Assembly: GCA_037783545.1 (NCBI GenBank)
Contig: JBBELK010001240.1
Coordinates: 1-64,000, forward strand
Direction: 5' to 3'
Length of the DNA: 64,000 nt
Origin: Henricia sp. BOLD:AAB3569
Lineage: Eukaryota > Echinodermata > Asteroidea > Spinulosida > Echinasteridae
In this document: positions 1-64,000 of the stretch, in pieces
Numbering within the stretch: position 1 is the stretch's first letter
Layout: each line of letters starts with the position of its first letter
Notes under the pieces: model-generated
Databases searched by the model: none
What the model was told of the DNA's origin: nothing
Seen by the model: only the letters and a program-made list of their open reading frames with translations
Translations under genes and position numbers: made by a program

Positions 1-3000
1 TATATTGCGCACTTGTCAAAAAAAAATGACAGACTTTCGCCGGGAAATGGCAGAGAAATTTCAAAGTTTAGAAAAAAATGGGTGAGGCTTCCTGACCTGC
101 TCTCACGCAAACAGTGGCTGTCTGTCACAGCCTCTTTGGGGTACTCCTGAGTTGTGCGCATGCGTCAGTCATTTGGACTGTCGTTAACGCACCGCAGATT
201 GGCTCGGCAATTGGTCAAAGTGTGGTCCAAACGTCGGCAAATTTGGAGGTCGAAAAATGTCCGACGAACTTCAATTTTGCATGCCCTAAACGTCTCTATA
301 TTGCGCACTTGTCATAAAAAATTGACAGACTTTCGCCGGAAATGGCAGAGAAATTTCAAAGTTTAGAAAAAAACTGGGTTGAGGCTTCCTGACTGCTCTC
401 ACGCAAACCGTGGCTGTCTGTACACACCTCTTGGGGTACTCCTGAGTTGTGCGCATGCTCAGTCATTCGGACTGTCGTTAACGCACCGCAGTTCGGCTCG
501 GCAATTTGGTCAAAGTGTGGTCCAAACGTCGGCAAATTTGGAGGTCGAAAAATGTTCCGACGAACTTCAAATTTTGCATGCCCTAAACTCTCTATATTGC
601 GCACTTGTCATAAAAAAATTGACAGACTTTCGCCGGGAAATGGCAGAGAAATTTCAAAGTTTAGAAAAAACTGGGTTGAGGCTTCCTGACTGCTCTCACG
701 CAAACCGTGGCTGTCTGTACACACCTCTTTGGGGTACTCCTGAGTTGTGCGCATGCTCAGTCATTCGGACTGTCGTTAACGCACCGCAGTTAGGCTCGGC
801 AATTTGGTCAAAGTGTGGTCCAAACGTCGGCAAATTTGGAGGTCGAAAAAATGTTCCGACGAACTTCAAATTTTGCATGCCCTAAACTCTCTATATTGCG
901 CACTTGTCATAAAAATTGACAGACTTTCGCCGGGAAATGGCAGAGAAATTTCAAAGTTTAGAAAAAACTGGTTGAGGCTTCTGACTGCTCTCACGCAAAC
1001 CGTGGCTGTCTGTACACACCTCTTTGGGGTACTCCTGAGTTGTGCGCATGCTCAGTCATTCGGACTGTCGTTAACGCACCGCAGTTTGGCTCGGCAATTT
1101 GGTCAAAGTGTGGTCCAAACGTCGGCAAATTTGGAAGTCAAAAAATGTTCCGACGAACTTCAAATTTTGCATGACCTAAACTCTCTATATTGCGCACTTG
1201 TCATAAAAAATTGACAGACTTTCGCCGGGAAATGGCAGAGAAATTTCAAAGTAGAACTGGGTTGAGGCTTCCTGACTGCTCTCACGCAAACCGTGGCTGT
1301 CTGTACACACCTCTTTGGGGTACTCCTGAGTTGTGCGCATGCTCAGTCATTCGGACTGTCGTTAACGCACCGCAGTTTGGCTCGGCAATTTGGTCAAAGT
1401 GTGGTCCAAACGTCGGCAAATTTGGAGGTCGAAAAATGTTCCGACGAACTTCAAATTTTGCATGCCCTAAACTCTCTATATTGCGCACTTGTCATACAAA
1501 AATTGACAGACTTTCGCCGGGAAATGGCAGAGAAATTTCAAAGTTTAGAAAAACTGGGTTGAGGCTTCCTGACTGCTCTCACGCAAACCGTGGCTGTCTG
1601 TACACACCTCTTTGGGTACTCCTGAGTTGTGCGCATGCTCAGGTCATTCGGACTGTCGTTAACGCACCGCAGTTTGGCTCGGCAATTTGGTCAAAGTGTG
1701 GTCCAAACGTCGGCAAATTTGGAGGTCGAAAAATGTTCCGACGAACTTCAAATTTTGCATGCCCTAAACTCTCTATATTGCGCACTTGTCATACAAAATG
1801 ACAGACTTTCGCCGGGAAATGGCAGAGAAATTTCAAAGTTTAGAAAAAACTGGTTGAGGCTTCCGACTGCTCTCACGCAAACCGTGCTGTCTGTACACAC
1901 CTCTTTTGGGTACTCCTGAGTTGTGCGCATGCTCAGTCATTCGGACTGTCGTTAACGCACCGCAGTTTGGCTCGGCAATTTGGTCAAAGTGTGGTCAAAC
2001 GTCGGCAAATTTGGAGGTCGAAAAATGTTCCGACGAACTTCAAATTTTGCATGCCCTAAACTCTCTATATTGCGCACTTGTCATAAAAAAATTGACAGAC
2101 TTTCGCCGGGAAATGGCAGAGAAATTTCAAAGTTTAGAAGAAACGGGTTGAGGCTTCCTGACTGCTCTCACGCAAACCGTGGCTGTCTGTACACACCTCT
2201 TTGGGGTACTCCTGAGTTGTGCGCATGCTCAGTCATTCGGACTGTCGTTAACGCACCGCACTTTGGCTCGGCAATTTGGTCAAAGTGTGGTCCAAACGTC
2301 GGCAAATTTGGAGGTCAAAAAATGTTCCGACGAACTTCAAGTTTTGCATGCCCTAAACTCTCTATATTGCGCACCTTGTCATAACAAATTTACAGACTTT
2401 CGCGGGAAATGGCAGAGAAATTTCAAAGTTTAGAAAAAACTGGGTTGAGGCTTCCTGACTGCTCTCACGCAAACCGTGGCTGTCTGTACACACCTCTTTG
2501 GGGTACTCCTGAGTTGTGCGCATGCTCAGTCATTCGGACTGTCGTTAACGCACCGCAGTTTGGCTCGGCAATTTGGTCAAAGTGTGGTCAAACGTCGGCA
2601 AATTTGGAGGTCGAAAATGTTCCGACGAACTTCAAATTTTGCATGCCCTAAACTCTCTATATTGCGCACTTGTCATAAAAAATTGACAGACTTTCGCCGG
2701 GAAATGGCAGAGAAATGTCAAAGTTTAGAAAAAACTGGGTTGAGGCTTCCTGACTGCTCTCACGCAAACCGTGGCTGTCTGTACACACCTCTTTGGGGTA
2801 CTCCTGAGTTGTGCGCATGCTCAGTCATTCGGACTGTCGTTAACGCACCGCAGTTTGGCTCGGCAATTTGGTCAAAGTGTGGTCCAAACGTCGGCAAATT
2901 TGGAGGTCGAAAAATGTTCCGACGAACTTCAAATTTTGCATGCCCTAAACTCTCTATATTGCGCACTTGTCATAAAAAAATTGACAGACTTTCGCCGGGA

Positions 3001-6000
3001 AATGGCAGAGAAATTTCAAAGTTTAGAAAAAACTGGGTTGAGGCTTCCTGACTGCTCTCACGCAAACCGTGGCTGTCTGTACACACCTCTTTGGGGTACT
3101 CCTGAGTTGTGCGCATGCTCAGTCATTCGGACTGTCGTTAACGCACCGCAGTTTGGCTCGGCAATTTGGTCAAAGTGTGGTCCAAACGTCGGCAAATTTG
3201 GAAGTCAAAAAATGTTCCGACGAACTTCAAATTTTGCATGACCTAAACTCTCTATATTGCGCACTTGTCATAAAAAATTGACAGACTTTCGCCGGGAAAT
3301 GGCAGAGAAATTTCAAAGACTGGGTTGAGGCTTCCTGACTGCTCTCACGCAAACCGTGGCTGTCTGTACACACCTCTTTGGGTACTCCTAAGTTGTGCGC
3401 ATGCTCAGTCATTCGGACTGTCGTTAACGCACCGCAGTTTGGCTCGGCAATTTGGTCAAAGTGTGGTCCAAACGTCGGCAAATTTGGAGGTCGAAAAATG
3501 TTCGACGAACTTCAAATTTTGCATGCCCTAAACTCTCTATATTGCGCACTTGTCATACAAAATTGACAGACTTTCGCCGGGAAATGGCAGAGAAATTTCA
3601 AAGTTTAGAAAAAACTGGGTTGAGGCTTCCGACTGCTCTCACGCAAACCGTGGCTGTCTGTACACACCTCTTTGGGTACTCCTGAGTTGTGCGCATGCTC
3701 AGTCATTCGGACTGTCGTTAACGCACCGCAGTTTGGCTCGGCAATTTGGTCAAAGTGTGGTCCAAACGTCGGCAAATTTGGAGGTCGAAAAATGTTCCGA
3801 CGAACTTCAAATTTTGCATGCCCTAAACTCTCTATATTGCGCACTTGTCATACAAAATTGACAGACTTTCGCCGGGAAATGGCAGAGAAATTTCAAAGTT
3901 TAGAAAAAACTGGGTTGAGGCTTCCGACTGCTCTCACGCAAACCGTGGCTGTCTGTACACACCTCTTTTGGGGTACTCCTGAGTTGTGCGCATGCTCAGT
4001 CATTCGGACTGTCGTTAACGCACCGCAGTTTGGCTCGGCAATTTGGTCAAAGTGTGGTCCAAACGTCGGCAAATTTGGAGGTCGAAAAATGTTCCGACGA
4101 ACTTCAAATTTTGCATGCCCTAAACTCTCTATATTGCGCACTTGTCATAAAAAATTGACAGACTTTCGCCGGGAAATGGCAGAGAAATTTCAAAATTTAG
4201 AAGAAACTGGGTTGAGGCTTCCTGACTGCTCTCACGCAAACCGTGGCTGTCTGTACACACCTCTTTGGGGTACTCCTGAGTTGTGCGCATGCTCAGTCAT
4301 TCGGACTGTCGTTAACGCACCGCACTTTGGCTCGGCAATTTGGTCAAAGTGTGGTCCAAACGTCGGCAAATTTGGAGGTCAAAAAATGTTCCGACGAACT
4401 TCAAGTTTTGCATGCCCTAAACTCTCTATATTGCGCACTTGTCATAACAAATTTACAGACTTTCGCCGGGAAATGGCAGAGAAATTTCAAAGTTTAGAAA
4501 AAACTGGGTTGAGGCTTCCTGACTGCTCTCACGCAAACCGTGGCTGTCTGTACACACCTCTTTGGGGTACTCCTGAGTTGTGCGCATGCTCAGTCATTCG
4601 GACTGTCGTTAACGCACCGCAGTTTGGCTCGGCAATTTGGTCAAAGTGTGGTCCAAACGTCGGCAAATTTGGAGGTCGAAAAATGTTCCGACGAACTTCA
4701 AATTTTGCATGCCCTAAACTCTCTATATTGCGCACTTGTCATAAAAAATTGACAGACTTTCGCCGGGAAATGGCAGAGAAATTTCAAAGTTTAGAAAAAA
4801 ACTGGGTTGAGGCTTCCTGACTGCTCTCACGCAAACCGTGGCTGTCTGTACACACCTCTTTGGGGTACTCCTGAGTTGTGCGCATGCTCAGTCATTCGGA
4901 CTGTCGTTAACGCACCGCAGTTTGGCTCGGCAATTTGGTCAAAGTGTGGTCCAAACGTCGGCAAATTTGGAGGTCGAAAAATGTTCCGACGAACTTCAAA
5001 TTTTGCATGCCCTAAACTCTCTATATTGCGCACTTGTCATAAAAAATTGACAGACTTTCGCCGGGAAATGGCAGAGAAATTTCAAAGTTTAGAAAAAACT
5101 GGGTTGAGGCTTCTGACTGCTCTCACGCAAACCGTGGCTGTCTGTACACACCTCTTTGGGGTACTCCTGAGTTGTGCGCATGCTCAGTCATTCGGACTGT
5201 CGTTAACGCACCGCAGTTTGGCTCGGCAATTTGGTCAAAGTGTGGTCCAAACGTCGGCAAATTTGGAGGTCGAAAAATGTTCCGACGAACTTCAAATTTT
5301 GCATGCCCTAAACTCTCTATATTGCGCACTTGTCATAAAAAATTGACAGACTTTCGCCGGGAAATGGCAGAGAAATTTCAAGTTTAGAAAAAACTGGGTT
5401 GAGGCTTCCTGACTGCTCTCACGCAAAACCGTGGCTGTCTGTACACACCTCTTTGGGGTACTCCTGAGTTGTGCGCATGCTCAGTCATTCGGACTGTCGT
5501 TAACGCACCGCAGTTTGGCTCGGCAATTTGGTCAAAGTGTAGTCCAAACGTCGGCAAATTTGGAGTCGAAAAATGTTCCGACGAACTTCAAATTTTGCAT
5601 GCCCTAAACTCTCTATATTGCGCACTTGTCATAAAAAATTGACAGACTTTCGCCGGGAAATGGCAGAGAAATTTCAAAGTTTAGAAAAAACTGGGTTGAG
5701 GCTTCCTGACTGCTCTCACGCAAACCGTGGCTGTCTGTACACACCTCTTTGGGGTACTCCTGAGTTGTGCGCATGCTCAGTCATTCGGACTGTCGTTAAC
5801 GCACCGCAGTTTGGCTCGGCAATTTGGTCAAAGTGTGGTCCAAACGTCGGCAAATTTGGAGGTCGAAAAATGTTCCGACGAACTTCAAATTTTGCATGCC
5901 CTAAACTCTCTATATTGCGCACTTGTCATAAAAAAATTGACAGACTTTCGCCGAGAAATGGAGAGAATTTCAAAGTTTAGAAAAAACTGGGTTGAGGCTT

Positions 6001-6250
6001 CCTGACTGCTCTCACGCAAACCGTGGCTGTCCTGTACACACCTCTTTGGGGTACTCCTGAGTTGTGCGCATGCTCAGTCATTCGGACTGTCGTTAACGCA
6101 CCGCAGTTTGGCTCGGCAATTTGGTCAAAGTGTGGTCCAAACGTCGGCAAATTTGAGGTCGAAAAATGTTCCGACGAACTTCAAATTTTGCATGCCCTAA
6201 ACTCTCTATATTGCGCACTTGTCATAACAAATTGACAGACTTTCGCCGGG
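1..6250 (+). repeat. Indel-rich left portion of the array (about 21 monomers)
   Basis: Unit lengths here, measured between successive TCTCACG landmarks, range from 287 to 298 bp (for example 296, 297, 295, 291, 297, 294, 295), against a nearly constant 297/298 further right. Most differences are single-base gains or losses, many in short homopolymers (GGGG versus GGG before TACTCC, CC versus C in GGTCCAAAC, A-runs). One unit lacks about 10 bp near 3318. The first unit is the most divergent, with extra base changes at about 110-215 such as CGCAGATTGG. Two explanations compete: the poorly homogenised edge of the array, or uncorrected long-read consensus error. Confidence 0.85.
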
Positions 6251-7210
6251 AAATGGCAGAGAAATTTCAAAGTTTAGAAAAAACTGGGTTGAGGCTTCCT
6301 GACTGCTCTCACGCAAACCGTGGCTGTCTGTACACACCTCTTTGGGGTACTCCTGAGTTGTGCGCATGCTCAGTCATTCGGACTGTCGTTAACGCACCGC
6401 AGTTTGGCTCGGCAATTTGGTCAAAGTGTGGTCCAAACGTCGGCAAATTTGGAGGTCGAAAAATGTTCCGACGAACTTCAAATTTTGCATGCCCTAAACT
6501 CTCTATATTGCGCACTTGTCATACAAAATTGACAGACTTTCGCCGGGAAATGGCAGAGAAATTTCAAAGTTTAGAAAAAACTGGGTTGAGGCTTCCTGAC
6601 TGCTCTCACGCAAACCGTGGCTGTCTGTACACACCTCTTTGGGGTACTCCTGAGTTGTGCGCATGCTCAGTCATTCGGACTGTCGTTAACGCACCGCAGT
6701 TTGGCTCGGCAATTTGGTCAAAGTGTGGTCCAAACGTCGGCAAATTTGGAGGTCGAAAAATGTTCCGACGAACTTCAAATTTTGCATGCCCTAAACTCTC
6801 TATATTGCGCACTTGTCATAAAAAATTGACAGACTTTCGCCGGGAAATGGCAGAGAAATTTCAAAGTTTAGTAAAAACTGGGTTGAGGCTTCCTGACTGC
6901 TCTCACGCAAACCGTGGCTGTCTGTACACACCTCTTTGAGGTACTCCTGAGTTGTGCGCATGCTCAGTCATTCGGACTGTCGTTAACGCACCGCAGTTTG
7001 GCTCGGCAATTTGGTCAAAGTGTGGTCCAAACGTCGGCAAATTTGGAGGTCGAAAAATGTTCCGACGAACTTCAAATTTTGCATGCCCTAAACTCTCTAT
7101 ATTGCGCACTTGTCATAAAAAATTGACAGACTTTCGCCGGGAAATGGCAGAGAAATTTCAAAGTTTAGAAAAAACTGGGTTGAGGCTTCCTGACTGCTCT
7201 CACGCAAACC

Positions 7211-8996
7211 GTGGCTGTCTGTACACACCTCTTTGGGGTACTCCTGAGTTGTGCGCATGCTCAGTCATTCGGACTGTCGTTAACGCACCGCAGTTTGGCT
7301 CGGCAATTTGGTCAAAGTGTGGTCCAAACGTCGGCAAATTTGGAGGTCGAAAAATGTTCCGACGAACTTCAAATTTTGCATGCCCTAAACTCTCTATATT
7401 GCGCACTTGTCATAAAAAATTGACAGACTTTCGCAGGGAAATGGCAGAGAAATTTCAAAGTTTAGAAAAAACTGGGTTGAGGCTTCCTGACTGCTCTCAC
7501 GCAAACCGTGGCTGTCTGTACACACCTCTTTGGGGTACTCCTGAGTTGTGCGCATGCTCAGTCATTCGGACTGTCGTTAACGCACCGCAGTTTGGCTCGG
7601 CAATTTGGTCAAAGTGTAGTCCAAACGTCGGCAAATTTTGGAGGTCGAAAAATGTTCCGACGAACTTCAAATTTTGCATGCCCTAAACTCTCTATATTGC
7701 GCACTTGTCATAACAAATTGACAGACTTTCGCCGGGAAATGGCAGAGAAATTTCAAAGTTTAGAAAAAACTGGGTTGAGGCTTCCTGACTGCTCTCACGC
7801 AAACCGTGGCTGTCTGTACACACCTCTTTGGGGTACTCCTGAGTTGTGCGCATGCTCAGTCATTCGGACTGTCGTTAACGCACCGCAGTTTGGCTCGGCA
7901 ATTGGTCAAAGTGTGGTCCAAACGTCGGCAAATTTGGAGGTCGAAAAATGTTCCGACGAACTTCAAATTTTGCATGCCCTAAACTCTCTATATTGCGCAC
8001 TTGTCATAAAAAAATTGACAGACTTTCGCCGGGAAATGGAAGAGAAATTTCAAAGTTTAGAAAAAACTGGGTTGAGGCTTCCTGACTGCTCTCACGCAAA
8101 CCGTGGCTGTCTGTACACACCTCTTTGGGGTACTTCTGAGTTGTGCGCATGCTCAGTCATTCGGACTGTCGTTAACGCACCGCAGTTTGGCTCGGCAATT
8201 TGGTCAAAGTGTGGTCCAAACGTCGGCAAATTTGGAGGTCGAAAAATGTTCCGACGAACTTCAAATTTTGCATGCCCTAAACTCTCTATATTGCGCACTT
8301 GTCATAAAAAAATTGACAGACTTTCGCCGGGAAATGGCAGAGAAATTTCAAAGTTTAGAAAAAACTGGGTTGAGGCTTCCTGACTGCTCTCACGCAAACC
8401 GTGGCTGTCTGTACACACCTCTTTGGGGTACTCCTGAGTTGTGCGCATGCTCAGTCATTCGGACTGTCGTTAACGCACCGCAGTTTGGCTCGGCAATTTG
8501 GTCAAAGTGTGGTCCAAACGTCGGCAAATTTGGAGGTCGAAAAATGTTCCGACGAACTTCAAATTTTGCATGCCCTAAACTCTCTATATTGCGCACTTGT
8601 CATAAAAAAATTGACAGACTTTCGCCGGGAAATGGAAGAGAAATTTCAAAGTTTAGAAAAAACTGGGTTGAGGCTTCCTGACTGCTCTCACGCAAACCGT
8701 GGCTGTCTGTACACACCTCTTTGGGGTACTCCTGAGTTGTGCGCATGCTCAGTCATTCGGACTGTCGTTAACGCACCGCAGTTTGGCTCGGCAATTTGGT
8801 CAAAGTGTGGTCCAAACGTCGGCAAATTTGGAGGTCGAAAAATGTTCCGACGAACTTCAAATTTTGCATGCCCTAAACTCTCTATATTGCGCACTTGTCA
8901 TAAAAAAATTGACAGACTTTCGCCGGGAAATGGAAGAGAAATTTCAAAGTTTAGAAAAAACTGGGTTGAGGCTTCCTGACTGCTCTCACGCAAACC
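7211..8996 (+). repeat. Six-monomer HOR block S, copy 1
   Basis: Six consecutive units carry, in order, CGCAGGG; GTGTAGTCC with ATAACAAATTG; an 8-A run with GGAAGAG; an extended A-run with GGCAGAG; then two with an extended A-run and GGAAGAG. The same ordered series recurs at 11,374 and 17,320, and its first three units also at 19,700. Shared order of independent variants shows duplication of the block rather than of single units. Confidence 0.8.
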
Positions 8997-9679
8997 GTGG
9001 CTGTCTGTACACACCTCTTTGGGGTACTCCTGAGTTGTGCGCATGCTCAGTCATTCGGACTGTCGTTAACGCACCGCAGTTTGGCTCGGCAATTTGGTCA
9101 AAGTGTGGTCCAAACGTCGGCAAATTTGGAGGTCGAAAAATGTTCCGACGAACTTCAAATTTTGCATGCCCTAAACTCTCTATATTGCGCACTTGTCATA
9201 AAAAATTGACAGACTTTCGCCGGGAAATGGCAGAGAAATGTCAAAGTTTAGAAAAAACTGGGTTGAGGCTTCCTGACTGCTCTCACGCAAACCGTGGCTG
9301 TCTGTACACACCTCTTTGGGGTACTCCTGAGTTGTGCGCATGCTCAGTCATTCGGACTGTCGTTAACGCACCGCAGTTTGGCTCGGCAATTTGGTCAAAG
9401 TGTGGTCCAAACGTCGGCAAATTTGGAGGTCGAAAAATGTTCCGACGAACTTCAAATTTTGCATGCCCTAAACTCTCTATATTGCGCACTTGTCATAAAA
9501 AATTGACAGACTTTCGCCGGGAAATGGCAGAGAAATTTCAAAGTTTAGAAAAAACTGGGTTGAGGCTTCCTGACTGCTCTCACGCAAACCGTGGCTGTCT
9601 GTACACACCTCTTTGGGGTACTCCTGAGTTGTGCGCATGCTCAGTCATTCGGACTGTCGTTAACGCACCGCAGTTTGGC

Positions 9680-9737
9680 TCGGCAATTTGGTCAAAGTGT
9701 GGTCCAAACGTCGGCAAATTTGGAGGTCGAAAAATGT
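9680..9737 (+). repeat. Imperfect internal direct duplication within the monomer
   Basis: Two stretches 31 bp apart resemble each other: 9680-9700 begins TCGGCAATTTGGTCAAAG and 9711-9737 begins TCGGCAAATTTGGAGGTCG; both end in a purine run followed by TGT. They differ by small insertions. They may be the remnant of a shorter ancestral repeat inside the 297-bp unit. The same pair recurs in every monomer. The similarity is short and could be chance. Confidence 0.45.
9703..9724. other. Potential hairpin in each monomer (TCCAAA / TTTGGA)
   Basis: TCCAAA at 9703-9708 pairs perfectly with TTTGGA at 9719-9724 across a 10-base loop. A weaker 4-bp stem (GTCG 9726-9729 with CGAC 9740-9743, also a 10-base loop) follows directly. 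The arrangement repeats about every 297 bp. Six base pairs is a modest stem, so biological meaning is uncertain. Confidence 0.4.
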
Positions 9738-9808
9738 TCCGACGAACTTCAAATTTTGCATGCCCTAAACTCTCTATATTGCGCACTTGTCATAAAAAAT
9801 TGACAGAC

Positions 9809-9821
9809 TTTCGCCGGGAAA
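9809..9821. other. Near-palindrome TTTCGCCGGGAAA in each monomer
   Basis: The 13-mer differs from a perfect palindrome at a single symmetric pair. It resembles E2F-type half sites (TTTCCCG / TTTCGC) and also fits a loose TTCN5GAA spacing. Nearly all units keep it. Recurring variants are TTTCGCAGG (for example about 7430, 11593, 17539, 19919), TTTCGCCAGG (about 26158, 29728, 30917) and GACTGTCGCC in the right-hand part. No binding function can be concluded from sequence. Confidence 0.3.
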
Positions 9822-11373
9822 TGGCAGAGAAATTTCAAAGTTTAGAAAAAACTGGGTTGAGGCTTCCTGACTGCTCTCACGCAAACCGTGGCTGTCTGTA
9901 CACACCTCTTTGGGGTACTCCTGAGTTGTGCGCATGCTCAGTCATTCGGACTGTCGTTAACGCACCGCAGTTTGGCTCGGCAATTTGGTCAAAGTGTGGT
10001 CCAAACGTCGGCAAATTTGGAGGTCGAAAAATGTTCCGACGAACTTCAAATTTTGCATGCCCTAAACTCTCTATATTACGCACTTGTCATAAAAAAATTG
10101 ACAGACTTTCGCCGGGAAATGGAAGAGAAATTTCAAAGTTTAGAAAAAACTGGGTTGAGGCTTCCTGACTGCTCTCACGCAAACCGTGGCTGTCGGTACA
10201 CACCTCTTTGGGGTACTCCTGAGTTGTGCGCATGCTCAGTCATTCGGACTGTCGTTAACGCACCGCAGTTTGGCTCGGCAATTTGGTCAAAGTGTGGTCC
10301 AAACGTCGGCAAATTTTGAGGTCGAAAAATGTTCCGACGAACTTCAAATTTTGCATGCCCTAAACTCTCTATATTGCGCACTTGTCATAACAAATTGACA
10401 GACTTTCGCCGGGAAATGGCAGAGAAATTTCAAAGTTTAGAAAAAACTGGGTTGAGGCTTCCTGACTGCTCTCACGCAAACCGTGGCTGTCTGTACACAC
10501 CTCTTTGGGGTACTCCTGAGTTGTGCGCATGCTCAGTCATTCGGACTGTCGTTAACGCACCGCAGTTTGGCTCGGCAATTTGGTCAAAGTGTGGTCCAAA
10601 CGTCGGCAAATTTGGAGGTCGAAAAATGTTCCGACGAACTTCAAATTTTGCATGCCCTAAACTCTCTATATTGCGCACTTGTCATACAAAATTGACAGAC
10701 TTTCGCCGGGAAATGGCAGAGAAATTTCAAAGTTTAGAAAAAACTGGGTTGAGGCTTCCTGACTGCTCTCACGCAAACCGTGGCTGTCTGTACACACCTC
10801 TTTGGGGTACTCCTGAGTTGTGCGCATGCTCAGTCATTCGGACTGTCGTTAACGCACCGCAGTTTGGCTCGGCAATTTGGTCAAAGTGTGGTCCAAACGT
10901 CGGCAAATTTGGAGGTCGAAAAATGTTCCGACGAACTTCAAATTTTGCATGCCCTAAACTCTCTATATTGCGCACTTGTCATAAAAAATTGACAGACTTT
11001 CGCCGGGAAATGGCAGAGAAATTTCAAAGTTTAGTAAAAACTGGGTTGAGGCTTCCTGACTGCTCTCACGCAAACCGTGGCTGTCTGTACACACCTCTTT
11101 GAGGTACTCCTGAGTTGTGCGCATGCTCAGTCATTCGGACTGTCGTTAACGCACCGCAGTTTGGCTCGGCAATTTGGTCAAAGTGTGGTCCAAACGTCGG
11201 CAAATTTGGAGGTCGAAAAATGTTCCGACGAACTTCAAATTTTGCATGCCCTAAACTCTCTATATTGCGCACTTGTCATAAAAAATTGACAGACTTTCGC
11301 CGGGAAATGGCAGAGAAATTTCAAAGTTTAGAAAAAACTGGGTTGAGGCTTCCTGACTGCTCTCACGCAAACC

Positions 11374-13159
11374 GTGGCTGTCTGTACACACCTCTTTGGG
11401 GTACTCCTGAGTTGTGCGCATGCTCAGTCATTCGGACTGTCGTTAACGCACCGCAGTTTGGCTCGGCAATTTGGTCAAAGTGTGGTCCAAACGTCGGCAA
11501 ATTTGGAGGTCGAAAAATGTTCCGACGAACTTCAAATTTTGCATGCCCTAAACTCTCTATATTGCGCACTTGTCATAAAAAATTGACAGACTTTCGCAGG
11601 GAAATGGCAGAGAAATTTCAAAGTTTAGAAAAAACTGGGTTGAGGCTTCCTGACTGCTCTCACGCAAACCGTGGCTGTCTGTACACACCTCTTTGGGGTA
11701 CTCCTGAGTTGTGCGCATGCTCAGTCATTCGGACTGTCGTTAACGCACCGCAGTTTGGCTCGGCAATTTGGTCAAAGTGTAGTCCAAACGTCGGCAAATT
11801 TGGAGGTCGAAAAATGTTCCGACGAACTTCAAATTTTGCATGCCCTAAACTCTCTATATTGCGCACTTGTCATAACAAATTGACAGACTTTCGCCGGGAA
11901 ATGGCAGAGAAATTTCAAAGTTTAGAAAAAACTGGGTTGAGGCTTCCTGACTGCTCTCACGCAAACCGTGGCTGTCTGTACACACCTCTTTGGGGTACTC
12001 CTGAGTTGTGCGCATGCTCAGTCATTCGGACTGTCGTTAACGCACCGCAGTTTGGCTCGGCAATTTGGTCAAAGTGTGGTCCAAACGTCGGCAAATTTGG
12101 AGGTCGAAAAATGTTCCGACGAACTTCAAATTTTGCATGCCCTAAACTCTCTATATTGCGCACTTGTCATAAAAAAATTGACAGACTTTCGCCGGGAAAT
12201 GGAAGAGAAATTTCAAAGTTTAGAAAAAACTGGGTTGAGGCTTCCTGACTGCTCTCACGCAAACCGTGGCTGTCTGTACACACCTCTTTGGGGTACTCCT
12301 GAGTTGTGCGCATGCTCAGTCATTCGGACTGTCGTTAACGCACCGCAGTTTGGCTCGGCAATTTGGTCAAAGTGTGGTCCAAACGTCGGCAAATTTGGAG
12401 GTCGAAAAATGTTCCGACGAACTTCAAATTTTGCATGCCCTAAACTCTCTATATTGCGCACTTGTCATAAAAAAATTGACAGACTTTCGCCGGGAAATGG
12501 CAGAGAAATTTCAAAGTTTAGAAAAAACTGGGTTGAGGCTTCCTGACTGCTCTCACGCAAACCGTGGCTGTCTGTACACACCTCTTTGGGGTACTCCTGA
12601 GTTGTGCGCATGCTCAGTCATTCGGACTGTCGTTAACGCACCGCAGTTTGGCTCGGCAATTTGGTCAAAGTGTGGTCCAAACGTCGGCAAATTTGGAGGT
12701 CGAAAAATGTTCCGACGAACTTCAAATTTTGCATGCCCTAAACTCTCTATATTGCGCACTTGTCATAAAAAAATTGACAGACTTTCGCCGGGAAATGGAA
12801 GAGAAATTTCAAAGTTTAGAAAAAACTGGGTTGAGGCTTCCTGACTGCTCTCACGCAAACCGTGGCTGTCTGTACACACCTCTTTGGGGTACTCCTGAGT
12901 TGTGCGCATGCTCAGTCATTCGGACTGTCGTTAACGCACCGCAGTTTGGCTCGGCAATTTGGTCAAAGTGTGGTCCAAACGTCGGCAAATTTGGAGGTCG
13001 AAAAATGTTCCGACGAACTTCAAATTTTGCATGCCCTAAACTCTCTATATTGCGCACTTGTCATAAAAAAATTGACAGACTTTCGCCGGGAAATGGAAGA
13101 GAAATTTCAAAGTTTAGAAAAAACTGGGTTGAGGCTTCCTGACTGCTCTCACGCAAACC
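11374..13159 (+). repeat. Six-monomer HOR block S, copy 2
   Basis: Same ordered marker series as 7,211-8,996, displaced 4,163 bp. The unit before it has the CTTTGAGGTAC variant in both places. After the block the two contexts diverge, so the duplication has ends. Confidence 0.8.
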
Positions 13160-14050
13160 GTGGCTGTCTGTACACACCTCTTTGGGGTACTCCTGAGTTG
13201 TGCGCATGCTCAGTCATTCGGACTGTCGTTAACGCACCGCAGTTTGGCTCGGCAATTTGGTCAAAGTGTGGTCCAAACGTCGGCAAATTTGGAGGTCGAA
13301 AAATGTTCCGACGAACTTCAAATTTTGCATGCCCTAAACTCTCTATATTGCGCACTTGTCATACAAAATTGACAGACTTTCGCCGGGAAATGGCAGAGAA
13401 ATTTCAAAGTTTAGTAAAAACTGGGTTGAGGCTTCCTGACTGCTCTCACGCAAACCGTGGCTGTCTGTACACACCTCTTTGAGGTACTCCTGAGTTGTGC
13501 GCATGCTCAGTCATTCGGACTGTCGTTAACGCACCGCAGTTTGGCTCGGCAATTTGGTCAAAGTGTGGTCCAAACGTCGGCAAATTTGGAGGTCGAAAAA
13601 TGTTCCGACGAACTTCAAATTTTGCATGCCCTAAACTCTCTATATTGCGCACTTGTCATAAAAAATTGACAGACTTTCGCCGGGAAATGGCAGAGAAATT
13701 TCAAAGTTTAGAAAAAACTGGGTTGAGGCTTCCTGACTGCTCTCACGCAAACCGTGGCTGTCTGTACACACCTCTTTGGGGTACTCCTGAGTTGTGCGCA
13801 TGCTCAGTCATTCGGACTGTCGTTAACGCACCGCAGTTTGGCTCGGCAATTTGGTCAAAGTGTGGTCCAAACGTCGGCAAATTTGGAGGTCGAAAAATGT
13901 TCCGACGAACTTCAAATTTTGCATGCCCTAAACTCTCTATATTGCGCACTTGTCATACAAAATTGACAGACTTTCGCCGGGAAATGGAAGAGAAATTTCA
14001 AAGTTTAGAAAAAACTGGGTTGAGGCTTCCTGACTGCTCTCACGCAAACC

Positions 14051-16723
14051 GTGGCTGTCTGTACACACCTCTTTGGGGTACTCCTGAGTTGTGCGCATGC
14101 TCAGTCATTCGGACTGTCGTTAACGCACCGCAGTTTGGCTCGGCAATTTGGTCAAAGTGTGGTCCAAACGTCGGCAAATTTTGAGGTCGAAAAATGTTCC
14201 GACGAACTTCAAATTTTGCATGCCCTAAACTCTCTATATTGCGCACTTGTCATAACAAATTGACAGACTTTCGCCGGGAAATGGCAGAGAAATTTCAAAG
14301 TTTAGAAAAAAATGGGTTGAGGCTTCCTGACTGCTCTCACGCAAACCGTGGCTGTCTGTACACACCTCTTTGGGGTACTCCTGAGTTGTGCGCATGCTCA
14401 GTCATTCGGACTGTCGTTAACGCACCGCAGTTTGGCTCGGCAATTTGGTCAAAGTGTGGTCCAAACGTCGGCAAATTTGGAGGTCGAAAAATGTTCCGAC
14501 GAACTTCAAATTTTGCATGCCCTAAACTCTCTATATTGCGCACTTGTCATAAAAAATTGACAGACTTTCGCCGGGAAATGGCAGAGAAATTTCAAAGTTT
14601 AGAAAAAACTGGGTTGAGGCTTCCTGACTGCTCTCACGCAAACCGTGGCTGTCTGTACACACCTCTTTGGGGTACTCCTGAGTTGTGCGCATGCTCAGTC
14701 ATTCGGACTGTCGTTAACGCACCGCAGTTTGGCTCGGCAATTTGGTCAAAGTGTGGTCCAAACGTCGGCAAATTTGGAGGTCGAAAAATGTTCCGACGAA
14801 CTTCAAATTTTGCATGCCCTAAACTCTCTATATTGCGCACTTGTCATAAACAATTGACAGACTTTCGCCGGGAAATGGCAGAGAAATTTCAAAGTTTAGA
14901 AAAAACTGAGTTGAGGCTTCCTGACTGCTCTCACGAAACCGTGGCTGTCTGTACACACCTCTTTGGGGTACTCCTGAGTTGTGCGCATGCTCAGTCATTC
15001 GGACTGTCGTTAACGCACCGCAGTTTGGCTCGGCAATTTGGTCAAAGTGTGGTCCAAACGTCGGCAAATTTGGAGGTCGAAAAATGTTCCGACGAACTTC
15101 AAATTTTGCATGCCCTAAACTCTCTATATTGCGCACTTGTCATAAAAAAATTGACAGACTTTCGCCGGGAAATGGAAGAGAAATTTCAAAGTTTAGAAAA
15201 AACTGGGTTGAGGCTTCCTGACTGCTCTCACGCAAACCGTGGCTGTCTGTACACACCTCTTTGGGGTACTCCTGAGTTGTGCGCATGCTCAGTCATTCGG
15301 ACTGTCGTTAACGCACCGCAGTTTGGCTCGGCAATTTGGTCAAAGTGTGGTCCAAACGTCGGCAAATTTTGAGGTCGAAAAATGTTCCGACGAACTTCAA
15401 ATTTTGCATGCCCTAAACTCTCTATATTGCGCACTTGTCATAACAAATTGACAAACTTTCGCCGGGAAATGGCAGAGAAATTTCAAAGTTTAGAAAAAAA
15501 TGGGTTGAGGCTTCCTGACTGCTCTCACGCAAACCGTGGCTGTCTGTACACACCTCTTTGGGGTACTCCTGAGTTGTGCGCATGCTCAGTCATTCGGACT
15601 GTCGTTAACGCACCGCAGTTTGGCTCGGCAATTTGGTCAAAGTGTGGTCCAAACGTCGGCAAATTTGGAGGTCGAAAAATGTTCCGACGAACTTCAAATT
15701 TTGCATGCCCTAAACTCTCTATATTGCGCACTTGTCATACAAAATTGACAGACTTTCGCCGGGAAATGGCAGAGAAATTTCAAAGTTTAGAAAAAACTGG
15801 GTTGAGGCTTCCTGACTGCTCTCACGCAAACCGTGGCTGTCTGTACACACCTCTTTGGGGTACTCCTGAGTTGTGCGCATGCTCAGTCATTCGGACTGTC
15901 GTTAACGCACCGCAGTTTGGCTCGGCAATTTGGTCAAAGTGTGGTCCAAACGTCGGCAAATTTGGAGGTCGAAAAATGTTCCGACGAACTTCAAATTTTG
16001 CATGCCCTAAACTCTCTATATTGCGCACTTGTCATAAAAAAATTGACAGACTTTCGCCGGGAAATGGCAGAGAAATTTCAAAGTTTAGTAAAAACTGGGT
16101 TGAGGCTTCCTGACTGCTCTCACGCAAACCGTGGCTGTCTGTACACACCTCTTTGAGGTACTCCTGAGTTGTGCGCATGCTCAGTCATTCGGACTGTCGT
16201 TAACGCACCGCAGTTTGGCTCGGCAATTTGGTCAAAGTGTGGTCCAAACGTCGGCAAATTTGGAGGTCGAAAAATGTTCCGACGAACTTCAAATTTTGCA
16301 TGCCCTAAACTCTCTATATTGCGCACTTGTCATAAACAATTGACAGACTTTCGCCGGGAAATGGCAGAGAAATTTCAAAGTTTAGAAAAAACTGAGTTGA
16401 GGCTTCCTGACTGCTCTCACGAAACCGTGGCTGTCTGTACACACCTCTTTGGGGTACTCCTGAGTTGTGCGCATGCTCAGTCATTCGGACTGTCGTTAAC
16501 GCACCGCAGTTTGGCTCGGCAATTTGGTCAAAGTGTGGTCCAAACGTCGGCAAATTTGGAGGTCGAAAAATGTTCCGACGAACTTCAAATTTTGCATGCC
16601 CTAAACTCTCTATATTGCGCACTTGTCATAAAAAATTGACAGACTTTCGCCGGGAAATGGCAGAGAAATTTCAAAGTTTAGAAAAAACTGGGTTGAGGCT
16701 TCCTGACTGCTCTCACGCAAACC
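14051..16723 (+). repeat. Nine-monomer HOR block R, copy 1
   Basis: Ordered markers are: AAATTTTGAGG with AAAAAAATGGG; plain; AAACAATTG with ACTGAGTTG; CACGAAACC (one base short) with GGAAGAG; AAATTTTGAGG with GACAAACTTTC; ATACAAAATTG; extended A-run with TTAGTAAAAAC; CTTTGAGGTAC with AAACAATTG; CACGAAACC. The full series recurs about 8,325 bp (28 monomers) later. Confidence 0.85.
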
Positions 16724-17319
16724 GTGGCTGTCTGTACACACCTCTTTGAGGTACTCCTGAGTTGTGCGCATGCTCAGTCATTCGGACTGTCGTTAACGCA
16801 CCGCAGTTTGGCTCGGCAATTTCGTCAAAGTGTGGTCCAAACGTCGGCAAATTTGGAGGTCGAAAAATGTTCCGACGAACTTCAAATTTTGCATGCCCTA
16901 AACTCTCTATATTGCGCACTTGTCATAAAAAAATTGACAGACTTTCGCCGGGAAATGGCAGAGAAATTTCAAAGTTTAGAAAAAACTGGGTTGAGGCTTC
17001 CTGACTGCTCTCACGCAAACCGTGGCTGTCTGTACACACCTCTTTGGGGTACTCCTGAGTTGTGCGCATGCTCAGTCATTCGGACTGTCGTTAACGCACC
17101 GCAGTTTGGCTCGGCAATTTGGTCAAAGTGTGGTCCAAACGTCGGCAAATTTGGAGGTCGAAAAATGTTCCGACGAACTTCAAATTTTGCATGCCCTAAA
17201 CTCTCTATATTGCGCACTTGTCATAAAAAATTGACAGACTTTCGCCGGGAAATGGCAGAGAAATTTCAAAGTTTAGAAAAAAACTGGGTTGAGGCTTCCT
17301 GACTGCTCTCACGCAAACC

Positions 17320-19105
17320 GTGGCTGTCTGTACACACCTCTTTGGGGTACTCCTGAGTTGTGCGCATGCTCAGTCATTCGGACTGTCGTTAACGCACCGC
17401 AGTTTGGCTCGGCAATTTGGTCAAAGTGTGGTCCAAACGTCGGCAAATTTGGAGGTCGAAAAATGTTCCGACGAACTTCAAATTTTGCATGCCCTAAACT
17501 CTCTATATTGCGCACTTGTCATAAAAAATTGACAGACTTTCGCAGGGAAATGGCAGAGAAATTTCAAAGTTTAGAAAAAACTGGGTTGGGGCTTCCTGAC
17601 TGCTCTCACGCAAACCGTGGCTGTCTGTACACACCTCTTTGGGGTACTCCTGAGTTGTGCGCATGCTCAGTCATTCGGACTGTCGTTAACGCACCGCAGT
17701 TTGGCTCGGCAATTTGGTCAAAGTGTAGTCCAAACGTCGGCAAATTTGGAGGTCGAAAAATGTTCCGACGAACTTCAAATTTTGCATGCCCTAAACTCTC
17801 TATATTGCGCACTTGTCATAACAAATTGACAGACTTTCGCCGGGAAATGGCAGAGAAATTTCAAAGTTTAGAAAAAACTGGGTTGAGGCTTCCTGACTGC
17901 TCTCACGCAAACCGTGGCTGTCTGTACACACCTCTTTGGGGTACTCCTGAGTTGTGCGCATGCTCAGTCATTCGGACTGTCGTTAACGCACCGCAGTTTG
18001 GCTCGGTAATTTGGTCAAAGTGTGGTCCAAACGTCGGCAAATTTGGAGGTCGAAAAATGTTCCGACGAACTTCAAATTTTGCATGCCCTAAACTCTCTAT
18101 ATTGCGCACTTGTCATAAAAAAATTGACAGACTTTCGCCGGGAAATGGAAGAGAAATTTCAAAGTTTAGAAAAAACTGGGTTGAGGCTTCCTGACTGCTC
18201 TCACGCAAACCGTGGCTGTCTGTACACACCTCTTTGGGGTACTCCTGAGTTGTGCGCATGCTCAGTCATTCGGACTGTCGTTAACGCACCGCAGTTTGGC
18301 TCGGCAATTTGGTCAAAGTGTGGTCCAAACGTCGGCAAATTTGGAGGTCGAAAAATGTTCCGACGAACTTCAAATTTTGCATGCCCTAAACTCTCTATAT
18401 TGCGCACTTGTCATAAAAAAATTGACAGACTTTCGCCGGGAAATGGCAGAGAAATTTCAAAGTTTAGAAAAAACTGGGTTGAGGCTTCCTGACTGCTCTC
18501 ACGCAAACCGTGGCTGTCTGTACACACCTCTTTGGGGTACTCCTGAGTTGTGCGCATGCTCAGTCATTCGGACTGTCGTTAACGCACCGCAGTTTGGCTC
18601 GGCAATTTGGTCAAAGTGTGGTCCAAACGTCGGCAAATTTGGAGGTCGAAAAATGTTCCGACGAACTTCAAATTTTGCATGCCCTAAACTCTCTATATTG
18701 CGCACTTGTCATAAAAAAATTGACAGACTTTCGCCGGGAAATGGAAGAGAAATTTCAAAGTTTAGAAAAAACTGGGTTGAGGCTTCCTGACTGCTCTCAC
18801 GCAAACCGTGGCTGTCTGTACACACCTCTTTGGGGTACTCCTGAGTTGTGCGCATGCTCAGTCATTCGGACTGTCGTTAACGCACCGCAGTTTGGCTCGG
18901 CAATTTGGTCAAAGTGTGGTCCAAACGTCGGCAAATTTGGAGGTCGAAAAATGTTCCGACGAACTTCAAATTTTGCATGCCCTAAACTCTCTATATTGCG
19001 CACTTGTCATAAAAAAATTGACAGACTTTCGCCGGGAAATGGAAGAGAAATTTCAAAGTTTAGAAAAAACTGGGTTGAGGCTTCCTGACTGCTCTCACGC
19101 AAACC
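17320..19105 (+). repeat. Six-monomer HOR block S, copy 3
   Basis: Same marker series displaced 5,946 bp from copy 2. Private changes include GGGTTGGGGC at about 17,587 and CTCGGTAATTT at about 18,005. The unit just before it lacks the CTTTGAGGTAC variant found before copies 1, 2 and 4. Confidence 0.8.
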
Positions 19106-19699
19106 GTGGCTGTCTGTACACACCTCTTTGGGGTACTCCTGAGTTGTGCGCATGCTCAGTCATTCGGACTGTCGTTAACGCACCGCAGTTTGGCTCGGCA
19201 ATTTGGTCAAAGTGTGGTCCAAACGTCGGCAAATTTGGAGGTCGAAAAATGTTCCGACGAACTTCAAATTTTGCATGCCCTAAACTCTCTATATTGCGCA
19301 CTTGTCATAAAAAATTGACAGACTTTCGCCGGGAAATGGCAGAGAAATTTCAAAGTTTAGTAAAAACTGGGTTGAGGCTTCCTGACTGCTCTCACGCAAA
19401 CCGTGGCTGTCTGTACACACCTCTTTGAGGTACTCCTGAGTTGTGCGCATGCTCAGTCATTCGGACTGTCGTTAACGCACCGCAGTTTGGCTCGGCAATT
19501 TGGTCAAAGTGTGGTCCAAACGTCGGCAAATTTGGAGGTCGAAAAATGTTCCGACGAACTTCAAATTTTGCATGCCCTAAACTCTCTATATTGCGCACTT
19601 GTCATAAAAAATTGACAGACTTTCGCCGGGAAATGGCAGAGAAATTTCAAAGTTTAGAAAAAACTGGGTTGAGGCTTCCTGACTGCTCTCACGCAAACC

Positions 19700-20591
19700 G
19701 TGGCTGTCTGTACACACCTCTTTGGGGTACTCCTGAGTTGTGCGCATGCTCAGTCATTCGGACTGTCGTTAACGCACCGCAGTTTGGCTCGGCAATTTGG
19801 TCAAAGTGTGGTCCAAACGTCGGCAAATTTGGAGGTCGAAAAATGTTCCGACGAACTTCAAATTTTGCATGCCCTAAACTCTCTATATTGCGCACTTGTC
19901 ATAAAAAATTGACAGACTTTCGCAGGGAAATGGCAGAGAAATTTCAAAGTTTAGAAAAAACTGGGTTGAGGCTTCCTGACTGCTCTCACGCAAACCGTGG
20001 CTGTCTGTACACACCTCTTTGGGGTACTCCTGAGTTGTGCGCATGCTCAGTCATTCGGACTGTCGTTAACGCACCGCAGTTTGGCTCGGCAATTTGGTCA
20101 AAGTGTAGTCCAAACGTCGGCAAATTTGGAGGTCGAAAAATGTTCCGACGAACTTCAAATTTTGCATGCCCTAAACTCTCTATATTGCGCACTTGTCATA
20201 ACAAATTGACAGACTTTCGCCGGGAAATGGCAGAGAAATTTCAAAGTTTAGAAAAAACTGGGTTGAGGCTTCCTGACTGCTCTCACGCAAACCGTGGCTG
20301 TCTGTACACACCTCTTTGGGGTACTCCTGAGTTGTGCGCATGCTCAGTCATTCGGACTGTCGTTAACGCACCGCAGTTTGGCTCGGCAATTTGGTCAAAG
20401 TGTGGTCCAAACGTCGGCAAATTTGGAGGTCGAAAAATGTTCCGACGAACTTCAAATTTTGCATGCCCTAAACTCTCTATATTGCGCACTTGTCATAAAA
20501 AAATTGACAGACTTTCGCCGGGAAATGGAAGAGAAATTTCAAAGTTTAGAAAAAACTGGGTTGAGGCTTCCTGACTGCTCTCACGCAAACC
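19700..20591 (+). repeat. Partial fourth copy of HOR block S (three monomers)
   Basis: CGCAGGG, GTGTAGTCC and GGAAGAG units follow in the same order, 2,380 bp (8 monomers) after copy 3. The series then passes into block Q instead of completing block S, which marks a recombination boundary near 20.6 kb. Confidence 0.75.
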
Positions 20592-22375
20592 GTGGCTGTC
20601 TGTACACACCTCTTTGGGGTACTCCTGAGTTGTGCGCATGCTCAGTCATTCGGACTGTCGTTAACGCACCGCAGTTTGGCTCGGCAATTTGGTCAAAGTG
20701 TGGTCCAAACGTCGGCAAATTTGGAGGTCGAAAAATGTTCCGACGAACTTCAAATTTTGCATGCCCTAAACTCTCTATATTGCGCACTTGTCATAAAAAA
20801 ATTGACAGACTTTCGCCGGGAAATGGAAGAGAAATTTCAAAGTTTAGAAAAAAATGGGTTGAGGCTTCCTGACTGCTCTCACGCAAACCGTGGCTGTCTG
20901 TACACACCTCTTTGGGGTACTCCTGAGTTGTGCGCATGCTCAGTCATTCGGACTGTCGTTAACGCACCGCAGTTTGGCTCGGCAATTTGGTCAAAGTGTG
21001 GTCCAAACGTCGGCAAATTTTGAGGTCGAAAAATGTTCCGACGAACTTCAAATTTTGCATGCCCTAAACTCTCTATATTGCGCACTTGTCATAACAAATT
21101 GACAGACTTTCGCCGGGAAATGGCAGAGAAATTTCAAAGTTTAGAAAAAAATGGGTTGAGGCTTCCTGACTGCTCTCACGCAAACCGTGGCTGTCTGTAC
21201 ACACCTCTTTGGGGTACTCCTGAGTTGTGCGCATGCTCAGTCATTCGGACTGTCGTTAACGCACCGCAGTTTGGCTCGGCAATTTGGTCAAAGTGTGGTC
21301 CAAACGTCGGAAAATTTGGAGGTCGAAAAATGTTCCGACGAACTTCAAATTTTGCATGCCCTAAACTCTCTATATTGCGCACTTGTCATAAAAAAATTGA
21401 CAGACTTTCGCCGGGAAATGGCAGAGAAATTTCAAAGTTTAGTAAAAACTGGGTTGAGGCTTCCTGACTGCTCTCACGCAAACCGTGGCTGTCTGTACAC
21501 ACCTCTTTGAGGTACTCCTGAGTTGTGCGCATGCTCAGTCATTCGGACTGTCGTTAACGCACCGCAGTTTGGCTCGGCAATTTGGTCAAAGTGTGGTCCA
21601 AACGTCGGCAAATTTGGAGGTCGAAAAATGTTCCGACGAACTTCAAATTTTGCATGCCCTAAACTCTCTATATTGCGCACTTGTCATAAAAAATTGACAG
21701 ACTTTCGCCGGGAAATGGCAGAGAAATTTCAAAGTTTAGAAAAAACTGGGTTGAGGCTTCCTGACTGCTCTCACGCAAACCGTGGCTGTCTGTACACACC
21801 TCTTTGGGGTACTCCTGAGTTGTGCGCATGCTCAGTCATTCGGACTGTCGTTAACGCACCGCAGTTTGGCTCGGCAATTTGGTCAAAGTGTGGTCCAAAC
21901 GTCGGCAAATTTGGAGGTCGAAAAATGTTCCGACGAACTTCAAATTTTGCATGCCCTAAACTCTCTATATTGCGCACTTGTCATAAACAATTGACAGACT
22001 TTCGCCGGGAAATGGCAGAGAAATTTCAAAGTTTAGAAAAAACTGAGTTGAGGCTTCCTGACTGCTCTCACGAAACCGTGGCTGTCTGTACACACCTCTT
22101 TGGGGTACTCCTGAGTTGTGCGCATGCTCAGTCATTCGGACTGTCGTTAACGCACCGCAGTTTGGCTCGGCAATTTGGTCAAAGTGTGGTCCAAACGTCG
22201 GCAAATTTGGAGGTCGAAAAATGTTCCGACGAACTTCAAATTTTGCATGCCCTAAACTCTCTATATTGCGCACTTGTCATAACAAAATTGACAGACTTTC
22301 GCCGGGAAATGGAAGAGAAATTTCAAAGTTTAGAAAAAACTGGGTTGAGGCTTCCTGACTGCTCTCACGCAAACC
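20592..22375 (+). repeat. Six-monomer HOR block Q, copy 1
   Basis: Ordered markers: GGAAGAG with AAAAAAATGGG; AAATTTTGAGG; GTCGGAAAATTT with TTAGTAAAAAC; CTTTGAGGTAC; AAACAATTG; CACGAAACC with ATAACAAAATTG. The series recurs 5,943 bp (20 monomers) later. Confidence 0.85.
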
Positions 22376-25048
22376 GTGGCTGTCTGTACACACCTCTTTG
22401 GGGTACTCCTGAGTTGTGCGCATGCTCAGTCATTCGGACTGTCGTTAACGCACCGCAGTTTGGCTCGGCAATTTGGTCAAAGTGTGGTCCAAACGTCGGC
22501 AAATTTTGAGGTCGAAAAATGTTCCGACGAACTTCAAATTTTGCATGCCCTAAACTCTCTATATTGCGCACTTGTCATAACAAATTGACAGACTTTCGCC
22601 GGGAAATGGCAGAGAAATTTCAAAGTTTAGAAAAAAATGGGTTGAGGCTTCCTGACTGCTCTCACGCAAACCGTGGCTGTCTGTACACACCTCTTTGGGG
22701 TACTCCTGAGTTGTGCGCATGCTCAGTCATTCGGACTGTCGTTAACGCACCGCAGTTTGGCTCGGCAATTTGGTCAAAGTGTGGTCCAAACGTCGGCAAA
22801 TTTGGAGGTCGAAAAATGTTCCGACGAACTTCAAATTTTGCATGCCCTAAACTCTCTATATTGCGCACTTGTCATAAAAAATTGACAGACTTTCGCCGGG
22901 AAATGGCAGAGAAATTTCAAAGTTTAGAAAAAACTGGGTTGAGGCTTCCTGACTGCTCTCACGCAAACCGTGGCTGTCTGTACACACCTCTTTGGGGTAC
23001 TCCTGAGTTGTGCGCATGCTCAGTCATTCGGACTGTCGTTAACGCACCGCAGTTTGGCTCGGCAATTTGGTCAAAGTGTGGTCCAAACGTCGGCAAATTT
23101 GGAGGTCGAAAAATGTTCCGACGAACTTCAAATTTTGCATGCCCTAAACTCTCTATATTGCGCACTTGTCATAAACAATTGACAGACTTTCGCCGGGAAA
23201 TGGCAGAGAAATTTCAAAGTTTAGAAAAAACTGAGTTGAGGCTTCCTGACTGCTCTCACGAAACCGTGGCTGTCTGTACACACCTCTTTGGGGTACTCCT
23301 GAGTTGTGCGCATGCTCAGTCATTCGGACTGTCGTTAACGCACCGCAGTTTGGCTCGGCAATTTGGTCAAAGTGTGGTCCAAACGTCGGCAAATTTGGAG
23401 GTCGAAAAATGTTCCGACGAACTTCAAATTTTGCATGCCCTAAACTCTCTATATTGCGCACTTGTCATAAAAAAATTGACAGACTTTCGCCGGGAAATGG
23501 AAGAGAAATTTCAAAGTTTAGAAAAAACTGGGTTGAGGCTTCCTGACTGCTCTCACGCAAACCGTGGCTGTCTGTACACACCTCTTTGGGGTACTCCTGA
23601 GTTGTGCGCATGCTCAGTCATTCGGACTGTCGTTAACGCACCGCAGTTTGGCTCGGCAATTTGGTCAAAGTGTGGTCCAAACGTCGGCAAATTTTGAGGT
23701 CGAAAAATGTTCCGACGAACTTCAAATTTTGCATGCCCTAAACTCTCTATATTGCGCACTTGTCATAACAAATTGACAAACTTTCGCCGGGAAATGGCAG
23801 AGAAATTTCAAAGTTTAGAAAAAAATGGGTTGAGGCTTCCTGACTGCTCTCACGCAAACCGTGGCTGTCTGTACACACCTCTTTGGGGTACTCCTGAGTT
23901 GTGCGCATGCTCAGTCATTCGGACTGTCGTTAACGCACCGCAGTTTGGCTCGGCAATTTGGTCAAAGTGTGGTCCAAACGTCGGCAAATTTGGAGGTCGA
24001 AAAATGTTCCGACGAACTTCAAATTTTGCATGCCCTAAACTCTCTATATTGCGCACTTGTCATACAAAATTGACAGACTTTCGCCGGGAAATGGCAGAGA
24101 AATTTCAAAGTTTAGAAAAAACTGGGTTGAGGCTTCCTGACTGCTCTCACGCAAACCGTGGCTGTCTGTACACACCTCTTTGGGGTACTCCTGAGTTGTG
24201 CGCATGCTCAGTCATTCGGACTGTCGTTAACGCACCGCAGTTTGGCTCGGCAATTTGGTCAAAGTGTGGTCCAAACGTCGGCAAATTTGGAGGTCGAAAA
24301 ATGTTCCGACGAACTTCAAATTTTGCATGCCCTAAACTCTCTATATTGCGCACTTGTCATAAAAAAATTGACAGACTTTCGCCGGGAAATGGCAGAGAAA
24401 TTTCAAAGTTTAGTAAAAACTGGGTTGAGGCTTCCTGACTGCTCTCACGCAAACCGTGGCTGTCTGTACACACCTCTTTGAGGTACTCCTGAGTTGTGCG
24501 CATGCTCAGTCATTCGGACTGTCGTTAACGCACCGCAGTTTGGCTCGGCAATTTGGTCAAAGTGTGGTCCAAACGTCGGCAAATTTGGAGGTCGAAAAAT
24601 GTTCCGACGAACTTCAAATTTTGCATGCCCTAAACTCTCTATATTGCGCACTTGTCATAAACAATTGACAGACTTTCGCCGGGAAATGGCAGAGAAATTT
24701 CAAAGTTTAGAAAAAACTGAGTTGAGGCTTCCTGACTGCTCTCACGAAACCGTGGCTGTCTGTACACACCTCTTTGGGGTACTCCTGAGTTGTGCGCATG
24801 CTCAGTCATTCGGACTGTCGTTAACGCACCGCAGTTTGGCTCGGCAATTTGGTCAAAGTGTGGTCCAAACGTCGGCAAATTTGGAGGTCGAAAAATGTTC
24901 CGACGAACTTCAAATTTTGCATGCCCTAAACTCTCTATATTGCGCACTTGTCATAAAAAATTGACAGACTTTCGCCGGGAAATGGCAGAGAAATTTCAAA
25001 GTTTAGAAAAAACTGGGTTGAGGCTTCCTGACTGCTCTCACGCAAACC
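22376..25048 (+). repeat. Nine-monomer HOR block R, copy 2
   Basis: Repeats the entire ordered variant series of 14,051-16,723, including rare changes such as GACAAACTTTC, CACGAAACC and ACTGAGTTG. The next unit (25,049) also shares CTTTGAGGTAC and ATTTCGTCAAAG with its counterpart at 16,724 but has gained further changes (GGCAGATTTG, ATTGCACAC). Confidence 0.85.
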
Positions 25049-26534
25049 GTGGCTGTCTGTACACACCTCTTTGAGGTACTCCTGAGTTGTGCGCATGCTC
25101 AGTCATTCGGACTGTCGTTAACGCACCGCAGTTTGGCTCGGCAATTTCGTCAAAGTGTGGTCCAAACGTCGGCAGATTTGGAGGTCGAAAAATGTTCCGA
25201 CGAACTTCAAATTTTGCATGCCCTAAACTCTCTATATTGCACACTTGTCATAAAAAATTGACAGACTTTCGCCGGGAAATGGCAGAGAAATTTCAAAGTT
25301 TAGAAAAAACTGGGTTGAGGCTTCCTGACTGCTCTCACCCAAACCGTGGCTGTCTGTACACACCTCTTTGGGGTACTCCTGAGTTGTGCGCATGCTCAGT
25401 CATTCGGACTGTCGTTAACGCACCGCAGTTTGGCTCGGCAATTTGGTCAAAGTGTGGTCCAAACGTCCGCAAATTTGGAGGTCGAAAAATGTTCCGACGA
25501 ACTTCAAATTTTGCATGCCCTAAACTCTCTATATTGCGCACTTGTCATAAAAAATTGACAGACTTTCGCCGGGAAATGGCAGAGAAATTTCAAAGTTTAG
25601 AAAAAAATGGGTTGAGGCTTCCTGACTGCTCTCACGCAAACCGTGGCTGTCTGTACACACCTCTTTGGGGTACTCCTGAGTTGTGCGCATGCTCAGTCAT
25701 TCGGACTGTCGTTAACGCACCGCAGTTTGGCTCGGCAATTTGGTCAAAGTGTGGTCCAAACGTCGGCAAATTTGGAGGTCGAAAAATGTTCCGACGAACT
25801 TCAAATTTTGCATGCCCTAAACTCTCTATATTGCGCACTTGTCATAAAAAATTGACAGACTTTCGCCGGGAAATAGCAGAGAAATTTCAAAGTTTAGAAA
25901 AAACTGGGTTGAGGCTTCCTGACTGCTCTCACGCAAACCGTGGCTGTCTGTACACACCTCTTTGGGGTACTCCTGAGTTGTGCGCATGCTCAGTCATTCG
26001 GACTGTCGTTAACGCACCGCAGTTTGGCTCGGCAATTTGGTCAAAGTGTGGTCCAAACGTCGGCAAATTTGGAGGTCGAAAAATGTTCCGACGAACTTCA
26101 AATTTTGCATGCCCTAAACTCTCTATATTGCGCACTTGTCATAACAAATTGACAGACTTTCGCCAGGAAATGGCAGAGAAATTTCAAAGTTTAGAAAAAA
26201 CTGGGTTGAGGCTTCCTGACTGCTCTCACGCAAACCGTGGCTGTCTGTACACACCTCTTTGGGGTACTCCTGAGTTGTGCGCATGCTCAGTCATTCGGAC
26301 TGTCGTTAACGCACCGCAGTTTGGCTCGGCAATTTGGTCAAAGTGTGGTCCAAACGTCGGCAAATTTGGAGGTCGAAAAATGTTCCGACGAACTTCAAAT
26401 GTTGCATGCCCTTAACTCTCTATATTGCGCACTTGTCATAAAAAATTGACAGACTTTCGCCGGGAAATGGCAGAGAAATTTCAAAGTTTAGAAAAAAACT
26501 GGGTTGAGGCTTCCTGACTGCTCTCACGCAAACC
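25049..26534 (+). repeat. Five-monomer HOR block P, copy 1
   Basis: Markers in order: CTTTGAGGTAC with ATTTCGTC, GGCAGATTTG and ATTGCACAC; CTCACCCAAACC with GTCCGCAAA; GAAATAGCAG; CGCCAGG; AAATGTTGCATGCCCTTAAC. The series recurs 3,567 bp (12 monomers) downstream. Confidence 0.88.
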
Positions 26535-28318
26535 GTGGCTGTCTGTACACACCTCTTTGGGGTACTCCTGAGTTGTGCGCATGCTCAGTCATTCGGACTG
26601 TCGTTAACGCACCGCAGTTTGGCTCGGCAATTTGGTCAAAGTGTGGTCCAAACGTCGGCAAATTTGGAGGTCGAAAAATGTTCCGACGAACTTCAAATTT
26701 TGCATGCCCTAAACTCTCTATATTGCGCACTTGTCATAAAAAAATTGACAGACTTTCGCCGGGAAATGGAAGAGAAATTTCAAAGTTTAGAAAAAAATGG
26801 GTTGAGGCTTCCTGACTGCTCTCACGCAAACCGTGGCTGTCTGTACACACCTCTTTGGGGTACTCCTGAGTTGTGCGCATGCTCAGTCATTCGGACTGTC
26901 GTTAACGCACCGCAGTTTGGCTCGGCAATTTGGTCAAAGTGTGGTCCAAACGTCGGCAAATTTTGAGGTCGAAAAATGTTCCGACGAACTTCAAATTTTG
27001 CATGCCCTAAACTCTCTATATTGCGCACTTGTCATAACAAATTGACAGACTTTCGCCGGGAAATGGCAGAGAAATTTCAAAGTTTAGAAAAAAATGGGTT
27101 GAGGCTTCCTGACTGCTCTCACGCAAACCGTGGCTGTCTGTACACACCTCTTTGGGGTACTCCTGAGTTGTGCGCATGCTCAGTCATTCGGACTGTCGTT
27201 AACGCACCGCAGTTTGGCTCGGCAATTTGGTCAAAGTGTGGTCCAAACGTCGGAAAATTTGGAGGTCGAAAAATGTTCCGACGAACTTCAAATTTTGCAT
27301 GCCCTAAACTCTCTATATTGCGCACTTGTCATAAAAAAATTGACAGACTTTCGCCGGGAAATGGCAGAGAAATTTCAAAGTTTAGTAAAAACTGGGTTGA
27401 GGCTTCCTGACTGCTCTCACGCAAACCGTGGCTGTCTGTACACACCTCTTTGAGGTACTCCTGAGTTGTGCGCATGCTCAGTCATTCGGACTGTCGTTAA
27501 CGCACCGCAGTTTGGCTCGGCAATTTGGTCAAAGTGTGGTCCAAACGTCGGCAAATTTGGAGGTCGAAAAATGTTCCGACGAACTTCAAATTTTGCATGC
27601 CCTAAACTCTCTATATTGCGCACTTGTCATAAAAAATTGACAGACTTTCGCCGGGAAATGGCAGAGAAATTTCAAAGTTTAGAAAAAACTGGGTTGAGGC
27701 TTCCTGACTGCTCTCACGCAAACCGTGGCTGTCTGTACACACCTCTTTGGGGTACTCCTGAGTTGTGCGCATGCTCAGTCATTCGGACTGTCGTTAACGC
27801 ACCGCAGTTTGGCTCGGCAATTTGGTCAAAGTGTGGTCCAAACGTCGGCAAATTTGGAGGTCGAAAAATGTTCCGACGAACTTCAAATTTTGCATGCCCT
27901 AAACTCTCTATATTGCGCACTTGTCATAAACAATTGACAGACTTTCGCCGGGAAATGGCAGAGAAATTTCAAAGTTTAGAAAAAACTGAGTTGAGGCTTC
28001 CTGACTGCTCTCACGAAACCGTGGCTGTCTGTACACACCTCTTTGGGGTACTCCTGAGTTGTGCGCATGCTCAGTCATTCGGACTGTCGTTAACGCACCG
28101 CAGTTTGGCTCGGCAATTTGGTCAAAGTGTGGTCCAAACGTCGGCAAATTTGGAGGTCGAAAAATGTTCCGACGAACTTCAAATTTTGCATGCCCTAAAC
28201 TCTCTATATTGCGCACTTGTCATAACAAAATTGACAGACTTTCGCCGGGAAATGGAAGAGAAATTTCAAAGTTTAGAAAAAACTGGGTTGAGGCTTCCTG
28301 ACTGCTCTCACGCAAACC
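26535..28318 (+). repeat. Six-monomer HOR block Q, copy 2
   Basis: Carries the same series as 20,592-22,375, including the rare GTCGGAAAATTT and ATAACAAAATTG changes. I see no difference inside the six units. The following unit differs (AAAAAACTGGG with GGCTTTCTGAC here, AAAAAAATGGG there), which places a boundary near 28.57 kb. Confidence 0.85.
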
Positions 28319-28615
28319 GTGGCTGTCTGTACACACCTCTTTGGGGTACTCCTGAGTTGTGCGCATGCTCAGTCATTCGGACTGTCGTTAACGCACCGCA
28401 GTTTGGCTCGGCAATTTGGTCAAAGTGTGGTCCAAACGTCGGCAAATTTTGAGGTCGAAAAATGTTCCGACGAACTTCAAATTTTGCATGCCCTAAACTC
28501 TCTATATTGCGCACTTGTCATAACAAATTGACAGACTTTCGCCGGGAAATGGCAGAGAAATTTCAAAGTTTAGAAAAAACTGGGTTGAGGCTTTCTGACT
28601 GCTCTCACGCAAACC

Positions 28616-30101
28616 GTGGCTGTCTGTACACACCTCTTTGAGGTACTCCTGAGTTGTGCGCATGCTCAGTCATTCGGACTGTCGTTAACGCACCGCAGTT
28701 TGGCTCGGCAATTTCGTCAAAGTGTGGTCCAAACGTCGGCAGATTTGGAGGTCGAAAAATGTTCCGACGAACTTCAAATTTTGCATGCCCTAAACTCTCT
28801 ATATTGCACACTTGTCATAAAAAATTGACAGACTTTCGCCGGGAAATGGCAGAGAAATTTCAAAGTTTAGAAAAAACTGGGTTGAGGCTTCCTGACTGCT
28901 CTCACCCAAACCGTGGCTGTCTGTACACACCTCTTTGGGGTACTCCTGAGTTGTGCGCATGCTCAGTCATTCGGACTGTCGTTAACGCACCGCAGTTTGG
29001 CTCGGCAATTTGGTCAAAGTGTGGTCCAAACGTCCGCAAATTTGGAGGTCGAAAAATGTTCCGACGAACTTCAAATTTTGCATGCCCTAAACTCTCTATA
29101 TTGCGCACTTGTCATAAAAAATTGACAGACTTTCGCCGGGAAATGGCAGAGAAATTTCAAAGTTTAGAAAAAAATGGGTTGAGGCTTCCTGACTGCTCTC
29201 ACGCAAACCGTGGCTGTCTGTACACACCTCTTTGGGGTACTCCTGAGTTGTGCGCATGCTCAGTCATTCGGACTGTCGTTAACGCACCGCAGTTTGGCTC
29301 GGCAATTTGGTCAAAGTGTGGTCCAAACGTCGGCAAATTTGGAGGTCGAAAAATGTTCCGACGAACTTCAAATTTTGCATGCCCTAAACTCTCTATATTG
29401 CGCACTTGTCATAAAAAATTGACAGACTTTCGCCGGGAAATAGCAGAGAAATTTCAAAGTTTAGAAAAAACTGGGTTGAGGCTTCCTGACTGCTCTCACG
29501 CAAACCGTGGCTGTCTGTACACACCTCTTTGGGGTACTCCTGAGTTGTGCGCATGCTCAGTCATTCGGACTGTCGTTAACGCACCGCAGTTTGGCTCGGC
29601 AATTTGGTCAAAGTGTGGTCCAAACGTCGGCAAATTTGGAGGTCGAAAAATGTTCCGACGAACTTCAAATTTTGCATGCCCTAAACTCTCTATATTGCGC
29701 ACTTGTCATAACAAATTGACAGACTTTCGCCAGGAAATGGCAGAGAAATTTCAAAGTTTAGAAAAAACTGGGTTGAGGCTTCCTGACTGCTCTCACGCAA
29801 ACCGTGGCTGTCTGTACACACCTCTTTGGGGTACTCCTGAGTTGTGCGCATGCTCAGTCATTCGGACTGTCGTTAACGCACCGCAGTTTGGCTCGGCAAT
29901 TTGGTCAAAGTGTGGTCCAAACGTCGGCAAATTTGGAGGTCGAAAAATGTTCCGACGAACTTCAAATGTTGCATGCCCTTAACTCTCTATATTGCGCACT
30001 TGTCATAAAAAATTGACAGACTTTCGCCGGGAAATGGCAGAGAAATTTCAAAGTTTAGAAAAAAACTGGGTTGAGGCTTCCTGACTGCTCTCACGCAAAC
30101 C
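28616..30101 (+). repeat. Five-monomer HOR block P, copy 2
   Basis: All markers of 25,049-26,534 are present in the same order. The last three units of the block are then amplified once more in the tetramer that follows. Confidence 0.88.
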
Positions 30102-30398
30102 GTGGCTGTCTGTACACACCTCTTTGGGGTACTCCTGAGTTGTGCGCATGCTCAGTCATTCGGACTGTCGTTAACGCACCGCAGTTTGGCTCGGCAATTT
30201 GGTCAAAGTGTGGTCCAAACGTCGGCAAATTTGGAGGTCGAAAAATGTTCCGACGAACTTCAAATTTTGCATGCCCTAAACTCTCTATATTGCGCACTTG
30301 TCATACAAAATTGACAGACTTTCGCCGGGAAAGGGCAGAGAAATTTCAAAGTTTAGAAAAAAATGGGTTGAGGCTTCCTGACTGCTCTCACGCAAACC
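29210..30398 (+). repeat. Four-monomer HOR (1,189 bp), copy 1
   Basis: Units in order: GAAATAGCAG; CGCCAGG; AAATGTTGCATGCCCTTAAC with a 7-A run; and GAAAGGGCAG. The set repeats immediately downstream. It overlaps block P copy 2, so this tetramer duplication is nested on the older block. Confidence 0.82.
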
Positions 30399-31587
30399 GT
30401 GGCTGTCTGTACACACCTCTTTGGGGTACTCCTGAGTTGTGCGCATGCTCAGTCATTCGGACTGTCGTTAACGCACCGCAGTTTGGCTCGGCAATTTGGT
30501 CAAAGTGTGGTCCAAACGTCGGCAAATTTGGAGGTCGAAAAATGTTCCGACGAACTTCAAATTTTGCATGCCCTAAACTCTCTATATTGCGCACTTGTCA
30601 TAAAAAATTGACAGACTTTCGCCGGGAAATAGCAGAGAAATTTCAAAGTTTAGAAAAAACTGGGTTGAGGCTTCCTGACTGCTCTCACGCAAACCGTGGC
30701 TGTCTGTACACACCTCTTTGGGGTACTCCTGAGTTGTGCGCATGCTCAGTCATTCGGACTGTCGTTAACGCACCGCAGTTTGGCTCGGCAATTTGGTCAA
30801 AGTGTGGTCCAAACGTCGGCAAATTTGGAGGTCGAAAAATGTTCCGACGAACTTCAAATTTTGCATGCCCTAAACTCTCTATATTGCGCACTTGTCATAA
30901 CAAATTGACAGACTTTCGCCAGGAAATGGCAGAGAAATTTCAAAGTTTAGAAAAAACTGGGTTGAGGCTTCCTGACTGCTCTCACGCAAACCGTGGCTGT
31001 CTGTACACACCTCTTTGGGGTACTCCTGAGTTGTGCGCATGCTCAGTCATTCGGACTGTCGTTAACGCACCGCAGTTTGGCTCGGCAATTTGGTCAAAGT
31101 GTGGTCCAAACGTCGGCAAATTTGGAGGTCGAAAAATGTTCCGACGAACTTCAAATGTTGCATGCCCTTAACTCTCTATATTGCGCACTTGTCATAAAAA
31201 ATTGACAGACTTTCGCCGGGAAATGGCAGAGAAATTTCAAAGTTTAGAAAAAAACTGGGTTGAGGCTTCCTGACTGCTCTCACGCAAACCGTGGCTGTCT
31301 GTACACACCTCTTTGGGGTACTCCTGAGTTGTGCGCATGCTCAGTCATTCGGACTGTCGTTAACGCACCGCAGTTTGGCTCGGCAATTTGGTCAAAGTGT
31401 GGTCCAAACGTCGGCAAATTTGGAGGTCGAAAAATGTTCCGACGAACTTCAAATTTTGCATGCCCTAAACTCTCTATATTGCGCACTTGTCATAAAAAAT
31501 TGACAGACTTTCGCCGGGAAAGGGCAGAGAAATTTCAAAGTTTAGAAAAAACTGGGTTGAGGCTTCCTGACTGCTCTCACGCAAACC
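30399..31587 (+). repeat. Four-monomer HOR (1,189 bp), copy 2
   Basis: Same marker order as 29,210-30,398. The last unit shares GAAAGGGCAG but lacks the ATACAAAATTG and AAAAAAATGGG changes of its counterpart. Confidence 0.8.
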
Positions 31588-34264
31588 GTGGCTGTCTGTA
31601 CACACCTCTTTGGGGTACTCCTGAGTTGTGCGCATGCTCAGTCATTCGGACTGTCGTTAACGCACCGCAGTTTGGCTCGGCAATTTGGTCAAAGTGTGGT
31701 CCAAACGTCGGCAAATTTGGAGGTCGAAAAATGTTCCGACGAACTTCAAATTTTGCATGCCCTAAACTCTCTATATTGCGCACTTGTCATAAAAAATTGA
31801 CAGACTTTCGCCGGGAAATGGCAGAGAAATTTCAAAGTTTAGAAAAAACTGGGTTGAGGCTTCCTGACTGCTCTCACGCAAACCGTGGCTGTCTGTACAC
31901 ACCTCTTTGGGGTACTCCTGAGTTGTGCGCATGCTCAGTCATTCGGACTGTCGTTAACGCACCGCAGTTTGGCTCGGCAATTTGGTCAAAGTGTGGTCCA
32001 AACGTCGGCAAATTTGGAGGTCGAAAAATGTTCCGACGAACTTCAAATTTTGCATGCCCTAAACTCTCTATATTGCGCACTTGTCATAAAAAATTGACAG
32101 ACTTTCGCCGGGAAATGGCAGAGAAATTTCAAAGTTTAGAAAAAACTGGGTTGAGGCTTCCTGACTGCTCTCACGCAAACCGTGGCTGTCTGTACACACC
32201 TCTTTGGGGTACTCCTGAGTTGTGCGCATGCTCATTCATTCGGACTGTCGTTAACGCACCGCAGTTTGGCTCGGCAATTTGGTCAAAGTGTGGTCCAAAC
32301 GTCGGCAAATTTGGAGGTCGAAAAATGTTCCGACGAACTTCAAATTTTGCATGCCCTAAACTCTCTATATTGCGCACTTGTCATAAAAAATTGACAGACT
32401 TTCGCCGGGAAATGGCAGAGAAATTTCAAAGTTTAGAAAAAACTGGGTTGAGGCTTCCTGACTGCTCTCACGCAAACCGTGGCTGTCTGTACACACCTCT
32501 TTGGGGTACTCCTGAGTTGTGCGCATGCTCAGTCATTCGGACTGTCGTTAACGCACCGCAGTTTGGCTCGGCAATTTGGTCAAAGTGTGGTCCAAACGTC
32601 GGCAAATTTGGAGGTCGAAAAATGTTCCGACGAACTTCAAATTTTGCATGCCCTAAACTCTCTATATTGCGCACTTGTCATAAAAAATTGACAGACTTTC
32701 GCCGGGAAATGGCAGAGAAATTTCAAAGTTTAGAAAAAAACTGGGTTGAGGCTTCCTGACTGCTCTCACGCAAACCGTGGCTGTCTGTACACACCTCTTT
32801 GGGGTACTCCTGAGTTGTGCGCATGCTCAGTCATTCGGACTGTCGTTAACGCACCGCAGTTTGGCTCGGCAATTTGGTCAAAGTGTGGTCCAAACGTCGG
32901 CAAATTTGGAGGTCGAAAAATGTTCCGACGAACTTCAAATTTTGCATGCCCTAAACTCTCTATATTGCGCACTTGTCATAAAAAATTGACAGACTTTCGC
33001 CGGGAAATGGCAGAGAAATTTCAAAGTTTAGAAAAAAACTGGGTTGAGGCTTCCTGACTGCTCTCACGCAAACCGTGGCTGTCTGTACACACCTCTTTGG
33101 GGTACTCCTGAGTTGTGCGCATGCTCAGTCATTCGGACTGTCGTTAACGCACCGCAGTTTGGCTCGGCAATTTGGTCAAAGTGTGGTCCAAACGTCGGCA
33201 AATTTGGAGGTCGAAAAATGTTCCGACGAACTTCAAATTTTGCATGCCCTAAACTCTCTATATTGCGCACTTGTCATAAAAAATTGACAGACTTTCGCCG
33301 GGAAATGGCAGAGAAATTTCAAAGTTTAGAAAAAAAACTGGGTTGAGGCTTCCTGACTGCTCTCACGCAAACCGTGGCTGTCTGTACACACCTCTTTGGG
33401 GTACTCCTGAGTTGTGCGCATGCTCAGTCATTCGGACTGTCGTTAACGCACGGCAGATTGGCTCGGCAATTTGGTCAAAGTGTGGTCCAAACGTCGGCAA
33501 ATTTGGAGGTCGAAAAATGTTCCGACGAACTTCAAATTTTGCATGCCCTAAACTCTAAATATTGCGCACTTGTCATAAAAAATTGACAGACTTTCGCCGG
33601 GAAATGGCAGAGAAATTTCAAAGTTTAGAAAAAACTGGGTTGAGGCTTCCTGACTGCTCAAACGCAAACCGTGGCTGTCTGTACACACCTCTTTGGGGTA
33701 CTCCTGAGTTGTGCGCATGCTCAGTCATTCGGACTGTCGTTAACGCACCGCAGTTTGGCTCGGCAATTTGGTCAAAGTGTGGTCCAAACGTCGGCAAATT
33801 TGGAGGTCGAAAAATGTTCCGACGAACTTCAAATTTTGCATGCCCTAAACTCTCTATATTGCGCACTTGTCATACAAAATTGACAGACTTTCGCCGGGAA
33901 ATGGCAGAGAAATTTCAAAGTTTAGAAAAAACTGGGTTGAGGCTTCCTGACTGCTCTCACGCAAACCGTGGCTGTCTGTACACACCTCTTTGGGGTACTC
34001 CTGAGTTGTGCGCATGCTCAGTCATTCGGACTGTCGTTAACGCACCGCAGTTTGGCTCGGCAATTTGGTCAAAGTGTGGTCCAAACGTCGGCAAATTTGG
34101 AGGTCGAAAAATGTTCCGACGAACTTCAAATTTTGCATGCCCTAAACTCTCTATATTGCGCACTTGTCATAAAAAATTGACAGACTTTCGCCGGGAAATG
34201 GCAGAGAAATTTCAAAGTTTAGAAAAAACTGGGTTTAGGCTTCCTGACTGCTCTCACGCAAACC
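31588..34264 (+). repeat. Near-consensus satellite segment
   Basis: Nine units close to consensus. Private changes include CTCATTCATT at about 32,231, A-run lengthening in three consecutive units (32.7-33.3 kb), CACGGCAGATTGG at about 33,450 and CTCTAAATATT at about 33,553. CAGATTGG also occurs in the first monomer of the window. No block structure is obvious here. Confidence 0.75.
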
Positions 34265-35454
34265 GTGTCTGTCTTTACACACCTCTTTGGGGTACTCCTG
34301 AGTTGTGCGCATGCTCAGTCATTCGGACTGTCGTTAACGCACCGCAGTTTGGCTCGGCAGTTTGGTCAAAGTGTGGTCCAAACGTCGGCAAATTTGGAGG
34401 TCGAATAATGTTCCGACGAACTTCAAATTTTGCATGCCCTAAACTCTCTATATTGCGCACTTGTCATAAAAAATTGACAGACTTTCGCCGGGAAATGGCA
34501 GAGAAATTTCAAAGTTTAGAAAAAACTGGGTTGAGGCTTCCTGACTGCTCTCACGTAAACCGTGGCTGTCTGTACACACCTCTTTGGGGTACTCCTGAGT
34601 TGTGCGCATGCTCAGTCATTCGGACTGTCGTTAACGCACCGCAGTTTGGCTCGGCAATTTGGTCAAATTGTGGTCCAAACGTCGGCAAATTTGGAGGTCG
34701 AAAAATGTTCCGACGAACTTCAAATTTTGCATGCCCTAAACTCTCTATATTGCGCACTTGTCATCAAAAAATTGACAGACTTTCGCCGGGAAATGGCAGA
34801 GAAATTTCAAAGTTTAGAAAAAACTGGGTTTAGGCTTCCTGACTGCTCTCACGCAAACCGTGGCTGTCTGTACACACCTCTTTGGGGTACTCCTGAGTTG
34901 TGCGCATGCTCAGTCATTCGGACTGTCGTTAAGGCACCGCAGTTTGGCTCGGCAATTTGGTCAAAGTGTGGTCCAAACGTCGGCAAATTTGGAGGTCGAA
35001 TAATGTTCCGACGAACTTCAAATTTTGCATGCCCTAAACTCTCTATATTGCGCACTTGTCATAAAAAATTGACAGACTTTCGCCGGGAAATGGCAGAGAA
35101 ATGTCAAAGTTTAGAAAAAACTGGGTTGAGGCTTCCTGACTGCTCTCACGTAAACCGTGGCTGTCTGTACACACCTCTTTGGGGTACTCCTGAGTTGTGC
35201 GCATGCTCAGTCATTCGGACTGTCGTTAACGCACCGCAGTTTGGCTCGGCAATTTGGTCAAAGTGTGGTCCAAACGTCGGCAAATTTGGAGGTCGAAAAA
35301 TGTTCCGACGAACTTCAAATTTTGCATGCCCTAAACTCTCTATATTGCGCACTTGTCATAAACAAATTGACAGACTTTCGCCGGGAAATGGCAGAGAAAT
35401 TTCAAAGTTTAGAAAAAACTGGGTTGAGGCTTCCTGACTGCTCTCACGCAAACC
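34265..35454 (+). repeat. A/B dimer patch (two 595-bp dimers)
   Basis: Type A units (preceded by GGGTTTAGG, carrying GTCGAATAATG) alternate with type B units (CACGTAAACC) at 34,265 A, 34,562 B, 34,860 A and 35,157 B. The same two types dominate the right end of the window, more than 20 kb away. Private changes include CGTGTCTGTCTTTAC at about 34,264, CAAATTGTGG at about 34,665 and GTTAAGGCACC at about 34,929. Confidence 0.8.
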
Positions 35455-35751
35455 GTGGCTGTCTGTACACACCTCTTTGGGGTACTCCTGAGTTGTGCGC
35501 ATGCTCAGTCATTCGGACTGTCGTTAACGCACCGCAGTTTGGCTCGGCAATTTGGTCAAAGTGTGGTCCAAACGTCGGCAAATTTGGAGGTCGAAAAATG
35601 TTCCGACGAACTTCAAATTTTGCATGCCCTAAACTCTCTATATTGCGCACTTGTCATAAAAAATTGACAGACTTTCGCCGGGAAATGGCAGAGAAATTTC
35701 AAAGTTTAGAAAAAACTGGGTTGAGGCTTCCTGACTGCTCTCACGCAAACC

Positions 35752-36642
35752 GTGGCTGTCTGTACACACCTCTTTGGGGTACTCCTGAGTTGTGCGCATG
35801 CTCAGTCATTCGGACTGTCGTTAACGCACCGCAGTTTGGCTCGGCAATTTGGTCAAAGTGTGGTCCAAACGTCGGCAAATTTGGACGTCGAAAAATGTTC
35901 CGACGAACTTCAAATTTTGCATGCCCTAAACTCTCTATATTGCGCACTTGTCATAAAAAATTGACAGACTTTCGCCGGGAAATGGCAGAGAAATTTCAAA
36001 GTTTAGAAAAAACTGGGTTGAGGCTTCCTGACTGCTCTCACGCAAACCGTGGCTGTCTGTACACACCTCTTTGGGGTACTCCTGAGTTGTGCGCATGCTC
36101 AGTCATTCGGACTGTCGTTAACGCACCGCAGTTTGGCTCGGCAATTTGGTCAAAGTGTGGTCCAAACGTCGGCAAATTTGGACGTCGAAAAATGTTCCGA
36201 CGAACTTCAAATTTTGCATGCCCTAAACTCTCTATATTGCGCACTTGTCATAAAAAATTGACAGACTTTCGCCGGGAAATGGCAGAGAAATTTCAAAGTT
36301 TAGAAAAAACTGGGTTGAGGCTTCCTGACTGCTCTCACGCAAACCGTGGCTGTCTGTACACACCTCTTTGGGGTACTCCTGAGTTGTGCGCATGCTCAGT
36401 CATTCGGACTGTCGTTAACGCACCGCAGTTTGGCTCGGCAATTTGGTCAAAGTGTGGTCCAAACGTCGGCAAATTTGGACGTCGAAAAATGTTCCGACGA
36501 ACTTCAAATTTTGCATGCCCTAAACTCTCTATATTGCGCACTTGTCATAAAAAATTGACAGACTTTCGCCGGGAAATGGCAGAGAAATTTCAAAGTTTAG
36601 AAAAAACTGGGTTGAGGCTTCCTGACTGCTCTCACGCAAACC
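35752..36642 (+). repeat. Three consecutive units sharing TTTGGACGTCG
   Basis: The units starting at 35,752, 36,049 and 36,346 all carry GGACGTCG where nearly every other unit has GGAGGTCG. The three look identical over 297 bp. They read as a single-monomer amplification, the smallest-scale duplication in the window. Confidence 0.8.
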
Positions 36643-38771
36643 GTGGCTGTCTGTACACACCTCTTTGGGGTACTCCTGAGTTGTGCGCATGCTCAGTCAT
36701 TCGGACTGTCGTTAACGCACCGCAGTTTGGCTCGGCAATTTGGTCAAAGTGTGGTCCAAACGTCGGCAAATTTGGAGGTCGAAAAATGTTCCGACGAACT
36801 TCAAATTTTGCATGCCCTAAACTCTCTATATTGCGCACTTGTCATAAACAATTGACAGACTTTCGCCGGGAAATGGCAGAGAAATTTCAAAGTTTAGAAA
36901 AAACTGGGTTGAGGCTTCCTGACTGCTCTCACGCAAACCGTGGCTGTCTGTACACACCTCTTTGGGGTACTCCTGAGTTGTGCGCATGCTCAGTCATTCG
37001 GACTGTCGTTAACGCACCGCAGTTTGGCTCGGCAATTTGGTCAAAGTGTGGTCCAAACGTCGGCAAATTTGGAGGTCGAAAAATGTTCCGACGAACTTCA
37101 AATTTTGCATGCCCTACACTCTCTATATTGCGCACTTGTCATAAAAAATTGACAGACTTTCGCCGGGAAATGGCAGAGAAATTTCAAAGTTTAGAAAAAA
37201 CTGGGTTGAGGCTTCCTGACTGCTCTCACGCAAACCGTGGCTGTCTGTACACACCTCTTTGGGGTACTCCTGAGTTGTGCGCATGCTCAGTCATTCGGAC
37301 TGTCGTTAACGCACCGCAGTTTGGCTCGGCAATTTGGTCAAAGTGTGGTCCAAACGTCGGCAAATTTGGAGGTCGAAAAATGTTCCGACGAACTTCAAAT
37401 TTTGCATGCCCTAAACTCTCTATATTGCGCACTTGTCATAAAAAATTGACAGACTTTCGCCGGGAAATGGCAGAGAAATTTCAAAGTTTAGAAAAAAACT
37501 GGGTTGAGGCTTCCTGACTGCTCTCACGCAAACCGTGGCTGTCTGTACACACCTCTTTGGGGTACTCCTGAGTTGTGCGCATGCTCAGTCATTCGGACTG
37601 TCGTTAACGCACCGCAGTTTGGCTCGGCAATTTGGTCAAAGTGTGGTCCAAACGTCGGCAAATTTGGAGGTCGAAAAATGTTCCGACGAACTTCAAATTT
37701 TGCATGCCCTAAACTCTCTATATTGCGCACTTGTCATAAAAAATTGACAGACTTTCGCCGGGAAATGGAAGAGAAATTTCAAAGTTTAGAAAAAACTGGG
37801 TGAGGCTTCCTGACTGCTCTCACGCAAACCGTGGCTGTCTGTACACACCTCTTTGGGGTACTCCTGAGTTGTGCGCATGCTCAGTCATTCGGACTGTCGT
37901 TAACGCACCGCAGTTTGGCTCGGCAATTTGGTCAAAGTGTGGTCCAAACGTCGGCAAATTTGGAGGTCGAAAAATGTTCCGACGAACTTCAAATTTTGCA
38001 TGCCCTAAACTCTCTATATTGCGCACTTGTCATAACAAATTGACAGACTTTCGCCGGGAAATGGCAGAGAAATTTCAAAGTTTAGAAAAAACTGGGTTGA
38101 GGCTTCCTGACTGCTCTCACGCAAACCGTGGCTGTCTGTACACACCTCTTTGGGGTACTCCTGAGTTGTGCGCATGCTCAGTCATTCGGACTGTCGTTAA
38201 CGCACCGCAGTTTGGCTCGGCAATTTGGTCAAAGTGTGGTCCAAACGTCGGCAAATTTGGAGGTCGAAAAATGTTCCGACGAACTTCAAATTTTGCATGC
38301 CCTAAACTCTCTATATTGCGCACTTGTCATAAAAAATTGACAGACTTTCGCCGGGAAATGGCAGAGAAATTTCAAAGTTTAGAAAAAACTGGGTTGAGGC
38401 TTCCTGACTGCTCTCACGCAAACCGTGGCTGTCTGTACACACCTCTTTGGGGTACTCCTGAGTTGTGCGCATGCTCAGTCATTCGGACTGTCGTTAACGC
38501 ACCGCAGTTTGGCTCGGCAATTTGGTCAAAGTGTGGTCCAAACGTCTGCAAATTTGGAGGTCGAAAAATGTTCCGACGAACTTCAAATTTTGCATGCCCT
38601 AAACTCTCTATATTGCGCACTTGTCATAAAAAAAGGACAGACTTTCGCCGGGAAATGGCAGAGAAATTTCAAAGTTTAGAAAAAACTGGGTTGAGGCTTC
38701 CTGACTGCTCTCACGCAAACCGTGGCTGTCTGTACACACCTCTTTGGGGTACTCCTGAGTTGTGCGCATGC

Positions 38772-38783
38772 TCAGTCATTCGG
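38772..38783 (+). repeat. Left target-site duplication of SINE 1
   Basis: TCAGTCATTCGG precedes the element. The last G could equally belong to the SINE 5' end, so the duplication is 11-12 bp. Confidence 0.92.
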
Positions 38784-38794
38784 GGCGGTCGGGT

Positions 38795-38805
38795 TGGCGT
38801 ACGGG
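38795..38805 (+). promoter_or_regulatory. Pol III A box of SINE 1
   Basis: TGGCGTACGGG fits the A-box consensus TRGYNNANNGG at every fixed position. It lies about 11 bases from the element's 5' end and 32 bases before the B box, as expected for an internal type 2 Pol III promoter. Confidence 0.85.
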
Positions 38806-38837
38806 TTCTTTCCTCGCCTTTCACCTCTGGCGTCCCG

Positions 38838-38848
38838 GGTTCGAATCC
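38838..38848 (+). promoter_or_regulatory. Pol III B box of SINE 1
   Basis: GGTTCGAATCC is a perfect match to the B-box consensus GGTTCGANTCC. It lies in a T-arm-like context with flanking CCCG and CGGGG. Confidence 0.93.
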
Positions 38849-38891
38849 GGGGCGTGTATGTGGATTGGGTTTGTAGTCCCTACTTGACCGC

Positions 38892-38935
38892 GTGGGTTTT
38901 CCCCTGGGGCATTTCTCTGGGGGTTTTCCTCCCAC
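38892..38935 (+). other. Central conserved-looking SINE domain, copy 1
   Basis: This 44-bp stretch starts GTGGGTTTTCCCC and ends GGGGTTTTCCTCCCAC, so its ends are complementary and two similar TTTTCC cores repeat inside. Comparable GTGGGTTT...TTTCCTCCCAC segments occur in tRNA-derived SINEs of fishes and invertebrates. From memory this may be the Meta domain; I could not check. The two TTTT runs are minimal Pol III terminators and could shorten some transcripts. Confidence 0.55.
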
Positions 38936-39010
38936 TTCTAAAACTGCAACTCCTTCTTCGTCATCTCAAGTTGATAATATAGTATAGTTAAAGCTAAAAC
39001 CGTATAGTTG

Positions 39011-39045
39011 ATGGCATAAAGGGCCTTAGTTGCCGAAGATGCCAT
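39011..39045 (+). other. 3' stem-loop of SINE 1
   Basis: ATGGCAT (39,011-39,017) pairs with ATGCCAT (39,039-39,045) over a 21-base loop, just 7 bases before the ACA tail. In many SINEs the 3' end copies the 3' end of a partner LINE, where such stem-loops are recognised by the reverse transcriptase. That role is inferred here. Confidence 0.6.
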
Positions 39046-39052
39046 AAAATAT

Positions 39053-39070
39053 ACAACAACAACAACAACA
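39053..39070 (+). repeat. (ACA)6 tail of SINE 1
   Basis: Six perfect ACA units end the element directly before the right target-site duplication. A short simple-repeat tail instead of poly(A) points to a partner LINE that recognises its own 3' sequence (RTE- or CR1-like rather than L1-like). Confidence 0.9.
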
Positions 39071-39082
39071 TCAGTCATTCGG
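39071..39082 (+). repeat. Right target-site duplication of SINE 1
   Basis: TCAGTCATTCGG follows the ACA tail and continues as ACTGTCG, the normal satellite sequence. Removing the SINE and one copy restores a uninterrupted monomer. Confidence 0.92.
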
Positions 39083-39912
39083 ACTGTCGTTAACGCACCG
39101 CAGTTTGGCTCGGCAATTTGGTCAAAGTGTAGTCCAAAAGTCGGCAAATTTGGAGGTCGAAAAATGTTCCGACGAACTTCAAATTTTGCATGCCCTAAAC
39201 TCTCTATATTGCGCACTTGTCATAAAAAATTGACAGACTTTCGCCGGGAAATGGCAGAGAAATTTCAAAGTTTAGAAAAAACTGGGTTGAGGCTTCCTGA
39301 CTGCTCTCACGCAAACCGTGGCTGTCTGTACACACCTCTTTGGGGTACTCCTGAGTTGTGCGCATGCTCAGTCATTCGGACTGTCGTTAACGCACCGCAG
39401 TTTGGCTCGGCAATTTGGTCAAAGTGTGGTCCAAACGTCGCCAAATTTGGAGGTCGAAAAATGTTCCGACGAACTTCAAATTTTGCATGCCCTAAACTCT
39501 CTATATTGCGCACTTGTCATAAAAAATTGACAGACTTTCGCCGGGAAATGGCAGAGAAATTTTAAAGTTTAGAAAAAACTGGGTTGAGGCTTCCTGACTG
39601 CTCTCACGCAAACCGTGGCTGTATGTACACACCTCTTTGGGGTACTCCTGAGTTGTGCGCATGCTCAGTCATTCGGACTGTCGTTAACGCACCGCAGTTT
39701 GGCTCGGCAATTTGGTCAAAGTGTGGTCCAAACGTCGGCAAATTTGGAGGTCGAAAAATGTTCCGACGAACTTCAAATTTTGCATGCCCTAAACTCTCTA
39801 TATTGCGCACTTGTCATAAAAAATTGACAGACTTTCGCCGGGAAATGGCAGAGAAATTTCAAAGTTTAGAAAAAAACTGGGTTGAGGCTTCCTGACTGCT
39901 CTCACGCAAACC

Positions 39913-41099
39913 GTGGCTGTCTGTACACACCTCTTTGGGGTACTCCTGAGTTGTGCGCATGCTCAGTCATTCGGACTGTCGTTAACGCACCGCAGTTTGG
40001 CTCGGCAATTTGGTCAAAGTGTGGTCCAAACGTCTGCAAATTTGGAGGTCGAAAAATGTTCCGACGAACTTCAAATTTTGCATGCCCTAAACTCTCTATA
40101 TTGCGCACTTGTCATAAAAAAAGGACAGACTTTCGCCGGGAAATGGCAGAGAAATTTCAAAGTTTAGAAAAAACTGGTTGAGGCTTCCTGACTGCTCTCA
40201 CGCAAACCGTGGCTGTCTGTACACACCTCTTTGGGGTACTCCTGAGTTGTGCGCATGCTCAGTCATTCGGACTGTCGTTAACGCACCGCAGTTTGGCTCG
40301 GCAATTTGGTCAAAGTGTAGTCCAAAAGTCGGCAAATTTGGAGGTCGAAAAATGTTCCGACGAACTTCAAATTTTGCATGCCCTAAACTCTCTATATTGC
40401 GCACTTGTCATAAAAAATTGACAGACTTTCGCCGGGAAATGGCAGAGAAATTTCAAAGTTTAGAAAAAACTGGGTTGAGGCTTCCTGACTGCTCTCACGC
40501 AAACCGTGGCTGTCTGTACACACCTCTTTGGGGTACTCCTGAGTTGTGCGCATGCTCAGTCATTCGGACTGTCGTTAACGCACCGCAGTTTGGCTCGGCA
40601 ATTTGGTCAAAGTGTGGTCCAAACGTCGCCAAATTTGGAGGTCGAAAAATGTTCCGACGAACTTCAAATTTTGCATGCCCTAAACTCTCTATATTGCGCA
40701 CTTGTCATAAAAAATTGACAGACTTTCGCCGGGAAATGGCAGAGAAATTTTAAAGTTTAGAAAAAACTGGGTTGAGGCTTCCTGACTGCTCTCACGCAAA
40801 CCGTGGCTGTATGTACACACCTCTTTGGGGTACTCCTGAGTTGTGCGCATGCTCAGTCATTCGGACTGTCGTTAACGCACCGCAGTTTGGCTCGGCAATT
40901 TGGTCAAAGTGTGGTCCAAACGTCGGCAAATTTGGAGGTCGAAAAATGTTCCGACGAACTTCAAATTTTGCATGCCCTAAACTCTCTATATTGCGCACTT
41001 GTCATAAAAAATTGACAGACTTTCGCCGGGAAATGGCAGAGAAATTTCAAAGTTTAGAAAAAACTGGGTTGAGGCTTCCTGACTGCTCTCACGTAAATC
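39913..41099 (+). repeat. Four-monomer HOR, copy 2, without SINE
   Basis: Markers fall at 40,035, 40,319 and 40,327, 40,629, 40,751 and 40,811. The markers downstream of the insertion point are each exactly 1,188 bp after their counterparts in copy 1; the upstream marker is 1,488 bp after its counterpart because of the SINE. This copy has small A-run and GG/GGG differences from copy 1, so the two have been separate for some time. Confidence 0.92.
40259..40270 (+). other. Empty (pre-insertion) target site matching SINE 1
   Basis: TCAGTCATTCGG occurs once here and runs straight into ACTGTCG. In the paralogous unit of the adjacent HOR copy the same 12-mer flanks SINE 1 on both sides. The shared private variants just downstream (GTAGTCCAAAAGTCGG) show that this is the true counterpart unit and not just any monomer. 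It is a natural empty site. Confidence 0.9.
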
Positions 41100-41385
41100 G
41101 TGCCTGTCTGTACACACCTCTTTGGGGTACTCCTGAGTTGTGCGCATGCTCAGTCATTCGGACTGTCGTTAACGCACCGCAGTTTGGCTCGGCAATTTGG
41201 TCAAAGTGTGGTCCAAACGTCGGCAAATTTGGAGGTCGAAAAATGTTCCGACGAACTTCAAATTTTGCATGCCCTAAACTCTCTATATTGCGCACTTGTC
41301 ATAAAAAATTGACAGACTTTCGCCGGGAAATGGCAGAGAAATTTCAAAGTTTAGAAAAAACTGGGTTGAGGCTTCCTGACTGCTC

Positions 41386-43090
41386 TCACGCAAACCGTGG
41401 CTGTCTGTACACACCTCTTTGGGGTACTCCTGAGTTGTGCGCATGCTCAGTCATTCGGACTGTCGTTAACGCACCGCAGTTTGGCTCGGCAATTTGGTCA
41501 AAGTGTGGTCCAAACGTCGGCAAATTTGGAGGTCGAAAAATGTTCCGACGAACTTCAAATTTTGCATGCCCTAAACTCTCTATATTGCGCACTTGTCATA
41601 AAAAATTGACAGACTTTCGCCGGGAAATGGAAGAGAAATTTCAAAGTTTAGAAAAAACTGGGTGAGGCTTCCTGACTGCTCTCACGCAAACCGTGGCTGT
41701 CTGTACACACCTCTTTGGGGTACTCCTGAGTTGTGCGCATGCTCAGTCATTCGGACTGTCGTTAACGCACCGCAGTTTGGCTCGGCAATTTGGTCAAAGT
41801 GTGGTCCAAACGTCGGCAAATTTGGAGGTCGAAAAATGTTCCGACGAACTTCAAATTTTGCATGCCCTAAACTCTCTATATTGCGCACTTGTCATAACAA
41901 ATTGACAGACTTTCGCCGGGAAATGGCAGAGAAATTTCAAAGTTTAGAAAAAACTGGGTTGAGGCTTCCTGACTGCTCTCACGCAAACCGTGGCTGTCTG
42001 TACACACCTCTTTGGGTACTCCTGAGTTGTGCGCATGCTCGGTCATTCGGACTGTCGTTAACGCACCGCAGTTTGGCTCGGCAATTTGGTCAAAGTGTGG
42101 TCCAAACGTCGGCAAATTTGGAGGTCGAAAAATGTTCCGACGAACTTCAAATTTTGCATGCCCTAAACTCTCTATATTGCGCACTTGTCATAAAAAATTG
42201 ACAGACTTTCGCCGGGAAATGGCAGAGAAATTTCAAAGTTTAGAAAAAACTGGGTTGAGGCTTCCTGACTGCTCTCACGCAAACCGTGGCTGTCTGTACA
42301 CACCTCTTTGGGGTACTCCTGAGTTGTGCGCATGCTCAGTCATTCGGACTGTCGTTAACGCACTGCAGTTTGGCTCGGCAATTTGGTCAAAGTGTGGTCC
42401 AAACGTCGCCAAATTTGGAGGTCGAAAAATGTTCCGACGAACTTCAAATTTTGCATGCCCTAAACTCTCTATATTGCGCACTTGTCATAAAAAATTGACA
42501 GACTTTCGCCGGGAAATGGCAGAGAAATTTCAAAGTTTAGAAAAAACTGGGTTGAGGCTTCCTGACTGCTCTCACGCAAACCGTGGCTGTCTGTACACAC
42601 CTCTTTGGGGTACTCCTGAGTTGTGCGCATGCTCAGTCATTCGGACTGTCGTTAACGCACCGCAGTTTGGCTCGGCAATTTGGTCAAAGTGTGGTCCAAA
42701 CGTCGGCAAATTTGGAGGTCGAAAAATGTTCCGACGAACTTCAAATTTTGCATGCCCTAAACTCTCTATATTGCGCACTTGTCATAAAAAATTGACAGAC
42801 TTTCGCCGGGAAATGGCAGAGAAATTTCAAAGTTTAGAAAAAACTGGGTTGAGGCTTCCTGACTGCTCTCACGCAAACCGTGGCTGTCTGTACACACCTC
42901 TTTGGGGTACTCCTGAGTTGTGCGCATGCTCAGTCATTCGGACTGTCGTTAACGCACCGCAGTTTGGCTCGGCAATTTGGTCAAAGTGTGGTCCAAACGT
43001 CGGCAAATTTGGAGGTCGAAAAATGTTCCGACGAACTTCAAATTTTGCATGCCCTAAACTCTCTATATTGCGCACTTGTCATAAAAAATT
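41386..43090 (+). repeat. Satellite segment resembling 37.5-38.4 kb
   Basis: The pair GGAAGAG with ACTGGGTGAGG, followed by an ATAACAAATTG unit, occurs at 41.6-41.9 kb and also at 37.8-38.0 kb, 3,862 bp earlier (13 monomer lengths, one of them being the SINE and its TSD). A unit at 42.0 kb has GGG for GGGG before TACTCC and CTCGGTCATT. GTCGCCAAA recurs at about 42,410, linking this stretch to the tetramer at 39.4 and 40.6 kb. CGCACTGCAG at 42,360 is private. Confidence 0.7.
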
Positions 43091-43400
43091 GACAGACTTT
43101 CGGGGAAATGGCAGAGAAATTTCAAAGTTTAGAAAAAACTGGGTTTGAGGCTTCCTGACTGCTCTCACGCAAACCGTGGCTGTCTGTACACACCTCTTTG
43201 GGGTACTCCTGAGTTGTGCGCATGCTCAGTCATTCGGGACTGTCATTAACGCACCGCAGTTTGGCTCGGCAATTTGGTCAAAGTGTGGTCCAAACGTCGG
43301 CAAATTTGGAGGTCGAAAAATGTTCCGACGAACTTCAAATTTTGGCATGCCCTAAACTCTCTATATTGCGCACTTGTCATAAAAAATTGACAGACTTTCG
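43091..43400 (+). repeat. Small cluster of indels in one or two monomers
   Basis: Within about 250 bp there are a 3-base loss (CTTTCGGGGAAATGG, about 43,100), an extra T (GGGTTTGAGG, about 43,144), an extra G (TTCGGGACTG, about 43,237) and an extra G (TTTTGGCATG, about 43,344). Neighbouring units lack them. The cluster lies at the left border of the 4,458-bp duplication, so it may mark a recombination scar or an assembly join. Confidence 0.75.
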
Positions 43401-43474
43401 CCGGGAAATGGCAGAGAAATTTCAAAGTTTAGAAAAAACTGGGTTGAGGCTTCCTGACTGCTCTCACGCAAACC

Positions 43475-45258
43475 GTGGCTGTCTGTACACACCTCTTTGG
43501 GGTACTCCTGAGTTGTGCGCATGCTCAGTCATTCGGACTGTCGTTAACGCACCGCAGTTTGGCTCGGTAATTTGGTCAAAGTGTGGTCCAAACGTCGGCA
43601 AATTTGGAGGTCGAAAAATGTTCCGACGAACTTCAAATTTTGCATGCCCTAAACTCTCTATATTGCGCACTTGTCATAAAAAATTGACAGACTTTCGCCG
43701 GGAAATGGCAGAGAAATTTCAAAGTTTAGAAAAAACTGGGTTGAGGCTTCCTGACTGCTCTCACGCAAACCGTGGCTGTCTGTACACACCTCTTTGGGGT
43801 ACTCCTGAGTTGTGCGCATGCTCAGTCATTCGGACTGTCGTTAACGCACCGCAGTTTGGTTCGGCAATTTGGTCAAAGTGTGGTCCAAACGTCGGCAAAT
43901 TTGGAGGTCGAAAAATGTTCCGACGAACTTCAAATTTTGCATGCCCTAAACTCTCTATATTGCGCACTTGTCATAAAAAATTGACAGACTTTCGCCGGGA
44001 AATGGCAGAGAAATTTCAAAGTTTAGAAAAAACTGGGTTGAGGCTTCCTGACTGCTCTCACGCAAACCGTGGCTGTCTGTACACACCTCTTTGGGGTACT
44101 CCTGAGTTGTGCGCATGCTCAGTCATTCGGACTGTCATTAACGCACCGCAGTTTGGCTCGGCAATTTGGTCAAAGTGTGGTCCAAACGTCGGCAAATTTG
44201 GAGGTCGAAAAATGTTCCGACGAACTTCAAATTTTGCATGCCCTAAACTCTCTATATTGCGCACTTGTCATAAAAAAATTGACAGACTTTCGCCGGGAAA
44301 TGGCAGAGAAATTTCAAAGTTTAGAAAAAACTGGGTTGAGGCTTCCTGACTGCTCTCACGCAAACCGTGGCTGTCTGTACACACCTCTTTGGGGTACTCC
44401 TGAGTTGTGCGCATGCTCAGTCATTCGGACTGTCGTTAACGCACCGCAGTTTGGCTCGGTAATTTGGTCAAAGTGTGGTCCAAACGTCGGCAAATTTGGA
44501 GGTCGAAAAATGTTCCGACGAACTTCAAATTTTGCATGCCCTAAACTCTCTATATTGCGCACTTGTCATAAAAAATTGACAGACTTTCGCCGGGAAATGG
44601 CAGAGAAATTTCAAAGTTTAGAAAAAACTGGGTTGAGGCTTCCTGACTGCTCTCACGCAAACCGTGGCTGTCTGTACACACCTCTTTGGGGTACTCCTGA
44701 GTTGTGCGCATGCTCAGTCATTCGGACTGTCGTTAACGCACCGCAGTTTGGTTCGGCAATTTGGTCAAAGTGTGGTCCAAACGTCGGCAAATTTGGAGGT
44801 CGAAAAATGTTCCGACGAACTTCAAATTTTGCATGCCCTAAACTCTCTATATTGCGCACTTGTCATAAAAAATTGACAGACTTTCGCCGGGAAATGGCAG
44901 AGAAATTTCAAAGTTTAGAAAAAACTGGGTTGAGGCTTCCTGACTGCTCTCACGCAAACCGTGGCTGTCTGTACACACCTTTTTGGGGTACTCCTGAGTT
45001 GTGCGCATGCTCAGTCATTCGGACTGTCGTTAACGCACCGCAGTTTGGCTCGGCAATTTGGTCAAAGTGTGGTCCAAACGTCGGCAAATTTGGAGGTCGA
45101 AAAATGTTCCGACGAACTTCAAATTTTGCATGCCCTAAACTCTCTATATTGCGCACTTGTCATAAAAAAATTGACAGACTTTCGCCGGGAAATAGCAGAG
45201 AAATTTCAAAGTTTAGAAAAAACTGGGTTGAGGCTTCCTGACTGCTCTCACGCAAACC
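43475..45258 (+). repeat. Nested three-monomer repeat (892 bp x 2)
   Basis: CTCGGTAATTT and TTTGGTTCGG units appear at 43,475 and 43,772 and again at 44,367 and 44,664, each pair followed by a unit with an extended A-run. The third units differ (GTCATTAACG in the first; CCTTTTTGGGG and GAAATAGCAG in the second). The trimer duplicated before the 15-mer did, because both 15-mer copies contain it. Confidence 0.85.
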
Positions 45259-47932
45259 GTGGCTGTCTGTACACACCTCTTTGGGGTACTCCTGAGTTGT
45301 GCGCATGCTCAGTCATTCGGACTGTCGTTAACGCACCGCAGTTTGGCTCGGCAATTTGGTCAAAGTGTGGTCCAAACGTCGGCAAATTTGGAGGTCGAAA
45401 AATGTTCCGACGAACTTCAAATTTTGCATGCTCTAAACTCTCTATATTGCGCACTTGTCATAAAACATTGACAGACTTTCGCGGGAAATGGAAGAGAAAT
45501 TTAAAAGTTTAGAAAAAACTGGGTTGAGGCTTCCTGACTGCTCTCACGCAAACCGTGGCTGTCTGTACACACCTCTTTGGGGTACTCCTGAGTTGTGCGC
45601 ATGCTCAGTCATTCGGACTGTCGTTAACGCACCGCAGTTTGGCTCGGCAATTTGGTCAAAGTGTGGTCCAAACGTCGGCAAATTTGGAGGTCGAAAAATG
45701 TTCCGACGAACTTCAAATTTTGCATGCCCTAAACTCTCTATATTGCGCACTTGTCAAAACAAATTGACAGACTTTCGCCGGGAAATGGCAGAGAAATTTC
45801 AAAGTTTAGAAAAAACTGGGTTGAGGCTTCCTGACTGCTCTCACGCAAACCGTGGCTGTCTGTACACACCTCTTTGGGGTACTCCTGAGTTGTGCGCATG
45901 CTCAGTCATTCGGACTGTCGTTAACGCACCGCAGTTTGGCTCGGCAATTTGGTCAAAGTGTGGTCCAAACGTCGGCAAATTTGGAGGTCGAAAAATGTTC
46001 CGACGAACTTCAAATTTTGCATGCCCTAAACTCTCTATATTGCGCACTTGTCATAAAAAATTGACAGACTTTCGCCGGGAAATGGCAGAGAAATTTCAAA
46101 GTTTAGAAAAAAACTGGGTTGAGGCTTCCTGACTGCTCTCACGCAAACCGTGGCTGTCTGTACACACCTCTTTGGGGTACTCCTGAGTTGTGCGCATGCT
46201 CAGTCATTCGGACTGTCGTTAACGCACCGCAGTTTGGCTCGGCAATTTGGTCAAAGTGTGGTCCAAACGTCGGCAAATTTGGAGGTCGAAAAATGTTCCG
46301 ACGAACTTCAAATTTTGCATGCCCTAAACTCTCTATATTGCGCACTTGTCATAAAAAATTGACAGACTTTCGCCGGGAAATGGCAGAGAAATTTCAAAGT
46401 TTAGAAACAACTGGGTTGAGGCTTCCTGACTGCTCTCACGCAAACCGTGGCTGTCTGTACACACCTCTTTGAGGTACTCCTGAGTTGTGCGCATGCTCAG
46501 TCATTCGGACTGTCGTTAACGCACCGCAGTTTGGCTCGGCAATTTGGTCAAAGTGTGGTCCAAACGTCGGCAAATTTGGAGGTCGAAAAATGTTCCGACG
46601 AACTTCAAATTTTGCATGCCCTAAACTCTCTATATTGCGCACTTGTCATAAAAAATTGACAGACTTTCGCCGGGAAATGGCAGAGAAATTTCAAAGTTTA
46701 GAAAAAACTGGGTTGAGGCTTCCTGACTGCTCTCACGCAAACCGTGGCTGTCTGTACACACCTCTTTGGGGTACTCCTGAGTTGTGCGCATGCTCAGTCA
46801 TTCGGACTGTCGTTAACGCACCGCAGTTTGGCTCGGCAATTTGGTCAAAGTGTGGTCCAAACGTCGGCAAATTTGGAGGTCGAAAAATGTTCCGACGAAC
46901 TTCAAATTTTGCATGCCCTAAACTCTCTATATTGCGCACTTGTCATAAAAAATTGACAGACTTTCGCCGGGAAATGGCAGAGAAATTTCAAAGTTTAGAA
47001 AAAACTGGGTTGAGGCTTCCTGACTGCTCTCACGCAAACCGTGGCTGTCTGTACACACCTCTTTGGGGTACTCCTGAGTTGTGCGCATGCTCAGTCATTC
47101 GGACTGTCGTTAACGCACCGCAGTTTGGCTCGGCAATTTGGTCAAAGTGTGGTCCAAACGTCGGCAAATTTGGAGGTCGAAAAATGTTCCGACGAACTTC
47201 AAATTTTGCATGCCCTAAACTCTCTATATTGCGCACTTGTCATAAAAAATTGACAGACTTTCGCCGGGAAATGGCATAGAAATTTCAAAGTTTAGAAAAA
47301 ACTGGGTTGAGGCTTCCTGACTGCTCTCACGCAAACCGTGGCTGTCTGTACACACCTCTTTGAGGTACTCCTGAGTTGTGCGCATGCTCAGTCATTCGGA
47401 CTGTCGTTAACGCACCGCAGTTTGGCTCGGCAATTTGGTCAAAGTGTGGTCCAAACGTCGGCAAATTTGGAGGTCGAAAAATGTTCCGACGAACTTCAAA
47501 TTTTGCATGCCCTAAACTCTCTATATTGCGCACTTGTCATAAAAAATTGACAGACTTTCGCCGGGAAATGGCAGAGAAATTTCAAAGTTTAGAAAAAACT
47601 GGGTTGAGGCTTCCTGACTGCTCTCACGCAAACCGTGGCTGTCTGTACACACCTCTTTGGGGTACTCCTGAGTTGTGCGCATGCTCAGTCATTCGGACTG
47701 TCGTTAACGCACCGCAGTTTGGCTCGGCAATTTGGTCAAAGTGTGGTCCAAACGTCGGCAAATTTGGAGGTCGAAAAATGTTCCGACGAACTTCAAATTT
47801 TGCATGCCCTAAACTCTCTATATTGCGCACTTGTCATAAAAAAATTGACAGACTTTCGCCGGGAAATGGCAGAGAAATTTCAAAGTTTAGAAAAAACTGG
47901 GTTGAGGCTTCCTGACTGCTCTCACGCAAACC
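43475..47932 (+). repeat. 15-monomer HOR (4,458 bp), copy 1
   Basis: Markers in order include CTCGGTAATTT, TTTGGTTCGG and GTCATTAACG, then the same first two again, CCTTTTTGGGG with GAAATAGCAG, GCATGCTCTAAAC with AAAACATTG and TTTAAAAG, TTGTCAAAACAAATTG, GAAACAACTGGG, CTTTGAGGTAC, GGCATAGAAA and a second CTTTGAGGTAC. The whole set repeats 4,458 bp downstream. Confidence 0.93.
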
Positions 47933-50900
47933 GTGGCTGTCTGTACACACCTCTTTGGGGTACTCCTGAGTTGTGCGCATGCTCAGTCATTCGGACTGTC
48001 GTTAACGCACCGCAGTTTGGCTCGGTAATTTGGTCAAAGTGTGGTCCAAACGTCGGCAAATTTGGAGGTCGAAAAATGTTCCGACGAACTTCAAATTTTG
48101 CATGCCCTAAACTCTCTATATTGCGCACTTGTCATAAAAAATTGACAGACTTTCGCCGGGAAATGGCAGAGAAATTTCAAAGTTTAGAAAAAACTGGGTT
48201 GAGGCTTCCTGACTGCTCTCACGCAAACCGTGGCTGTCTGTACACACCTCTTTGGGGTACTCCTGAGTTGTGCGCATGCTCAGTCATTCGGACTGTCGTT
48301 AACGCACCGCAGTTTGGTTCGGCAATTTGGTCAAAGTGTGGTCCAAACGTCGGCAAATTTGGAGGTCGAAAAATGTTCCGACGAACTTCAAATTTTGCAT
48401 GCCCTAAACTCTCTATATTGCGCACTTGTCATAAAAAATTGACAGACTTTCGCCGGGAAATGGCAGAGAAATTTCAAAGTTTAGAAAAAACTGGGTTGAG
48501 GCTTCCTGACTGCTCTCACGCAAACCGTGGCTGTCTGTACACACCTCTTTGGGGTACTCCTGAGTTGTGCGCATGCTCAGTCATTCGGACTGTCATTAAC
48601 GCACCGCAGTTTGGCTCGGCAATTTGGTCAAAGTGTGGTCCAAACGTCGGCAAATTTGGAGGTCGAAAAATGTTCCGACGAACTTCAAATTTTGCATGCC
48701 CTAAACTCTCTATATTGCGCACTTGTCATAAAAAAATTGACAGACTTTCGCCGGGAAATGGCAGAGAAATTTCAAAGTTTAGAAAAAACTGGGTTGAGGC
48801 TTCCTGACTGCTCTCACGCAAACCGTGGCTGTCTGTACACACCTCTTTGGGGTACTCCTGAGTTGTGCGCATGCTCAGTCATTCGGACTGTCGTTAACGC
48901 ACCGCAGTTTGGCTCGGTAATTTGGTCAAAGTGTGGTCCAAACGTCGGCAAATTTGGAGGTCGAAAAATGTTCCGACGAACTTCAAATTTTGCATGCCCT
49001 AAACTCTCTATATTGCGCACTTGTCATAAAAAATTGACAGACTTTCGCCGGGAAATGGCAGAGAAATTTCAAAGTTTAGAAAAAACTGGGTTGAGGCTTC
49101 CTGACTGCTCTCACGCAAACCGTGGCTGTCTGTACACACCTCTTTGGGGTACTCCTGAGTTGTGCGCATGCTCAGTCATTCGGACTGTCGTTAACGCACC
49201 GCAGTTTGGTTCGGCAATTTGGTCAAAGTGTGGTCCAAACGTCGGCAAATTTGGAGGTCGAAAAATGTTCCGACGAACTTCAAATTTTGCATGCCCTAAA
49301 CTCTCTATATTGCGCACTTGTCATAAAAAATTGACAGACTTTCGCCGGGAAATGGCAGAGAAATTTCAAAGTTTAGAAAAAACTGGGTTGAGGCTTCCTG
49401 ACTGCTCTCACGCAAACCGTGGCTGTCTGTACACACCTTTTTGGGGTACTCCTGAGTTGTGCGCATGCTCAGTCATTCGGACTGTCGTTAACGCACCGCA
49501 GTTTGGCTCGGCAATTTGGTCAAAGTGTGGTCCAAACGTCGGCAAATTTGGAGGTCGAAAAATGTTCCGACGAACTTCAAATTTTGCATGCCCTAAACTC
49601 TCTATATTGCGCACTTGTCATAAAAAAATTGACAGACTTTCGCCGGGAAATAGCAGAGAAATTTCAAAGTTTAGAAAAAACTGGGTTGAGGCTTCCTGAC
49701 TGCTCTCACGCAAACCGTGGCTGTCTGTACACACCTCTTTGGGGTACTCCTGAGTTGTGCGCATGCTCAGTCATTCGGACTGTCGTTAACGCACCGCAGT
49801 TTGGCTCGGCAATTTGGTCAAAGTGTGGTCCAAACGTCGGCAAATTTGGAGGTCGAAAAATGTTCCGACGAACTTCAAATTTTGCATGCTCTAAACTCTC
49901 TATATTGCGCACTTGTCATAAAACATTGACAGACTTTCGCGGGAAATGGAAGAGAAATTTAAAAGTTTAGAAAAAACTGGGTTGAGGCTTCCTGACTGCT
50001 CTCACGCAAACCGTGGCTGTCTGTACACACCTCTTTGGGGTACTCCTGAGTTGTGCGCATGCTCAGTCATTCGGACTGTCGTTAACGCACCGCAGTTTGG
50101 CTCGGCAATTTGGTCAAAGTGTGGTCCAAACGTCGGCAAATTTGGAGGTCGAAAAATGTTCCGACGAACTTCAAATTTTGCATGCCCTAAACTCTCTATA
50201 TTGCGCACTTGTCAAAACAAATTGACAGACTTTCGCCGGGAAATGGCAGAGAAATTTCAAAGTTTAGAAAAAACTGGGTTGAGGCTTCCTGACTGCTCTC
50301 ACGCAAACCGTGGCTGTCTGTACACACCTCTTTGGGGTACTCCTGAGTTGTGCGCATGCTCAGTCATTCGGACTGTCGTTAACGCACCGCAGTTTGGCTC
50401 GGCAATTTGGTCAAAGTGTGGTCCAAACGTCGGCAAATTTGGAGGTCGAAAAATGTTCCGACGAACTTCAAATTTTGCATGCCCTAAACTCTCTATATTG
50501 CGCACTTGTCATAAAAAATTGACAGACTTTCGCCGGGAAATGGCAGAGAAATTTCAAAGTTTAGAAAAAAACTGGGTTGAGGCTTCCTGACTGCTCTCAC
50601 GCAAACCGTGGCTGTCTGTACACACCTCTTTGGGGTACTCCTGAGTTGTGCGCATGCTCAGTCATTCGGACTGTCGTTAACGCACCGCAGTTTGGCTCGG
50701 CAATTTGGTCAAAGTGTGGTCCAAACGTCGGCAAATTTGGAGGTCGAAAAATGTTCCGACGAACTTCAAATTTTGCATGCCCTAAACTCTCTATATTGCG
50801 CACTTGTCATAAAAAATTGACAGACTTTCGCCGGGAAATGGCAGAGAAATTTCAAAGTTTAGAAACAACTGGGTTGAGGCTTCCTGACTGCTCTCACGCA

Positions 50901-52390
50901 AACCGTGGCTGTCTGTACACACCTCTTTGAGGTACTCCTGAGTTGTGCGCATGCTCAGTCATTCGGACTGTCGTTAACGCACCGCAGTTTGGCTCGGCAA
51001 TTTGGTCAAAGTGTGGTCCAAACCTCGGCAAATTTGGAGGTCGAAAAATGTTCCGACGAACTTCAAATTTTGCATGCCCTAAACTCTCTATATTGCGCAC
51101 TTGTCATAAAAAATTGACAGACTTTCGCCGGGAAATGGCAGAGAAATTTCAAAGTTTAGAAAAAACTGGGTTGAGGCTTCCTGACTGCTCTCACGCAAAC
51201 CGTGGCTGTCTGTACACACCTCTTTGGGGTACTCCTGAGTTGTGCGCATGCTCAGTCATTCGGACTGTCGTTAACGCACCGCAGTTTGGCTCGGCAATTT
51301 GGTCAAAGTGTGGTCCAAACGTCGGCAAATTTGGAGGTCGAAAAATGTTCCGACGAACTTCAAATTTTGCATGCCCTAAACTCTCTATATTGCGCACTTG
51401 TCATAAAAAATTGACAGACTTTCGCCGGGAAATGGCAGAGAAATTTCAAAGTTTAGAAAAAACTGGGTTGAGGCTTCCTGACTGCTCTCACGCAAACCGT
51501 GGCTGTCTGTACACACCTCTTTGGGGTACTCCTGAGTTGTGCGCATGCTCAGTCATTCGGACTGTCGTTAACGCACCGCAGTTTGGCTCGGCAATTTGGT
51601 CAAAGTGTGGTCCAAACGTCGGCAAATTTGGAGGTCGAAAAATGTTCCGACGAACTTCAAATTTTGCATGCCCTAAACTCTCTATATTGCGCACTTGTCA
51701 TAAAAAATTGACAGACTTTCGCCGGGAAATGGCATAGAAATTTCAAAGTTTAGAAAAAACTGGGTTGAGGCTTCCTGACTGCTCTCACGCAAACCGTGGC
51801 TGTCTGTACACACCTCTTTGAGGTACTCCTGAGTTGTGCGCATGCTCAGTCATTCGGACTGTCGTTAACGCACCGCAGTTTGGCTCGGCAATTTGGTCAA
51901 AGTGTGGTCCAAACGTCGGCAAATTTGGAGGTCGAAAAATGTTCCGACGAACTTCAAATTTTGCATGCCCTAAACTCTCTATATTGCGCACTTGTCATAA
52001 AAAATTGACAGACTTTCGCCGGGAAATGGCAGAGAAATTTCAAAGTTTAGAAAAAACTGGGTTGAGGCTTCCTGACTGCTCTCACGCAAACCGTGGCTGT
52101 CTGTACACACCTCTTTGGGGTACTCCTGAGTTGTGCGCATGCTCAGTCATTCGGACTGTCGTTAACGCACCGCAGTTTGGCTCGGCAATTTGGTCAAAGT
52201 GTGGTCCAAACGTCGGCAAATTTGGAGGTCGAAAAATGTTCCGACGAACTTCAAATTTTGCATGCCCTAAACTCTCTATATTGCGCACTTGTCATAAAAA
52301 ATTGACAGACTTTCGCCGGGAAATGGCAGAGAAATTTCAAAGTTTAGAAAAAACTGGGTTGAGGCTTCCTGACTGCTCTCACGCAAACCG
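47933..52390 (+). repeat. 15-monomer HOR (4,458 bp), copy 2
   Basis: All markers of copy 1 are present in order. The only internal difference I noticed is CCTCGG here (C at 51,024) against CGTCGG in copy 1 (G at 46,566); near the last unit an A-run also differs. Such near-identity makes this the youngest large duplication in the window, unless it is an assembly duplication. Confidence 0.93.
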
Positions 52391-54756
52391 TGGCTGTCTG
52401 TACACACCTCTTTGGGGTACTCCTGAGTTGTGCGCATGCTCAGTCATTCGGACTGTCGTTAACGCACCGCAGTTTGGCTCGGCAATTTGGTCAAAGTGTG
52501 GTCCAAACGTCGGCAAATTTGGAGGTCGAAAAATGTTCCGACGAACTTCAAATTTTGCATGCCCTAAACTCTCTATATTGCGCACTTGTCATAAAAAATT
52601 GACAGACTTTCGCCGGGAAATGGCAGAGAAATTTCAAAGTTTAGAAAAAACTGGGTTGAGGCTTCCTGACTGCTCTCACGCAAACCGTGGCTGTCTGTAC
52701 ACACCTCTTTGGGGTACTCCTGAGTTGTGCGCATGCTCAGTCATTCGGACTGTCGTTAACGCACCGCAGTTTGGCTCGGCAATTTGGTCAAAGTGTGGTC
52801 CAAACGTCGGCAAATTTGGAGGTCGAAAAATGTTCCGACGAACTTCAAATTTTGCATGCCCTAAACTCTCTATATTGCGCACTTGTCAAAAAAAATTGAC
52901 AGACTTTCGCCGGGAAATGGCAGAGAAATTTCAAAGTTTAGAAAAAACTGGGTTGAGGCTTCCTGACTGCTGTCACGCAAACCGTGGCTGTCTGTACACA
53001 CCTCTTTGGGGTACTCCTGAGTTGTGCGCATGCTCAGTCATTCGGACTGTCGTTAACGCACCGCAGTTTGGCTCGGCAATTTGGTCAAAGTGTGGTCCAA
53101 ACGTCGGCAAATTTGGAGGTCGAAAAATGTTCCGACGAACTTCAAATTTTGCATGCCCTAAACTCTCTATATTGCGCACTTGTCATAAAAAATTGACAGA
53201 CTTTCGCCGGGAAATGGCAGAGAAATTTCAAAGTTTAGAAAAAACTGGGTTGAGGCTTCCTGACTGCTCTCACGCAAACCGTGGCTGTCTGTACACACCT
53301 CTTTGGGGTACTCCTGAGTTGTGCGCATGCTCAGTCATTCGGACTGTCGTTAACGCACCGCAGTTTGGCTCGGCAATTTGGTCAAAGTGTGGTCCAAACG
53401 TCGGCAAATTTGGAGGTCGAAAAATGTTCCGACGAACTTCAAATTTTGCATGCCCTAAACTCTCTATATTGCGCACTTGTCATACAAAATTGACAGACTT
53501 TCGCCGGGAAATGGCAGAGAAATTTCAAAGTTTAGAAAAAAATGGGTTGAGGCTTCCTGACTGCTCTCACGCAAACCGTGGCTGTCTGTACACACCTCTT
53601 TGGGGTACTCCTGAGTTGTGCGCATGCTCAGTCATTCGGACTGTCGTTAACGCACCGCAGTTTGGCTCGGCAATTTGGTCAAAGTGTGGTCCAAACGTCG
53701 GCAAATTTGGAGGTCGAAAAATGTTCCGACGAACTTCAAATTTTGCATGCCCTAAACTCTCTATATTGCGCACTTGTCATAACAAATTGACAGACTTTCG
53801 CCGGGAAATGGCAGAGAAATTTCAAAGTTTAGAAAAAACTGGGTTGAGGCTTCCTGACTGCTCTCACGCAAACCGTGGCTGTCTGTACACACCTCTTTGG
53901 GGTACTCCTGAGTTGTGCGCATGCTCAGTCATTCGGACTGTCGTTAACGCACCGCAGTTTGGCTCGGCAATTTGGTCAAAGTGTGGTCCAAACGTCGGCA
54001 AATTTGGAGGTCGAAAAATGTTCCGACGAACTTCAAATTTTGCATGCCCTAAACTCTCTATATTGCGCACTTGTCATAAAAAAATTGTCAGACTTTCGCC
54101 GGGAAATGGCAGAGAAATTTCAAAGTTTAGAAAAAACTGGGTTGAGGCTTCCTGACTGCTCTCACGCAAACCGTGGCTGTCTGTACACACCTCTTTGGGG
54201 TACTCCTGAGTTGTGCGCATGCTCAGTCATTCGGACTGTCGTTAACGCACCGCAGTTTGGCTCGGCAATTTGGTCAAAGTGTGGTCCAAACGTCGGCAAA
54301 TTTGGAGTTCGAAAAATGTTCCGACGAACTTCAAATTTTGCATGCCCTAAACTCTCTATATTGCGCACTTGTCATAAAAAAATTGACAGACTTTCGCCGG
54401 GAAATGGCAGAGAAATATCAAAGTTTAGAAAAAACTGGGTTGAGGCCTCCTGACTGCTCTCACGCAAACCGTGGCTGTCTGTACACACCTCTTTGGGGTA
54501 CTCCTGAGTTGTGCGCATGCTCAGTCATTCGGACTGTCGTTAACGCACCGCAGTTTGGCTCGGCAATTTGGTCAAAGTGTGGTCCAAACGTCGGCAAATT
54601 TGGAGGTCGAAAAATGTTCCGACGAACTTCAAATTTTGCATGCCCTAAACTCTCTATATTGCGCACTTGTCATAAAAAATTGACAGACTTTCGCCGGGAA
54701 ATGGCAGAGAAATTTCAAAGTTTAGAAAAAACTGGGTTTAGGCTTCCTGACTGCTC
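52391..54756 (+). repeat. Near-consensus satellite segment right of the 15-mer pair
   Basis: About eight units close to consensus. Private changes include TTGTCAAAAAAAATTG (52,886), TGCTGTCACG (52,972), AAATTGTCAG (54,087), GGAGTTCG (54,307), GAAATATCAAAG (54,417) and GAGGCCTCC (54,446). No block repeat was found here. Confidence 0.7.
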
Positions 54757-55650
54757 TCACGCAAACCGTGGCTGTCTGTACACACCTCTTTGTGGTACTC
54801 CTGAGTTGTGCGCATGCTCAGTCATTCGGACTGTCGTTAACGCACCGCAGTTTGGCTCGGCAATTTGGTCAAAGTGTGGTCCAAACGTCGGCAAATTTGG
54901 AGGTCGAATAATGTTCCGACGAACTTCAAATTTTGCATGCCCTAAACTCTCTATATTGCGCACTTGTCATAAAAAATTGACAGACTGTCGCCGGGAAATG
55001 GCAGAGAAATTTCAAAGTTTAGAAAAAAATGGGTTGAGGCTTCCTGACTGCTCTCACGTAAACCGTGGCTGTCTGTACACACCTCTTTGGGGTACTCCTG
55101 AGTTGTGCGCATGCTCAGTCATTCGGACTGTCGTTAACGCACCGCAGTTTGGCTCGGCAATTTGGTCAAAGTGTGGTCCAAACGTCGGCAAATTTGGAGG
55201 TCGAAAAATGTTCCGACGAACTTCAAATTTTGCATGCCCTAAACTCTCTATATTGCGCACTTGTCATACAAAATTGACAGACTTTCGCCGGGAAATGGCA
55301 GAGAAATTTCAAAGTTTAGAAAAAACTGGGTTTAGGCTTCCTGACTGCTCTCACGCAAACCGTGGATGTCTGTACACACCTCTTTGGGGTACTCCTGAGT
55401 TGTGCGCATGCTCAGTCATTCGGACTGTCGTTAACGCACCGCAGTTTGGCTCGGCAATTTGGTCAAAGTGTGGTCCAAACGTCGGCAAATTTGGAGGTCG
55501 AAAAATGTTCCGACGAACTTCAAATTGTGCATGCCCTAAACTCTCTATATTGCGCACTTGTCATAAAAAATTGACAGACTTTCGCCGGGAAATGGCAGAG
55601 AAATTTCAAAGTTTAGAAAAAAACTGGGTTGAGGCTTCCTGACTGCTCTC
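54757..55650 (+). repeat. A/B-type units left of SINE 2
   Basis: A type A unit (GGGTTTAGG, CTTTGTGGTAC, GTCGAATAATG, GACTGTCGCC) is followed by a type B unit (CACGTAAACC, ATACAAAATTG) and a further unit with TGGATGTC and AAATTGTGCATG. The A-B pair closely matches 58,036-58,629 and 60,411-61,004, so this is another copy of the right-end dimer, cut off by SINE 2. Confidence 0.8.
55640..55650 (+). repeat. Left target-site duplication of SINE 2
   Basis: TGACTGCTCTC precedes the element. A preceding C also matches if the tail's last C is counted as target, so the duplication is 11-12 bp. Confidence 0.92.
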
Positions 55651-55664
55651 GAGGGCGGTCGGGT

Positions 55665-55675
55665 TGGCGTACGGG
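55665..55675 (+). promoter_or_regulatory. Pol III A box of SINE 2
   Basis: TGGCGTACGGG, identical to copy 1 and a full match to TRGYNNANNGG. Confidence 0.85.
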
Positions 55676-55707
55676 TTCTTTCCTCGCCTTTCACCTCTGG
55701 GGTCCCG

Positions 55708-55718
55708 GGTTCGAATCC
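55708..55718 (+). promoter_or_regulatory. Pol III B box of SINE 2
   Basis: GGTTCGAATCC, identical to copy 1 and a perfect B-box match, 32 bases after the A box. Confidence 0.93.
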
Positions 55719-55761
55719 GGGGCGTGTATGTGGATTGGGTTTGCAGTCCCTACTTGACCGC

Positions 55762-55805
55762 GTGGGTTTTCCCCTGGGGAATTTCTCTGGGGGTTTTCCT
55801 CCCAC
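55762..55805 (+). other. Central conserved-looking SINE domain, copy 2
   Basis: Same 44-bp GTGGG...CCCAC domain as copy 1, with one substitution (A at 55,780). The two TTTT runs are kept. Confidence 0.55.
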
Positions 55806-55881
55806 TTCTAAAACTGCAACTCCTTCTTCGTCATCTCAAGTTGATAATATAGTATAGTTAAAAGCTAAAACCGTATAGTTG

Positions 55882-55916
55882 ATGGCATAAAGGGCCTTAG
55901 TTGCCGAAGATGCCAT
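55882..55916 (+). other. 3' stem-loop of SINE 2
   Basis: ATGGCAT (55,882-55,888) pairs with ATGCCAT (55,910-55,916), loop 21 bases, exactly as in copy 1. Confidence 0.6.
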
Positions 55917-55923
55917 AAAATAT

Positions 55924-55937
55924 ACAACAACAACAAC
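55924..55937 (+). repeat. (ACA)n tail of SINE 2
   Basis: Four ACA units plus AC, 14 bp against 18 bp in copy 1. Tail length is the most variable part of the element. Confidence 0.9.
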
Positions 55938-55948
55938 TGACTGCTCTC
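55938..55948 (+). repeat. Right target-site duplication of SINE 2
   Basis: TGACTGCTCTC follows the tail and continues ACGCAAACCGTGG, normal satellite sequence. Confidence 0.92.
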
Positions 55949-56254
55949 ACGCAAACCGTGGCTGTCTGTACACACCTCTTTGGGGTACTCCTGAGTTGTG
56001 CGCATGCTCAGTCATTCGGACTGTCGTTAACGCACCGCAGTTTGGCTCGGCAATTTGGTCAAAGTGTGGTCCAAACGTCGGCAAATTTGGAGGTCGAAAA
56101 ATGTTCCGACGAACTTCAAATTTTGCATGCCCTAAACTCTCTATATTGCGCACTTGTCATAAAAAATTGACAGACTTTCGCCGGGAAATGGCAGAGAAAT
56201 TTCAAAGTTTAGAAAAAACTGGGTTGAGGCTTCCTGACTGCTCTCACGCAAACC

Positions 56255-58629
56255 GTGGCTGTCTGTACACACCTCTTTGGGGTACTCCTGAGTTGTGCGC
56301 ATGCTCAGTCATTCGGACTGTCGTTAACGCACCGCAGTTTGGCTCGGCAATTTGGTCAAAGTGTGGTCCAAACGTCGGCAAATTTGGAGGTCGAACAATG
56401 TTCCGACGAACTTCAAATTTTGCATGCCCTAAACTCTCTATATTGCGCACTTGTCATAAAAAATTGACAGACTTTCGCCGGGAAATGGCAGAGAAATTTC
56501 AAAGTTTAGAAAAAACTGGGTTGAGGCTTCCTGACTGCTCTCACGCAAACCGTGGCTGTCTGTACACACCTCTTTGGGGTACTCCTGAGTTGTGCGCATG
56601 CTCAGTCATTCGGACTGTCGTTAACGCACCGCAGTTTGGCTCGGCAATTTGGTCAAAGTGTGGTCCAAACGTCGGCAAATTTGGAGGTCGAAAAATGTTC
56701 CGACGAACTTCAAATTTTGCATGCCCTAAACTCTCTATATTGCGCACTTGTCATAAAAAATTGACAGACTTTCGCCGGGAAATGGCAGAGAAATTTCAAA
56801 GTTTAGAAAAAACTGGGTTGAGGCTTCCTGACTGCTCTCACGCAAACCGTGGCTGTCTGTACACACCTCTTTGGGGTACTCCTGAGTTGTGCGCATGCTC
56901 AGTCATTCGGACTGTCGTTAACGCACCGCAGTTTGGCTCGGCAATTTGGTCAAAGTGTGGTCCAAACGTCGGCAAATTTGGAGGTCGAACAATGTTCCGA
57001 CGAACTTCAAATTTTGCATGCCCTAAACTCTCTATATTGCGCACTTGTCATAAAAAATTGACAGACTTTCGCCGGGAAATGGCAGAGAAATTTCAAAGTT
57101 TAGAAAAAACTGGGTTGAGGCTTCCTGACTGCTCTCACGCAAACCGTGGCTGTCTGTACACACCTCTTTGGGGTACTCCTGAGTTGTGCGCATGCTCAGT
57201 CATTCGGACTGTCGTTAACGCACCGCAGTTTGGCTCGGCAATTTGGTCAAAGTGTGGTCCAAACGTCGGCAAATTTGGAGGTCGAAAAATGTTCCGACGA
57301 ACTTCAAATTTTGCATGCCCTAAACTCTCTATATTGCGCACTTGTCATACAAAATTGACAGACTTTCGCCGGGAAATGGCAGAGAAATTTCAAAGTTTAG
57401 AAAAAACTGGGTTGAGGCTTCCTGACTGCTCTCACGCAAACCGTGGCTGTCTGTACACACCTCTTTGGGGTACTCCTGAGTTGTGCGCATGCTCAGTCAT
57501 TCGGACTGTCGTTAACGCACCGCAGTTTGGCTCGGCAATTTGGTCAAAGTGTGGTCCAAACGTCGGCAAATTTGGAGGTCGAAAAATGTTCCGACGAACT
57601 TCAAATTTTGCATGCCCTAAACTCTCTATATTGCGCACTTGTCATAAAAAATTGACAGACTTTCGCCGGGAAATGGCAGAGAAATTTCAAAGTTTAGAAA
57701 AAACTGGGTTGAGGCTTCCTGACTGCTCTCACGCAAACCGTGGCTGTCTGTACACACCTCTTTGGGGTACTCCTGAGTTGTGCGCATGCTCAGTCATTCG
57801 GACTGTCGTTAACGCACCGCAGTTTGGCTCGGCAATTTGGTCAAAGTGTGGTCCAAACGTCGGCAAATTTGGAGGTCGAAAAATGTTCCGACGAACTTCA
57901 AATTTGCATGCCCTAAACTCTCTATATTGCGCACTTGTCATAAAAAATTGACAGACTTTCGCCGGGAAATGGCAGAGAAATTTCAAAGTTTAGAAAAAAC
58001 TGGGTTTAGGCTTCCTGACTGCTCTCACGCAAACCGTGGCTGTCTGTACACACCTCTTTGTGGTACTCCTGAGTTGTGCGCATGCTCAGTCATTCGGACT
58101 GTCGTTAACGCACCGCAGTTTGGCTCGGCAATTTGGTCAAAGTGTGGTCCAAACGTCGGCAAATTTGGAGGTCGAATAATGTTCCGACGAACTTCAAATT
58201 TTGCATGCCCTAAACTCTCTATATTGCGCACTTGTCATAAAAAATTGACAGACTGTCGCCGGGAAATGGCAGAGAAATTTCAAAGTTTAGAAAAAACTGG
58301 GTTGAGGCTTCCTGACTGCTCTCACGTAAACCGTGGCTGTCTGTACACACCTCTTTGGGGTACTCCTGAGTTGTGCGCATGCTCAGTCATTCGGACTGTC
58401 GTTAACGCACCGCAGTTTGGCTCGGCAATTTGGTCAAAGTGTGGTCCAAACGTCGGCAAATTTGGAGGTCGAAAAATGTTCCGACGAACTTCAAATTTTG
58501 CATGCCCTAAACTCTCTATATTGCGCACTTGTCATACAAAATTGACAGACTTTCGCCGGGAAATGGCAGAGAAATTTCAAAGTTTAGAAAAAACTGGGTT
58601 GAGGCTTCCTGACTGCTCTCACGCAAACC
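56255..58629 (+). repeat. Eight-monomer HOR (2,375 bp), copy 1
   Basis: Markers: GTCGAACAATG, plain, GTCGAACAATG, ATACAAAATTG, plain, a unit one base short (CAAATTTGCATG, about 57,903), type A (CTTTGTGGTAC, AATAATG, GACTGTCGCC), type B (CACGTAAACC with ATACAAAATTG). The length is 8 x 297 minus the one lost base. Confidence 0.9.
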
Positions 58630-61004
58630 GTGGCTGTCTGTACACACCTCTTTGGGGTACTCCTGAGTTGTGCGCATGCTCAGTCATTCGGACTGTCGTT
58701 AACGCACCGCAGTTTGGCTCGGCAATTTGGTCAAAGTGTGGTCCAAACGTCGGCAAATTTGGAGGTCGAACAATGTTCCGACGAACTTCAAATTTTGCAT
58801 GCCCTAAACTCTCTATATTGCGCACTTGTCATAAAAAATTGACAGACTTTCGCCGGGAAATGGCAGAGAAATTTCAAAGTTTAGAAAAAACTGGGTTGAG
58901 GCTTCCTGACTGCTCTCACGCAAACCGTGGCTGTCTGTACACACCTCTTTGGGGTACTCCTGAGTTGTGCGCATGCTCAGTCATTCGGACTGTCGTTAAC
59001 GCACCGCAGTTTGGCTCGGCAATTTGGTCAAAGTGTGGTCCAAACGTCGGCAAATTTGGAGGTCGAAAAATGTTCCGACGAACTTCAAATTTTGCATGCC
59101 CTAAACTCTCTATATTGCGCACTTGTCATAAAAAATTGACAGACTTTCGCCGGGAAATGGCAGAGAAATTTCAAAGTTTAGAAAAAACTGGGTTGAGGCT
59201 TCCTGACTGCTCTCACGCAAACCGTGGCTGTCTGTACACACCTCTTTGGGGTACTCCTGAGTTGTGCGCATGCTCAGTCATTCGGACTGTCGTTAACGCA
59301 CCGCAGTTTGGCTCGGCAATTTGGTCAAAGTGTGGTCCAAACGTCGGCAAATTTGGAGGTCGAACAATGTTCCGACGAACTTCAAATTTTGCATGCCCTA
59401 AACTCTCTATATTGCGCACTTGTCATAAAAAATTGACAGACTTTCGCCGGGAAATGGCAGAGAAATTTCAAAGTTTAGAAAAAACTGGGTTGAGGCTTCC
59501 TGACTGCTCTCACGCAAACCGTGGCTGTCTGTACACACCTCTTTGGGGTACTCCTGAGTTGTGCGCATGCTCAGTCATTCGGACTGTCGTTAACGCACCG
59601 CAGTTTGGCTCGGCAATTTGGTCAAAGTGTGGTCCAAACGTCGGCAAATTTGGAGGTCGAAAAATGTTCCGACGAACTTCAAATTTTGCATGCCCTAAAC
59701 TCTCTATATTGCGCACTTGTCATACAAAATTGACAGACTTTCGCCGGGAAATGGCAGAGAAATTTCAAAGTTTAGAAAAAACTGGGTTGAGGCTTCCTGA
59801 CTGCTCTCACGCAAACCGTGGCTGTCTGTACACACCTCTTTGGGGTACTCCTGAGTTGTGCGCATGCTCAGTCATTCGGACTGTCGTTAACGCACCGCAG
59901 TTTGGCTCGGCAATTTGGTCAAAGTGTGGTCCAAACGTCGGCAAATTTGGAGGTCGAAAAATGTTCCGACGAACTTCAAATTTTGCATGCCCTAAACTCT
60001 CTATATTGCGCACTTGTCATAAAAAATTGACAGACTTTCGCCGGGAAATGGCAGAGAAATTTCAAAGTTTAGAAAAAACTGGGTTGAGGCTTCCTGACTG
60101 CTCTCACGCAAACCGTGGCTGTCTGTACACACCTCTTTGGGGTACTCCTGAGTTGTGCGCATGCTCAGTCATTCGGACTGTCGTTAACGCACCGCAGTTT
60201 GGCTCGGCAATTTGGTCAAAGTGTGGTCCAAACGTCGGCAAATTTGGAGGTCGAAAAATGTTCCGACGAACTTCAAATTTGCATGCCCTAAACTCTCTAT
60301 ATTGCGCACTTGTCATAAAAAATTGACAGACTTTCGCCGGGAAATGGCAGAGAAATTTCAAAGTTTAGAAAAAACTGGGTTTAGGCTTCCTGACTGCTCT
60401 CACGCAAACCGTGGCTGTCTGTACACACCTCTTTGTGGTACTCCTGAGTTGTGCGCATGCTCAGTCATTCGGACTGTCGTTAACGCACCGCAGTTTGGCT
60501 CGGCAATTTGGTCAAAGTGTGGTCCAAACGTCGGCAAATTTGGAGGTCGAATAATGTTCCGACGAACTTCAAATTTTGCATGCCCTAAACTCTCTATATT
60601 GCGCACTTGTCATAAAAAATTGACAGACTGTCGCCGGGAAATGGCAGAGAAATTTCAAAGTTTAGAAAAAACTGGGTTGAGGCTTCCTGACTGCTCTCAC
60701 GTAAACCGTGGCTGTCTGTACACACCTCTTTGGGGTACTCCTGAGTTGTGCGCATGCTCAGTCATTCGGACTGTCGTTAACGCACCGCAGTTTGGCTCGG
60801 CAATTTGGTCAAAGTGTGGTCCAAACGTCGGCAAATTTGGAGGTCGAAAAATGTTCCGACGAACTTCAAATTTTGCATGCCCTAAACTCTCTATATTGCG
60901 CACTTGTCATACAAAATTGACAGACTTTCGCCGGGAAATGGCAGAGAAATTTCAAAGTTTAGAAAAAACTGGGTTTAGGCTTCCTGACTGCTCTCACGCA
61001 AACC
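58630..61004 (+). repeat. Eight-monomer HOR (2,375 bp), copy 2
   Basis: Same eight markers in order; the one-base-short unit is at about 60,278. I noticed no difference from copy 1 inside the block. Confidence 0.9.
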
Positions 61005-62192
61005 GTGGCTGTCTGTATACACCTCTTTGGGGTACTCCTGAGTTGTGCGCATGCTCAGTCATTCGGACTGTCGTTAACGCACCGCAGTTTGGCTCGGCAA
61101 TTTGGTCAAAGTGTGGTCCAAACGTCGGCAAATTTGGAGGTCGAATAATGTTCCGACGAACTTCAAATTGTGCATGCCCTAAACTCTCTATATTGCGCAC
61201 TTGTCATAAAAAATTGACAGACTGTCGCCGGGAAATGGCAGAGAAATTTCAAAGTTCAGAAAAAACTGGGTTGAGGCTTCCTGACTGCTCTCACGTAAAC
61301 CGTGGCTGTCTGTACACACCTCTTTGGGGTACTCCTGAGTTGTGCGCATGCTCAGTCATTCGGACTGTCGTTAACGCACCGCAGTTTGGCTCGGCAATTT
61401 GGTCAAAGTGTGGTCCAAACGTCGGCAAATTTGGAGGTCGAAAAATGTTCCGACGAACTTCAAATTTTGCATGCCCTAAACTCTCTATATTGCGCACTTG
61501 TCATAAAAAATTGACAGACTTTCGCCGGGAAATGGCAGAGAAATTTCAAAGTTTAGAAAAAACTGGGTTTAGGCTTCCTGACTGCTCTCACGCAAACCGT
61601 GGCTGTCTGTACACACCTCTTTGGAGTACTCCTGAGTTGTGCGCATGCTCAGTCATTCGGACTGTCGTTAACGCACCGCAGTTTGGCTCGGCAATTTGGT
61701 CAAAGTGTGGTCCAAACGTCGGCAAATTTGGAGGTCGAATAATGTTCCGACGAACTTCAAATTTTGCATGCCCTAAACTCTCTATATTGCGCACTTGTCA
61801 TAAAAAATTGACAGACTTTCGCCGGGAAATGGCAGAGAAATTTCAAAGTTTAGAAAAAACTGGGTTGAGGCTTCCTGACTGCTCTCACGTAAACCGTGGC
61901 TGTCTGTACACACCTCTTTGGGGTACTCCTGAGTTGTGCGCATGCTCAGTCATTCGGACTGTCGTTAACGCACCGCAGTTTGGCTCGGCAATTTGGTCAA
62001 AGTGTTGTCCAAACGTCGGCAAATTTGGAGGTCGAAAAATGTTCCGACGAACTTCAAATTTTGCATGCCCTAAACTCTCTATATTGCGCACTTGTCATAA
62101 AAAATTGACAGACTTTCGCCGGGAAATGGCAGAGAAATTTCAAAGTTTAGAAAAAACTGGGTTGAGGCTTTCTGACTGCTCTCACGCAAACC
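61005..62192 (+). repeat. Four-monomer A/B HOR (1,188 bp), copy 1
   Basis: A-B-A-B units: A with AAATTGTGCATG, GACTGTCGCC and AAGTTCAGAA; B; A with TTTGGAGTACTCC; B with GTGTTGTCC. The set repeats directly. TGTATACAC at 61,016 is private to this copy. Confidence 0.9.
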
Positions 62193-63380
62193 GTGGATGT
62201 CTGTACACACCTCTTTGGGGTACTCCTGAGTTGTGCACATGCTCAGTCATTCGGACTGTCGTTAACGCACCGCAGTTTGGCTCGGCAATTTGGTCAAAGT
62301 GTGGTCCAAACGTCGGCAAATTTGGAGGTCGAATAATGTTCCGACGAACTTCAAATTGTGCATGCCCTAAACTCTCTATATTGCGCACTTGTCATAAAAA
62401 ATTGACAGACTGTCGCCGGGAAATGGCAGAGAAATTTCAAAGTTCAGAAAAAACTGGGTTGAGGCTTCCTGACTGCTCTCACGTAAACCGTGGCTGTCTG
62501 TACACACCTCTTTGGGGTACTCCTGAGTTGTGCGCATGCTCAGTCATTCGGACTGTCGTTAACGCACCGCAGTTTGGCTCGGCAATTTGGTCAAAGTGTG
62601 GTCCAAACGTCGGCAAATTTGGAGGTCGAAAAATGTTCCGACGAACTTCAAATTTTGCATGCCCTAAACTCTCTATATTGCGCACTTGTCATAAAAAATT
62701 GACAGACTTTCGCCGGGAAATGGCAGAGAAATTTCAAAGTTTAGAAAAAACTGGGTTTAGGCTTCCTGACTGCTCTCACGCAAACCGTGGCTGTCTGTAC
62801 ACACCTCTTTGGAGTACTCCTGAGTTGTGCGCATGCTCAGTCATTCGGACTGTCGTTAACGCACCGCAGTTTGGCTCGGCAATTTGGTCAAAGTGTGGTC
62901 CAAACGTCGGCAAATTTGGAGGTCGAATAATGTTCCGACGAACTTCAAATTTTGCATGCCCTAAACTCTCTATATTGCGCACTTGTCATAAAAAATTGAC
63001 AGACTTTCGCCGGGAAATGGCAGAGAAATTTCAAAGTTTAGAAAAAACTGGGTTGAGGCTTCCTGACTGCTCTCACGTAAACCGTGGCTGTCTGTACACA
63101 CCTCTTTGGGGTACTCCTGAGTTGTGCGCATGCTCAGTCATTCGGACTGTCGTTAACGCACCGCAGTTTGGCTCGGCAATTTGGTCAAAGTGTTGTCCAA
63201 ACGTCGGCAAATTTGGAGGTCGAAAAATGTTCCGACGAACTTCAAATTTTGCATGCCCTAAACTCTCTATATTGCGCACTTGTCATAAAAAATTGACAGA
63301 CTTTCGCCGGGAAATGGCAGAGAAATTTCAAAGTTTAGAAAAAACTGGGTTGAGGCTTTCTGACTGCTCTCACGCAAACC
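62193..63380 (+). repeat. Four-monomer A/B HOR (1,188 bp), copy 2
   Basis: Same markers as 61,005-62,192, plus TGGATGTC at the start and TTGTGCACATG at about 62,236. Both copies end with GGCTTTCTGAC before the next unit. Confidence 0.9.
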
Positions 63381-64000
63381 GTGGATGTCTGTACACACCT
63401 CTTTGGGGTACTCCTGAGTTGTGCGCATGCTCAGTCATTCGGACTGTCGTTAACGCACCGCAGTTTGGCTCGGCAATTTGGTCAAAGTGTGGTCCAAACG
63501 TCGGCAAATTTGGAGGTCGAAAAATGTTCCGACGAACTTCAAATTTGCATGCCCTAAACTCTCTATATTGCGCACTTGTCATAAAAAATTGACAGACTTT
63601 CGCCGGGAAATGGCAGAGAAATTTCAAAGTTTAGAAAAAACTGGGTTTAGGCTTCCTAACTGCTCTCACGCAAACCGTGGCTGTCTGTACACACCTCTTT
63701 GTGGTACTCCTGAGTTGTGCGCATGCTCAGTCATTCGGACTGTCGTTAACGCACCGCAGTTTGGCTCGGCAATTTGGTCAAAGTGTGGTCCAAACGTCGG
63801 CAAATTTGGAGGTCGAATAATGCTCCGACGAACTTCAAATTTTGCATGCCCTAAACTCTCTATATTGCGCACTTGTCATAAAAAATTGACAGACTGTCGC
63901 CGGGAAATGGCAGAGAAATTTCAAAGTTTAGAAAAAACTGGGTTGAGGCTTCCTGACTGCTCTCACGTAAACCGTGGCTGTCTGTACACACCTCTTTGGG
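63381..64000 (+). repeat. Right-end satellite units, truncated by the window
   Basis: A unit with TGGATGTC and the one-base-short CAAATTTGCATG (about 63,542), then a type A unit (CTTTGTGGTAC, AATAATG with a private GCTCCGACG, GACTGTCGCC), then the start of a type B unit. The order resembles the end of the eight-monomer block, so another such block may begin here. Confidence 0.8.

Follow-up and report, generated by a model that had tools for sequence, protein, structure and literature searches.

When a SINE interrupts one of two neighboring copies of a satellite block and is absent from the other, does the pair record which came first, the duplication or the insertion? The locus that raises this question lies in a 64-kb stretch of DNA (the window), which corresponds to bases 1 to 64,000 of the 185,031-bp contig C1240, from a eukaryotic assembly that comprises 2,104 contigs and 740.7 Mb. 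A single tandem array, made of 215.5 copies of a 297-bp repeat with 97% matches, fills the window, and decomposition of the whole contig showed that satellite monomers span it end to end apart from insertions. C1240 was cut into 605 units, and variants are given here against the commonest monomer, with 0-based monomer positions. No single fixed multi-monomer period, as expected of a regular higher-order repeat, runs through the array of C1240: the sharing of rare substitutions peaks at lags of 4 (41), 12 (40), 9 (35), and 3 (34) monomers, and every lag from 1 to 30 monomers shows some. Our literature search found no description of a 297-bp satellite. Elsewhere on the contig, window positions 892-5,021 form a seven-monomer tandem pair in which deletions have reduced the spacing of several monomers to 285, 291, or 292 bp, and a 2,651-bp insertion whose ends are nonsatellite lies in the array at 134,311-137,259.

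An earlier note on this DNA had described two adjacent copies of a four-monomer block, only the first of which contains a SINE, and had concluded that the block duplicated first and that the SINE landed afterwards. The blocks and the interval between them are as follows:

38312..39798, plus strand: block 1 (A1-D1), four monomers plus the SINE; from the monomer decomposition and variant list.
39799..40986, plus strand: block 2 (A2-D2), with the same eight substitutions and without the SINE; from the monomer decomposition and alignment.
39624..39906, no strand: interval expected to hold the duplication junction; deduced from variant positions.
40176..40177, plus strand: GG in the empty monomer B2 (GGG in B1 and in the commonest monomer), the second of two indels between the blocks; from the alignment and decomposition.

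The monomers of block 1 start at 38,312 (A1), 38,609 (B1), 39,205 (C1), and 39,502 (D1), and those of block 2 at 39,799 (A2), 40,097 (B2), 40,393 (C2), and 40,690 (D2), with unit boundaries that are uncertain within about 280 bp because the flanks are consensus monomer. Eight substitutions are common to both blocks, at the same place in each copy: 235G>T in monomer A; 25T>A, 26T>G, 223G>A, and 231C>A in monomer B; 236G>C in monomer C; and 61C>T and 121C>A in monomer D. The junction interval is bounded on one side by D1's 121C>A, 3' of which it should lie, and on the other by the absence of 107C>T, a substitution present in the monomer after block 2. Between the two blocks we count 0 substitution differences and two 1-bp homopolymer indels, namely, one additional A in the A-run at 39,870-39,876 and the GG at 40,176-40,177 (79delG), which sits between the diagnostic variants 26 and 223 of B2. 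Random four-monomer pairs in C1240 differ by a mean of 13.0 substitutions. On the coordinates of the earlier note, and with the SINE and one target copy removed, the alignment gives four differences, the two indels plus two C>T changes at the far end; the right end proposed there, 41,099, overshoots by a few bases, as the C>T changes at 41,094 and 41,098 belong to the next monomer (107C>T and 111C>T).

Could such a pair arise by chance from the order of the monomers? We permuted the monomer order of C1240 in 1,000 shuffles, counting as a match a rare substitution shared four places on. The best placement reached two of four matching monomers in 37 shuffles, one in 908, and none in 55; all four monomers match in the real pair, a score that 0 of the 1,000 shuffles attained and that 3 of 598 placements reach in the real contig. 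The description of adjacent four-monomer copies is thus borne out by the eight shared substitutions and by the match of all four monomers. Similarly, this pair shares seven rare substitutions, a number reached in 0 of 200 shuffles (one shuffle reached six), and two other places in C1240 share eight. The pair is therefore real, though stronger pairs exist in C1240. Indeed, if a tandem block pair is required to share four or more rare substitutions spread over two or more monomers, C1240 contains 12 nonoverlapping pairs, which occupy 43,946 bp (23.8%) of it, and 45 pairs of four-monomer blocks, counted with overlapping windows and distant pairs included, are identical in their substitutions, with at least four each. 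Tandem block duplication is thus frequent in this contig, so that a later insertion into one such pair is no great coincidence. With 12 recognizable pairs occupying nearly a quarter of C1240, the remark that homogenization normally erases such evidence is overstated here.

The earlier note had also called at least six of the shared variants private, at constant spacing. The sharing is confirmed, with eight substitutions in register; the privacy is only partial, and genome-wide the picture is mixed. Among the 605 units, 235T, 26G, and 121A occur only in this pair, and the others are found in 3 (231A), 3 (236C), 7 (223A), 9 (25A), and 13 (61T) units; the combination of 223A and 231A is limited in C1240 to the two blocks. 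Across the genome, exact matches to the string with 223A and 231A number 43, spread over 11 contigs, with 2 of the matches in C1240, and the string with 25A and 26G has three, 2 of them in C1240, in a search whose pattern needs exactly seven A after CAT and misses B-like monomers with longer A-runs on contigs C1691 and C405. Decomposition of five of twelve loci revealed B-like monomers with 25A, 26G, and 223A on C1691 (two), C405, and C1536, and 231A is also present in three of them (both C1691 copies and that of C405). All four carry an additional 54G>T, and B1 and B2 both lack 54T, which makes B1 and B2 each other's closest relatives among the B-like monomers examined. A monomer with 235G>T followed by one with 26T>G is also found once on C1274 and twice on C865.

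How specific the pair is depends on the length compared. The earlier note had named a closer relative of the slice 40,209-40,505 elsewhere in the array as grounds for refutation; none is present inside C1240, but three exact matches lie outside it, on C538, C405, and C349, among the best 40 of 859 candidates, so that no proof can be drawn from this slice by itself. Over the longer stretch 39,990-40,850, none of the best 40 of 3,825 candidates equals the window sequence, the best other match scoring 1,517 versus 1,553 bits, and no further copy of the whole block appears in that same set. As for a second haplotype, exact-string markers at 41,088, just right of the block, and at 34,259, 4 kb to the left, are single-copy in the assembly; apparently, only one haplotype of the block region was assembled.

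The insertion itself is defined by the alignment of the filled copy with the empty one:

38784..39070, plus strand: SINE in B1, 287 bp, tRNA-like; from the alignment of filled versus empty copy.
38772..38783, plus strand: 5' copy of the target-site duplication, TCAGTCATTCGG; from the alignment.
39071..39082, plus strand: 3' copy of the target-site duplication, TCAGTCATTCGG; from the alignment.
40259..40270, plus strand: single intact (empty) target in monomer B2; from the alignment.

The observation that the SINE is confined to the first block and that the second keeps the 12-bp target once, unbroken, is correct. The insertion site is monomer position 163, and the duplication measures 10 to 12 bp because the Gs at the 5' junction can be assigned to either side. 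The element behaves as a SINE retroposon: its flanking target duplication is single at the empty site, and dispersed copies have duplications of their own, readable in five of the seven copies for which flanks were obtained (L002-L006, not L007 or L008). At least 43 dispersed matches are present in the genome, the best 40 of 92 candidates having been scored. The SINE has a CAA-rich tail, an A-box-like string, TGGCGTACGGG, at 38,795, and a B-box-like string, GGTTCGAATCC, at 38,838. ARAGORN found no tRNA in the window, and Rfam gave no family at the gathering threshold. The element may be comparable to the MetaSINE-like tRNA-derived SINEs with a conserved central domain, which it resembles in its A- and B-box-like motifs, CAA-rich tail, and short target duplications; its GTTTTC-rich stretch may be a further resemblance. 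The SINE is identical over 287 of 287 positions to a copy on contig C141 that has its own target duplication, and by this identity we regard it as young.

The satellite has received other insertions, one of which also lies in the window:

55651..55936, plus strand: second SINE of the window, at monomer position 92, target CTGACTGCTCTC; from the decomposition.

A larger duplication of the filled block, of which this second SINE would be part, was considered and rejected, given the different position (92 versus 163) and the different target duplication. The position-92 insertion is present in seven copies in C1240 (window 55,651-55,936 and 66,240-79,328), and the string at its 3' junction is matched exactly at 29 places on six contigs, 22 of these places being outside C1240. 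The position-92 SINE thus appears to be one insertion multiplied with the satellite. Two C1240 blocks, 77,847-79,328 and 80,813-82,004, share 27G>T, 105C>T, 190C>T, and a TCCG insertion, as well as 262C>A, 270T>A, a TT deletion, and 41G>A; their fourth monomer is filled at position 92 in the former and empty in the latter, and it may have been exchanged, since no shared variant is found there.

Position 163 is filled on two further contigs, C460 (three copies, in monomers with 158C>G) and C1156 (four copies, in composite units). Both SINEs have C at the site corresponding to 38,874, where that of block 1 has T; L002-L008 match the block 1 SINE there, in a best-match sample that is biased towards T. 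The position-163 SINEs on C460 and C1156 are likely to be independent insertions at one target, to judge from their sequences. Common descent of the C460 and block 1 SINEs from one insertion is possible, as beyond 38,874 a 6-bp shorter tail in the C460 element is the sole difference. We do not favor the proposal that the block 1 SINE was copied in from C460 or C1156, in view of the other monomer backgrounds and of C versus T at 38,874. Position 163 may possibly be a repeated SINE target, used in three backgrounds by different SINE alleles. On C460 (L050-L052 joined, reverse complement 11,303-14,563), monomers with 158C>G follow each other at four-monomer spacing as filled, filled, and empty; apart from 158C>G, no listed variant links the empty one to the filled ones, and the series offers a weaker parallel of the block pair. 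On C1156, at position 842 of the reverse complement (L053-L055), an element of the same SINE family lies in opposite orientation at monomer position 113.

What, then, does the block pair say about the order of events? The tandem duplication is in the assembly, the SINE has its target duplication, the second site is empty, and the blocks are nearly identical. The first three of these bear out the earlier conclusion, but the strict deduction of the order does not follow, and the dating claim is plausible but too strong. From these observations we infer a likely order of events and a mechanism of exchange. A four-monomer segment of the satellite would have been duplicated in tandem, most likely through out-of-register exchange or break-induced replication between sister chromatids; later, a young SINE would have inserted into monomer B of the first block by target-primed reverse transcription, as is general for SINEs, making the 10- to 12-bp target duplication and leaving block 2 with the unbroken ancestral target. 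We judge this to be the best single history, and a probable one, on a weighing of the evidence rather than a calculation. In the B lineage, the empty state seems to be the ancestral one, because all four B-like monomers on C1691, C405, and C1536 are empty at the SINE site. Divergence cannot order the two events, since there are 0 substitutions between the blocks and 0 in 287 bp relative to the C141 SINE; both duplication and insertion look recent in these comparisons.

Two observations count against duplication having come first. The three other filled lineages examined number seven copies (position 92, C1240), three (position 163, C460), and four (position 163, C1156), which makes copying after insertion the norm for this satellite, and the change from GGG to GG at 40,176 lies in the empty monomer, inside the interval that a conversion tract would occupy. 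The former bears on a history in which the SINE inserted into a single block, giving a filled/empty polymorphism, and in which out-of-register exchange between filled and empty homologues then placed the two states in tandem. This is as parsimonious as duplication first, each history needing two events (here, one insertion and one exchange). It also fits the recent look of both events, and SINE-bearing monomers have been copied along with the array in C1240. However, it requires exchange between homologues, not sisters, and a haplotype with a single filled block was not seen, which is a weak objection when apparently one haplotype was assembled; altogether, we consider that the SINE is unlikely to have come before the duplication. 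The G-run change bears on the alternative that the empty copy was cleaned and is not ancestral, both blocks having once been filled and a gene-conversion tract of less than 200 bp from an empty monomer having removed the SINE from block 2 and brought in 79delG. Conversion confined to the interval between monomer positions 26 and 223 would spare the diagnostic variants, and 79delG falls in that interval in the empty copy only, which is a faint hint. Yet the coincidence is a mild one for an interval that makes up about 17% of the block; the change itself, 79delG, affects a homopolymer; the other two C1240 monomers with 79delG, at 892 and 1,774, carry further variants, those at 892 including extra changes, outside or within the tract, that are absent from B2; and three events are required. 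We hold such cleaning to be quite improbable. If it were true, filled/empty pairs would record the active purging of insertions and not the order of duplication and insertion.

The pair might also owe its existence to the assembly, either because the two alleles of one block, filled and empty, were set side by side or because a satellite read path was misjoined. Apart from its insertions, C1240 consists wholly of satellite, the assembly is split into 2,104 contigs, and only one haplotype of the block region seems to be represented, all of which would suit such an error. On the other hand, the D1-A2 junction keeps the monomer register exactly, C1240 contains 11 other tandem block pairs of comparable kind, and falsely duplicated alleles would usually bring along more flanking sequence than four monomers. 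An artefact thus seems to us very doubtful, and we retain duplication followed by insertion as the preferred history.

Mobile elements in satellite DNA have precedents. According to a study of human alpha-satellite, mobile elements have inserted at least once in about 30% of active arrays, the unique polymorphic insertions total 89, and duplication of one element would account for most of those in the chromosome 2 array (PMC11451754). The locus described here resembles those higher-order-repeat arrays, where young polymorphic L1, Alu, and SVA elements lie within satellite (PMC11451754). It differs from them in that the satellite is a 297-bp repeat and only one of the two tandem copies contains the SINE; the portions of that study cited here describe no filled/empty tandem pair for the human centromere (PMC11451754). 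Unequal exchange and break-induced replication are put forward as models of satellite duplications (PMC8997354), and, as in those models, sets of variant monomers have been duplicated locally in C1240, as in its 12 tandem block pairs. The C1240 data do not separate the two mechanisms as they are outlined there (PMC8997354). Our search of the literature found no work that treats SINEs together with satellite monomers, their target-site duplications, and the matching empty sites.

We regard the filled/empty block pair as a new case of a known phenomenon, within the ordinary history of repeat arrays. Where divergence says little about satellite events, insertions whose empty state is known give those events a direction. 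The block pair is a clear example of this, but the order that it gives depends on excluding allelic exchange and conversion. The value of the approach would lie in many such pairs typed in a population, not in one.
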